Source of the DNA: Tipula vernalis
Taxonomy: Eukaryota > Arthropoda > Insecta > Diptera > Tipulidae
NCBI GenBank assembly: GCA_958295665.1
Contig: OY282560.1
Location: forward strand, 55,428,333-55,492,332
Reading direction: 5' to 3'
Length of the DNA: 64,000 bases
The position numbers were made by a program, and so were the translations under genes. A model generated the notes under the pieces. It did not search any database, was not told the DNA's origin, and saw only the letters and a program-made list of their open reading frames with translations. Within the stretch, counting starts at the first letter, position 1. Every line of letters begins with the position of its first letter. This document shows positions 1 to 64,000 of the stretch, one piece after another.

Positions 1-1986
1 CTCACTGGGAAAACACATTATCAGAAGCAGCTGTTTGTAGTTCAGCTACATCATTAAGATATTTATTTTCCGTCATAGTAGCGTTTTGTCAAGAAACTGA
101 TTCTGTTAATCTATGGAATAAATTTCAAGAAAATATGGCCAGTGATATTCTGATTCGGCGACGGCGAGAGTTAAACTCAGATGATGTACAATATGATCAA
201 AACATATTTGACGAAGCATTATTTGAATTGAACAAAGTAGTGCAATTACTTTCGGGTAAATCGATCAAGGATTTTGGGCTGCCGATGCCAGCTAATACTA
301 CTAACTCAGATTTAACTAACAGTGCCGAATACACAAGAGAAACATCATACGATCAAACGAGACTTTTACAAAATATAGCTCAAGATGAGCCACGATTAAA
401 CATCGATCAGAAAAAAGTATTCACTGCATTACTATCAATTGATAACAATGAAGGGAAATTGTTTTTCCTTGATGCCCCAAGAGGTACAGGAAAAACCTTT
501 TTAATCAATCTGCTTTTAAAAAAACTGAGATCTACCGGAAAAATTGCGTTAGCTGTTGCATCATCCGGCATTGCCGCTACGCTTTTGGAAGGAGGCCGAA
601 CCGCACACTCTACATTCAAGCTCCCGCTGAAAATCGCCACATATGAAAATAACAGCGTCTGTAGTGTTTCTAAACAGAGTAATACAGGAAAATTGATGCG
701 TGACTGCTCATTAATAGTCTGGGACGAAGCTACCATGTCAAACAAGACGTCTGTGGAAGCACTGGATAGGACAATGCGCGATTTGCGCAACAAAAATTCA
801 CCTATGGGTGGATGTACAATTCTGTTTTTAGGAGATTTTCGTCAAATCCTATCAGTTGTGACTCGAGGAACACGTGCTGACGAAATAAATGCTTCCCTAA
901 AAGATCCAACCTTTGGCCACATGTCAATAAATTAGAGCTTAAAACTAATATGAGGGTTTCGTCATCTCCACGTGAGAACAGCCTATTTCCAGAGATGCTG
1001 CTAAAAGTTGGCAATGGAGAGTTAACACAAAGTGAGGGAAGGATTAACCTAGAAAACCTTTGTGTTTTGATAGACAACATCCAAGAGTTAGTCAACAATG
1101 TCTATCCTGACATTGATAACATAAGTTATAAGACAATATCTTGGTTTAAAGAAAGAGCGATTCTGTCACCAACTAACGAACAAGTAGATAAGGTAAATAA
1201 CTTGATTCTTTCAAAGATTGATGCGCCGACGAAAATATACTACTCGGTCGATACTGTTCTCGATTTGGAAGAAGCTGTTCATTTTCCTACAGAATTTCTA
1301 AACTCTTTGAACCCGTTTGGACTCTCTCCTCACAAAATGGTGTTTAAAGTAGGTTGTCCTGTTATTTTATTAAGAAACCTGAATCCACCTAAACTTTGCA
1401 ATGGCACGCGTTTGCTGGATGTCACAGGATGTGGTACCGGAGAAGATGTATTGATTCCCCGAATCCCTCTGATACCATCGGATTTACCCTTCCAATTTAA
1501 ACGTTTACAGTTTCCGGTAAAGACATCTTTTGCAATGACCATTAATAAATCGCAGGGTCAAACCTTCAACGTTGCAGGCTTAGATTTGAGCGTTGACTGT
1601 TTTTCACATGGCCAACTGTAAGTCGCTCTTTCAAGAGTAACCTCTAGAGAAAACATGTTTGTATTGTCTAATGACAAGAAAGCTGTGAACGTTGTATATA
1701 AAGACATTCTGTAATATATTAATTGTTGTTGTAAAAATAAAATAAATAGGTAAAAATGTAAAAAGTAAAAAAGTAAAAATGTAGTGTATGAATTTAGATA
1801 TTCCAAAGATAGAAGGAAATCTTCATGGTATAGGGAAAGGGGAATTGTTTTACTCCAAATTTAACGAGTGCGGGCCACGGGCAGTAATGAATCAATCAAA
1901 ACTACTGGATCGATTTTAATCATTTTTTCAGTGAGTGACAGAGGCTATATATTTTATACCCGTGCGAAGCCGGAGCGGGCCGCTAG
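1..1986 (+). mobile_element. Helitron (canonical, non-Helentron), 5'-truncated by window edge
   Basis: The right-hand part of a rolling-circle Helitron. The helicase half of RepHel is open from the window edge, followed by about 245 bp of AT-rich non-coding DNA and then a typical Helitron 3' terminus at 1959-1986: a GC-rich stem (CCCG at 1959-1962 pairing with CGGG at 1976-1979) shortly before CTAG at 1983-1986, with T as the next base. Helitrons insert between A and T and end in CTRR after a short hairpin, so 1986 is the likely last base. The Rep half lies outside the window. The coding part is a pseudogene, so this copy cannot move by itself. Confidence 0.85.
3..1714 (+). pseudogene. Helitron RepHel, Pif1-type helicase domain (partial, broken)
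   Basis: Pif1-family superfamily 1B helicase domain of a Helitron replicase; it would unwind DNA during rolling-circle transposition. The frame is open from base 3, so the ATG at 135 is internal and not the true start. Counting from that Met: Walker A-like APRGTGKT near residues 114-121 (the usual first Gly of the loop is Arg), Walker B VWDEAT near 195-200, motif III FLGDFRQIL near 231-239. A one-base shift near 905-915 moves the reading to the frame of 950-1621, which holds the late Pif1 motif TINKSQGQTF. The TAA at 1619-1621 replaces the expected Tyr just before VALSRVTSRENMF; this frame then runs on to a final TAA at 1712-1714. So there is one frameshift and one nonsense change. Confidence 0.9.
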
Positions 1987-3420
1987 TTAGTTTATATAAT
2001 GGGCCAACGTGCCTTACATAGTCAAATGCATTCTTAATGACAGTAAAACTATCAACCTCATTATTTATTTGAGGATGGTACCACCATATTTGCAATATGG
2101 TCAGAACCATTGAATACCGACTCATATTCCGCCATCTTGTTTGCAATAACTGAGGGATCAATAATCGGACCTTCCTAGTCTTTTATGACAACGCTTTTAT
2201 TTTTTGATTTTTTGGCAAGACTGTTCTGGCGTAATATTTTGTAGTTTTTTAGTGAAGTCTTCTTGCCAAATCTTACGGATTTTTAGATGAATTTCGTTTG
2301 TTATTCGATTTATCAGAGTGGTTAAAAATATTGTGGGCGTCTTCCGCCTCCTATTTCTTAAGAAGTTTCTGAGTTTGATTAGATTAAGATTCGCATATGG
2401 GGAACAAAGCTATTAAACGCATTATTGACGATTTTTCTGAATTTAGATATACCAAGATCAATATCACTAATGGATTTGATCTTTATTTCATTAAGATGAG
2501 ATATTTTAAAATATAATAATTTTTTATATATAATATCTTTTAAGATCAGGTTCCAACGTTTTATTATTAATATTTTAATTGTGTTGCCATTGTGCTGTCA
2601 TAAAACACTAACTATCTATCTGCTTTATTAGGTGTCTGTAACCGGACCGAGTCTGCCCTCACTAACATTCCTTTCCCATTCCTCGATTTTGTTATATGTA
2701 AAAAGGTGTACGATGGCTGCCTGGCCAGGGGCGGATATCACACTATTAGACTTATGTGGTTATCGATGTGGCGCCTTTCTTTACGGGGTGAATATTGCTA
2801 TGTTTGGCTTCAAGGAAAGCTGAGTAATATGGTACATATTTCCTTGGTAAAGGAGGGTTATAGTGTCGTGTTGTAACATGGGTATAGTGGTGTGGTATTC
2901 GCATTTATAATACGGGAGACTTGCTTAATGCTTGATCGTACATTGAAATCAATCAATCAATCAATCAAAGTAATACAAAACTCATGCAAGATCTTATTAT
3001 TCATATATACATTTAAGTCCGCTTGTTTTAGCGAATTTTATGTTGGTAAAATTTTTAAATTTCACCAGGTTGCTTTAAAATGTTTAATAATTCGATTAAA
3101 ATTCATTTTAATGCAATCATACTTTACAATAATAACTTGCATTACATAAGTCGTAATGCAAGGCTTACATTATTTTCAACTGTGTAGTATACATTTTGTA
3201 TATTTGAGATGGGGCATCTCTCTTAAAGAGCGGAGGTGTTGTAAACCCCTGAAACAATCAATTAATCATTTTAATATGATAACTGATTACCAATTGATTG
3301 TATTTGTATATTATACATTACCTTTACCCCTCTTTTCAAGTTCAAAAACATTGTAACAAAAAAGATAACTTGAAATGATAAAAATCAATTGTGCATAGTA
3401 TTTTGGATAGAACACTTCTA
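1987..3420. other. AT-rich stretch without recognised gene
   Basis: No coding region that I recognise. A short open frame at 2632-2823 (63 codons) has no family I know. A (TCAA)n run lies at about 2948-2969. Nothing else is supported. Confidence 0.5.
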
Positions 3421-3424
3421 TCTT

Positions 3425-3702
3425 CTAATTATATATCGCTCACTTGCTGCAATAGCGACATAACTCAAAAATTACTTTTATTCAGGACACAATTATTTTA
3501 AAATTTTAAATTATAAAAATGTTCAAGAATAATTTAAATTTGTATAGAGATACAATTTAGAGATATAATAGAATATAACAGTATAGAAAAAAATACTATA
3601 TCACCTTTAATAACGGCTGCGTGGTCCCTCATAATCCAATAATTTAAAAATACCAATTTTGAGTTATGTCACTATTGCAGCAAGTGAGCGATATGTAATC
3701 TT
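3425..3702. repeat. Short element with about 40-bp inverted repeats (MITE-like)
   Basis: The arm at 3433-3472 (starts ATATCGCTCACTTGCTGC) reappears as its reverse complement at 3655-3694 with one or two differences; weaker matching extends outward to about 3425 and 3702. The interior of about 180 bp is AT-rich with no open frame. Size and form suit a MITE or other non-autonomous DNA element. I could not define a target-site duplication, so the superfamily is open. Confidence 0.6.
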
Positions 3703-3741
3703 TATTAAAAATAATTAATTACTAAATAAAGAATAGACTTA

Positions 3742-4631
3742 AGACGTGTCCGATTTCTGGGCGAAATAATTTTTTTGTGATAAATTATTGTTAAACTGTA
3801 CGCAACCAAATTATTACAGCACCGGTGTGTTATAATTTTGACATGTCCGTAATAATTCTTGTTTCTGTGCCGGTGAAGTAAACAAAATAAGTTTTACGAG
3901 TATTTAATTTAATTTAAATAATACATATAATAAGTTCCAGCATTTTCTAGTGTCCAGCATTTTGTGAACAATATCACAAACTGTGGATCTTGATATGTTC
4001 ATTGCTGCACCTACAATTTTATAACTAGTCCCACTTATCAGCCACAGCAAAAATATCATTAGTTCCATTTCCTGTCCCCAACCATGGTTTTTATTGGACA
4101 AGAATTTGCTAATAGCGATGAAAGTGTTAGACGATATCCTTAAATACATTCTCGTCACAGGATCATTATAACTAGTATTGAATTAACAATACTGTTTGTT
4201 GAGGGAATTGAGTACATTATTGGTCGCTGCAAGAAAGAATTTTGTTAATATTTATAAATACTAGAGAGCAATACCTAACATACATACCTGTAAGTTTAAA
4301 TGAATCATACCTGGAAGTTTAGGAGATCCATTATTAAAGGTCGAGTAAAGTTCCATGTTCTTCTCATTAAACACATGTAACCCGAACTTAATAGAAATAA
4401 TACCATATTTGGATCAAATTCTGCTTCTATCATTTTATATATACACCTTTAAATAACTCTCTATGTACAATTTATCGTTTGTTGTATTTCCAAAAGTCAA
4501 TTTTATTATGTCAAAATTATTTCAGTATTCGGACAGCAAATGAACTTATTTCAAATATGGAAGAGAAAATTATTTCACTATTGTCAAATTTATCACAAAA
4601 AAATTATTTCGCACAGAAATCGGACACGTCC
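3742..4631. mobile_element. PIF/Harbinger-type element, 890 bp, 44-bp TIRs, TTA duplication
   Basis: The left end 3742-3785 begins AGACGTGTCCGATTTCTG. The right end 4588-4631 is its reverse complement apart from two positions (the terminal base and one near position 18). TTA lies immediately outside both ends (3739-3741 and 4632-4634). A 3-bp TTA/TAA duplication is the signature of PIF/Harbinger elements. The minus-strand relic inside resembles Harbinger transposase, so TIR, duplication and protein agree. The element is internally deleted and cannot encode a full transposase. Confidence 0.82.
3904..4158 (-). pseudogene. Harbinger-type transposase relic (N-terminal helix-turn-helix part)
   Basis: An 84-codon open frame on the minus strand inside the 890-bp TIR element. 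The middle segment IFLLWLISGTSYKIVGAAMN followed by ISRSTVCDIVHKML matches the N-terminal helix-turn-helix of HARBI1/DDE_Tnp_4-type transposases, where a short hydrophobic helix and SxSTV recognition helix precede the DDE domain. No DDE residues are present: the frame ends after the helix-turn-helix. Known Harbinger transposases are over 300 residues, so this is a small remnant. The family call rests on this motif plus the flanking TIR and TTA structure. Confidence 0.6.
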
Positions 4632-4827
4632 TTATTAATCAATACTTAAATAAAACTATTAAACTATAATTAATAATTAAATGTTTAAATAAATAAATAA
4701 ATAATAAATAAATATTTGTAGTTGTACATACATCCAAACTGTTTCATTTAAAAATGTTAAACCTGTGCCATCAACCTTGCCAGTGCAACAAAGTCAATTG
4801 CACGATCGAAAGAAATTTTGATCTAAC

Positions 4828-5127
4828 GTTCAATATTTAAATTTACTAAACCATCTTCGGTGCCATGTTTGGAAATGAAATTAAGAACAAAATGTAGGTC
4901 GTGGTCCATTCTTAACTTATACAAATATTGGGGGCATTCTCTTGCAGCTAAGATAGTTAGATATGACGATAATCACCCAAAATTTAAATTAAACGGGGAA
5001 TGTTCAATATTTAATTTTACTAAACCATCGTAGGTACGTTGTCCGGAAATAAAACTAGGAACAAAATGTAGGTTATGTTTCATTCTTAACTTATGCAAAT
5101 ATTGGGGACATTTTCTTGGAGCTATGA
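4828..5127. repeat. Two-copy tandem duplication, 174-bp offset
   Basis: Bases 4828-4953 recur at 5002-5127 with scattered substitutions; landmarks such as GTTCAATATTTAA and ACAAATATTGGGG sit exactly 174 bp apart. On the minus strand each copy encodes a related stretch (CPQYLHKLRM.H.LHFV) with similar residues in both copies, as if it were once coding. I do not recognise the peptide. The right copy ends 14 bp before the mag-like LTR at 5142. Confidence 0.65.
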
Positions 5128-5141
5128 GGGTTTCAAAGTGT

Positions 5142-5280
5142 TGTATCTTCAGGTTGGACAATTGAAACTCCAATTATTTATTTATTTAGATAACTTTCTT
5201 TATTTCAGAGAGGTGGTGAAAAAGTACAAGATGGATTCTGTTCTGCCTCTCCAGGTTCAACATAGCTACAATTTCTTACA
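5142..5280 (-). repeat. 3' LTR of mag-like element
   Basis: 139 bp, TG at 5142 and CA at 5280 on the plus strand. It differs from the copy at 9056-9194 at five positions that I can count (about 96% identity). The coding body is more damaged than this similarity would suggest. Confidence 0.85.
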
Positions 5281-5408
5281 TAATCCTAGAACTTTTACGA
5301 TCAACCGTTCCTTGTGGATGGGACATCAATTCAACTTGCTCACTTTCAATATTTATTTTACCAGGATATGGAGTAGATGAAGATTGCTCATGATCATTAA
5401 TAATTTGA

Positions 5409-6795
5409 TCATGTATTTCCAGAATCATTGGATGGATGACCGTTAAGGCTTGGCTCGGGCTCTATAACCTTGTCACCTATTCCGTAAATTTGATCATTGT
5501 CTAACCGTACATTATAATGTAATTTTCCCATTTTGTCTTCAACCTCACCAAATTTCCATTTTTCATTTCCACTATAATTCCTCGCTGCCACTCTATCACC
5601 TAACTCATAACTTCTGATGGTTTTATCTCGTTTTTCTTTTGGAACCATAATTGAAAATTTATTTTTCGCTAGGTATTTAATTAAATATTAACTCCGAAGG
5701 AGAAAATTTTGTAACAGGATGAGGCGTGATTCTGTAGTGAACCAGAATTTGTGCCAACCGAAATTCCAAATCACCTTTACTTGGATTCATGGCACGAGGA
5801 TTTTGGTCTTGAGTGTCTGCACGTATCTCTCTGCCGGACCATTAGTCGCAGGATGATATGGAGCCGACCTCTTGTGTATAATTCCATTCGATTGCAAAAA
5901 ATTGTTGAACTTTGGATTTACGAATTGAGTGCCATTGTCAAAACATAACAAACTTGGTAACTCAAAAATTGAAAATATATTTCTGAGCAATTTGATAGCG
6001 TTATCCGTGTTAATTTGTTTCATAACGTGAATTTCGGGCCATTTGGTATACGCATATACTAAAATGAAAAAATAACAACCATAAAAAGGTCCCGCAAAAT
6101 CCACATGGATCCGTTCAAACGGTTGAACGGGATATTCCCAATGATGGTTTGACTGGATGGAGGGATTATTTTTGTTCTTTGAACAATAAATACAATTTTT
6201 CACTAAGTTTTTCACTAACGACCTAAACTTTTCATCCGTGTACTCCCAAAATGTGCCAAATGTAAATCATTTAATATTTTTGATTTCAAAGTTTCAGGGA
6301 TGACAACCCTTGATCCTCGCATTATACAATCGTTTTGTAATGAGAATTCTTGTTGATCAATACCAAACCGGTCTACATAAGAAATAACCGTTCCTTTACG
6401 CAATCCTTCTAATAATGGTGTCAAGGCAACATCGTTTGCCGTGGCATATGCCAACTCTTTTATGGTTACAGAGGGCGTTTCTATCTGTATGTGAGATTCT
6501 TCAATTTTAATTTCATCTTCCAAATGAATGGGTAGTGGCGAAAATGCATCAGCATTCGCATTGTCCTCACTGCGCTTATATTTAATCTTATAATTAAATC
6601 CTTGCAAGAAAACTGCATAATGCTGCATTCTTGTTGCGGACATGTGCGGTAGAGGTTTTGACGGCGAAAAAATGTGGATCAACGGTTTATGATCATTGTA
6701 CAAAAATAAATTCCCGACCGTATAAGTATTGAAAAAATTTTTGAATACGCCTCCTTGTCAATTTGAGCCCACCTTCGTTGTGATTCGTTCAACGT
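5409..6795 (-). pseudogene. mag-like Pol: RNase H end and integrase
   Basis: Two nearly adjoining frames, 6703-6215 and 6215-5787, then a third at 5648-5409. The first holds the end of RNase H (YNDHKPL, ending with a DAFSPLP motif where DALSRLP is usual) and the integrase zinc-binding region (LHLAHFGSTRMKSL). The second holds the integrase core with all three catalytic acids: HVDFAGPF, CFDNGTQF and NGPAERYVQTLK. I count 35 residues between the second Asp and the Glu, the standard D,D35E spacing. The third is the basic C-terminal domain (ELGDRVAARNY). The RNase H start around 6800-6900 is degraded: a plus-strand reading there shows no intact active site. Confidence 0.85.
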
Positions 6796-7600
6796 TTGCG
6801 ATGCGAACTGAATAGGGTACAGCACCGACCCCTATTGGAGATGGATTTGTGGCCAGACAAATGGGGAGTTTATCGGAGTAATGTACTAAAAACTTATCCG
6901 ACTGCATTATTTCCTATAGTTTTTCAAATGAGTTTTCACAATCGGCATTCCAGTTCTAATCATTTCCCTTACGGAGTAACACTTGCAGCGGTTCTGATAT
7001 GTCACTTAGATTTTGGAAAAATCTGTGATAATAATTTATCAAACCTAAAAATGATTGCAACTCAGTACGATTTGTGGACTTTGGATCGTTTTTTACTGCC
7101 TCAATTTTCGAATTTGCTTTGTGAATGCCGGAACTATTTAACACATAACCGCAATACACAATTTTGTCTTTCAAGAATTCTGTTTTTTTTTCAGGTTAAC
7201 TTCTAACCCGAATTTGGATAATCTACTAAAGACTTCTTCCAGTCTTTGAAAATGTATTGCATCATTTGGCCCTGTGACTCGGATATCGTCTATGAAAACA
7301 GCTACTCCCTCGATACCAGTTAAAATACTTTCTATTTTCCTTTACCATTTGGGCGGAACAGAATTTACACCAATTTACTTTAGTGAGTGCTAAGCATAAG
7401 AAGATGTCGATCCTCTTCGAGAACTTCCCATTGGAGGTAGGCACTTTTAAAATCGATTTTTGAAAACTTCTCGCCTCCGGCCAAATTTTCAAATAATTCG
7501 TCTGTAGATGGTAGAGGAGTTCGTCTATCACGAGCTGTGGGTTTATTGTTATTTTAAAATCACCGCAAATACGAATTTGCCCGTTTGCCTTGACCACGGG
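6796..7600 (-). pseudogene. mag-like Pol: reverse transcriptase, multiply frameshifted
   Basis: RT fragments in alternating minus-strand frames. NGQIRICGDFK near 7590-7560 is the conserved start of the palm. AVFIDDI near 7308-7288 is the catalytic F/YxDD box with both Asp present. The thumb and connection piece at 7174-6956 contains VLNSSGIH and LQSFLGLINYYHRFF, the latter diagnostic for Ty3/gypsy. At least three frame changes separate these pieces, so no RT can be made from this copy. Confidence 0.82.
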
Positions 7601-8468
7601 TGCAATTGGTGTTGCGTAGAGATTTCAATGCAAAAGGTAACGGGCGTGCCTTTACAAAGACAGGAACACTATTCGGTTTTAACGTAAACGATACTTGTTC
7701 ACCTGTAATTTTACCTATTTCGTCATCAAATACGTTTGCATATTTTTTAATTAAACTATCCAGAGAACTTTCTACTGAATCAACACTATTAATTGAGCTA
7801 AAATCTAATAATTTTGAAAAAAAATTCAAATCAAAAGCTACCATCCAATCTCGACCCAAAAGGGCGTGTTTGCTGCCTTTCACAACATACAACTTAAGTA
7901 TCTTTGATTTACCAACCAAATCGACCCTAACCTCTGCCAAACCCACATTTTGTAAATTATTATTACAGTAAGTGCTTAGTTTTATATCCGATGATTTCAA
8001 TTTTCCATTATTAAATTTACTAATATATTTACTATGACTAATCAGTGATACGGCGGCTCCACTGTCAAATTCCATATTAATTGGTATATTAATAATTTTT
8101 ACTTTAAACCAAATTTTACCACTATTTGGAACTTTGACGCTGGACTCGACGGTATTTATATATTCCACTATTAAACATTCATGCACATTTAATTTTGGTT
8201 GAGATTCAACGTTCTCAATTACGTTCACATTCTTCTTTTTACAAACCTTTTGGATGTATCCACTTTGTTTGCACGTGTTGCAGATACTTCGCTTATGCCT
8301 GCAATTTGTCGCATAATGTGATCCAGCACATCGAAAACATTTAATATTTTTTGCTGTGTTGCTTACTACTGCATCTGTTGACTTTTGATTGCCCCTGGAA
8401 ATTGTGCCATTTGTGCGTATATTCACACTCCCTTTGTTTTTGTGTTTTTGATGAAAAACCGAGTGCAC
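7560..8468 (-). pseudogene. mag-like Gag C-terminus (zinc knuckles), protease and RT start
   Basis: A 302-codon open frame. Two CCHC-type knuckles lie near residues 44-71: CFRCAGSHYATNC, then CNTCKQSGYIQKVC in which the metal-binding His has become Tyr. The aspartic protease has its catalytic triplet as DSG (MEFDSGAAVSLIS; DTG is more usual) and the flap-end motif LLGRDWM. The last third leads into RT (VPVFVKARPLPFA). The real protein would be continuous with the gag frame upstream; the Met at 8468 is internal. Confidence 0.85.
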
Positions 8469-8538
8469 ACTTTTAAATTCTTGTGTGTTTAATAGACCCT
8501 TGCTGTCCGACTTCGATATTTCTATCGCATTTGCTAAT

Positions 8539-9018
8539 TTAACTGCTTTGAAGCGTTAGATCTTTATGCTCCAATAACCTATCTGTTATACGTCGATCCC
8601 GAATTCCGCACACTAATTGGTTTCTTAGTGCCATTTCCAAAATTTTGCCGAAATTGCAAGTAATTGCCATCTTACGCAGTACAGATTCATAATCTCCAAT
8701 CTTTTCGCCTTCCAATTGCACTCGATGGTGAAATTAAAAATATTCTGCAATTTCCAATAGTTTGGGGTTATGGTAGTTTGATAGAAACGTTGTTATTTGT
8801 TTGTACTTCATATTTTCCGGTTCCTCCGGAGCAACATTATCGCATAGGACATCATACGCATCCGCACCCAGGTAACGCAAGAGATATTCGATTTTATCTT
8901 TGTTCTCTACAACCGCGTAAATGGCGAAAGCGTTTTCTAACATCTTTAACCATCTATCGAATTTTGAGTTAGTTGCCCTAAAAAATTCAATATAATTCGA
9001 TGGAATTTTACTTGCCAT
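8539..9018 (-). pseudogene. mag-like Gag (capsid region), frameshifted
   Basis: Gag start at the ATG 9018-9016, 38 bp from the 5' LTR. The first 94 codons (to 8734) contain FFRATNSKFDRWLKMLENAF and YLLRYLGADAYD, typical of the gag of mag-like elements annotated as K02A2.6-like. A frameshift near 8730 moves to the frame 8721-8539, with LRKMAITCNFG and ALRNQLVCGIRD, again a well-known gag signature. A further frame change near 8540 leads to the zinc-knuckle frame. Confidence 0.83.
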
Positions 9019-9037
9019 TATTTATTTATTTAACCAG

Positions 9038-9054
9038 TTTTCCTCGTCGCCAAT
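9038..9054 (-). promoter_or_regulatory. Primer binding site of mag-like element
   Basis: Directly inside the 5' LTR on the minus strand reads TGGCGACGAGGAAAAC, beginning two or three bases from the LTR end. The TGG start, complementary to tRNA CCA, and its position define a primer binding site; the tRNA is probably Ser-type, as in mag elements, by memory only. Confidence 0.65.
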
Positions 9055-9055
9055 A

Positions 9056-9194
9056 TGTATCTTCAGGTTGGACAATTGAAACTCCAATTATTTATTTATT
9101 TCGATAACTTTCTTTATTTCAGACAGATGGTGAAAAAGTACAAGATGGATTCAGTTCTGCCTCTCCAGGTTGAACATAGCTACAATTTCTTACA
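9056..9194 (-). repeat. 5' LTR of mag-like element
   Basis: 139 bp partner of 5142-5280, TG at 9056 and CA at 9194 on the plus strand, with the primer binding site just left of it. It gives the minus orientation of the element. Confidence 0.85.
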
Positions 9195-10210
9195 TAAAAT
9201 ATTATAACAATGTAATTATAACAGTTATCACGATATAACACAAAGCAGTTCCAAATTTGAATTTTTTTTTTGATCTTATAATAGTAAAAATCTGACGAGT
9301 TATGATATAAATGTCTAAAAGACTAGACCTTATAAAGTTATATCATTAATATTTGGTTGACATTGAAAGTCTGTACATCATAAACAATCAACATCTGTTT
9401 ACCCAAGAGGCGAGTATTCTTTAAAAATATTTGAGAACACTCTAAAATATTTATTTTGAAACTCTAAAATCAAATTTCATTCATAAATCAGAAATAAAAT
9501 AATTTCATTGTGATCTCAATAAATTAAAACTGATTGATTCAAAAATAACATAAATTTACACTCAACTTGATAACAAACCACATCAGCCAAACAACAACAA
9601 TCGAAAATTCCACTTTTCCCCATTGAAAGATTATAAAACATGAATTTGTACAAATTTTTTCCGATCTTCCGATGTTAACAAAAAAAAAAATAATGAAAAT
9701 CTTTACATTTTTTTTAGGTTGGAAATATTACAGCTGTTGGATTTTCATCATCATAACACTTGTTCCTAAAATGTTTTAAATAAAGATGATAAAAAAAAAT
9801 TTGGGAAATATTCTTTTGTCTAATTTTTTGTTAAATTTTTTTAGTATTCCAAATCAATAAATTTCAAAAGTTGATTTATGGATAGTCGAGTAACAGGCAG
9901 TCAATGTAAAAAATTCTTTTCGACTTTAGTTAACAAAATTGATTTATGTGCTCGCACATTAAATAATTTTTCTAGAAATTATTCAAAATTAATTAAAAAT
10001 TAATTTTCAGAAGGGGCAGCGGTTATTTTTGCAAAAGGTACAAATATTACGAAAAAAAAAAGTTATCTCAAACCCTCGATACCGTCATTTTATAAAGTTG
10101 TTGTTTATCTTTCAGGATGAAGATACATATAAATTACGCAAATGATAAATTTTTCATTTCCTCATGCAAATATAGTAATCGATTAAATTTCAGCAGTAGT
10201 TAGATAAAGA
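9195..10210. other. AT-rich intergenic DNA
   Basis: No open frame of note and no repeat family recognised. It lies between the mag-like LTR and the candidate host promoter at 10211 and is plausibly host upstream sequence. Confidence 0.45.
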
Positions 10211-10244
10211 TATAAATACCTAGGCTAGATGTCTGCAATCACTT
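10211..10244 (+). promoter_or_regulatory. Candidate core promoter: TATA box and initiator
   Basis: TATAAATA at 10211-10218 lies 30 bp before the A of TCACTT at 10239-10244, which is one base from the arthropod initiator TCAKTY. That spacing is the standard TATA-to-start distance. The predicted start (A10241) is 94 bp ahead of an ATG in a good fly context (CACAAAATGG). No downstream promoter element is visible at +28. Confidence 0.4.
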
Positions 10245-10334
10245 AGATCGTAAACATCGATAAAACCATTGCTGTTAAAATAAATTAAATTCAAAAGGTG
10301 GCAATAAAATTAATTTAAAACCAGCATACACAAA

Positions 10335-10415
10335 ATGGTCAAACACAAGTCATCATATGTCTTCGTATGTTGCCTTGGTGTTGTTGTATTTTCACAATTT
10401 TCTGTTGGAAATTAA
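10335..10415 (+). CDS. Candidate first exon or micro-ORF with signal-peptide-like leader (hypothetical)
   Basis: A 26-codon frame starting at ATG 10335 and closing at TAA 10413-10415. After a basic start (MVKHK) it is strongly hydrophobic (YVFVCCLGVVVFSQFSVG), with a small-residue end like a signal-peptidase site. It sits 94 bp downstream of a well-spaced TATA and initiator pair. Two readings are possible: the leader exon of a small secreted protein, or a chance micro-ORF. Donors inside are weak (GTTGGA at 10404, GTGTTG at 10378, GTATGT at 10365), so the splice is not settled. I do not recognise the protein. It is the best candidate for a non-transposon gene in the window. Confidence 0.35.
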   Translation: MVKHKSSYVFVCCLGVVVFSQFSVGN

Positions 10416-10696
10416 TTTTTTTTTATTTAATATATAAATTACATCTTTTCACAAAAAATTTATTTATTTTATTTTTATATTATATTTTGCATCAGATAGA
10501 AGAAATATAACGTATAAGATGAATGTGTGTACATAAGAAAAGTTAAAAAAAAAAAATTTATAATATATTTGATTTGGTCACGTGATATTTAAATGAGATT
10601 TTCATTATTGTGCTGGTTTCGAAAATTTGTTGTCGAATTATAATTAAAAAAAATAAAAACAAAAAGAAATATTTTATATATTAATTATCTAAGCAG

Positions 10697-10803
10697 ACAG
10701 TGTCGAACTCTACTTCGATACAAACAACAAAATTATTCCCTCTAAACTCGTCTTAGGCAAAAGTAACTACAATATCCAATATTCTCCAGTTGCGGAAAAC
10801 TAA
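10697..10803 (+). CDS. Candidate second exon of the same small gene (hypothetical)
   Basis: After an acceptor-like AAGCAG at 10691-10696, bases 10697-10803 stay open to TAA at 10801-10803. Read with GAC as first codon this gives about 35 residues (begins DSVELYFDTNNK, ends QYSPVAEN), with more balanced base composition than its surroundings. Joining it to the leader needs a phase-1 donor; GTGTTG at 10378 is the one that fits but shortens the leader, while the donor at 10404 would give a different, shorter tail. An AATAAA-like signal lies near 11026. Function unknown. Confidence 0.25.
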
Positions 10804-11576
10804 ATAAGCTCTTGAGGCTTCGGATTATCTACGAGTTGAGCATCCTTCGCATGGATCTCGGATAAAAAAAAAAACTTTTGGTATAATATAAATTTCGGTC
10901 AGTTACAGGTAATAATAACAGTGATACCTTAAAGATTAAAATGACCTGAAAACCTAAACTAGAAGTGTCTCCAAAACATGACGAATTAATGACTTATACA
11001 AGCTGCAATATGTATGTATATGGAAAATAAATATGCCTCCAACAATGTTATAACTAACGCTCTCTCGACAAAGTAAAACAACTTAAGTTGAGAGAGATGT
11101 CCAAAGAGATCCAAAGGGCTGTCTGTGGACGGGGATTTGTCCAACTTTACTTGTTATATTCAAAAAAATTATTTACTTGGTTCATTCAGGGTTATCTTAT
11201 TATTGTACACAACCGATTCAAAAAAAAATCCGCAAATTGCTTCAAGAGAATTACAAAATCAACAAAATTAAGGACGTGACGAATAAAATACATGTAACCC
11301 ATATTACCAAATCGACGTCTGTGAAATAGGTTATAGAGAATCCACTTCAGTCGTGAAAAAATTCGTAGGATATAAGAAGGGAAAACCGCAACTCTGTGAA
11401 ACATTTTTCGATTATGAAACATAAATTGACTTATTGGAAGAAGATGAAGAGGGAAAAGTGAGTTTCCTTTCCACTATACATATAATGCGTTGGTTCACCA
11501 AATTAATGGTTTAAGAGGCATACAAAAATTTCACCATTTGGCGCATTCGATTTAAAAAGTTTACCCCAAATAGGAG
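10804..11576. other. AT-rich stretch without recognised gene
   Basis: Short open frames at 11088-11279 (plus) and 11192-11422 (minus) overlap and show no family signature. Nothing else supported. Confidence 0.4.
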
Positions 11577-11584
11577 CAGCTAAT

Positions 11585-11636
11585 ATGAGTGTGAAGTTTA
11601 TGCTTAAAAAAAATAACAAAGAATTACACTGTTAAA
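11585..11636 (+). repeat. Left terminal inverted repeat
   Basis: 52 bp, inverted partner of 18220-18270. Carries one extra T after ATGCT and a G where the partner has A. Preceded by CAGCTAAT. Confidence 0.75.
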
Positions 11637-11734
11637 TTAGATATTTTCTAATTGGAATTTAAATTATATGAAAATTTAAATTTTTTGTAATTTTCGATTT
11701 TTCGTACCACCAAACAGGTTATTTTCATGGTTTT

Positions 11735-14700
11735 CAGATAGCTGGACCATCTGTTTATCTAGTTAAGCAAAGGCATCCAATTGTGTTGAACATTACTATA
11801 ATTCAGATAATTTAAAAGTTGTCTGATTTTTAATGGTTTAAATAATTATTTAGCGTCGATCCTGGAAATGTTCTGAAGGTCCCGCACATTTCTTAGAATG
11901 GCTAAGTCATATAGCGGTCAATGTCACAAAGCCGATCCAATTATAATGAACTATAATATATTTCACTTGTTTTGCTTATATTTTCAGATAATTTGGTCAT
12001 GTGCCAGTCTACGTGGTCAACCTTATCCAATTCTGATGAACTATACTATACTCCACAGAATTTAGAATTTTTAATAATTTGGTTGGTTATAAAAATTGTT
12101 GTATCTCCGATCACAGAGATGTCCACAAGGTCTGGCCTATATTTTTGGATAACTTGACCATATGCCAGTCTACGTGGTCAATCTTATTTAATTGTGATGA
12201 ACTATACTATACTTCACAGAATTTAAAATTTTTAATAATTTTGTTGGTTTTAAAAATTGTTGTATCTCCGATCACAGAGAGTCCACAAGGTCTTGCCTAT
12301 ATTTATGGATAACTTGACCATATGCCAGTCTACGTGGTCAATCTTATCCAATTGTGATGAACTATACTATACTTCACAGAATTTCGAATTTTTAATAATT
12401 TTGTTGGTTTTAAAAAATGTTGTATCTCCGATCACAGAGATGTCCACAAGGTCTTGCCTATATTTTTAGATAACTTGACCATATGCCAGTCTATGTGGTC
12501 AATCTTATCCAATTGTGATGAACTATACTATACTTCACAGAATTTAAAATTTTTAATAATTTTGTTGGTTTTAAAAATTGTTGTATCTCCGATCACAGAG
12601 AGTCCACAAGGTCTTGCCTATATTTATGGATAACTTGACCATATGCCAGTCTACGTGGTCAATCTTATTTAATTGTGATGAACTATACTATACTTCACAG
12701 AATTTAAAATTTTTAATAATTTTGTTGGTTTTAAAAATTGTTGTATCTCCGATCACAGAGAGTCCACAAGGTCTTGCCTATATTTATGGATAACTTGACC
12801 ATATGCCAGTCTACGTGGTCAATCTTATCCAATTGTGATGAACTATACTATACTTCACAGAATTTAGAATTTTTAATAATTTTGTTGGTTTTAAAAATGT
12901 TGTATCTCCGATCACAGAGATGTCCACAAGGTCTTGCCTATATTTTTGGATAACTTGACCATATGCCAGTCTAAGTGGTCAATCTTATCCAATTGTGATA
13001 AACTATACTATACTTCACAGAATTTAAAATTTTTAATAATTTTGTTGGTTATGAAAATTGTTGTATCTCCGATCACAGAGATGTCCACAAGGTCTTGCCT
13101 ATATTTTTAGATAAATTGACCATATGCCAGTCTATGTGGTCAATCTTATCCAATTGTAATGAACTATACTATACTCCACAGAATTTAAAATTTTTAATAA
13201 TTTTGTTGGTTTTAAAAATTGTTGTATCTCCGATCACAGAGATGTCCACAAGGTCTTGCCTATATTTTTGGATAACTTGACCATATGCCAGTCTACGTGG
13301 TTAATCTAATCCAATTGTGATGAACTATACTATACTTCACAGAATTTAAAATTTTTAATAATTTTGTTGGTTTTAAAAATTGTTGTATCTCCGATCACAG
13401 AGATGTCCACAAGGTCTTGCCTATATTTTTGGATAACTTGACCATATGCCAGTCTACGTGGTTAATCTACATTAATTGTAATGAACTATACTATACTTCA
13501 CAGAATTTAGAATTTTTAATAATTTTATTGGTTTTAAAAATTGTTGTATCTCCGATCACAGAGATGTCCACAAGGCCCTGCCTATATTTTTGGATAACTT
13601 GACCATATGCCAGTCTACGTGGTCAATTTCATCCAATTGTAATGAACTATGCTATACTTCACAGAATTTAGAATTTTTAATAATTTTGTTGGTTTTAAAA
13701 ATTGTTGTATCTCCGATCACAGAGATGTCCACAAGGTCTTGCCTATATTTTTAGATAACTTGACCATATGCCAGTCTATGTGGTCAACCTTATCCAATTG
13801 TAATGAACTATACTATACTATAATTTGGTCATGTACCAGTCTACGTGGTCAACATTATCCAATTCTGATGAACTATACTATACTTCACAGAATTTAGAAT
13901 TTTTAATAATTTTGTTGGTTTTAAAAATTGTTATATCTCCGATCACAGAGATGTCCACAAGGTATTGCCTATATTTTTGGATAACTTGACCATATGCCAG
14001 TCTACGTGGTTAATCTACACCAATTGTAATGAACTATACTATACTTCACAGAATTTAGAATTTTTAATAATTTTATTTGTTTTATAAATTGTTGTATCTC
14101 CGATCACAGAGATGTCCACAAGGTCTTGCCTATATTTTTGGATAACTTGACCATATGCCAGTCTACGTGGTTAATCTAATCCAATTGTGATGAACTATAC
14201 TATACTTCACAGAATTTAAAATTTTTTAATAATTTTGTTGGTTTTAAAAATTGTTGTATCTCCGATCACAGAGATGTCCACAAGGTCTTGCCTATATTTT
14301 TGGATAACTTGACCATATGCCAGTCTAAGTGGTCAATCTTATCCAATTGTGATAAACTATACTATACTTCACAGAATTTAAAATTTTTAATAATTTTGTT
14401 GGTTATGAAAATTGTTGTATCTCCGATCACAGAGATGTCCACAAGGTCTTGCCTATATTTTTAGATAAATTGACCATATGCCAGTCTATGTGGTCAATCT
14501 TATCCAATTGTAATGAACTATACTATACTCCACAGAATTTAAAATTTTTAATAATTTTGTTGGTTTTAAAAATTGTTGTATCTCCGATCACAGAGATGTC
14601 CACAAGGCCCTGCCTATATTTTTGGATAACTTGACCATATGCCAGTCTACGTGGTCAATTTCATCCAATTGTAATGAACTATGCTATACTTCACAGAATT

Positions 14701-17110
14701 TAGAATTTTTAATAATTTTGTTGGTTTTAAAAATTGTTGTATCTCCGATCACAGAGATGTCCACAAGGTCTTGCCTATATTTTTGGATAACTTGACCATA
14801 TGCCAGTCTACGTGGTTAATCTACACCAATTGTAATGAACTATACTATACTTCACAGAATTTAGAATTTTTAATAATTTTGTTGGTTATGAAAATTGTTG
14901 TATCTCCGATCACAGAGATGTCCACAAGGCCCTGCCTATATTTTTGGATAACTTGACCATATGCCAGTCTATGTGGTCAATCTTATCCAATTGTAATAAA
15001 CTATACTATACTCCACAGAATTTAAAATTTTTAATAATTTTGTTGGTTTTAAAAATTGTTGTATCTCCGATCACAGAGATGTCCACAAGGTCTTGCCTAT
15101 ATTTTTGGATAACTTAACCATATGCCAGTCTACGTGGTCAATCTTATCCAATTGTGATGAACTATACTATACTTCACAGAATTTAGAATTTTTAATAATT
15201 TTATTGGTTTTAAAAATTGTTGTATCTCCGATCACAGAGATGTCCACAAGGTCTTGCCTATATTTTTGGATAACTTGACCATATGCCAGTCTACGTGGTC
15301 AATCTTATCCAATTGTGATAAACTATACTATACTTCACAGAATTTAAAATTTTTAATAATTTTGTTGGTTTTAAAAATTGTTGTATCTCCGATCACAGAG
15401 ATGTCCACAAGGTCTTGCCTATATTTTTGGATAACTTAACCATATGCCAGTCTACGTGGTCAATCTTATCCAATTGTGATGAACTATACTATACTTCACA
15501 GAATTTAGAATTTTTAATAATTTTATTGGTTTTAAAAATTGTTGTATCTCCGATCACAGAGATGTCCACAAGGTCTTGCCTATATTTTTGGATAACTTGA
15601 CCATATGCCAGTCTACGTGGTCAATCTTATCCAATTGTGATAAACTATACTATACTTCACAGAATTTAAAATTTTTAATAATTTTGTTGGTTTTAAAAAT
15701 TATTGTATCTCCGATCACAGAGATGTAAACAAGGTCTTGCCTATATTTTTGGATAACTTGACCATATGCCAATCTACGTGGTCAATCTTATTTAATTGTG
15801 ATGAACTATACTATACTTCACAGAATTTAAAATTTTTAATAATTTTGTTGGTTATGAAAATTGTTGTATCTCCGATCACAGAGATGTCCACAAGGTCTTG
15901 CCTATATTTTTGGATAACTTGACCATATGCCAGTCTATGTGCTCAACCATATCCAATTGTGATGAACTATACTATACTTCACAGAATTTAAAATTTTTAA
16001 TAATTTTGTTGGTTTTAAAAATTGTTGTATCTCCGATCACAGAGAGTCCACAAGGTCTTTCCTATATTTATGGATAACTTGACCATATGCCAGTCTACGT
16101 GGTCAATCTTATCCAATTGTAATGAACTATACTATACTTCACAGAATTTAGAATTTTTAATAATTTTATTTGTTTTATAAATTGTTGTATCTCCGATCAC
16201 AGAGATGTCCACAAGGTCTTGCCTATATTTTTGGATAATTTGACCATATGCCAGTCTACGTGGTCAATCTTATCCAATTGTGATGAATTATACTATACTT
16301 CACAGAATTTAGAATTTTTAATAATTTTGTTGGTTTTATAAATTGTTGTATCTCCGATCAAAGAGATGTCCACAAGGTCTTGCCTATATTTTTGGATAAC
16401 TTGACCATATGCCAGTCTATGTGGTCAATCTTATCCAATTGTGATGAACTATACTATACTTCACAGAATTTAAAATTTTTAATAATTTTGATGGTTTTAA
16501 AAATTGTTGTATCTCCGATCACAGAGATGTCCACAATGTCTTGCCTATATTTTTAGATAACTGGGCCATAGGCCAGTCTACGAGGCCAACCTAATCCAAT
16601 TGTGATGAACTATACTATACTTCACAGAACATAGAATTTTTAATAATTTTGTTGGTTTTATAAATTATTGTATCTCCGATCACAGAGATGTCCACAATGT
16701 CTTGCCTATATTTTTGGATAACTTGACCATATGCCTGTCTACGTGGTCAATCATATCCAATTGTGATTAACTATACTATACTTCACAGAATTTAGAATTT
16801 TTAATAATTTTGTTGGTTTTAAAAATTGTTGTATCTCTGATCACAGGGATGTCCACAAGGTCTTGCCTATATTTTTGGATAACTTGACCATATGTCAGTC
16901 TATGTGCTCAATCTTATCCAATTGTGATGAACTATACTATACTTCACAGAATTTAAAATTTTTAATAATTTTGTTGGTTTTAAAAATTATTGTATCTCCG
17001 ATCACAGGGATGTCCACAAGGTCTTGCCTATATTTTTAGATAACTTGATCATATGCCAGTCTACGTGGTCAATCATATCCAATTGTGATGAAATATACCT
17101 ATGGTCCAGT
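11735..17110 (+). repeat. 161-bp satellite array, about 31 units plus two degenerate edge units
   Basis: Tandem array whose unit is 161 bp (160 in units lacking one T in GAGATGTCC). Landmarks per unit: GACCATATGCCAGTCTACGT, AACTATACTATACTTCACAG, GTTGTATCTCCGATCACAGA, CACAAGGTCTTGCCTATATT. I count about 31 occurrences of the CCGATCACAGA segment from 12107 to 17000. Two badly diverged units occupy about 11735-11985, spaced 160 bp, while central units are nearly identical. Each unit has an open frame of about 61 codons in one phase (begins MPIFLDNLTICQ), but 161 is not divisible by three and a TAA closes every unit, so this is a side effect of repetition and not a gene. Confidence 0.95.
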
Positions 17111-17138
17111 TCCAATTGTGATGAACTATACCTATTGA

Positions 17139-18215
17139 TAACTATGCCTATGGTCACCTTCGCATCGGTTGTATGGTGGCCTGAAACTGAGCAAAAGGCA
17201 ACGCAAACCTTATTTAAAAAAGTTCAACGTGTAGCCTGCATCGGTGTTGCGAGCTCAATGAAATCATATCCAACCGGGGCGATGGGGACACTTCTAATAC
17301 TGACACCGGTACTTCTGCATATTTAAAAGGATGCTGCAATTATGGCCCTGAATATGCAGGCGGAATGAAATATCGAACCAGGCAATATGGTGGGACATCT
17401 GAAAATCCTTAAGGAATTTCAGACAGACCCTACCATAGGAATGCATTCCGACTCTATGCCAGCTAAACTGGACTTCCACAAACCATTCTGTGTTAGGTTA
17501 CCTGACCGGAATATGTGGAGTGCAGGTGGACCATCCTTTGAGCGAGGGTCCATAGTATGGTTTACAGATGAATCAAAAACGGAAGATGGGGCGGGAATAG
17601 GAATACACGGGAGTGGCACTACCATCTCGAAGTTCTTGGGTACCAATGCTACCGTTTTTCAAGCAGAAGTACATGATATGCAGTAGAAGGTTATTAAACA
17701 TCTGGCAGGATCAAATAAGGTAACACTTATGTGGGTGCCAGGTCATACTGGAATCAAAGGAAACGAGGCAGCTGATGGCCTCACCCGTGAGTGTTCTGCC
17801 TCTCCATTTATTAGACCAGAACCCTTCTGCGGCGTCACTAAGGGACACGTTAGAGCAGCGGTAAAACGCTGGGAGGTTGTTCAAAAGTCCTCCTACTGGC
17901 GGAGAATTTCAGGTTTATGACAGGCGAAGAAATTTATATCACCTTTGTCTGTCATAGTTAAGGAGTGTCTTGAATTTAGGACGCTTGAGTTGAGGCTGCT
18001 TACTGGCTTCCTCAAGGTTTCACCTTAAGAAGATGGGCCTAAGACCGACAGATGGATGCCGCTTCTGCGATCTGGAAGCGGAATCAGCGGAACATGTTCT
18101 GTGCCATTGATCAGCCATTTCCAGCAAAGACTGCAAAATCTAGGAGGGAGAACAAGATTCATTGAGAGCCTGAATATTGACAGGTCGGATAATTCAGTAG
18201 GGTCCAGCACAATAG
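17139..18215 (+). pseudogene. LINE 3' fragment: RT end, RNase H and C-terminal zinc motif
   Basis: Non-LTR retrotransposon remnant. ASVVWWPETEQKATQTLF followed by KVQRVACIGV (17160-17250) is the region after the RT catalytic core. RNase H follows with its catalytic acids: FTDESKTEDGAG (Asp), ATVFQAEVHDM (Glu), and WVPGHTGIKGNEAADGL (Asp and conserved His) at 17560-17790. The Cys/His end motif CRFCDLEAESAEHVLCH lies near 18060-18110. Several stops and frameshifts, for example after LLHI at 17326, break it. Presence of RNase H points to the I/LOA/R1 group; I cannot fix the clade. It is 5'-truncated at the edge of the satellite. Confidence 0.85.
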
Positions 18216-18219
18216 AACT

Positions 18220-18270
18220 TTTAACAGTGTAATTTTTTGTTATTTTTTTTAGCATAAACTTCACACTCAT
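18220..18270 (-). repeat. Right terminal inverted repeat
   Basis: 51 bp, inverted partner of 11585-11636, followed by CAGCTAAT at 18271-18278. Confidence 0.75.
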
Positions 18271-18278
18271 CAGCTAAT

Positions 18279-19150
18279 ATGTAATGATAATGGCGTTATT
18301 AAACATTAACAGGAGAATCGTCAGGATTAATTCGTTTTCTTATTGATACAACCATATCAGGCAGCTCGATGAATGAAACACGGTTGTCGTGTGTCACATA
18401 ACTTTAAATCTAGATCCAGTATAGCGTCATGGGTGAGAGAAAAAACTTCTGTTTAGAAAAACACTTACGTTGCTAATGGAGCTAGAACAATTCATAGTAC
18501 AGAGACGTGAATTATTAGGCATCTTTACAGAAGCAAACCACTGTGAAAAGCCGCAACTTATTGAGCATATCCAAAATACGACATACGCAAACGCTACCAG
18601 ATACTGAGATAACCACATCATCATCAACAAGATTCTGTAATCGTTGCTGTATATCATCCAATCTATGGATGATTGCATTAACTTGAACTTTGCTTATATT
18701 ACTTTAGTCCCCATACTTATCACAGATATTATTAGTGCACATCTGGATATCGATTTTGGTCGCAAAATGAGGATGGAGTATTGAAAATATGTACACGGCG
18801 TATAATATACATGTTGCTATCGTGTGCCGTCAAATAATTTTTTATTGTATTACTAAATCAGTTGAAATTCTTGGTGCTTATGCTCGGCTTGAGCCATACT
18901 TCTCTTTCTTCTAAAACGTAGAGTTTATATTTTTATATCTATTGTTGTTCTAACCAAGGACATTCAATTGGTTTCGTTAATAAAGAAACCCAAACAAAAA
19001 ATTTCTCGTGATATCGTCAATAAAAACAAACAAAAAGCAATATATTAAATGGTTTTTAATTTATGCATTCTCATTTCTGAGTTACGTATCGGAGTATAAT
19101 TAACAACATAATAAAGTGCAGTCACCATTTAAATACAAAGTAGAAAAATC
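18279..19150. other. Stretch without recognised gene
   Basis: A short minus-strand frame (18427-18678) shows no known family. No repeat structure noted. Confidence 0.4.
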
Positions 19151-19154
19151 GGGT

Positions 19155-20225
19155 GCTGGTCGATATGGCATATTTCATTAAGGAATATGACAAAACGCCA
19201 TGTTTCAAAATGACATATTTCAAAACGGCATATGTTACACTATGGCATATTTCAAAATGACATATCGCTGGTGACGATGCATAACAGTGTATCTACGTTT
19301 TAGATATTTTTCAGGAAGCGAGGTACACTACGGCATATGGTACACTACGTCATTTTTCAAAACGGCATATTTCAAAACGGCGTGTGGTACACTATGGCAT
19401 ATTTCAATGACAGTGTATTTTAAAACTTGGCCATTTGTTAACCGATTAAGATGAAATTCAACAGTAGGAGAACAAATTTAATTTCGTTAAAGGGCAATTT
19501 TAGAAAGAACTTTATTAAATGATGGTTAAATCCATTTTAGAATCCCATTTCCATCGCACTTGTCAAATTTCATCGTAATCGGTTAAAAAATAGCTAAGTT
19601 CCATCAAAATTAGCCATATCCCAGAAATTCATAAAAAAAAACATTTTAAAATCACATTTTTATAGCGCACTTGTCGAATTTTATTATCATCAGTTAATAA
19701 ATAGTCGAGTTCCTTCATTATTGGCTTTACACAAAACTTCATCTAAAATCCATTTTAGAATCTAATTTCCATTACTCCTGCCGAATTTCATCATAATCGG
19801 CTAATAAATAGTCGAGTTCCATCATTATTGGGCAGGTTCCATAATTTCATGAAAAACCCATTTTAGAATCCTTTTTCCATCATACTTGTCAAATTTTATC
19901 ATAATCGGTTAATACTTAAGAAATAGCCAAGTTCAATCCTAATTGGCCATCTCCCAGAACTTCATCTAAAATCCTTTTTAGAATTCAATTTCCATCGTAT
20001 ATGTTGAATTTCATCATAATCAACTAAGAAATAATCAAGTTTTAGAAAATCCCTTATTGTACCATATGCCATATTGAAATATGCCACAGTGTACCTTATG
20101 CCGTAGTGTACCCTATGACGTTTTGAAATATGTCATAGTGAAATATGCCGTTGTGTACCATATGCCTTAGGGTACCATATGTCGTTTTGAAATATTCCGT
20201 TTTGAAATATGTCATAGTGTACCTG
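19155..20225. mobile_element. Foldback-like element with repeat-rich inverted arms
   Basis: The left arm (about 19155-19420) consists of repeats of GGTACACTACGGCATAT and ATTTCAAAACGGCATAT type. The right arm (about 20055-20225) carries the reverse complements (ATATGCCATATTGAAATATG, ACCATATGTCGTTTTGAAAT). Between them (19430-20050) are about five diverged tandem units of roughly 110 bp with the core TTTCATCATAATCGGTTAA and CATTTTAGAAT. Repeat-built inverted arms with a unique-type middle resemble foldback elements or subterminal-repeat MITEs. No transposase. The 110-bp unit recurs in family X copies (25015-25270, 48125-48230) in the other orientation. Confidence 0.65.
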
Positions 20226-20273
20226 TTCTTCTTCAGCCGCTCGATCTCAGCATCAACATTCCGCCGGCCATGA

Positions 20274-20515
20274 ATCATCTGATTCATAAGACAGAATTGG
20301 TAGTTTGCACAGCTTATGTATCGGTCGTTGAATAATTTTATTAGTGTTCGCAAGACTTACGCTCACGATCCGGACTTTGCCATTCTTTGTTGAATGCGTA
20401 TCGACCACTCTGCCTAGTGCCCAACACGTTGATTGCAAGCTTGTTTCAGCAGCCAATATGATGTCTCCTGTAGTTAAATTATTCGACTCGCTAGTCCATT
20501 TCTTTCTTGGGCGCA
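20274..20515 (-). pseudogene. BEL/Pao Pol C-terminal fragment (DUF5641-like), minus strand
   Basis: Within the frame 20588-20253 the residues from KKWTSESNNL through TGDIILAAE, CWALGRVVDTH, VRIVSVSLAN to RPIHKLCKLPI follow the domain that ends BEL/Pao Pol behind the integrase (typically LKVGDLVLV...LGRVVE...RPVHKLCLLP). The part right of about 20515 does not continue this protein on the minus strand; instead the plus strand encodes the preceding Pol segment. So two pieces of the same kind of protein meet head to head near 20505-20515. Confidence 0.8.
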
Positions 20516-20655
20516 CCTTCATAGATATCGCGGATGAGGATTTTACAAATAAGAATGTCGCTCCATTGGCTAGATGGCAGTTAGTCAAAAGGATGCAGCA
20601 ACACTTCAGGAATAGGTGGCATCGAGACTATTTAACAATCCTACAAAAAAGAAAG
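20508..20655 (+). pseudogene. BEL/Pao integrase-end fragment, plus strand
   Basis: Plus-strand residues LGRTFIDIADEDFTNKN and LARWQLVKRMQQHF then NRWHRDYLTILQKRK match the BEL/Pao stretch that directly precedes DUF5641 (usual form RLSRWQLVQ...W..EYL..LQ.R.KW). It is followed not by the DUF5641 part but by about 130 bp leading to a primer binding site, so this piece sits where a 3' end meets the next element's start. Confidence 0.75.
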
Positions 20656-20790
20656 AGTTTTTTTTCATTTGGAAAGAGATACATACGTACATTCTGCAAA
20701 GCTAAGTTGATATAGCGGAGTAACCAACTAGTTACCAACGAATAATTTGTGTACCAGTTGGTTTGGAGCATCATATATCAAAAAGAACAT

Positions 20791-20808
20791 TGGCGCCGAA
20801 ACAGGGAC
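20791..20808 (+). promoter_or_regulatory. Primer binding site of BEL/Pao element
   Basis: TGGCGCCGAAACAGGGAC at 20791-20808 differs little from the known Lys-tRNA primer site TGGCGCCCGAACAGGGAC. It follows ACAT, so an LTR would end with CA at 20789. The LTR itself has no second copy in the window and its start is not defined. Confidence 0.7.
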
Positions 20809-21349
20809 CTGAATATTGTGTATTCTGTGGAGAACAATCAGCATAACGGAATTGCTGTATTTGGGGTTCAGCAATATAACGACAAATCTACATAATAGCG
20901 GAGATTTAACAGTGGAAATAATCCACGTGAAAAATTATGTGGCCAGTTAACCTTCTAGATCGTTCAAGGCCAGCAGTATAACTGTGAGTATTATCAATTG
21001 AAAACGGACATTCTAAAGTGATTAACCTGTAAAAATAAACCAACTGTATTTCGGTGAATCACCGATCGAAGAAAATCGACTGAATTTTAAGCTCATTAAT
21101 ACACAACGGCTTATATTTAGTGCGATCGTTCGTAAATTGCAAAGTGAAGTGGAAGTGCAGATAGTGAATGATAAACAACTGTACCTGATTATAAACCGAT
21201 AACAACGCTAGCGAAGATGAACTATTAGTGAATCAGGAACGAGCGCAAAGACTATTGAGTGAATTTATGAGCATTGAGAAGGAAATGTTTAATATCGACA
21301 GCACGGTAGAATCAGATCTGTCGGAATTTGAGGACAGCTACTACACAGT

Positions 21350-22400
21350 TCAAGGCATCCGCTACACTATATGGGTATTTATCTAAAACAGACTTGCCGT
21401 TATTAAATGATCTGAACTTAGCTGATCCAAGCTTTAATAGGCGTGGCAATATCGATATTCTTTTAGGAGTGGACATATTATTTAAAGTGATTTTGCCCTA
21501 AAAGCAAAAATTATCAAATGGCCTGACAGCAATGTATACCATTTTTGGTTGGGAAATTACGGGTGGAGGTGCAAACACAAGGCAAACCGAATACGACAAC
21601 TTCAACATTTTACTAGATATATATAAGTCGCTTCGCAGGTTCTGGGAAGTTGAGGAGATGCGAAAAATCACAAGAAGAACACCAGAGGAACGAGCATATG
21701 AATAGATATTTCAAACGACTACTAAACAAGCCAAAGATAATAAGTTCACGGGCAAATTGCCATTTAGACAACCAGGAGTTATGATTGGAACATCATTTAA
21801 TTCAGCTTTAAATCGTCTCAAAGCAATGGAGAGGAAGTTAGAGAGAAACAAAGAATTTGGGCAGATCTCTAAAACTTTCATGACAAAATATGAGACCCTT
21901 GGCCACATGGAAAGGATTCCTGGGTGCAACAACTCCAACAATTATTATCTTCCACATCACGGTGTATTGAAAGGAAGCAGCACCACAACGAAACTCAGGG
22001 TTGTGTTCGACGCATCAGTCAAGTCATCCACAGGGTTGTCACTGAATGATGTTTTAATGATGGGACCAACTGTACAGCCAGCGCTCATCGATATATTATT
22101 AAGATTTCGACAACATCAATTTGTGTTCTGCGGAGATGTTGAGAAAATGTACAGGCAGGTATGGGTAGCTAAAGATGATCGACAATTCCAAAATATTTTA
22201 TGGCAAAAAACCCGAAGCAACAACCAGAGCGATATCAATTAAAAACGCTTACATATGGCACCCCCTTCCCGGCAGCATTCTTAGCCACGCGTTGTTTGAA
22301 CGAAGTTGGAAATCGAATACAACCAACACAACCGGAAGCAGCAAGGTCACAAATAATGAAATCCTTAGAAGATTATGGTTTCAGCCTTCGAAAGCTGTTA
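21350..22400 (+). pseudogene. BEL/Pao Pol (protease end and reverse transcriptase), deleted
   Basis: About 0.5 kb of degraded leader and gag-like sequence follow the primer site, then Pol. Protease-end motif ADPSFNRRGNIDILLGVDI near 21420-21470, then RFWEVEEM, then an open frame at 21757-22242 with YYLPHHGVLK, TKLRVVFDASVKSS and FCGDVEKMYRQVWV, the BEL/Pao RT palm. A frameshift near 22200 moves to the frame with LTYGTPFPAAFLATRCLNEV (22200-22463). MKSLEDYGFSLRKLLTNNDE follows directly, where the catalytic Y/FVDD segment should intervene, so that box is lost by an internal deletion. The sequence changes to an R1-type LINE at about 22400. Confidence 0.85.
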
Positions 22401-23070
22401 ACGAATAACGATGAGGTTAGATCAGTCCACTCTGCGTCGGGAGATCTATCGGTTGAGCGCTGAATTTTTGAAGGAATGATTCTACGATGAAAGCCGCAAC
22501 ATTACGCTTGTGGCATGGCAGGATCGATGGGACGGAGAGCTCGATTTCTTCACATGCCAGTTTTTTACTGGGCATGGCTATTTTGGGGCCTATTTGCATA
22601 AGTTTGGAAAACTGATGTCACCTCAATGTCGATACTGCCCAGAAGAGTGTGATGACGTTTGTCATACATTCTTTCGGTAGGTTCATGGAAGAAAGAAGGC
22701 GGCTCGCTTTAGTATTGGACGGGGTCACACCTGACACCATTGTTGAAGCGAGTCTGCGGTCTGATGTAGCGTGGTGAGCTTTCGCAGACTACGTTGGGTC
22801 AGTAGAATGGTGAATCGATGGTTGTCTGGTGGATCCCTAACAAAGTAAGGTGTAGAATGTAAATGAGGACCCCAAAATGGGTAGCAGCGCGGACCAAACC
22901 AAAGAAATGCAAAAGCGGTTCCAGTCTGTGTTCTCCGTGGCATGTAGGAGACGTTTTGGTGAGTAAAATCATCACACTGTCAAGTGAGGTCCATCACACT
23001 GTCAAGTGAGGTCCCTCATCACTTGGCGTTGGCTTTTTGAAAGTTTTAACTCCTACAATAAAAAAAAAAT
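22400..23070 (+). pseudogene. R1-clade LINE 3' fragment with 3' UTR and poly(A)
   Basis: ITLVAWQDRWDGELDFF, FFTGHGYFGAYLHKFGK and the Cys/His motif CRYCPEECDDVCHTFF (22500-22680) match the C-terminal region of R1-clade ORF2. Frameshifts and stops occur, for example a TAG after HTFFR. The 3' UTR includes a perfect 22-bp tandem duplication (unit CATCACACTGTCAAGTGAGGTC, about 22969-23013). An A-run at 23060-23069 after ACAAT marks the 3' end. It is 5'-truncated against the BEL piece, a common result of incomplete target-primed reverse transcription. Confidence 0.8.
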
Positions 23071-24180
23071 ATGCTACTGGTTCCGAAGATTGTAAGAGAA
23101 TTCAATCCAGTTCCGAAATGATGAGCTTATGATTATGAAAAAATCAATCTTCTCATCAGGCCGGGGCTGATTATACCACAATTTATATTCTATATATACA
23201 GAATGTACTGTGCGTTATATACTAGCAAATCATACTAATACAAATAATTTCTCTTACAATTTTTATGTTATATTGGATAAGTATTTTAGTCGCGAATAAT
23301 TTCTTTTTTCGAGATTTTCATATTTCTGGACGAGTTAGGTTACCAGGACCACAAAACATCAATCAAAAAAATGTCGTGCCCGTCCTTCCGTCCTCCCAGT
23401 CATACAGTTTTATAATTTTTGTTTTTCTCACAAATATTGATACAAAGTTGGATTTTAGTAATAAGCAGTTTTGTGTTAACTTTTGAATCCATTCGAGTCT
23501 AGAATAGAAGGCGCTGCAGTGGAGTAGGAAAGATCCGAACTAATTTTCTCAAAAACGAGAAGAATGTCAGCAATCACTCAGCAAAGCTCCTTTTAGAAAT
23601 GAAAATTGCTCGTATTTTTGCGATGTTCAGTAAGATCCGATTAGATTTGGACCAATCTAGTATGTTCGATAAATACAGATTAATATTGTTGAAGGTTTCC
23701 AAAATATTTCATATATTCACAAAGATAGATTTGACAATCATCAGCATAAAAATGGTATTTGGAATATTTTATTACGTGAGGTACGTCATTTTTTAAAAGG
23801 GAAAAGAGAGTTGGACAAATAAAGATAAGTATTAACTTCTGTAATAACTAAACATGGTTTAAAGAGTCAAATGCTTTTGAGTAATCCAAAAGTATAGGAA
23901 CAACAAACGAGTTGATCTTGCCAATTAGCTTTATAAAAGATCGCCAGTAAATCATAGTCGGAAATATCAGACATCATATATTGACTAGACCAAAATATTC
24001 TAAAGTACTCTGATTCAAAGAGAATAAATTGATCGAGCCAAGTGAAAATGGAACCGATATTAAATTATTCGAAATAATGCTTGAAATTTCAACGACATGT
24101 TCATCGATACATTATTTGTAACATTCTTTTTCCAGTCAAAAGAATTAAAACTTTTCCTAGTCCGACTTTTCCAAAAGTTT
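23071..24180. other. Stretch without recognised gene
   Basis: AT-rich; open frames at 23265-23486 and 23599-23796 have no recognisable signature. Confidence 0.4.
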
Positions 24181-24184
24181 TACT

Positions 24185-25275
24185 TCGCTCTAAAAAGACC
24201 AAAGTATTGAAATCCTGTCAAAAATGATCAAAAATTTGGTTGGTCCAAAACCACTTTTCTCGACGTTTTGAAAGTCTCTGAGTCTAAAACAGCAAAAAAA
24301 AAAAAATGTCCGTCCGTCTGTCTGGATGTCTGGATGTCTGAATGTCTCGAGGTCTGTATGTCTGTACCCATGGTACCTCGAGAACGGCTTGTTCGATTTA
24401 AAATTTTTGTTGCCAATCTGTTTCTATGGTCAAGGCCGAGATTTCAAAAGCTTTTGGAACCTGTGCGTCAAGGTACCTGCCATACGAATTGACCCAAAAT
24501 ACCTGGTTATCGAAATATTTAAAAAATTTTAATATATGCTGGTTTGAATATTGAGTTTGGGGTTGAGTTGAAGGTTAAGTTAGGGGTCAATTTGCGGATT
24601 GAGTTGATGTTGAGTTAGATTCGAGTTAGGGCTGGATATAAAAATATTTACGCATTTTTTTTATATGCTGGTTTAATTATTGAATTGCGGGCATTGAATT
24701 TTGGGCTGATTTTAAGGTTAAGTTAGGGATCAATTTACGGGTTGAGTTAAAGTTGAGTTGGGGCTGGATAGGACATAGTGAGTTGTTGACCATTTTTTTA
24801 TATATGTTGGTTTGAGGAGTGAGTTTAGCGTAAAGTTTGCGGTTTAGTTGAGGGTTAAGATGGGTTCCGTTTGCGAGTTGAATTAGGGTTTAGAGAGCAG
24901 TTGAGCAATCTATATATATATATATAGGGAAACCTCACTACAACAGAAATCGACGGGACCAAAAACGTTGTCCGCTAAACTGAGGATTTGTGATTTTATT
25001 TTTATAAAAATTTTATTGAGATTCTATATCTTGTCCGATTTTGACGAAATCCAGTATTTCCAATGCAAATGGGATATTTAAATGATCTTTAGATGAAGTT
25101 CTGGAAAATGATCAATTAGGACGGAACTTACCTATTCCTCAACAGATTATGATGAAATCTGACATGTGCATCGCAAATAGGATTCTACAATGATTCTTGG
25201 ATAAAGTTATAGAATATGGCCAATGATGACGAAACTTGGTTATTTCTTAACCGATTATGATGAAATTTGATGTGG
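24185..25275 (+). mobile_element. Dispersed composite repeat, family X copy 1
   Basis: Starts with GACCAAAGTATTGAAATC and GGTTGGTCCAAAACCA (24195-24260), then a C/T and G-rich tract of GTCCGTCCGTCTGTCTGGAT type (24308-24365), then GTACCTCGAGAACGGCTTGT (24373-24392). From 24540 to 24900 there are degenerate units of GTTGAGTTGAGGTTAAGTTA type, a short TA run near 24912, and about 2-3 diverged units of the roughly 110-bp repeat (25015-25270). The same modules occur near 30.4-28.2 kb (reverse) and 47.9-52.4 kb. No protein coding. Family name is my label. Confidence 0.65.
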
Positions 25276-25479
25276 GTCACAAATAATTAGTACGTAGATA
25301 TAAAAGCTAAATTTTAAATTTTTGTATTTCAGGTATGCAACAAATTCCTCGCGAATTTAATAATATTGGTTCAGAAATGAACTCCACAGTATCTTGGATA
25401 GGATAAAAAAGAACATCATCCTTCTCCGGCCATTTCCAATTGGGCCGCTAGTTCCCATCACTTTTACTGAAGCTTGAAA

Positions 25480-26400
25480 TATTACAGAAGAAATATTCTC
25501 CTTCAGACCGTATTATCAAGTAGTTACCGATGTTTTATTGGCAGATCTTTGGAGAAATCTTTCAACACTTCTTGGCTTCCCTTTTCAGCTTCCGCTTTGT
25601 TTTGTGTATGTTGTAATGAATATATTCATTCGATGAAATGATCACTGTTGAAAGTAAGTTAATCTCATCAGCAGAAAAGGGGTAAATTCCACATGTACGA
25701 AACCGGTTTTGTAAAGTCATTGCATTAGCAGCCTCTGTAAAATTGTTGCCAGTAACGGAGCAAAATCTTCTTTTTCAGTTTTTTCCCTTCATTTTTCAAC
25801 TTACACTTATAAACAGCCATTTTCCAGTTATTTTCAATAGGCCTACATCTAACGGTTATAAAAGTGTGTTGCGTTCGGATAAAGCGCTATCAATATTTTT
25901 TGATATTCTTTGCAAAGCTCACTTAAAGTTAGTGATAGATGAGATGCATGATTTGTATAAAAACATTTGCTATATATTCGTAGAAGAACTCGCTGGCCAT
26001 CCAGCCAGAATCGAAGCATAAACGGTATTCTTTTGTATTTGTATACAACCATAGGCGGTTGAATACTCCCTGAAGCACTTACCATGATGAGGGTGGAAAG
26101 GCATTCTTTCTCATCATTGTGGGAAAAATTGTACACCGCTTACTCACCTTTCGCTGTTAAGACACATTTTTCTTTTGGCGCTAATAAAAATGCGATTTCG
26201 CCACAGTTAAACACTCGATCCGGATCGGAGATGATTTTAATTATTTTGTTGTCTGTCATATAGCGATTAATTTGTTTGAACCAGTCACGTATATCCTCTT
26301 CTCTAATAAGGAGACGGCTTTTAATTAAATGCTGCTTGACTCGCTTAAATATCTCGGGATTTTTCGGGCCTTCCATCTTTAAAATTATTTTCACGTTTTA
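25480..26400 (-). pseudogene. pogo/Tigger-type DDE transposase relic
   Basis: Minus-strand frames 26394-26140 and 26136-25849, then a frame-changed tail. The first has GPKNPEIFKRVKQHLI and DIRDWFKQI, the spacer after the DNA-binding part, and VFNCGEIAFLLAPK where catalytic NADE is expected (the Asp is Gly). The second has LSTLIMVSASGSIQPPMVVY, YKRIP and LYPNATHFYN, hallmark of pogo-like (Tc1/mariner superfamily) transposases; TNHASHLSL stands where DGHxSH should be. A frame-shifted tail near 25750 reads FRTCGIYPFSADE, the usual pogo C-terminal block. So the catalytic site is lost twice. Ends and TIRs are not identified. Confidence 0.8.
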
Positions 26401-28240
26401 AATTTTTCAGTAACAGCTAAACATTATCTAAAAGTTGGTTTTTTGTTGCAGGAAATCCTGCTTTTGCTTTATAAATGATCCAGTCCTTTATTTTTGTTAT
26501 TCTGGATAGAATTTCGTATTTTTTACTTGTTGCATTTATTGTCATCCCATTTTGTATTTCTATGTTGTGAGTCTGTCACAACAAACAATCCGATCCTTTC
26601 CTTCGGTATTGTTATATGTGAAACCGGCCAGGGACAAAGCTCCTAGTTAGTTATATATTTTAACATATAACTTCATACTAACAGATATATTTGACATGTA
26701 CACGTATCAAAGTACTATTAAGTTAAGAAACACGCATGTTGAGCCATATTTATGCAGCTGATTGGCCAATGTTATTAGGTAACAAAATTGTGTAAAGTAA
26801 TGAAATTAGACAACAATATTGCTGGGTTCAATCGATATTTCTTAGGATTATTTAACGGGTCTGGCCTGCCTATCAGTCCCCTTCTTATCAAGAGTTTGTT
26901 TTGCCGACTTATCAAAGGCATTCATCATCCAGTCAACTTATGGTGGCATTAAAAGAATGCTTACCGGACCAATCCAAAGATGTTCTTTAATAAACTGCCT
27001 ATTACTTTACACTTGGGGCACGATTACCATTTTATTTTAGTCAGTAATATGATAGTAACGGTCCAAAAATACTGAAGTATAAGACAAACATCTTTTATAT
27101 GTACATATGTATCTAGTTACAGTTATCATATTCTTCAGCCGACACTAATAAGCACTAACATTATACCCAGTCTTGTAAAATTTTTAATTTTCTTTTTTTT
27201 TGTTGTGAAACGAGATTCAAACACTCAAAACCACTCAATTAATTTATGCCATATCATTCTACAAATCCCATTATAATGTCATTAAACTTACTTATACTTA
27301 CAAGGGGCTAATCATTTCGAGCTGATAAAATTAAAATTCAATTCAATGAATCTACAATTCGGAAATTCTAATTAAATTAATTTAAGTGGATTATAAACTG
27401 ACTCACTCACTTACTCACTCTCTCTCGTATTTTAATTATAGTGGTCAATTCATATAAATAGAAAAAACTATTTAAAATAAATTTTAATGGACGTTAATGG
27501 TAGACAACATAAATTTTATATGCTTCAAATTATTTTCAAATTACTATGTATGTATATTGTATATGATTGCGATGAAATTTAATAATTATATTTGAAATGT
27601 CGATTCTTTAGAAATACACAGTGTTGGTGCTTTCAACAAAATAATATAGAAATTTGCGCTTTTCTTATTTTATTGGTGTACATTTTATTATTTGAAATGT
27701 ATGGCCTCAAGTTGATTTTTATCTGCTTTAAGACTATTAAGGCTAGTGCGCCATGAAGGGCAGCAAATTGTGCGGCTATACAGCTAGCATATAGAATAAA
27801 TGTGAAACGATTATCTTTATCATTATATTAAATTATTGGAAAGATGAAGTGGAACTACTTGCCTCACAGCTTGGAATGGAATATACAATAATTATATTGA
27901 ACCACCTGGAATTATTCTTGTCCAGCGAAGATTTTAAACTAATGGTGTTGTAATTTCGGCAACGTTGAACAATCAATAAAATCAAATTTTAAAGTTTCAG
28001 AAAATTTATGAATCGCCAGGAAAAAAAGTAACAACAAAATCATCAACCAATTCGCTCATGATTTCTAATCTAATCGTAACTAAAACATCTGACAAAATAT
28101 TTATTCATACGTAGACAATTATTCGACTAAATGAAGAAAATTCAACATACGCCCTTAATTTGTGAAGAATATATTCTGCAAAGGAGACAGAAAATATTAA
28201 ATAAAATTGTTATAATGGCGAAAACGACAAACTTAAAATG
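26401..28240. other. AT-rich stretch without recognised gene
   Basis: No open frame of significance. A sequence at 26617-26650 ending in CTAGTTAG vaguely recalls a Helitron 3' end but lacks a convincing hairpin. Confidence 0.4.
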
Positions 28241-28242
28241 AA

Positions 28243-30390
28243 AATACACGGGGCTGAAACCTCACGAGGTGATCAGAACTTCGGTCTGAGTTACGTCAAT
28301 CTAAACTCAATCTCCAACTGAGATACACCATCACCATCACCATCACCATCACCATCACCATCACCATCACCATCACCATCACCATCACCATCACCATCAC
28401 CATCACCATCACCATCACCATCACCATCACCATCACCATCACCATCACCATCACCATCACCATCACCATCACCATCACCATCACCATCACCATCACCATC
28501 ACCATCACCATCACCATCACCATCACCATCACCATCACCATCACCATCACCATCACCATCACCATCACCATCACCATCACCATCACCATCACCATCACCA
28601 TCACCATCACCATCACCATCACCATCACCATCACCATCACCATCACCATCACCATCACCATCACCATCACCATCACCATCACCATCACCATCACCATCAC
28701 CATCACCATCACCATCACCATCACCATCACCATCACCATCACCATCACCATCACCATCACCATCACCATCACCATCACCATCACCATCACCATCACCATC
28801 ACCATCACCATCACCATCACCATCACCATCACCATCACCATCACCATCACCATCACCATCACCATCACCATCACCATCACCATCACCATCACCATCACCA
28901 TCACCATCACCATCACCATCACCATCACCATCACCATCACCATCACCATCACCATCACCATCACCATCACCATCACCATCACCATCACCATCACCATCAC
29001 CATCACCATCACCATCACCATCACCATCACCATCACCATCACCATCACCATCACCATCACCATCACCATCACCATCACCATCACCATCACCATCACCATC
29101 ACCATCACCATCACCATCACCATCACCATCACCATCACCATCACCATCACCATCACCATCACCATCACCATCACCATCACCATCACCATCACCATCACCA
29201 TCACCATCACCATCACCATCACCATCACCATCACCATCACCATCACCATCACCATCACCATCACCATCACCATCACCATCACCATCACCATCACCATCAC
29301 CATCACCATCACCATCACCATCACCATCACCATCACCATCACCATCACCATCACCATCACCATCACCATCACCATCACCATCACCATCACCATCACCATC
29401 ACCATCACCATCACCATCACCATCACCATCACCATCACCATCACCATCACCATCACCATCACCATCACCATCACCATCACCATCACCATCACCATCACCA
29501 TCACCATCACCATCACCATCACCATCACCATCACCATCACCATCACCATCACCATCACCATCACCATCACCATCACCATCACCATCACCATCACCATCAC
29601 CATCACCATCACCATCACCATCACCATCACCATCACCATCACCATCACCATCACCATCACCATCACCGTCACCATCACCATCACCATCACCATCACCATC
29701 ACCATCACCATCACCATACGTAAACGGAACTTAATCTCAATCCCAACCCCCAACTTAACCGTTGAATAAATCCCAACTCAATCCCATCGCTCAACACTAA
29801 CTCAACCCTCTACTCGACATCAACTCAACCCTCAATGCCATCCCAACCCAACCCTAATCAACCCGAACCCGATCCCAGACTCGACGCCCCTACTCTATCC
29901 CCAAATTAGTTTGGTTCAAAAAAATACATGCAAACCCCTCACTAAACCTCAACTCAACCCTAACTCAATTCTGAATTCAACCCTCATCTTTAATCAAAAT
30001 TCAATGCCTAAACTAACACGGTCTGAAAATTGCATGAGTTTATGAGTTCAACTCAATCCGTATTCAACCTCTAACTTGAACTACACTACTGTGAGATCGA
30101 AATGCTCACTAAACCCTAACCCAACTCCAAGTCAACTTCAACTCAACCCCAACTCAATCCTCAAACCATCGTTTAAAGAAAATTGGTACACGTGATAATA
30201 TCACCACATGGTTTTGGATCATTCGTATGGCAGGTACCCAGTATTTCACGTACAATGGCGAACAAAATTCTAAATTATACAAGCCCTTCCTGTGATATCA
30301 TGGGTGTAGACGGTCGGCAATTTTGTTTTTGCTTTTTTCCATTTAAGGACTTTTAACTTGAAAAAAGTGGTTTTGGACCAATAAAATTAT
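28243..30390 (-). mobile_element. Family X copy 2, reverse orientation, with hugely expanded hexamer
   Basis: Reading right to left: TGGTTTTGGACCAA module reversed (about 30390-30360), degenerate CTCAACCC units (30170-29720; reverse of the GTTGAG units of copy 1), the CACCAT tract, then an end module at 28243-28310 beginning GGGCTGAAACCTCACGAGGT. That end module reappears reversed at about 52385-52425 in copy 3, which fixes one terminus of the family. Confidence 0.65.
28326..29717. repeat. Hexanucleotide microsatellite (CACCAT)232
   Basis: 1,392 bp, exactly 232 hexamers, with a single visible departure: CACCGT at 29664-29669 (G at 29668), 48 bp from the right end. On the minus strand it reads as an endless Met-Val dipeptide frame (29753-28296), which is purely a result of the repeat. 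It lies inside family X, whose other full copy carries a short, impure ATGGT/GATGGT version at the same place. Confidence 0.97.
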
Positions 30391-33300
30391 TAACTGCCAG
30401 TTTAAATTGTTAATTCTTCGATTAAATTGTTAGTTCGTCTTTTCACAGCCTATCTGTATGTCTAGATATATGACCTATGGTATCGCTTGATCGCTTGAGT
30501 TGGGGTTGAGCTAGGATTATGTTGGGGTTTAGATGGAGTCAGCGGTTTGGTTGGGAATTTGGGGATCATCACACCCAAGAACCACTTTTAAGATTAGCTT
30601 TAATCCACACGTCATCAATAACACGGCAATTAGCTAAACTTTCTATGTTAATAACATCATCCAAATCCATATGGGCGGCACCCCCATCACGTTAATCCAT
30701 TTTGTAATGCTACTTTCGAGTTGGACCAGACCAAACCGCCTGAATCAATCATTTTCTCAACAAGAAGGCTACCGATGGCACTAAACATTTTTATTACTGG
30801 TTTTCAGGAATATTGAGTACAGCAAATAAAATGTTATGAAATCAGTTTGGCATGATTTTAAGACCCACCGATTTTACCGACCTCTTAAATGATTCAACTA
30901 TAGATTAAAAACGATCCATAAACTATTGTGAGACCAGGTATTACCAAATTTAATATTCGCTTCTTCATTTTTTCTACCTCTTCCAAGTAGCCTTGGTACA
31001 ACACAACCAAATTTCAACACGATCAATTCAACACCGTACTCGTATTATGTCAAATTATTTTCATTAACAATACAATAAGTAGTTACATAAAAATAAATTT
31101 TTTCAATCACAGTGATCGATATCAAAGAGTTAAAAACATTTTTTTTTTTTTTTTGGGGTTTATGATCATTGATCAATATACAATAATAATAAGAAGTTAA
31201 AAAAAATTGAAATATTCCAAAAATAAAAAATAAAAATCAGAAAGAACCAACCAACAAAAAAAAAAAACGTGATCAAATAATGTACAATAACAATATTGAT
31301 CGTGTGCGATCAATCGATCGATCGATTATGATCATCAATAATCAAAATACGGTATATCTATATATAATTATTCCGATCATTTATAAATAAAAAAATTTGT
31401 GAAGTGGTTTTTATTGTACATTTCAAAGATTATAGATAATATTCAAAATGGTTTTCTCTTTTGGTTGGTTTTTTTTTTTTTGTTTTTTGTTATTTTGGTA
31501 TCATGATTTCAATGATCATTAGAATTTTGTGTTTTCTTTACATTTTGCTTCTTATCCCCTCACGTATATTTAATATACAATAAAAATAATACATGATCGT
31601 TTTAAATTTTTTTTTTTATTTTGTGCTAAAATCGTTGATATTCCTTCTCTATAATATAATATTCTGCAATCATCATCATCATTTAAGTTTTTATGTTGAA
31701 AATTAAATGTTTCTATTATTATGATTACTTTATCTTAAGTCCAGCAAAAAAAAAAAAAAAAAAAAACTTTTTATATCAGAGAGGCGATTAAACGAAAAGA
31801 TCATTAAACGATCGTTATAACTATGTATATATATGTAGCTATGGACGATTGGTTTGCTGCAATTAAAATTAAATAAAATGCAAGAACCAAAAATATTTTA
31901 TTTAATTCACCCAAAATGTATGTCTACCTGCCACTTACAACAAGCGTAAGTTAATTCATCACTTGCGATCAGGCTTGCATCAAGTTTGCGTCACATATCT
32001 GTGCATGAAACGCAGAGAGGTAAGTAAACGAATATTTTCATGAGATAAAATTATAATCATAAATCAGACATCCTTGCTGAGTGTGTATATATAGTGAATA
32101 TATACATATATCCATATGGTAGATAAACATTTTTGATAAAATTTTTCTTAAAGAAGAGATATAATAAACAAACAAAAAACATCAAGAACCAAAGTGATTG
32201 CCATTAATTGAGACATCAAAAATATAAAAACAAAAAAAAAAGCACAAAGAAGTTTAAATTGTACACTCGGTCAAAAATTTATATTCATGATATTCACCAG
32301 CTATATTATACATAAAAATAAAAATAAAAACATTTTTGCGCAACATATAATCCAACAACAATAGAATTAACAACATCCAATTACACAACAGCATCACAGA
32401 AAAGTCGTTAGTTGTTTTCCTTATTTCCCACAAAACTATAATTGGCTTTTTTTATTTTGTATTTTTTGGTTTGTATGCTGTATGTACTATTATAAGGTAC
32501 TCGTATATATACATACATAATATTGTAATCTGTAATATGTATTTTGTCATCATCACATTTTTATATGATTAACTGATTAAATTGCCGCGGCATCAGATTT
32601 ATTCAGCAAATCGCGCATCAACTCATGATATTGTAATAGGCTTACAATTAAAATGTGCGATGTGCGCAAGGTTATTTTTTGTCAAATGTGCTTAAGATCA
32701 TTCATTGCTTGAATTATGTCCAAATGTATATTTATAAAAACGATCATGACAATCTTCGTCAACGTGTATTATTGCAATAAATTGATCTCGAGATAGTTGG
32801 GTTTTATATTTTTAATTAGCGTAATCGGTTGAAATGCTTTTCCCTGAACTATTGAAGTACCTATACTTTCTTATACCTGAGATGATTCTGTGTAGCGAAG
32901 TATTAACGGAACTAGAGGAGATCAAATGAATCTATTAAGATGAGCCAAAATAATATTTTAGTCGCTGGCCTTACCACAGCAAGAGGCTCTTCCATGGAGG
33001 ACCACTTTTCCTTAAGAAACAACTATTGAAGATAAGACCCCACAGTGAGCCACTTATGAGAATTTTTTTACTTACAGACAATAACTATACACTTAATGAC
33101 TCAACAAGTATAAGCACTGTGGCTTATGTTCCAGCTAAATTGAGTTCGTTAAGCGTTCCCACAAAGATGCTTTATATCAGTACGAATCCCAATGATAGAA
33201 CGCTGTAACCTGTGAGCACAGGAAATAATGGGAGCCGAACAGAAGACTCCACTCACTCTAATATAGGGCACCAGCAAAATAAAGGAAAGAATTAAGGGCT

Positions 33301-34420
33301 GCATTCAGTGCTATCCAGCGATATTTTGAAATCTATCGTGTTTGCAATAGTCAACTAAAACTTTCCTGATGTTAAGCTAGAAAAACATTGATTGAGATGT
33401 AAGACGCCAAGGTGGTATATATTATAAGTCCTATTTTTGTGGGCTGCATGTTGAAAAATGAATGATCTGCGAAGATACCTAAGCAAGGAGAATGATAGGA
33501 GCAGACAAGCAGAGAAAAAAGGCAGGTAAGAGGTTCTGCGGCAGGGTACAGGATAAAACGAAACAACATTATCTGCCTTATGAGCCACAGATCATTTAGC
33601 AAATGCTAGAGGGAAATATAGAGAGAAACCTAGTCCGACAAATTTGGCAACAATTATGGCTTACCGCCTCCCAACTATACGCAATTTATAAACAACTAAA
33701 GCAAAAGCCAAGAAATTTCATAGCAGAATATTCTCCAGAGGCGGAAAATACCCTCATTCCGATACGTTCTTAAATTTCTAAGTGACCAACATTCATGGTC
33801 AATGGCACTACTTTTCGAAATCGAAGAAAATCATCCTTCTTAGACCTTTAACTATGCAGTCCTCCAAGGGAAGAGGTTGTTAAACACCTGGGTGTTATAG
33901 TAGACACACAATACAAATAGTCAACGAATAACTGGCAAGATGCAGGGATTAAATTCGTGAATGACATATGGCGTTTACCGGACGTATACCGGCTCAGTAC
34001 GGTGAGCTGAGGTGGACCAATCAAACTCTTGCTCCAAATGCAACAAGAGAAACCGTAATATGCCATACCAATGCTCTCGAAAAATTTTTAGGGCTTCCAC
34101 CACTGCCTTACACATTGAAAGGGTAGTTTTGATCTAAAAGTTACAAACCAAATAAAAGTTAGTAGTCTAGTGCCCAGGATCACCCTTACCAAATAAACGT
34201 CGTAGAAGAGTTAAGTTAACTATAAGTAAAACAACAGACTTCTTGAGAAATTTGTGGAGTAAAATAAATAGACACATACAAAACAATTTGGGAATCGGCC
34301 CACCCAAAGACATTATCTTTATTTGATTAGGTTTCTAAAAAAAAGCATCTGATTAAGCTTAAATTATGAAAATATTTGTAATAAATACTGCCGAGATATT
34401 GGGAAGGTATGTTGAGCAAT
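30391..34420. other. Long AT-rich stretch, no firm gene
   Basis: A short forward block of GTTGAG-type units at about 30480-30570 looks like a further family X scrap. A(n) and T(n) runs occur at 31139-31154 and 31746-31766. A strong donor-like AGAG|GTAAGT at about 32019 follows a GC-richer stretch (31920-32018) but no coding exon is evident. KHLGVIVDTQ near 33880 faintly recalls the end of a LINE RT, not enough for a call. Confidence 0.4.
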
Positions 34421-34510
34421 TTTTAAACTTTTAAACTTTTAAACTTTTAAACTTTTAAACTTTGAAACTTTTAAACTTTTAAACTTTTAAACTTTTAAAC
34501 TTTTAAAATT
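34421..34510. repeat. (AAACTTTT)n microsatellite, about 11 units
   Basis: Octamer AAACTTTT repeated from 34421 to about 34510 with one visible substitution (TTTG for TTTT around 34473). Confidence 0.9.
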
Positions 34511-35860
34511 TTGGAATTAGATTTTCATTGACAGTCCAGCAAAGTGAAACATTAGGTTTCAAGGAAAATGGAGTTTTGAGAGTAATCGGATTAGTTAACC
34601 TACACGATTGAAAATTTGTTTTGCTGTTAATTATTCGATTTTGTAATTCTTTTGAATTTCATCTGTAAATCCTACTTCAAATTCCTCATCATGACGAACA
34701 TGTTAGACAATTTCTCCGCGTGTGATAACCATAATGGATCATAATAATTCATCAGATCTCATGTATCGAAAAAATACTAAATATAGATTTAAAATTAACA
34801 ACAAAATACGTGTAATAGATACGTGCAATTAAATCTAAATGACTACCACAAATCATCTCTGTTTTCTTCATTTCTCAACTTTAATTTGATTAAATTCTTT
34901 AAAATTTATCATACTTCAATTTTATCTATGCACATATATACATACATATGTTGTGTACACTAATCACATATCATCGTATGTACACACCATCTATCCATCT
35001 ATCCATTGATATAGTAAAGGTAACGACATGATTGAGAGAAAAAAAAATGATAACCAGAAAAAAAAAATTCAATCTTCCACTGTACCTGTACATATATACT
35101 CCAAACCTTTAAAGATGAATAAATAAAACAAAACAAAACAAAAAAATTTCCAATCTTCGAGGTATGTAAATCTGGATTTTTTCTACATTTTCGTCTTTAT
35201 TTATTTGAAGAATTAAATTGTTAATTTATATCAATATTCATCTTACGTGTTCTACATCTTTACGTATACACCCAAAATAGAAAACATCATGGAGAAATCA
35301 AAATCCCAGCGTTTGTCACAATAAATCGATTTTGTTCCGAGCCAAAATTGAAAAGTTTAATTGATTGGATACAGAAACAATTGAAATAGGATAAAACCAA
35401 AACTTTCCACTTTGTTTAATATCCTTTTTGACGGATTCCTTTCACATTTTGGTTCGTTTACGAATTTAAGTTGTATTTCGGCATTAGAAAAGTTTTGTAT
35501 GATGGAATTTTTTTTTGGGGGGGGGGAATTAAGCGGAATAGTTCATAGGGAACCGGTCTATGTTATATTCCTTTTGAATAAATATGAAGCAGTTATTAAA
35601 ATATTTTTTAAAATGGTTTACATAAAATAAAAATACTGATTAGGGAATATCTTGAGACCTTTAATTTTGGCGTAGCTTTGTGACACAAATTTCTGTATAA
35701 AGAAAAGCTCCATTGTGTCAGCCTTCTGTTAAGCTTTTTTACTAGACTTAATTTTACTTTTTTTATCAGACTTAATGTTAAGAGATTAAATTTAACGGAA
35801 AATAATTAACATTCATGTTTAGCGGAAACGCCCAATTTCAACTAGGCTGAATGGTTTTGG
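34511..35860. other. AT-rich stretch without recognised gene
   Basis: Only short unmatched frames. A run of nine G occurs at 35519-35527. Confidence 0.4.
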
Positions 35861-35872
35861 AAACAATCTTGA

Positions 35873-35914
35873 AAACATTGAAAATGTTCAACGAAAACAT
35901 TGAAAATGTTAACC
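35873..35914. repeat. 22-bp tandem duplication beside the Helentron 3' side
   Basis: GAAAACATTGAAAATGTT occurs twice in tandem with a unit of 22 bp, 27 bp before the stop codon side of the Helentron reading frame. Confidence 0.6.
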
Positions 35915-35940
35915 GCGAACAAATAAAACCAATTTTTAAG

Positions 35941-36888
35941 TTAGTATAATTTTTTATTTATTTTCATTTTTGATACTTTAATCACCGCAAGTATAGGCTC
36001 ATGATAACTAAAATAACTAACATATTTCATATAATCCACTCCCTCACAATTTCTTGAGAACATTAAATCGATACACGTATTATTCTTTGTTGTCGATAAA
36101 GATTTTGTATAACAAAGATCAATCTCCAAGTAGTTTTTCATGAAATTCACAAACTCTTCGTTTTCTTTCTTTTTAATATCTAAATTAAAATCACCTGCCA
36201 CTATCATAGGCAAATCGGTCAAATTAAATCGTATGATATCCGGAAACACTGCTGTGAATTTTCTTGTATATGCTCCCAAATTCATTGCAAAAAATGCTCG
36301 AATATCTGCCATACAAGTATTTGGGCTCAAATACACAGATACCATAATACACCTTTGGCCATGAATTACGACTTCTACTGCACATATATCTCCAATTTCA
36401 GGCATAGTAGAACGGCTACTACCCAGTATATGATCATTCATATGAAGAATATTATGTTCATCTACCGATAGGGGCGAATTATTTTTTTTATAAATCGCGA
36501 CTCCTCCAGCTCGAACTCGTTTACGTTTCCGAAAACTTTTACATTGGAATCCATCCAGTTCAACCACGTTATCATCATCCATCCAAGTTTCGGTACAAAG
36601 AATGATTACAATTTTATTTAAAACATTATCCGTCGTTATATCTTTGTTGTGTGCATGTAAACTTTGCGCATTAACAAGCGCGGTGCTAGCATCGGCATTC
36701 ATAATGTGCTGTTCACACCGTTTCGTCACAGTATCCAATGGCGTCGTCTCTAATCTAGACATCTCTCGCCGCAAATCTGAATTTTTTGAACGGTTCGAAT
36801 GATAAAACTTGAAATCATTCTCCATATTAGTTAAATATAATCCACTTAGATCCGTAACTCTTGAAAGCGCAACATAATTGATGCTCAT
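35941..36888 (-). pseudogene. Helentron RepHel: helicase end plus EEP endonuclease-like domain
   Basis: A 315-codon frame. Residues 4-20 (NYVALSRVTDLSGLYLT) are the last Pif1 helicase motif. From about residue 72 an AP-endonuclease-like fold begins: NAQSLHAHNKDI, then ILCTETWM with the metal-binding Glu near 100, GGVAIY near 128-133, VSVYLSPN near 183-190, AGDFNLD near 231-237 (Asp and Asn of the active site), CIDLMFS near 272-278, and SYHEPIL near 294-300. In most family members the last motif is SDH; here Tyr replaces Asp but His stays. It would nick target DNA in an active Helentron; this role is inferred from the family. The frame joins the upstream helicase frame through a one-base shift near 36860-36880. 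Confidence 0.85.
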
Positions 36889-38192
36889 GACTGCGATGAT
36901 ACATATATACGATTTTATTGTAAGTCGCGCCTTGAGATTTATGAATCGTTACAGCAGCACTTTCGATTAGAGGAAATTGAATTCGTTTAACCTTCAACTG
37001 TTTATTTCGTGATGTAATCGTAGCACTACGCTTAATAACGGGTGTCCACGAGTTTTTTAACTCAACATTTTCTTGAATATGAACTTTGTATTTTAATCTA
37101 AGAGCACGACCAATTCTTGGGTCTGTAAATTCTAACCACAGACGATGAATAGTATTGTCTCTCTGATTTTCAATAAAACGAAGATATCCCGTAGCACCAT
37201 TGGCTAAACCATCAACAACATTAACATTTGTCGTTATCATGTAAGGTTTCCCCAACAGTAATTTTAAATAATATGATAGATCACCCGTTTCGTTGTATGA
37301 CATTTTGTGTACCTTTTCCCGAAAATGATCTCTCTGTGTAGTATCGGTATAATTTACATATGTAGGTATCGGTAGCGGCATGCTCAACTGTAGTCTCACT
37401 TTGGAAACTAGCTCTATTTTATGATGATACGTCAATATTCCGAAAGAATAAACGTATACCGTCGGAACAAATATCTTGAATTTCTTCGATTTTTACAAAT
37501 CGACTTTCAATAATGCTCAACTCTTCAGCAGAAAGACTATCTCCATTACCGATTTTAGTAAGTATCGAACTGAATAAAACATCGCTCTGACGATTAACCT
37601 TAAGTAATGGGAAATACTTAATTTAACGCCACAAGATATCCCCACCAAATACTGCTTTCGGACGTCGATATATTGGCGTAGCACGAACAGGTGGTAACTG
37701 TCGCAGATCTCCACAAAAAACGATATTCATTCCACCAAATGGCTTATCGAATTCACTGGTAACTTGTTGTAATTTTGAATTTAACGTGTTTAATAATTCT
37801 GCTCCAATCATACTGACTTCGTCAATAAATACAATACAAATATTACGAAAAGTAGATCGATACATTTGTAAATTTTGATAAGTAAAACCAGAGTCTCTTT
37901 TCGAAATTGTAATTTTAAATACTGAGTGAACGGTTTGTCCGCCAATAGCCACTGCAGCTTTACCAGTGGATGCACAAGATATGTAGGCATTATATATAGC
38001 ATTATGCTGCTGTGAAAATCGATTGTATGTTTCCATCAATGCTTTTAATGTAAACGTCTTGCCACAACCAGCAGGACCACTAAAGAATATTTGTATTGGA
38101 TCACTATCCGAATCATGTAAACGATAAATCGCCTCTAAAATTAATTTGCGTTGTTCTTTATTTGTAAGTCGAATCATAGAACAATAATCCAA
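36827..38192 (-). pseudogene. Helentron RepHel: Pif1-type helicase
   Basis: Frame 38192-37623 contains Walker A FSGPAGCGKTF, STGKAAVAIGG with HSVFK, Walker B VFIDEVSMIG and motif III NIVFCGDLRQLPPV, all intact. A TAA at 37625-37623 interrupts after ILWR; the same frame goes on as KYFPLLKVNRQSDVLF and further until a frame change near 37430. Frame 37435-36827 carries the rest: LLLGKPYMITTNVN, GLANGATGYL and the late motif AAVTIHKSQGATY. Thus one nonsense codon and two frame changes, but every core motif can still be read. Confidence 0.88.
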
Positions 38193-38269
38193 TTCTATCC
38201 ATTTGTAAATTTTTTATATCGTCGTTATTTGGTGTGTTTGCGATCATATCATAATCAACAAGACGATTT

Positions 38270-38855
38270 ATGTTTACATCATATCTCGCTGAGGAAACAT
38301 CATTGGTCTTGATAAACCTGATTGTATTATCGAATAATACTGTCCTTCATTTATTATTCCATTTTTACTCCAAAACTGCTCGATACTATCATACGACTCA
38401 TTTTCTAAATTTTGTTTTAATTGATTAAATCTTCTCTTTAAATCTTTACTACGCCCATCATTAGTAGTTAAAGGCAGCAGTACTTCAGTGCGAACCATAG
38501 GAAAGAATGGAGCGTGAAATCTACAAATTGTAGTATTTTTTTTATAACAAGTAAAAGTATGTCGATGTGTCTGAGAATCTATAAACTTAGGTGATAAATG
38601 ATTTTTATCAACGGACACCAAACGATCAATCAATTTAATACTTTCCGACATATCTGCACCAACTTTTTCATCGGGAGCATTATTCAACCACAATAGAATA
38701 TGAGCGTGTGCACTACCACGATGTTGAAATTCAATTCGTTTAAAGTAATCAACGACATAGTTATCACCAAAAGGACCATTTTTCTTTAGCTGAAGCATCA
38801 GCACATCAACTAATTTGTTAAAATATAAATTACACGTAACCGGATCATTCTTCAT
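38270..38855 (-). pseudogene. Helentron RepHel: Rep (HUH) fragment, Tyr motif deleted
   Basis: A 193-codon frame with FQHRGSAHAHILLWL; the metal-binding HUH is HAH near residues 50-52. ICRFHAPFFPM and the tail SGLSRPMMFPQRD follow the normal Helitron Rep order. Directly after, and a frame apart, the sequence reads NRLVDYDMIANTP, a part that should come much later, near the helicase. The segment that should hold the catalytic two-Tyr motif is therefore missing. Without this Tyr the element could not start rolling-circle transfer. Confidence 0.82.
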
Positions 38856-38869
38856 TTACAAGAGAAGCT

Positions 38870-40280
38870 CGAGCCATGGCACTCAATGATTCAACATTAT
38901 CTGCTTCTCGATGATATTTTAATCGATGCAACAATCATATTAAATCATCCCACTTTACTTCAGATGCACTAAGTGTTAAAAACATCGTTGGTTTTCTTAA
39001 TTGTCGCATCATAGCAAATAAACTTCTCTTTCGTTCAATCCAATATTGAGCTGAGTTTGGAATACTTTTCATGAACGATAAATTTGTATCAATACACGAT
39101 TCTATGTAATCTTTATCCTCTATCAGCTTTCTAGTCGTATGTTCCATATCAGAGGCTCGAAAAACTAAATACAATCCTTCACTCACACGAATTCGCAAAA
39201 TCTTCATTGCCATGTATAATATATAGTGTGGGGTTACACCACGACGATCTCGTCGTCGAATTTCAGATGTGGCCATCACGAAAGGTGTAACATTCACATC
39301 TGATTTAAAGACACGAGGATATCCCAAATAAATTTTAGGAAATGATAACTCTTCAGCATATTGATCATACAATAGACTTAATGGCTTTTCTTTTTGGTCT
39401 GGAGCCAAATTTAAATATTTATCTTCACTCCAAAATAAAGTATGCTGTTGACCTAATAAATTTTCTTGAGCATGATCAAATTCCAATGGTTCTAATATAT
39501 CGACGTCCTTAGAAGCAATTGATTGTAAAAAAAATGTTCATCAATCTGTATATTGTGATGCACGTACAACGGTTTATTAATAAGGTAATTTAACCATTTT
39601 TTAACCGTGTCTTTGTTTACAAATCCTTCGATGTAGGAAGATTTATGTAGAAGATGTCGCTTTATATTTACATTAATAGTAAAATCATCATCTAATGCTC
39701 TAGGAAGCATATTCACCATATTATTTACATCAACAGGAACATTTATCACTTGTCCGATAATTTTATAGGTGCCCTGTTAATACCGTAAACGTCTAATTTG
39801 CATGAAAGGTAATCTAGGTGATACCAGCCGTTCAGCAATTACACCCAAATCCGGTAGATGATTTGGATATTCAGGATATTTAAATCCATTGGAACTCGAT
39901 AATTGTGGAATTTTATGCTTATCAATCGATGATTTACATGTACTACACGCCATCATATTCTTTACACACTGTGAAGGAAATTCTTTCTGAATTAAGGCAA
40001 AGCATTTAGATGAAATGCGTGATAAATCATTTTTGTACCATAAACGATCGCATACATTGCACACGAAGCCGAAACCATTATCTGCAAATCTCTTTTTAAA
40101 CTCCATATTCCATTTAGATTCTAAATTAATCGTAATAGTTTGCTCTCATTTCCGTTTTCTACAAGCCGCTTGACGCTCTGCCGCTGTAGAAGCAGAATTG
40201 GAACCAATAGAAACATTTAACTGCTCACGCTTTCTCTTACGATAATTGGCTTGTCGTTGGGCGGAAGTAAGAGGAGCCAT
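38870..40280 (-). pseudogene. Helentron RepHel: N-terminal region (Helitron_like_N), broken
   Basis: The start at ATG 40280 gives a basic leader (MAPLTSAQRQANYRKRKREQ) with AERQAACRKRK, common at the start of Helitron replicases. It is closed by a TGA after KRK near 40145. Frame 40106-39777 has Cys pairs (CNVCDRLWY, CSTCKSS), a zinc-finger-like piece. Frames 39749-39492 and 39486-38935 give the Helitron_like_N region (LPRALDDDFTINVNIKRHL; LNLAPDQKEKPLSL; FPKIYLGYPR; MFLTLSASEVKWDDLI). A TGA follows DDLI, and the frame after it still reads HRLKYHREADNVESL before a last shift into the Rep frame. Confidence 0.82.
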
Positions 40281-40314
40281 CTCGAACTAATCTTTATTTT
40301 ATAAAAAATTAACT

Positions 40315-40600
40315 TTTTAATTCAAATCGTTTTTTTTTTAATTTTTATTTACGTGTAATACGTATAGCAATTTACACAACTAACAAAACAAAATTTTTAT
40401 TTACTTGTAATACGTAGCAAGATCTTACACAAACTAACAAAACAAAATATTATTTTTATATTTAAACAAATTTTACACAAAACAAAAACAACATTTTTAT
40501 TTACGTGTAATGCCGCTTACTGTTTTTTTTTTCGAGTATGCGGCATAATACGTAGCAAGCAAACTAACAAAACAAAACAAAAAAATATTATTTTTATATA
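40315..40600. repeat. Diverged tandem repeat upstream of Helentron start
   Basis: Three to four units of about 60-90 bp containing TTTTATTTACGTGTAATACG and AACTAACAAAACAAAA lie just upstream of the replicase ATG. Within them GCCGCTTACTG..CGAGTATGCGGC (40510-40545) can form a small stem. Confidence 0.55.
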
Positions 40601-41101
40601 AAAACGTAACGCCTTTTCGTGACCAAAATATATAGATAGCGGTCACTTCATATTGTCGGTTATCGCGGATCCTCATATTAATAATAAAATATACATAGCA
40701 AGTGGCTAAAGAAGACGGAAGAATATATGTCCCTCGGTACCAAAAGAGACGATGATCAATACTATTGTATGAAATACCAGAGGATACCGTTCCATTCTTC
40801 ATTGCTGCGGGGATGTCAACGCGTAGACGGAAGAGTAGTGTAGTTGATACACCGATATCAACATCCTGCAATTGATACCACGATAGAAGTTAACTAATGA
40901 GGGAAACTGATTTACATCTGAACTGAAGAAGCTGAGGAAATCGCGGATGGTGGAGTATGGTTCTTCTAAACATCCAAATCCCCCACTTTCTTCAAACGTG
41001 AAATATTTCTCATTATACATAAAACACTCTTTTTCCATTCCCAGTTTTTTAGAAAATATTCGGAATAAACCTATAAGCATCATCAGAATAAACCATGTCA
41101 A
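40497..41101 (-). other. Two overlapping unrecognised ORFs upstream of Helentron replicase
   Basis: Minus-strand frames 41101-40799 (100 codons, FTFEESGGFGCLEEPYST) and 40871-40497 (124 codons, STTLLFRLRVDIPAAMKNG) overlap by 73 bp in different phases, as if one frame had been split by a shift. They lie upstream of and collinear with the Helentron replicase. I recognise no domain. They may be an extra Helentron ORF or chance. Confidence 0.25.
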
Positions 41102-41755
41102 AAATTTTTTTTGTGTAAGAGTTAATAAGAATTAAATTAATTCGTAATAATGATACTTTTATACTAACTCATATAAAAAAAGAAAATAAGACGCGCAGCT
41201 TAAGGCAACTGAGGATCAATTTCACGTACGTTTTCAATAATTCCTATGATACATATAATCAAAAATGTTATCTGAGGTGCCAGAATACTCTAAAATAAAG
41301 ATGGCCAACATTTTTTTAAAGTTCAATAAAATTAAAAGTTTTCGACTGGTGATATAGGGTGATTATTGCCTCTCCAAGTAACACAATCATTACAAATTTT
41401 CCTTAGCAGATCAAATTTTACAGTTTCACTACCCTTTATTTAGGTTCGACGTCTCACAGTCATTATTTGCTTAGTCCTTGATATTCTCATGGTTCTTCAT
41501 GTAACTTCACATTTTCGGAAAATATAACACTAATATTACTATAAAACAGCTTTCTTATTCGTTTTTCTTAGCTTCCAAGTTAAAAAACGGTTTATAGTTC
41601 ACTTATTACCCGTCAACATAGGCTACATATTTTGATGCTTCTAAGGTTCTTTATCTTGGATGACTGGACCTAATATAAAAATGCGTCTGCAGACGAAGAG
41701 AAATTAACTGCTAGTTACATCAACCCAATGTGTATGTATCCAAGCTACCACCATT
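41102..41755. other. AT-rich stretch without recognised gene
   Basis: Nothing supported apart from general AT-richness; the Helentron 5' terminus may lie here but was not found. Confidence 0.35.
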
Positions 41756-41756
41756 C

Positions 41757-44700
41757 AATAAATAATGTCGGAAATCGCCATATCATATCGGAATTTGAAG
41801 TATTATGTCAAAGTCCGATATGTCACGTCAAAATTTGAATTTTTATTCCAGAAAGAGATATTTCATAACAGGATTTGATATGCTATGTTAGAATTTTAAT
41901 CTTTGGTGTCAAAATTCGAGATATCGATGTGAAAATTCCGTACTTCATATTAGCATTTGATACACAATATCAGAATTTGTATTTATGATGTCAGAGTTCG
42001 ATATATCACGCCAGAATTCGTCATGTCACATATTCGAAAATATTATGCCAGAATCCCAGTCATATCAGAATTTGATTTTTTTATGTCAGAACTCTTTAAC
42101 TTTAACTCTTTTTATCTTACGTAAGTTGCCACAATTGGAATATGGATTTGTGAAGCTACCTCGTTTCAGATTTCGACAAGTCATATCAGAATTTGAATTT
42201 CTGATGTCAGTCTGAATTTAATTTGTCATGTACGAATTTGAGTTTTTGATGTTAGAATTTGATGTATCATGCCAGAATTTGATATGTCCTGCCAGGAATC
42301 GGTACATCATGTCAGAATTTAAAGTATTTTGCCAGAATTCGATACATCGTGTCAATATACCATACCAAAATAAAATAACTTATGTTAGTTCGATATGACT
42401 TGTCAGAATTTGAATCTTTGATGTCAAAATTCGATACCTCCGAATCAGACTTCGAAACGTCATGTCAGAATCTGAACTTTTGATGCCAGAATTCGAGTTA
42501 TCATATCAGAATTCCATATTTTATGTCAGATTAGATATGCAATAACAGAATTTGTATTTATGATGTCAGAATTGAATATACCATGCCAGAAATCGACTTG
42601 TCACATATTCGAGATATTATGCCAGAAACCAATCAATTATGCCAGAATTTCTTACTTTATGTCAGAATTCGATACGTTATGCCAAAATTTACATTTTTGT
42701 TGTCGGAATATATGTATCATATGTGTCAATCATTGCAATTTCGAGACGTCAATAAAAAAATCAATATTCAAACTAACCAGTGATTAGTAATCACCGAAGT
42801 TTAAGATTACTAAAAAAAACACAATTATTCACAACAAATTTCAAATATAATGAACTTAGGATCCTACAGTAATCTTTAAATATTAAGAAACATTTAAGAT
42901 CTCGAATAATTTCGTAACTTTCAATTTTTTAACGTTTATTCCAAAATCTCAAAAACCTGGAATTTCGGAAATCTCATCTCTCTAAGATCATGTAACATTA
43001 TATGCCTAATTCAACTCCAAACTAAACCCATGCAACAATGAAAAGCTCCAATAATCTAAAATAAAACCTCAAACAATTTCTATTGCACGGTACCAAACAA
43101 ATCTGAATTATGATAAGCCTGAAATCTCCAAAATATACAACACTTTACAAATTTAGCGTATTATCTTGGCCATCCTAGGTATGATTATACAAATATAGGG
43201 CTCTGGTAATATTAAGAAACTCTAATAGACTCGAATAATCTCATAAATCATCTTAGAATTCTAGAATAATCTCGATGTACTTAGATTTATCCAAGCACTT
43301 GGGAAACCACATAAAAATATCGAAAATTTCGATGTACCTGTAATTCTGTAACACATGTCGCCCCTCAACGACAAAATTCGAGAAAATAAAAAATGAAAAT
43401 TTGTAATCCCTGGAATAATTTTTGATGCCAGAATTCGAGTTATCATATCAGAATTCCACACTTTATGTCCGAATTAGATATGCAATATCAGAATTTGTAT
43501 CATGTTTGTCACATATTCGAAATATTATGGCAGAATCCGGTAAATTATACTAGAATTTATTACATCATGTCAGACGACAAAATTCAATATATCAAGCAAG
43601 ATTTTGATAAATTGTCAGAATTGATATACATATCTGAACGTCTGAATTTGATTTGTCATCTCAGAATTTACATTTTTACTGTAGGAATAGTCAGGATTTG
43701 AATTTATGATGCCAGAGTACGATATATCGTGTCAGAATTCGAAATATCACGCCATAACTTGGTAAATAATATCAGAATTCGATATGTTATGTTATGATGT
43801 ATTATATAGTTCGGTATATCACGTCAGAATTTGATATACCAAGCCAGAATTCGATCTGTCGTGTCAACATTAGAGTTAATGCTGTCTAAATTCAATATGT
43901 CTGATGTTAGAATTTGATTGTTTGGTATAAGAATTTTATATTTTAGAATTCTGCTTACAACATTAAAATTCGATATGACATGTCAGAACATATTTTTAAG
44001 AAAAATGATGACAGAATTCGATACGTCAAGCCAGAATTTGAACTATTTATGTCTAAATTCAATACTACCAAAATTCGTCACGTTATTTGATATATCTGTC
44101 GTGAATCCTTCAGATATTTCTATATATGACGTAAAAATTCGATATGACAAGTCAAATTTTATATTTCATTTCGATATTTTAGCTTTTTCCGTATTTGATA
44201 TAGTCTTATCAGAATTTAATATATCATCATAATCTCAAAATTCGAGATGCCATATCAAAATTCAATACAATTTATTGAATTTTGGTACTGTATATGGAAT
44301 TCTGACAAAACATCTCGTATCTTGGGATGTTCTATCGAATTTTGAAGTCTTGAGATGATGATAAATCAAAAAATTCGATATCTCAATTCAGAATTCGATA
44401 AATCTCTTCAACGTTTGGCTTTATGGTGCCAGAATTCGATATATAATGCCAGGAATCGACATGTCACATATTCGAGATATTATGCCAGAATCCGATAAAT
44501 TATGCTTGAATTTATTACTTCATGTTATTGATTCGTCATCTCAGAATGTAAATTTTTGCTGTCGGTATACCATATGTGTATCATATGTGTCAATCATTGC
44601 AATTTCAATATGTCAAGTCAGAATTTGAGTTTATGATGTCAGAGTTCGATAAATCGTGTCAGAATTCGATATGTTATCATGTCAGAATTTGACATACCAA

Positions 44701-46420
44701 GCCAAACCTTAATAAATAATTTTAGGATTCGATTTGTATATTTAGTCATAATTTGATTTATCAAGCCAGAACTCGATTTGTTGTATCAAAATTAGAGTTA
44801 ATGCTTAATTCGATATTTCTGAAGTCAGAATTTGATTTTTTGGTGTTAAAATTTTACAGTATACTCACATATCAGAATTTTTTATCGTAGGTATGTCAAA
44901 ATTAGAAAAAATGATAACAGAATTTGATATGTCAACCCAGAATTTCATCTATTTATATCTAAATTCAATAAATCAGAATTCATTACGTTACTTGACATAT
45001 CTGAATTCTGTAAATTCGATATGTTGAATTTTTGTTTTACAATTCTATACATGATGTAAGAATTCGATAACTTTTCCGTATTCGATGTATTCGTTCAAAA
45101 TTCGACATTTCTTATCAGAATTCGTTAGGTCTTATCACAATTTGGCATATCATGTCAAAATTCTAGATGCCGTATCAGAATTGGATAATATCATTCCAGA
45201 ATTCAACCCAATTTATTAAATTTTGGTACGATATATCGTATTTTGAAGTCCTGAGATGATATACATATCAAAACAAAATCGATATTTCATGTCAGAATTC
45301 GATAAATCTCTTCAACGTTTGACTTTCTGATGTCAGCAGAGTTCGATAGTTCATGGTAGAGTTTGAGTAAATAGCAGAGTACAAAACATATCAAAATTCG
45401 ATAAGTCGTGGCAGAAATTAATTTTGTGACATCAGAATTCGTCAGTTATTGTTGTCAAAATTCGATACATCGTGTCTGAATTCGAAATAGCATGCCATAA
45501 ATTGGTAAATAATATCAGAATTCGGTATGTTATCATTTCAGAATTTGACATACCTTAATAAATAATTTTAGTATTCGATTTGTATATTTAGTCAGAATTC
45601 GATTTGTTATATCAAAATTAGAGTTCATGCTAAATTCGATATGTCTGAAGTCAGAATTTGATTTTTTGGTGTCAAAATTTTACAATATATATCAGAATTC
45701 TTTATCGTATGTCAAAATTAGAAAAAATGATGACAGAATTTGATATGCCAAGCCAGAACTTGATCTATTTATATCTAAATTACGATACGTTATTTGACAT
45801 ATCTGAATTCTGTAAATTCGATATGTTGAATTTTTGTTTTAGAATTCTATACATGATGTAAAAATTCGATATCACAAGTCAAATTTTATATGTCATTTCG
45901 ATATTTTAACTTTTTCCGTATTCGATGTATTCGTTCAAAATTCGACATTTCTTATCAGAATTCGAAAGGTCTTATCAGAATTTGACGTATCATCTCAAAA
46001 TTCAAGATGCCGTATCAGAATTGGTTAATATCATTCCAGAATTCAACCCAATTTATTAAATTTTGGTACGATATATCGAATTCTGACAAAACATCTCATA
46101 TTTTGGAATAATATGATATATCGTATTTTGAAGTCTTGAGATGATATATATATCAAAAAAAAATCGATATTTCATGTCAGAATTCGATAAATCTCTTCAA
46201 CGTTTGACTTTCTGATGTCAGCAGAGTTCGATAGTTCATGGTAGAGTTTGAGTAAATAGTCGTGGCAGAAATTAATTTTGTGACATCAGAATTTCAGTTA
46301 TTGTATGTATTCCAGAAATTGAATTTTTTTTATGTCAGAATTCTACAACAGGATAGGTCATTGTTCGATAAGTCATTAGATGAATCATATCCGAATTTGA
46401 ATAGAATTCGATAAGTCAAA
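41757..46420 (+). repeat. Degenerate GAATTC-rich minisatellite, about 4.7 kb
   Basis: Continuous variation on a roughly 20-25 bp theme, ATGTCAGAATTCGATAT, with interchangeable GTCAGAATTTGAA, GCCAGAATTCGAT and TCAAAATTCGATA. Many units keep an EcoRI site (GAATTC). Larger duplications are laid over this: about 44800-45400 recurs at about 45600-46250, and 42478-42553 recurs at about 43420-43495 (offset near 941 bp). Bases 42783-43410 do not follow the theme and form a non-repetitive island. Short frames inside are chance. No transposon ends were found. Confidence 0.85.
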
Positions 46421-47890
46421 CTTTGGGTTTTTTTGGGGTAAAGGCAAACCTTTCTCAGAATATAGCTAATATAGCGACCGGAACAACTTCTTCCTTCGCC
46501 ATAAATTATATTCCCCTTTTTTTAGAAATGTTGTTTACATTTCTTTATTAAAATGCCAATAATAGTTTTGAAAAACAATTACCTTTTTGTTACAGTTGGG
46601 TGGAGTTCCTACCCGTTAGAATATACTTGAGCATGATGCTGAATCGACGTTACGTGGTTTTTTTGATAAATAACGTAAAAAATGTAAATAAACTGTGTAA
46701 ATTACACAGTGTAATTTACTCGCCCAACCGCGATAAAATATAATAATAGAGATTTTGCCGCCCAATTTGAAGGCAGGCTATTTTAATTTTGATATCAAGC
46801 CCATCACATTTCCAATAAAACCGTTTTAACACAATAATACGAATATCTCGTTATAGGGACAAAATTTATGCCATTTTAACAACATATTTACAGTAATAAC
46901 AACAGACCAATTTTGTAAACAGACATTAAGTGAAAAACGATATTCTTGAACCATAAAAACCTATAATCTAACCGCATCATCTCATATACTGTTATATTGC
47001 TTGCGTATATTTTCCCATATACAACAAATGAAAATGTAATTCACTTTTAGCAAGAGACATTGAAACTTTTGAAAAATTATATCTAATTATTTATTCATAA
47101 ATTGTATGGTGGAAAGGAGGAAAAACTAAAACAAATAAAAAAAAAAAAATGTACGACCAAACGAAGGATGGATGGATGAATAGTTGAGGAGTTGGTTTGA
47201 AACATAGCAGCAGCACAAACAAAATTTGAATTCAATAAACATAAAAATTCCAACAAATCGTGTGGTGACAGATGACAATCAAAAAATCATTTATTTTATG
47301 TTACTGTGCCCAAGCCACATCACAACACAGATACACACGGTGTACAACATAAACAGGAAATTTCTATGTACATTTTTTTGCATCAATTCAATGCATTGTG
47401 TTTTTTATGCTACTACTGGTGCGCGCTGATCGTATTTTTATGCGAATTTTTAATGTTTTTTATGTTATTTTATATAATACATATTCAACTTTCTGGAGAC
47501 ATACATAATTTTTATGTGGTTCAACAGTTTGTTTGTTTTTTCGGAATTTACATTTTATTTTGTCACATGCCACTTTGAAGTAGGAATTCGTTTTTTTATT
47601 TTTTTTATTTATTTCCAAAATTGATTTTAATGATGGAAATATTTTTGGGAAATTTTATTTAATCGACTTGTTTATTCATGTATTCAACGTGTCTAAAACA
47701 GAAGGATACGGATGGTTATAAACTCAGGCCGAATATCAAAATGTTTGAATTTGAGTTGAGACGGACCAATTAAGAAATTAGGATAAGCAACTCTAGCCTT
47801 GATCTAACGAAGATTTTTTAAATAATTTTTGTATTTGTTTTCATTCCCCCGTAGATAACAATCGTCCAACATTGTCCCTCTTGAAACGAC
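46421..47890. other. AT-rich stretch without recognised gene
   Basis: Open frames 47226-47429 and 47306-47578 overlap and show no family signature. Confidence 0.4.
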
Positions 47891-47894
47891 ATCT

Positions 47895-48308
47895 GCAAGA
47901 TTTACTTCGGTGTAAAAAGACCAAAGTATTAAAATCAAGGCAAAAATGATCAAAAATTTGGTTGGTCCAAAACCATTTTTCTCGACGTTTTCAAAGACCC
48001 CGAGTCTAAAAAGTCAAACAAAAAAAAATAATATGTCCGTCCGTCTGTCTGAGTGTCCGGATGTCTGGATGCCTGTACCCATGGTATCTCGAGAACGACT
48101 TGTTCGATTTAGATTTTTTTCTTACAGGAAATAGGATTCTAAAATGATTTTTGGATGACTTTCTGGAATATGGCCAAGTGTTAGGGAACTTGCCTGCTTC
48201 TTAACCGATTTTGATAAAATTTGACGGTGTTGGTTTGTATATAAGAATTTTGTAATGGTGAAGGTAATGGTGATGGCGGTGTGGTGATGATGATGGTATG
48301 ATGGTACG
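47895..48308 (+). mobile_element. Family X copy 3, left part
   Basis: Same module order as copy 1: GACCAAAGTATTAAAATC, GGTTGGTCCAAAACCA (47895-47980), GTCCGTCCGTCTGTCTGAGT tract (48034-48070), GTACCCATGGTATCTCGAGA, one 110-bp unit (48125-48230), then GTGATG/ATGGT microsatellite to 48308. It stops at the T-run that is the tail of the inserted LINE and resumes at about 51975. Confidence 0.7.
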
Positions 48309-48516
48309 GTGTTTTTTTTTTTTTTAGGAAGGGTCAAATGAGTAAAATCTTCAACAAGACGAAGCTTTATCTAAAAAACTAATCTAAAAACCTCACACCC
48401 GTTTATCCATCCTCCATGCGGAACTATCGTTAGACATTGCTTCGCATGGAGGTGACTAATCATTCGACTCTATTCTCCACAGCGTCTCAACCATAGACTG
48501 CGATTGCCACCGCTAT

Positions 48517-50459
48517 CTAATCACGATTTGTTGTTCGTTGTTCTGCTCTTGCACGCTCTATGCGTCTCAGCTCGTTCAGTACCACAGCCGAAGTGTGGCT
48601 TACAGCATTCCATGTTTCTTCAGAAACAAGCATTAATTCGGATATGTTTTCAGGTGTTGGGCGCTGCCCAAGGATATCCGACAGTTCACTCCGGGTTGTC
48701 TCAAACCACGAACATTGAAAAAAAAAACGTCTTCCACATCCTCTTGTGATCCTTTGCAGGCCGGACACTCTGGAGTGCCGGTATGCTTAAATCTGTAAAG
48801 GTATGCGCCAAAACAACCATGCTCACGTAACAACTGCGTCAGGTAGTAGTTAAGTTCGCCATGCCGCCTATTTATCCACTTTTCGATGGCTGGTAGGAGA
48901 CGGTAAGTCCACCGACCCTTTTCCGATCCATCCCACCGTCTTTGCCATTCTGTCAGAATTGTAATGCGTTCTGATGCTCTGCTCCCTGGTTGTTCACGAT
49001 GTAGGTACCATTTCTTCCTCTCCTTTGCAAGTAGATCAATTGGGATCATCCCCGCAATAACAAGTGTCGCGTCATCGTAACCACATATTACCCTTAAGGC
49101 ACCAAGGTGGTACACCGATACTAACTTTTGTCTATATGTCCCAAAGTCCATCGCATCACTCCAAACAGGTGATCCATAGAGGATGATGGAGGTTACAACT
49201 TTTACCAGCAGCATCCTACGACACTGTCTTGACCCGCCAGTGTTGGGCATAATGCGGGAGAGGGCTGCAGCTACTTTGGCAGCTTTTCTGCTCACTATCG
49301 TTAGGTGCTCCTTAAAGTTTAAGCGCGCATCAATTTTGGCACCCAGATATCGTAATGAAGGCTGCGAGGGTATTAAGATTCCGCCAACATCAATATTTAC
49401 CATCTATCTTTCCTTCCTACTGGTAATTAAGACTGCTTCAGTTTTATGGTCAGCTAGTTGGAGTCCGAACAATATCAACCACCTTTTGATAATTATAATG
49501 GTCAACCTGCATATCTCCATTATATCTTCTATAGTCTTTGCTACCACGACAACAGCAACATCGTCCGCGTAACCCACAATTTCTGCCTCATTAGGTACGC
49601 TGCGCTTCAGAACGCCATCGTACATAATGTTCCAAAGTAAGGGACCCAGTACTGATCCTTGAGGTACTCCACCCGTAACGTTGTATTCCATGACACCGTC
49701 ATCTGTATCATATATCAGCACTCTATTGCGGAAATAATCTGTAATGATCCTCCTTATGTAGACTGGTACTTGCAATACATGTAGAGCATTCAGAATATGG
49801 CTCCATTTTGCCGATTTGAATGCATTCTTGACGTCCAGGGTAACCACAGCGCAGTATTTAATAGAGCTGCCCTTCCATCTTCTGCCGTCTGTAGCTTCCA
49901 TGGCGATTTCAACAACGTGTCGAATGGCGTTGGTTGTCGATCGAGCCTTTCGAAAACTATACTGCCATTCGGCGAGATCTCCGGCCCTTTCCAAATCTTT
50001 CTCCAATCAATTGTAGATTATGCGCTCGAGTACTTTGCCAGCCGTATTCAGCATGCACAGTGGTCGGTAGGAGGATGGCTCTCCTGGAGGGTTCTTTCCC
50101 TTTGGCAACAATACTAGACGCTGTCTCTTCCAGTGTTCCGGGAATACCCCCTCCCTCAGACATGAGTTGTAGACTTCTCAGAACTCATCAGGTCTAGCTT
50201 GCATGGCAGCCTTTAATACAATATTTGGAATATTGTCAGGTCCAGGAGCTTTTTGATTCCCAAATCGTTGGCACGCACTGGCGAGCTCTTCTCTGGATAC
50301 CGAGGGAACTTTCTCTGGGCCAGGTACTACACCGATGGCAGGGACCACATCAGTTTGCTGTGGGAATAAAGCGGTAACAATTCTGTTTAGTGTCACTGGG
50401 AGGGCGATGCAGTGGAATTTCCGAGCCTGTTCATGACGATTTTGTAGGGTCTTCCCCAT
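48517..50459 (-). pseudogene. R1-clade LINE ORF2: reverse transcriptase and C-terminal region
   Basis: Frame 50459-50178 has the RT start FGNQKAPGPDNIPNIVLKAA. A TGA/frame break follows, with GKEPSR and the RPLCMLN-type block split over frames 50163-49957. Frame 50006-49404 holds the palm: VTLDVKNAF near residues 55-63, GGVPQGSVLGP near 112-122 and YADD near 146-149, both Asp kept. The frame then continues, after a stop at the 49403 junction, as 49403-48633 with SLRYLGAKID, VTSIILYGSPVWSDAM and IPIDLLAKERKKWY, typical of R1-clade, and the Cys motif CPACKGSQEDVEDV. A last shift leads to 48768-48517 with LGQRPTPENISELML and ARAEQR. Near-complete downstream half, several small lesions. Confidence 0.88.
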
Positions 50460-50499
50460 GGGCCACGATCCCCTTCACTGCATAGCTCTTTCCAGCATT

Positions 50500-51215
50500 C
50501 ACGCTTACTCACCTTAATTTCTGCTTAAATTGCCTTCGAGTATCCAGGTATGTTCCGTGCAGGCTAGGATAGGACTCCGTACCCCAGGCACGTTGGTATT
50601 TTCTCCTTGCATGATGGCACATCCGGCGCAATTTTGCTATCTGCTCAGTCCACCAGTATGCTGGTGGACGACGACCATCTAGAAATCGTTTTGCCATGGT
50701 TGCATTACAGGCGTTGGTGATCGTATTCATCATCTACGCCGCTTTCGCGTTAGCAGTCCCCAAGAGGTTCGGATCGTCCAGGAATAGAGTAAATACGTCC
50801 ATCTTCCCTTGGAAGTTTTATTTCAAAAAATATGGCTTGGTACCGAACGTCAAATCAATCACAGAGGAGGCACCACCTTTACGAAAAGTTGTTGTGTCAC
50901 CAGCATTGAGCAGCTCAACATCTATTGAAGATAATGCTTCGAGTAGTGCCACCCCTCTTCTATTTGTGTCTCTACTTCCCCATTCAGTTGCCCAAGCGTT
51001 GAAGTTACCAGGAATGATAACAGGGTTTCTCAGTTGTGCATCAGCAGTCTAGTGGTTCAGGAAATACTCAAACTCTTCAATTGTGATACTAGGTGGTGCA
51101 TAACAACTGTGCCACATATGGCGGCTTTGCCGGTTGGATCGGTTGCCCAATTACACCATCCATATTTTTTTACTGTTCGCACAAGATGTCGACACCAACT
51201 CTGGATTCATGCACT
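50500..51215 (-). pseudogene. R1-clade LINE ORF2: apurinic-type endonuclease remnant
   Basis: Near 51200-51170 the minus strand reads QTVHESRVGVDILCEQ, matching the R1 endonuclease block around its catalytic Glu. Near 51020-50970 it reads NPVIIPGNFNAWATEWGS; the expected GDFNAWA has its catalytic Asp replaced by Asn. The end SVIDLTFGTKPYF (about 50870) and 50733-50509 (RPPAYWWTEQIAKL, HHARRKYQRA) lead to the RT. Frames change at least three times and the middle of the endonuclease is shortened. Inactive. Confidence 0.75.
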
Positions 51216-51222
51216 GTTTGGA

Positions 51223-51849
51223 CTAGCATGTCCTCCACCAGTTTGCCATTGTCTGCGTTGTCTGGTTCTCGTCATTCAGTTTTTCAACCTCGAGTGAGTG
51301 TTCAGCATACAGATTCCTGATTGACATGGCAAGCATTTTTATTGCATGGTGTACAATACGCCTTGATTTGATGTATTCCCAGAGAAGGTCAATTTTCTTT
51401 CCATGTCGATTAAAAGCATCAGGCTCGTTAATATCCGATAGTGAATCAGATATTTTGTGGTCTTCAGCCTCTGAAAGGGACTTCGAATGTTGTGGAAATC
51501 CTATTCTCGTGCTACTAATCCTTTGGAATGGGTTGGTTATTCCGCTTAACTCCTTAGAGTTTTTCCCGGTTGTCACTTTTGCCTCATTCGATGCCGCACC
51601 AGTTTCCAGCTTCTTGTTCGGTGATCTTATGACATTGCCACTTTTCATAAACGGGTTTACCGTCTTCGGTGTGGCCTTATCCGGCGCCTCCTGCTCTTGA
51701 ATTCTGCAGGCAGGGCTTGTAGAATTATCTGTTCCAGTAGCCAAGGACCCCACTGCTAGAACATTGCCCGCTTGCTCACTCCCTAAAACCGCCGGTATTG
51801 GGGATCCGACCCCCTGCACCCTAACTTCTCCTCCCTGCAAACCTTCCAT
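51223..51849 (-). pseudogene. R1-clade LINE ORF1 (Gag-like), N-terminal part
   Basis: A 208-codon frame with low-complexity Ser/Asn/Glu-rich sequence in the first two thirds and a conserved-looking end (KKIDLLWEYIKSRR, IRNLYAEHSLEVEKLN), like the coiled region of R1-clade ORF1. Normal ORF1 continues with about three CCHC knuckles; here it goes straight to endonuclease sequence, so the ORF1 C-terminus has been deleted. Confidence 0.65.
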
Positions 51850-51974
51850 GGTTGGTTTATTATTCGGGGTTCCTTCCCCTATCTGTTTTGGCCCACGGGT
51901 GGTATTTTATTTCCCACCTACCCGCCGGCGAACCGGTGAGGGCACTCCCCTATCCGCCACCTGGGGAGGCGCCC

Positions 51975-52425
51975 GTGGTATGATTGTATGATGGTATGAT
52001 GGTATAATGGTATGATGGTGATGGTATGATGGTATGTTGGTATGATGTATCATTTGGGCAGATGGTTGAGATTGGTTTGAGCTAAGTTGAGTTGAGGTTG
52101 AGTTAGGATTTAGTTAGCATGTATTGGGGTTAAGTGAGTTCTCCGCTTGGGGAATTATTTACGAGAAGATTTAGAGTTAGGTTGAGGGTTGATTTGAGGT
52201 TGGTTTGGTGATTGACTTGAGCGATTGGTTGCCGGTTAATTTGGTGATTGCATTTAGAATTATTATTTTGCAATTGAGATGGAGGTTATGTAGGTTGATT
52301 TGTATATTAAGTTGAAGGTTGAGCTGATGAGTAACTTAAGAGATTCATTTCAGGGTTGATTTGGGAGTTGAATTAATCAAGACTGAGTTCTGACCACCTC
52401 ATAAGGTTTCAGCCCTTGATATTTT
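51975..52425 (+). mobile_element. Family X copy 3, right part
   Basis: Begins with ATGGTATGATGGT microsatellite (51975-52050), continues with GTTGAGTTGAGGTTGAGTTA units (52055-52380) and ends with the module TTCTGACCACCTCATAAGGT (about 52388-52407) and TTCAGCCC. The last module is the reverse complement of the end of copy 2 at 28243-28310, so the whole element runs 47.9-52.4 kb minus the LINE. Confidence 0.7.
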
Positions 52426-52851
52426 TGTTATTCGATTTGAATATTGTTTATCAGTTTAATCATTGAACTGTCTGTTTGAATAAAATTTTAAGAAACACTC
52501 TACTTTATTAAAGAAATGTTCATGAAAATTTGACGAAACTATTTCGTCGAATATTACCTATGCAATTTTTTCGTTCATATTCATTTCGATATTGGCTTTG
52601 TTAAGTTGCTTCAATGTTTTCCTTCAAGATCTTAGCACACAATATATGTTTTACCGCGTATAAGCGAAAGATACCCGCCGGCCATGTCAGATTTTTCTTA
52701 ACTAAACTAAAAAAAAATCACCTATACAAGCTACCTAGTGAATGGCGCTGCTATTTCGTCAAATCAAGGTAAACATTTCTCCTCCCTCATCCTCTGCAGT
52801 ATTTTTTAAACATGCCTTCACAATGGTATCCTGTTATAACCATTTCCACTG

Positions 52852-53120
52852 CTAGTAAGCTTCCGTTTTTGTTTCTACCAGAAGATTAATCGGAATTGCT
52901 CCAGCCACAACTTGAAATGGTGTATTAGAAACTGTTCGGTAAATACATGCGACTCTTAATCGCTGCAGAGGCGATACAATTTTCGTTTGGTACTTCCTTA
53001 TCTTCAGAGTGCTAGTGCAAATCTCAGCTCCGTACAACAAAATTAACTGCACCGTGAACATGAGGAGCCTTCGCTCGCCAGCTAGGGACCAAATACGTCA
53101 ACAATCAGCCTAAGCAGTGA
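52852..53120 (-). pseudogene. R1-clade LINE RT fragment
   Basis: Frame 53061-52852 reads ILLYGAEICTSTLKIRKY and RVACIYRTVSNTPFQVVAG followed by AIPINLLVETK, the post-catalytic RT block of R1-clade elements (usual form LLYGAEIWADAL...AYRTVS...AGVIPIDLLA). Weak matching goes on to the right in another frame. It is unlike the block in the LINE at 48.3-52.0 kb in detail, so it is a separate family. Confidence 0.75.
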
Positions 53121-54440
53121 TACTGTCACCGTAAACGTCTTGTTGCAAGACTTGCAAATATGCTCCCAAACCACCTTTGTACCGACTATCATGGGGATAA
53201 CGGTTTGTATTGTTCGCTTGGAGAGCGTGACGGTCGCAAATTTTTCAGATAGTTGATTGAAACCCTTGTTTCTACATCCAGGTGTTGACTTTTCTCATTA
53301 TTTGGTTAGCTTATATCGGGCCAACCCAGCTGTTTGGAAGTTGATTATAGCGATGACATCATCTGCAAAAAAAAACTCAGAAATGCATGCTCTTTTGCTT
53401 GCGGTTGAGCATTATTTGCATATCTTTACAATTTTATAGAATTTATGCAAGACTTTATAGCATTACTATATTATTCGGGTCTTGTTGGGATTAAATAAAG
53501 CAGATTTAGAACCTGAATGTATCTGTATCTGAATTCCAAATTATTCCTGGCAAATTATTTGCTAGGAATTTTTTGGAAGCAGCTCCGCCTCAATAATACG
53601 AGACTTACGCATATAGTCGATCCACTTAGCAATAAAGCAACCAACACCAAAATAATACGGGCTTTAGTAACCGTACCAAACGAAGCACTATCGTAAGCTC
53701 CAGCACTATCGAAAGGTTGAAGACAGAATTATAGATCGGAATGAAATAGGGTCCGAATAATCAAAATTCGGTATAAAAATAACTCTGGATCTACTGCAAG
53801 GTTGTGGGAGAATGAATTTGTTGAATACGATGCTGTAATTCAGCTGGAAAAATCTCATCTGGACAACCAGCCTTGTACGGTGCAAAGGAGAACAGGCTCC
53901 AACGCAGGACGTCAAAACAGAAGTTTCCACAGCAAAGTTAATTCATAGAGGCAACGAAGTTAGAATTGATAAAGTCATATCCAGAGAAATGAACAGAAAA
54001 AACAATTCACCAACCTCCCTCTTGGGGAGAGAATTTTCAGTTTTTTTTTGTTTTTTTTTTTTTTTTTTTTTTGAATGTTTGGTAGAAGATCTCAATGGGA
54101 GTCCCGTAAGTAAATTAAGTAACCGTAAGCAGTGAGCACGCTCCACACGTAAATGTGAAATACAGCGCTATGGTCTTAAAATTAAAGAACATCGTGAATG
54201 GATTACCAACATTAGAGATATTGCAAACAGTCGCGTCTAAAGTATCGCATGTATACGGAAGGTGGAACAGACTGTGTTTCAGTACCAAATCATACAAACA
54301 CCAATGCCAAAACCAATTAAAACATCTCGATTTAATTTTGACTGCAGTACAGGTATTGATCCAAGGAGAATCTAATAACCTTCGCACCTGCTAACCAGTC
54401 ATCCCATATATTACGCAGCATTGGCAAGTGGAAGATATTC
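53121..54440. other. Stretch without recognised gene
   Basis: A long T-run (54038-54072, broken by one G) is the clearest feature and could be an A-tail of an unrecognised minus-strand insertion. Frames such as 54155-54394 show no family signature. Confidence 0.4.
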
Positions 54441-54449
54441 TTCGACGGT

Positions 54450-54850
54450 GACAATTAGACATTTTATTAAAAGGAGCTGCTTTAAACTGGTACTGGTGCC
54501 ACATTGATCGTCATCCAGTTATATCATGGAGCCAACTGAAATCAGATTTCATAGAACGTTTTCAAGATAGTCGAATCAGGGAAAGAGAAATCTAATGAGA
54601 GCTTCAGGATTTTTTATAACCACATAATAGCTTTGTCGCTACAGTTTCGAAACGCCCTTCCATATTATGAGCTTCTGGATTTAGTACAACGAAATATAGA
54701 GGCAGGGTTCCAAAATATGCTCGCTGATCAATAAATTTCGTCCATTGCAATTCTGGTAGAACAATGTCTAGCTTAGATCGTTAGATTTTTCGACCAATTA
54801 CAAGGATTATTTCATTCAAAAATACCGAATTCCACTTTTGGATTTCGAAT
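54450..54850 (+). pseudogene. LTR-retrotransposon Gag fragment
   Basis: LLKGAALNWYWCHIDRHPV and SWSQLKSDFIERFQDSRI (54464-54575) are characteristic of the Retrotrans_gag family. After two stops and a frame change the sequence reads ESFRIFYNHIIALSLQFRNA and LPYYELLDLVQRNIEAGF (54600-54715). No Pol or LTR is seen near it. Superfamily assignment beyond LTR type is not possible. Confidence 0.7.
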
Positions 54851-56466
54851 GCATCGAAAACCAATCACAATATCGTTGTAGGTAGGTACTGCTAGACTTC
54901 TTGTAGACACCACGGTGTGGCAAGAAGTAACGTTTATCATGCGAAGTGTAGCAAGCTCATTGCAAAGAGTAGTTTCAGGTATAATTTGGATGCCGTGACT
55001 AACCTTATGTACGTGGATGATTTAGACTTTTGATTGCTCCTTAATACTAAATAATTGTGTGCTATTGTGTTATTAAAAAGCAAATTCAACCTTAAAAATT
55101 AAATTCATTGGTGGGACAATAATTTAAACCAATTTTAAAAAATCTTGATTTGTGATCACCTGAACTTTTTCACCTTTCCAAAAGGCATAATCACATAAGA
55201 GAGCTTCTATTTACGGATTATAAATATCGCTAAAACAACTCCTTTCATATACGATTCTCGTTTGCATGCACAATTCATATTGCTTTTTTCTCCATTTAAA
55301 CAACGAATAGAACTGTTTTTTGATATGGTAGCGTGTTGTATAATCTATACCTACAATAATAGCCAACCTCAACATATTTTGAAATGTTACGGCAATTTTT
55401 AATTCCAGGTTTGTTTACTCATGAAATAATACTTGCAAAATATATTTGTCCATTCTCATAATCTCAAGAAACTTCAACCAAGTTTCATTTGTTGTATATC
55501 ATAATCAGATGTTGATCATATTATAATAAATGTATTTCTTACGCCATAATACCAAACTTCGCGTTATGTACGCAGCATTTTTTTTTTTTTGTTGCTGTGC
55601 ATTTTAATCGGGAGCAATAATTCATTTGCAAAAAAAAAAAAGCGAAATACAATTTTGTACTTGCAACAGTTGTAATAATAATTATACGAAACACACATAT
55701 AAATATGTAAATAGAATAAATTATAATTTCCAGCCGTGACTTTTATTGCACAAGACAAAATATAATTTCATTAAAGAAATCGCCGTTGCGTCGAGCAAAA
55801 AAATTTTAATTACGAATCGATAAAAATTACGATTTTTATTGTATCAAAATATGCAACAATTTTTATTTTTGGTTTGTTTTTTATCGGTTTTCTGTTATCG
55901 TATTATGGTGCATATTCGCGCATTGTCTTTGTGCACAGCGTCACAACGTGGAATTTTCTTTGAAAGTATACAAAAATTTCGATTTTTGTCTTAAATAAAA
56001 TAAATTTAGCGTTAATTGTTTCCAATAATTCACCAAAATACCCTAACTAGCTATATACTTTAAGCTGCAAAAGTTGTTTTATTATGGTGTGTGTGTGTGT
56101 GTGTCTGTGTGCATATACCGACAAAGTACCAACTGGGAAATAAGACGGGAAAAATGTTATTGTGGTATATACTGAATTTGTGCGCGGCTACTTATGGAAT
56201 TGGAAATATGCGAATTCTATGTTTTAATTTTTGTCGTTAAAATCTTTTGCGAAACGAAAAATGCGCGCTTAAATAAATTTAAAACTGAAGAATTGGAATT
56301 TTATTATTATTGTTATTAGGCTCTTGGCTTTCTTCTTATTCCAAAATGTACGAACTACTTTGAACGGTAATCTTATAGTTTAAAGAAAAAATGTAAAACT
56401 GGAAAATTCACACCTCAAAATTGACTTAATTGAATTAACGAGTATTTACCACGGGAAACATTTTAA
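54851..56466. other. AT-rich stretch without recognised gene
   Basis: Contains a (GT)n microsatellite at about 56084-56110. No coding region supported. Confidence 0.4.
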
Positions 56467-56470
56467 TGTC

Positions 56471-56605
56471 TATAACGTTAAAACAAATGCAAATAAAACG
56501 CAACAATATTTAATAATTCATTCACAATTTATTGTACGTCTGTTTCTAATGATGAGCTTGCCTCCACTGACTTATTAGTGATGTGCGGACTTACTCCTTT
56601 CGTCG
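56471..56605 (-). repeat. 3' LTR of second gypsy element
   Basis: About 135 bp, close match to 62920-63054 (few substitutions). Adjacent 56606-56625 repeats part of the LTR end motif (TTACTCTCTTCGTCG after TTACTCCTTTCGTCG), and the LTR may reach CA at 56625. Confidence 0.7.
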
Positions 56606-56639
56606 TTACTCTCTTCGTCGTTACATTCGGCCGTCCTGA

Positions 56640-56835
56640 CCACAAAGTCGTCCTCGACTTTATTTGAATCATCTCCATCCAATTCCGGGCTGCATTTCAC
56701 CAATTTTTTTAATCTTTATGCTGCTTGAGTTGAAGAAAAATGGCATTGCGTTCGCTGAGTTTCCGGTATGTCTTCTATTATATATCTATCGTTGATCATA
56801 ACTTTTTTTTATGATTGTTTAGTAGCTAAAAAATA
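56640..56835 (-). pseudogene. Integrase C-terminal tail of second gypsy element, separated part
   Basis: Minus-strand reading from about 56835: INDRYIIEDIPETQRTQ, then an acidic tail (PELDGDDSNKVEDDFV) and RTAECNDEE running into the LTR. YxxRDIPxxQRTQ is the known end of gypsy-type integrase. The part that should stand directly before it is at 58377-58186, about 1.35 kb away. Confidence 0.7.
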
Positions 56836-56981
56836 AAATAAGCAATTAGCAATTAAGATAAACTAGTATAGTTATACTTAACCTAAATTCAAGAATACAT
56901 CGGCCAGCTTGGAATGCCAAAACCAAAACAAACGAATAAATCGTGTAAATTAAATGTAATCTGAAATATTTAAGCTATTAA

Positions 56982-57045
<64 letters not shown>

Positions 57046-57048
<3 letters not shown>

Positions 57049-57537
57049 GACGGTGACACCTAGTGTGTAATAGAATAAGTAAAACTAATAGCTCAATGTT
57101 TACTGTTCTAAATGGAATTTTCCATGATAAAAATTGTTACGTAATGTTTCTACGCTATTCCAACTGGAAAAGTCGTGAACTTTCGAGAAGCTTGGTTTGT
57201 GTATATAAAAAGGCGAACAAGATCGAATTGGATTATTAGTATTTGGAACGCGATAGTGTAAAGTTGTAAGAATAAGTAATTTTTGGTAAGCGAAAGAGTA
57301 AAGATTAAAAAGGAATTAAAAAAGTGAATTAAAAAGTGTTTTTGTGGAAATAAAAATTATAAGTGAACAGTAAAATTTGAGAATAATTTATATAAAGTGA
57401 TTTTGTGAATTTGTATTAATAAACTGTGTTGTAATAATTCTTGTGTGAAATAAATAAATTCGTTGGTGATAAATTAAATTGAATTGGTTTTATTCACAAT
57501 CCAGTGATACGAACCTTATTTGACAAGGCAAAATCGT

Positions 57538-57541
<4 letters not shown>
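57046..57541 (+). mobile_element. Solo LTR, 496 bp, inserted in a TA microsatellite
   Basis: Starts TGTGACGGTGACACC and ends AATCGTAACA, so TG...CA, with ATAT on each side (57042-57045, 57542-57545) as a 4-bp duplication. Inside are a strong TATA box TATATAAAA at 57202-57210 and AATAAA signals at about 57416 and 57448, in the U3-R-U5 order expected for a plus-oriented LTR. No second copy exists in the window, so it is a solo LTR left by recombination. ATAT target choice is known for the 17.6/297 group of gypsy elements; relationship is not shown. Confidence 0.75.
57202..57210 (+). promoter_or_regulatory. TATA box within the solo LTR
   Basis: TATATAAAA about 157 bp into the LTR, followed by an AG-rich transcript-like stretch; likely the former U3 promoter. 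Confidence 0.5.
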
Positions 57542-57569
<28 letters not shown>

Positions 57570-57572
<3 letters not shown>

Positions 57573-58185
57573 GTATAATAGTTTTGTTTGGCACTCTTAC
57601 CTGGTTGATATATAGTTATTGTCAGGCTCAAGTCAATTATTTATTAATTTTAAATTACAAATCAATTTCGTCCACTGATTATATGTAAACATTTTTGTAA
57701 ATGTCAATTTGATTTACTGTATTTCAGTACCGTTGGTGTAAAATCAAATACACATACATACATATAATTAGATAATAATTGATACATTCTACTTTAATTT
57801 TTAGTACTTTAAAGTAGAATGTATCAACTTAAGTTTAGTTTACATGATAAAATAATCATGATCGAAAAACCCATTAAGCCAACGAACACAATATTTTAAT
57901 GCGGCAAGGCAGTTTAATAGTTTTTTCGAAATTAATGATTATCAAGAAAAAATGTAATTTTCTCCTGAATTCATTCTTTTAAAAAATTTCATAGTGTTAA
58001 CATAAAAAATTAAATTATTTGAAAAGCAAATTAAAAATTAAAATAAAAATTGTAAATTAGAATACAAGGTCCGTGAAACGTGTTTTTCCTTATTCGCAAT
58101 CACCTCCACAAATTCGTAAGAGCTTACGAAAGCAAAATTCAACTTGGGATTCAAGTGCAAGCTGTTTAATTTGAACCAATCAAAT
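57570..58185. other. AT-rich remainder of the segment splitting the integrase
   Basis: No coding region. A palindrome of about 20 bp occurs near 57786-57830: ACATTCTACTTTA and TAAAGTAGAATGT are inverted partners. Confidence 0.5.
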
Positions 58186-59415
58186 TTAAAACACATTTTT
58201 CGATTCCTCACGGCTGCACCACAATAATGATCTATGGACTGTTGTTCCTGTACTTGTTACACCATCATTCAAAACAGAAATCAAATCTCCTACAACGTAT
58301 TGTTTTGCTGGTCTGGAACGTAGATTGTAATACTTTCTTTGTTTATCCTGAGCTATTTTTGTTGACGTTTCAGCCATTATTCTGTTTTGTCTCTAAAAAT
58401 ATCATTATCGACTGATGTAGATAGGATATCTCCGAAAGGATTCCTAGGAAAATAACCAAATAATAATTCAAATGGCGTTTGATTAATGCTTTCATTAAAC
58501 GTTGTGTTCATGTTCCACTGTATTTTTTCTCCATATTTTGATCCCATTTCTCTTCACATTGTGGTTGAGTTATGAGTAATTTCAATAAGGTTTTGTTGTA
58601 CCTTTCCACTTGTCCATTTGCTCGAGGAGTCTTAGACGCATTTTGCACATGCTGTATATTTAATTTTGTAACGTAATTTGCAAAAGATTTCCATGTGAAT
58701 GATGCACCCTTGTCAGTAATGATTCTGGAAGGTGTTCCAAAAGTACTAAAAACTTATGATAATAATTTTAATACTGGAGTCGTTTGAGTGTTAGATAATG
58801 TCCTAATACCCGCAAGTGGATTTTACAAAAGGACCTAAATAATCAACATGTACAGTGTCGAATGGCCGATTTCCTTTTTCGATAGTATGTAACTGGCCTT
58901 TTGGTTGATTTTCAATTTAATTGTATGCGCATTCAACACAAGACTTTATATATTTCTTAACGAATTGCCTCATTCTTGGAAACCAATAATGTTTCTTTAC
59001 ATTTTTTAGTGTCCTGTCTACTGAGTAATGTACTTTTCATCGTGGCTTTTCCGTAAAACTTGATTTCTAACCCTTTTTGGAATGAAGAGTTTATATTCTT
59101 TGTCAACTTTTCGATAAACTCTATTATTGAAAATTTTGTAATCAGTATGAACTTGGTTCTCAACATCTGAATTTTGTGGTGTCTCCAAAATGACTTTTAT
59201 TTTTGATACCTGCCTGACTGTAACCAATCATTATCGTCGATCGAAATCCTGAATATATTAATGTCCACTGGTTCCGGAGAAACTGCTTTCTCTACAGGAT
59301 GCCTTGAAAGTGCATCTACATGCTGCATTCGTCTTCCTTCACGGTGAACTATTCTGTAGTTAAATTCTAGCAACTTTAACCACCATCGTGCTATTCGTGG
59401 ATTAGTGATTGACAA
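58186..59415 (-). pseudogene. Second gypsy Pol: RNase H end and integrase
   Basis: Frame 59415-59197 has ARWWLKLLEFNYRIVHREG and HVDALSRHP, the end of gypsy RNase H. Frames 59227-59018 and 59166-58957 hold the zinc-binding start of integrase. Across shifted frames 58900-58600 one reads VHVDYLGPF, RIITDKGASFTW and ANGQVERYNKT: all three catalytic acids are present and I count 35 residues between the second Asp and the Glu. Frame 58377-58186 has RKYYNLRSRPAKQYVVGDL, the basic C-terminal part, cut off by the insertion. Many frameshifts. Confidence 0.82.
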
Positions 59416-60310
59416 TCGGTTACGATAATAAACGGTTTTCCTAATAATGCTGCTAATGCTTCTAGCTCATAACTGTGGTAATTCTGCTCAACACTAGTAG
59501 TTTGTCTGCTGTAAAATGCGACTGGATTCAGTATTTTCTTTTCTTCTTGTAATAAAACCCCTGCTATTCCTATTGCGCTAGCATCTATATGCAATTCATG
59601 ATTAGATTCTGGGTTGTATATAACCAGTATTGGTTCTTCCATCATTATTTGTTTAAGTTTATCAATTGCGTTTTGCTGCCATACTCCCCATATAAATGGG
59701 ACATCCTTTCTAGTTAACCTAGTCAATGGTTCTGCGATCTCTGCATATCCTTTTATAAATTTCCGGAAATAGTTTGTAAGCCCAACCCACCTTCTTATGT
59801 CATGTACGTTTTTCGGTACAACAAAATATTTTATAGCAGATAATTTTTCTTTGCCCGGTTGTATACTTCCCATGTTCCAAGAATTCCACTTTCTCATTCA
59901 GAAATGAACATTTTTTATATTTAATGTTAAATTAACTTGTCTTAAAATAACAAGAAATTTTTGTAGTTGACATATTCCTTCTTCTATTGTTTTGCTCGGA
60001 ATAATAATATCATCCAGATAAACGACTATAAAATCCGGTTTTATTAATTGTACAACCTTATTCATTATTTTCTGGAAACAAGCAGGCGCATTTGCTAATC
60101 CAAAAGGTAACCTACAGAATTCATATTGGCCATCAGCAGTAATAAAGGCTGTATATTGTCTCGACTCTTTTGCTATTGGTTCTGGTAATAGCCAGATGCC
60201 AAATCAAGTACTGTAAAATATTTGTAACCCACCAAGCTATTTAATTGATCTTCAATTATTGGCATTGGATATTTTACTTTTTTTTGTGATCATATTTAAT
60301 CTTCGATAAT
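59391..60310 (-). pseudogene. Second gypsy Pol: reverse transcriptase core and RNase H
   Basis: Near 60030-60000 the minus strand reads FIVVYLDDIII, an intact YxDD catalytic box, preceded by QYEFCRLPFGLANAPACF. Frame 59897-59391 has VHDIRRWVGLTNYFRKFI, the connection block, and HIDASAIGIAGVLL with the first RNase H Asp, then NYHSYELEALAALLGKPF in which about a dozen residues of the usual spacer are missing between ALA and LLGKPF. Frame shifts occur near 59900 and 60190. Confidence 0.83.
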
Positions 60311-60858
60311 CAATGCACATTCTCTCTTCTCCATTTTTTTTTAACTAGAATGACAGGTGATGCAAATGGTGACTCCGATTCTTGTATAATTTTATTTTCT
60401 AATAGTTCATCAATCATCTGTTTGAGCACAGCTTTTTTTGCATATGGTACCTTATATGGTGGATATACAACCGGTTCAGTACTTAATAATTCTATCTTTA
60501 CTTCATACAATTTACACAATCCTAAATCAGAAAATCCAGTGGACACGCAGTCCGAGAAATTCTCGAGCATAACTCTCAATGTTCTCTCGTTATCAGCATT
60601 TAATATAATTCCAGTATGTGTGTTATCATAAATGAAGCTATTTTTATCAACATCTTTGATTTGACCAATATGACTGATTGCGATTGAGTTACTTCCAGTA
60701 ATCAATTGGATTTGTGGCAATTTAAGAAAATCTCTTCCTATTATAATATTTCCTGGTTTAATCTCTGATTTAACAATTAATAGTTTTAGATGAACTTTGA
60801 CATCATTAATTTCTAAAGTGACTAACGTAGAACCGACACACTCTTACATTTTCCTTCA
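60310..60858 (-). pseudogene. Second gypsy Pol: protease end and RT start
   Basis: STLVTLEINDVKVHLKLLIV and GNIIIGRDFLKL (60825-60720) form the second half of the aspartic protease (the GRDF block). Frame 60720-60310 continues with VMLENFSDCVSTGFSDLG and LENKIIQESESPFASPVIL, the normal start of gypsy RT. The first half of the protease is separated from this by the 483-bp insert ending at 60859. Confidence 0.8.
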
Positions 60859-60906
60859 GCGAAACCCGATAATAGTTATTTGTGTATCAAGAGCGCAAAG
60901 TGCCAG

Positions 60907-60973
60907 TTTGTCACGCGAGAAAGGAAATTGCTGGCCGACGGGACGGAGGCCAGCAACCTTTCGAGCGTGACAA
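60907..60973. repeat. Imperfect foldback stem, GC-rich
   Basis: TTTGTCACGCGAGAAAGG...TTGCTGGCC pairs with GGCCAGCAACCTTTCGAGCG followed by TGACAAA; loop of 11 bases (GACGGGACGGA). It stands out by composition from the AT-rich surroundings. Confidence 0.8.
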
Positions 60974-61214
60974 ACAACTTTGCGGACGTGTTTCACACTT
61001 TATTTTTCCTACAATCATTTTAAAAAATATAATAAAAAGATAATTTTGTAGTAAAATTTACTATACTGACAATACGATTTTATTTTAGGCCCGACATTTT
61101 GTTCAATCGAGTAGTCAAAGATTTTTTTTATTTTTCATAAAGAAAAACAAAAATTTGGTTTGATGTTTTATACAAACATTAGTCTTTCTTAAAAATTAGC
61201 GTGCGGTTTCAAGT

Positions 61215-61249
61215 TTTGTCACACGTTTCTAAGAGAAACGTGTGACAAA
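61215..61249. repeat. Perfect 16-bp hairpin
   Basis: TTTGTCACACGTTTCT, loop AAG, AGAAACGTGTGACAAA. No mismatch in the stem. Confidence 0.9.
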
Positions 61250-61359
61250 GTAATTTGTTTATTAACTGTCAAAAAAACAGACACTTTGGGCTTTGAAAAC
61301 AGAGAAAAAAAGCCTGCTTTTCACGGCGATTGTAGGAAAAATTACATTTTCTTCATTTA

Positions 61360-62544
61360 TTGCCCATTTATGCGTTTTAAACACATCTAACTCTGATACA
61401 ATACTTATTATTAGTATTCCATTTATTTTTACATTTTAGTAGAAACCGTCCTCAATATTATTCTCATACCATATATGTTATCAACTTCCAGATTTTTTGC
61501 ATCTTTTTGTATATCTATATTTGATTGCTATGTGCCCCATTTTATTACACTGATAACACTTAATCAATTTTTGATTCTGTATACCTACATTCGATCTATT
61601 TTCTGCATTTGTTGTAGATCTAAAAGTTTGAAATTGGTTAGAACCATTCAATGGTAGTTCTAATCTTGGTTGCATGGACTGTTTTATACTTTCATATTGT
61701 TTAATCTGAGAAATGATAACGAATTTATTAATTTAAAATCTTTTAATCCCATTATGATGTACTGATATATTGATTGGCCACTTAATTTTGGCTCGTTTGC
61801 CAACCATATTCATTTCGTAGCAATATGTCGTTATATCTTCATCATATTTTCTTTTTCTATTTGATAAAAGTTGATGTATCTGTACTTCGTTATCATTTGA
61901 TGGGAAACTTGCAATTAACTTATTTTTAAACTGTTCCCATATAAAAACAATATCCTGAATACTTTCATACCAAGATTTTGCTCGTCCTTTCATTTTGGAA
62001 GCTGCCGCTAACAACGCGACCCTGCTATCCCAGCCATGAATTTTTACTAATACTTCTACCCTTTCAACCCAATGAATTGCTGTCATTCCTGTTAAATTTG
62101 TTGGGTCAAATTCTTGCAAGACGTCACTAATATCTCTCAATCCATTTGAGAAATTGGATCAAGTTCTTCTTGATTAGACAGAATTTCCAATTGTGTTCGG
62201 CCAGTTATATTATCATTTATTATCTGCTTCTCACGTTCCAACAATATTCTTTCTTTTTGAATTCATTCCCTTTCACGCTTAAATAATTCAAGTTCTTTTG
62301 TAACAAGTGTCATATCCCGATTTAAAGTTGTAGACTGATCATCCCTTTGTACATATGGGATATCGGACTCAATTCCCCACATACATCAGTATACTCATTA
62401 AAACTCGTTGAAGGTTCCCCTGGGTTCGGAGTTTGTATTATGCAATCTAGCTAATAATATATTCTTATTGCCCTTCAAATTAGTACATTTTTGTTGTGTC
62501 AGTGCACTCTTAATTACCTTTATATTCATTCGATTCAATTCCAT
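61360..62544 (-). pseudogene. Second gypsy Gag: N-terminal domain, capsid region, zinc knuckle
   Basis: Likely start at ATG 62544 (MELNRMNIKVIKSALTQQ), about 375 bp inside the 5' LTR; GNKNILLARL nearby gives a SAP-like helix pair. After a broken stretch the frame 62140-61733 has MTAIHWVERVEVLVKIHGWD, AAASKMKGRAKSWYES and WEQFKNKLIASFP, a typical Retrotrans_gag domain. Frame 61675-61481 holds one knuckle, CYQCNKMGHIAIKYR, whose last Cys is Tyr. Protease start sequence follows to the edge of the insertion. Stops at several places. Confidence 0.8.
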
Positions 62545-62901
62545 TGTACTGAAATAAATAAATATATAACTAATATCATTATATACATAAAACAAAACGA
62601 AATATTCACTTAATCAGAACCAGGAACAGAACATTCCTAATATTCTAATTATAACAAATGTCTATAATTTTAAAATATTCCTATGTTTCATTATACTACG
62701 AGTATATACATAATACACATACTACCTAAAATAATACGACTATTATCTTGTTCTCTAAACTTTTCATGTAACTAATTTCAATCAATTTGATACTGAAATT
62801 CCTACACCGTTCTGTAAACCAAAACCGTGGCCCCATTTACAGAAACAATATCTCCTATGCACAACCATTCAATATCAATATTTTTAAAAGATTATTGTTG
62901 T

Positions 62902-62919
62902 TTAATCCCACTTCTGAAT
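62902..62919 (-). promoter_or_regulatory. Possible primer binding site of second gypsy element
   Basis: Just inside the 5' LTR, on the minus strand, reads TTCAGAAGTGGGATTAAA, of which TCAGAAGTGGGATT resembles the 3' part of Leu-tRNA complement. Fit at the very start (TGG) is poor, so only tentative. Confidence 0.4.
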
Positions 62920-63054
62920 TATAACGTTAAAACAAACACAAATAAAACGCAACAATATTTATTAATTCATTCACAATTTATTGTACGTCTGTTTCCAATG
63001 ATGAGCTTGCCTCGACTGACTTATTAGTGATGTGCGGACTTACTCCCTTCGTCG
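62920..63054 (-). repeat. 5' LTR of second gypsy element
   Basis: Partner of 56471-56605; shares AACGCAACAATATTTA, TTATTGTACGTCTGTTTC and ATGATGAGCTTGCCT. The outer end stops at CGTCG (63050-63054), shorter than the left copy. Confidence 0.7.
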
Positions 63055-64000
63055 GTTTAATCGAGAAAGTTTGACGTTTATTCTTATTTGTAGTGACACA
63101 AAATGCCGATAATCAGATATTTAAAATGTAGTCACTCATCCATTTCTAGGAAGTAAAAGTAACGTGCTAACATTTGACTAAATCGGGGATCTTCCAGGAA
63201 CCCACATTGAAATTGTCGGTGATAATAAACGGATTGTAGACCAAAAGTGGTTAATCAGAAGAAAGAACACCAATATGGAGCAGGGATCAAGGATGATACA
63301 ACACTTACTAAAAATTTCGCCTCCATCAGTCAGGCCTGACAAAGCAAGCCGCCTATTCGTGTTCAACTATATTTCGTCTTTACTTCTTGCATTTTAGGTG
63401 TAAGTAAGCGGCTTATCGATTTTTGCAATCCATTTGCCGCATTTGTGGAAAAAATGATTTTTCAAAGTAAGATTAAGGCTAAGAGTAAGACAGACTATGA
63501 ATGAACCTGTTCCAGTTTCGGTTCTCCTAAGGTTCCATGAAATTTAATTTGAGTAAGAAGCTTTTAATTTGTAGAAAACAAATGAAATCTCTAAGTTTGG
63601 TTTTAATATAACGAAACCAGAGGAGGCTCCCCCCCCCACTTAATTAATTCCGCCTTAAAAAATGAATTTAATGTGCGATTTCAATTGTTTTTTCTTAAAT
63701 TGAATTAACCTCGCACGAAATTATTTAATTTTTAATTTTTTAGTACAATACTTTATCGTGAAGGTGAAATATAGCGGAGCTATTTATGGGGATGAATTAA
63801 ATCTGCGATATCAAATATTTTAAAAATGAATTAATTTAGCACGGATTTAAATCATTTATTAGAACTTCATAAATCTCAGTTTTAGGTACAAAAATGTCTT
63901 ATGAATAAATAAATTGGACCATATAATACGAGAATTACCTAATTGGATTTAATAAAGGACCATCTGCAAAAAAACCGTTATCGTTTTTTCTCGGTTACTC
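63055..64000. other. Stretch without recognised gene to window end
   Basis: A plus-strand frame around 63170-63390 (THIEIVGDNKRIVDQKWL) looks compositionally like coding sequence but I cannot assign it. A run of ten C lies at 63630-63639. Confidence 0.35.

Follow-up and report, generated by a model that had tools for sequence, protein, structure and literature searches.

Tetris/TIR-220 of Drosophila virilis is described as a non-autonomous foldback element with target-site duplications of 8-10 bp (PMC4079207). According to that description, its terminal inverted repeats (TIRs) comprise an outer domain and a variable number of long tandem repeats, which are proposed to have originated in the outer domain, and the middle of the element is without apparent coding capacity (PMC4079207). 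In Aedes aegypti, Muta1 has been termed a type-2 foldback element; it is accompanied by non-autonomous derivatives with varied internal sequence (PMC5225508). Long, foldback-like TIRs with tandem repeats are further described for Galileo of Drosophila (PMC3688188, PMC3573991), and very long inverted arms for insertions at inversion 2Rj of Anopheles gambiae (PMC1952172).

The repeat considered here lies in a stretch of 64,000 nucleotides from Tipula vernalis (the window). With a probability of roughly 93%, it is one copy of a dispersed family of foldback DNA transposons that has no gene of its own. As far as published descriptions allow a match, the closest known system is Tetris, which shares the non-autonomous foldback structure and the variable, long tandem repeats in the arms (PMC4079207). 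The dimensions differ. The Tetris unit is about 220 bp long, as compared to 161 bp here; its TIRs reach 1,735 bp, whereas the arms here reach about 37 units, i.e., about 6 kb; three structurally complete copies are reported, while 22 were read here besides the window copy, next to 1,135 exact ends; and, unlike in Tetris, the centre is frequently absent in the Tipula family (PMC4079207). Muta1 and its derivatives resemble the family in their 8- or 9-bp duplications, their repeat-bearing TIRs and the hundreds of non-autonomous derivatives, yet Muta1 has 12-bp subterminal repeats, 145-bp TIRs and an active transposase, and a satellite-length unit is not among the features described for it (PMC5225508). 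In Galileo, the tandem repeats of the TIRs measure ~210 bp in one subfamily, and its likeness extends to the independent expansion of the two TIRs and to transposase sites in the repeats; the differences are its 7-bp duplications, the presence of a P-superfamily gene and the number of repeats, about two to four per described copy (PMC3688188, PMC3573991). The 2Rj insertions share the long arms, but according to their authors they are not a multicopy element and lack ordinary target duplications (PMC1952172).

The layout of the window copy is compiled in Table 1. A first-pass annotation of the window had seen inverted repeats of 51-52 bp that enclose a satellite, with CAGCTAAT as a direct repeat at both outer ends, and had proposed a non-autonomous DNA transposon with a grown internal tandem repeat. 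The inverted repeats proved to be identical in 50 of 52 aligned columns, with one mismatch and one 1-bp gap, and the direct repeat is perfect over its 8 bp. Allowing up to three mismatches, the terminal 18-mer occurs at just two places in the window, which are the two TIR ends; shuffled windows contained 0.12 places on average, and at least two were seen in 3 of 100 shuffles. The proposal of a transposon was also borne out, as the same ends, duplications and array recur at other loci. The simple one-directional form was not: the family is a mirror-image foldback, a form that is not visible in the window copy on its own, where the right arm is reduced to 51 bp. Not everything between the TIRs is satellite. 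The tandem part spans about 11655-17100, with degenerate units starting just inside the left TIR and a mean identity of 0.947 among the 29 full units, and the stretch from ~17140 to 18219 is a broken LINE piece. Other copies share the subterminal stretch, with identities of about 76-94%, which makes it a fixed part of the element. A search of the window against Rfam gave no match.

Table 1. Features of the inserted element (11585-18270) and its flanks, in window coordinates
Feature	Position	Strand	Remarks
Left target-site duplication, 8 bp	11577..11584	+	CAGCTAAT, directly abutting left end
Left TIR, 52 bp	11585..11636	+	Begins ATGAGTGTGAAG; same end in other copies
Subterminal arm	11637..11966	+	Degenerate satellite-like units from about 11655, about 64-70% identical to the units
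161-bp tandem array, left arm	11972..17098	+	29 full units (profile search)
Irregular 226-bp repeat within array	13710..13935	+	One unit plus partial extra unit
Ragged junction of array and LINE piece	17099..17140	+	Short duplicated pieces
Broken LINE piece replacing right arm	17141..18219	+	Left limit approximate
LINE/TIR junction	18214..18223	+	TTTA common to both sides; single genome match
Right TIR, 51 bp	18220..18270	-	Sole remnant of right arm
Right target-site duplication, 8 bp	18271..18278	+	CAGCTAAT, directly abutting right end

In the 1.27-Gb genome, the exact terminal 19-mer occurs 1,135 times (554 on the plus and 581 on the minus strand); the reversed 19-mer, which served as control, was found 0 times on either strand. 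The 116-bp left end yielded 193 candidates, of which the best 40 were scored, at 94-100% identity. Twenty stretches were fetched from this search. Both ends are present in 17 of them and one end in three. In 16 of the 17, both arms hold satellite, in opposite orientation; in the remaining one (L010), the left arm is interrupted by an inserted retroelement. Being the best matches to a query that contains part of the arm, these 20 stretches are biased toward arm-bearing, similar copies. Free of this arm-query bias is a second sample of 23 pairs of opposite ends, which were picked by the position of the 19-mer alone among the first 100 matches listed. Five pairs, chosen for a length of ~2.7-3.7 kb, were read whole, and all five are satellite foldbacks; 18 were sampled at the middle, where satellite is present in 16 and absent from two (L041 and L051). 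That the TIRs occur elsewhere without the satellite, as the first-pass annotation had considered, is accordingly not the general case.

Altogether, 22 complete copies were read besides that of the window, and 21 of them have satellite arms at both ends. A typical copy consists of a TIR, the subterminal stretch, a stack of 161-bp units and a short or absent centre, followed by the mirror image. Unit number varies widely, from about 2 to 37 per arm in complete copies. Centres measure about 0-53 bp in 16 copies; in L030, L032 and L033 they extend to 0.8-0.96 kb and are without long open frames. Long inverted arms of tandem repeats, duplications at many sites and a mostly non-coding centre, which together define a foldback element, are thus all found. 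Copies are spread over the three largest contigs. Viral contigs searched with the TIR and satellite patterns, and bacterial and archaeal genome contigs searched with the TIR, gave no match.

The target-site duplications had been expected to measure 8 bp at other copies as well, which is part of the truth. Among the 23 complete copies, now including that of the window, 11 have exact 8-bp and 7 have exact 9-bp duplications. The remaining five are near-perfect: four match in 7 of 8 positions (one of these in a T run), and one is 8 bp long with a 1-bp offset. One of the 18 exact duplications is a run of A. The 9-bp cases fail to align as 8 bp; their ninth duplicated base is genuine. An exact match at 7 bp is confined to L028 (T run) and L010 (A run) among the 23. 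None of 506 mismatched pairs of left and right flanks reached 7 of 8 or 8 of 9. This result, like the two-armed layout elsewhere, argues against a free-standing satellite array that merely lies between independent, chance TIRs with a chance 8-bp match, a reading which can practically be dismissed.

What happened to the right arm of the window copy? The LINE piece contains RNase H, is disrupted by stops and frame changes, and lacks the LINE 3' end. PF00075 was detected in one open piece of the region (E 2.1e-6) and zf-RVT, at an E of 0.0058 below the cut-off, in another, while three further open pieces gave no domain match. The piece abuts the right TIR at a 4-bp microhomology. This junction has a single match in the genome, so that the one-armed form goes back to one derived event. 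The copy in the window is a private derivative that retains just 51 bp of its right arm. The concern that the TIR could be part of the LINE 3' UTR was unfounded, because two relatives of the LINE piece, L024 and L015, run on downstream into other sequence with a (TAA)n or AAT-rich tail. A transposon with short ends of about 52 bp and a one-directional satellite, captured or grown without any foldback stage, would fit the window copy as found, but it is very improbable in view of the arms at both ends of nearly all other complete copies (21/22) and of the uniqueness of the LINE-TIR junction. Either a 5'-truncated LINE inserted in the ordinary way and a deletion then removed the arm, or the arm may have been lost in a repair that copied in a LINE piece. 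The former can be proposed tentatively, the piece having its 3' side facing the TIR and missing its 5' part, yet the LINE 3' end and the (TAA)n tail of L024/L015 are missing, the TIR stands in their place at a 4-bp microhomology, and the far side of the LINE piece is without remaining satellite.

How the arms became long can be approached from their units. In a comparison of 271 full units from 18 copies, mean identity was 0.913 within the same arm and 0.892 between opposite arms of the same copy, the latter barely closer than the 0.875 between different copies. For 118 of the 271 units, the closest counterpart is in a different copy, about as often as in the same arm (115). Because units of one copy resemble each other more than they resemble those of other copies, the arrays probably grow in place. 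Unit numbers vary between arms and between copies; their correlation between left and right arm (r 0.40, permutation p 0.066) is not used as evidence. Within the unit, a well-conserved segment of 11 bases agrees with a motif of the TIR in 10 of 11 positions and may be considered a candidate transposase site. That each 161-bp unit holds the putative transposase-binding site of the TIR (TGTGAAGT[T/A]TA), and that longer stacks would recruit more transposase, is a more daring idea and, for the time being, a doubtful one.

Which transposase could be involved? Among the copies fetched and examined, none with a transposase of its own was found. The mixture of true 8-bp and true 9-bp duplications would favour the Mutator superfamily, and we see about an even chance that a Mutator-like (MULE) transposase moves the family, as with Tetris and the Muta families of Ae. 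aegypti. Duplications of 8-9(-10) bp, a Mutator feature, are found here; Merlin elements, however, make 8-9-bp duplications too, which is a point against the placement. Duplications of 8-9 bp are described for all 14 MULE families of Ae. aegypti (PMC5225508), and Tetris was assigned to Mutator on such grounds (PMC4079207). A P-superfamily transposase acting on THAP-binding sites repeated in the arms, as in the foldback element Galileo, is unlikely. It could account for the unit motif that is similar to the TIR, and THAP sites are reported for the tandem repeats of Galileo (PMC3688188). Moreover, P-type coding pieces adjoin arm sequence in two fetched copies, L010 (THAP, PF05485, E 2.8e-7) and L011 (PF21787, E 0.0048, below the cut-off). 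P elements make 8-bp duplications, and the 11 of 23 exact 8-bp cases would, taken alone, suit them, but the 9-bp duplications (7/23 exact) fit neither the 7 bp of Galileo nor the 8 bp of P.

Neither coding piece qualifies as a partner. The THAP frame of L010 continues into a protease and reverse-transcriptase region and is part of a distinct retroelement of high copy number. Five further copies of this retroelement (L053-L057, 3.6 kb each) show no foldback TIR, and the homology of L010 to three of them sets in abruptly within the left arm, at L010 823-827, which marks an insertion. In L011, a broken P-type frame lies beside a satellite arm. Upstream of the five relatives examined (L059-L063), neither TIR nor arm was found; L062 merely has a match of ~25 bp there, which is at the level of chance. 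Another, common start near CACAAACGT is seen in four of the five; L011 is therefore a rearranged neighbour. Also, no left TIR is present in the 17.3 kb leftward of the L011 end. Searches of solved structures with the P-type pieces returned nothing significant, the best hit being a THAP chain with an E of 0.08. The hAT superfamily, with its strict 8-bp duplications and CA...TG-type ends, does not agree with mixed 8/9-bp duplications and ends of the form ATGAG...CTCAT.

As none of the copies fetched and examined is autonomous, it is from the structure of the element that a transposase acting in trans is deduced. This enzyme, supplied from another place in the genome, would bind the element ends, and possibly each unit via the TIR-like motif, excise the element and reinsert it with a stagger of 8-9 bp. 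Between moves, unequal exchange or slippage would make the arms longer or shorter. In the window copy, all but 51 bp of the right arm has been lost and the LINE piece stands there, joined by the 4-bp microhomology, in an event private to this locus.

Satellite DNA is mostly encountered in large blocks of heterochromatin whose origin is unclear. The present foldback family, with its many copies, displays different stages of an array together, with arms of about 2 to 37 units. Its more than one thousand exact ends allow the growth of repeat number inside a mobile element to be tested directly, and the family also permits testing of the units as transposase sites. Long near-palindromes across the genome may favour inversions and also assembly errors. 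If the units indeed hold the binding site, the satellite would be moulded by selection for transposition, and a mobile element would build, homogenise and spread satellite arrays along the chromosomes as palindromes.

The satellite in the window is carried by a foldback DNA transposon that is abundant in Tipula vernalis, and the copy in the window is a derived form of this family, private to its locus, that has lost its right arm. Its terminal inverted repeats (TIRs) measure 52 and 51 bp and agree in 50 of 52 aligned columns; CAGCTAAT abuts the outer side of both.

The genome comprises 1.27 Gb, and its three very large contigs measure 464, 412 and 371 Mb. With the left 116 bp as query, it yielded 193 candidates; the 40 best, those scored, have 94-100% identity. 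The terminal 19-mer is found exactly at 1,135 places, its reversed control at none. Twenty stretches were fetched around matches to the left 116 bp. Both ends are present in 17 of them, one end in three (L011, L019, L024). The satellite lies head to head in both arms of 16 of the 17, each arm holding about 2 to 37 units. Only L010 departs from this layout, a retroelement interrupting its left arm. Because this query contained part of the arm, a second set was drawn by the 19-mer alone: 23 opposite pairs from the first 100 listed places, chosen blind to the interior. Five pairs, selected by a length of ~2.7-3.7 kb, were read whole, and all five are satellite foldbacks. The other 18 were sampled by 501 bp at the middle. 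The satellite is there in 16; these samples contained none in L041 and L051. The ends of L051, ~16.7 kb apart, may not belong to one element.

How the arms meet varies among the copies of the first set, which were grouped by eye (table). In L030, L032 and L033 a middle of 0.8-0.96 kb has its own repeats and is devoid of long open frames. Relatives of the foldback element may lie elsewhere in the window.

Features of the window copy, centres of related copies (L numbers, other stretches of the same genome) and further features of the window
Feature	Position	Remarks
Whole element	11585-18270	6,686 bp
Degenerate satellite-like units, ~2	from ~11655	interior to left TIR; ~64-70% to units
Regular 161-bp array	ends 17098	
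Irregular unit, single in array	13710-13935	226 bp
Ragged junction		between 161-bp array and LINE piece
Broken LINE piece	from ragged junction up to right TIR	
Common spacer	L009, L014, L015, L025, L027	~37-53 bp
Other short spacers	L020, L021, L022, L026	
Direct junction	L012, L013, L016, L017, L018, L023, L028	0 or 1 base between arms
~110-bp repeats	19528-20041, 25036-25270, 48127-48225	~68-82% alike to middle-domain repeats of L030/L033
Helitron-like N-terminal domain and PIF1-type helicase pieces	38274-38855 (-), 881-1618 (+)	
CACCAT hexamer array	28326-29717	232 nearly perfect repeats, 99% match
TTTTAAAC octamer array	34421-34512	reads as inverted repeats too
Imperfect nested repeats	41800-46300	period 20 bp; several larger duplications
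R1-type LINE frame	49404-50006	named relatives nearly all insect, among 120 listed

Target duplications were compared in 23 complete copies, the window included. They are exact over 8 bp in 11 and over 9 bp in 7; four match at 7/8 (L022, L029, L032 and L028, the last within a T run), and that of L030 fits with a 1-bp offset. In L010 the exact 8-bp duplication consists of A throughout, which gives it little weight. Pairing the left flank of one copy with the right flank of another gave 0/506 at 7/8 and 0/506 at 8/9.

In other copies the arm extends past base 52; on the right side of the window copy LINE sequence follows immediately. Relatives of this LINE in L024 and L015 run beyond the window's join point to their own 3' end and a TAA-rich tail. 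This 3' end is absent from the window copy, and TTTA is common to both sides of the LINE/TIR join. A pattern of the join, with at most one mismatch, matched the genome once, in the window; the element therefore did not carry the LINE piece to other loci. The piece may stem from a LINE that inserted here and was trimmed later, or it may have been filled in when a break was repaired. Five open stretches of the piece were compared with Pfam: one matches RNase H (E 2.1e-6), a second has a zinc region below threshold (E 0.0058), and the remaining three gave no match. The first open stretch we take to be reverse transcriptase.

To see how the arrays grow, 271 full units, drawn from 18 copies, were aligned. 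Units of the same arm have a mean identity of 0.913, those in opposite arms of a copy 0.892, and those of different copies 0.875; window units reach 0.947 among themselves versus 0.895 to others. For 118 of the 271 units the best match is in another copy, for 115 in their own arm. As best matches are often in other copies, not all similarity is local. In the window array, units 6+7 are identical to 14+15, 8 to 13 (gaps ignored), 10 to 16 and 19 to 21, at distances of 2, 5, 6 and 8 units. These identities are a trace of local duplication; in-place unequal exchange or slippage would be superimposed on the shared ancestry of the units. The subterminal stretch is ~64% alike to the unit across some 350 bp, and this resemblance suggests that the unit derived from the outer arm. 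The same origin was proposed for the repeats of Tetris of Drosophila virilis (PMC4079207).

TGTGAAGT[T/A]TA is common to the unit and the outermost 20 bp of the element, at 10/11 positions and in opposite orientation; among 300 dinucleotide shuffles, 11 did equally well. The motif was spotted by eye before conservation was calculated. In conservation its stretch ranks first among the unit's 150 11-bp windows (0.977 vs 0.920 overall), with a median rank of 7 (5-95% range 1-21) when one unit per copy is drawn, and the adjoining block is likewise conserved. It is a suggestive candidate for a transposase-binding site.

A copy with its own transposase was not found among those examined, and two leads to a transposase-bearing partner failed. 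L010:1670-5622 and L053-L057 represent a retroelement of high copy number, for which a first look gave 1,032 candidates and 150 were scored. Many copies are 97-99% alike, and many have a 604-aa open frame. A THAP domain and a sub-threshold P-transposase-like HTH (E 7.8e-4) stand at the start of the frame, which continues into a protease/reverse-transcriptase region; a DNA-binding part of a DNA transposon occupies the expected gag position. L011:7847-8647 and L059-L063 belong to an old family of P-superfamily-like transposons that may start near CACAAACGT; the better relatives are ~70-90% alike, many with stops.

By analogy, the foldback family has about an even chance of belonging to the Mutator superfamily. 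It mixes true 8-bp and true 9-bp duplications, as do the MULEs of Aedes aegypti in the Muta1 paper (PMC5225508), and Tetris was assigned to Mutator on similar grounds (PMC4079207). Text searches of the open-access literature listed no paper recognisable from its listing as an account of the family. Tetris is a known foldback with satellite-like repeats in its arms (PMC4079207); Galileo of Drosophila has arm repeats on a smaller scale (PMC3688188, PMC3573991). Compared with Tetris, the unit of the present family differs, its arms are much longer, and its copy number is far above the three described as structurally complete for Tetris (PMC4079207). The family is a further member of the satellite-armed foldbacks like Tetris and Galileo.
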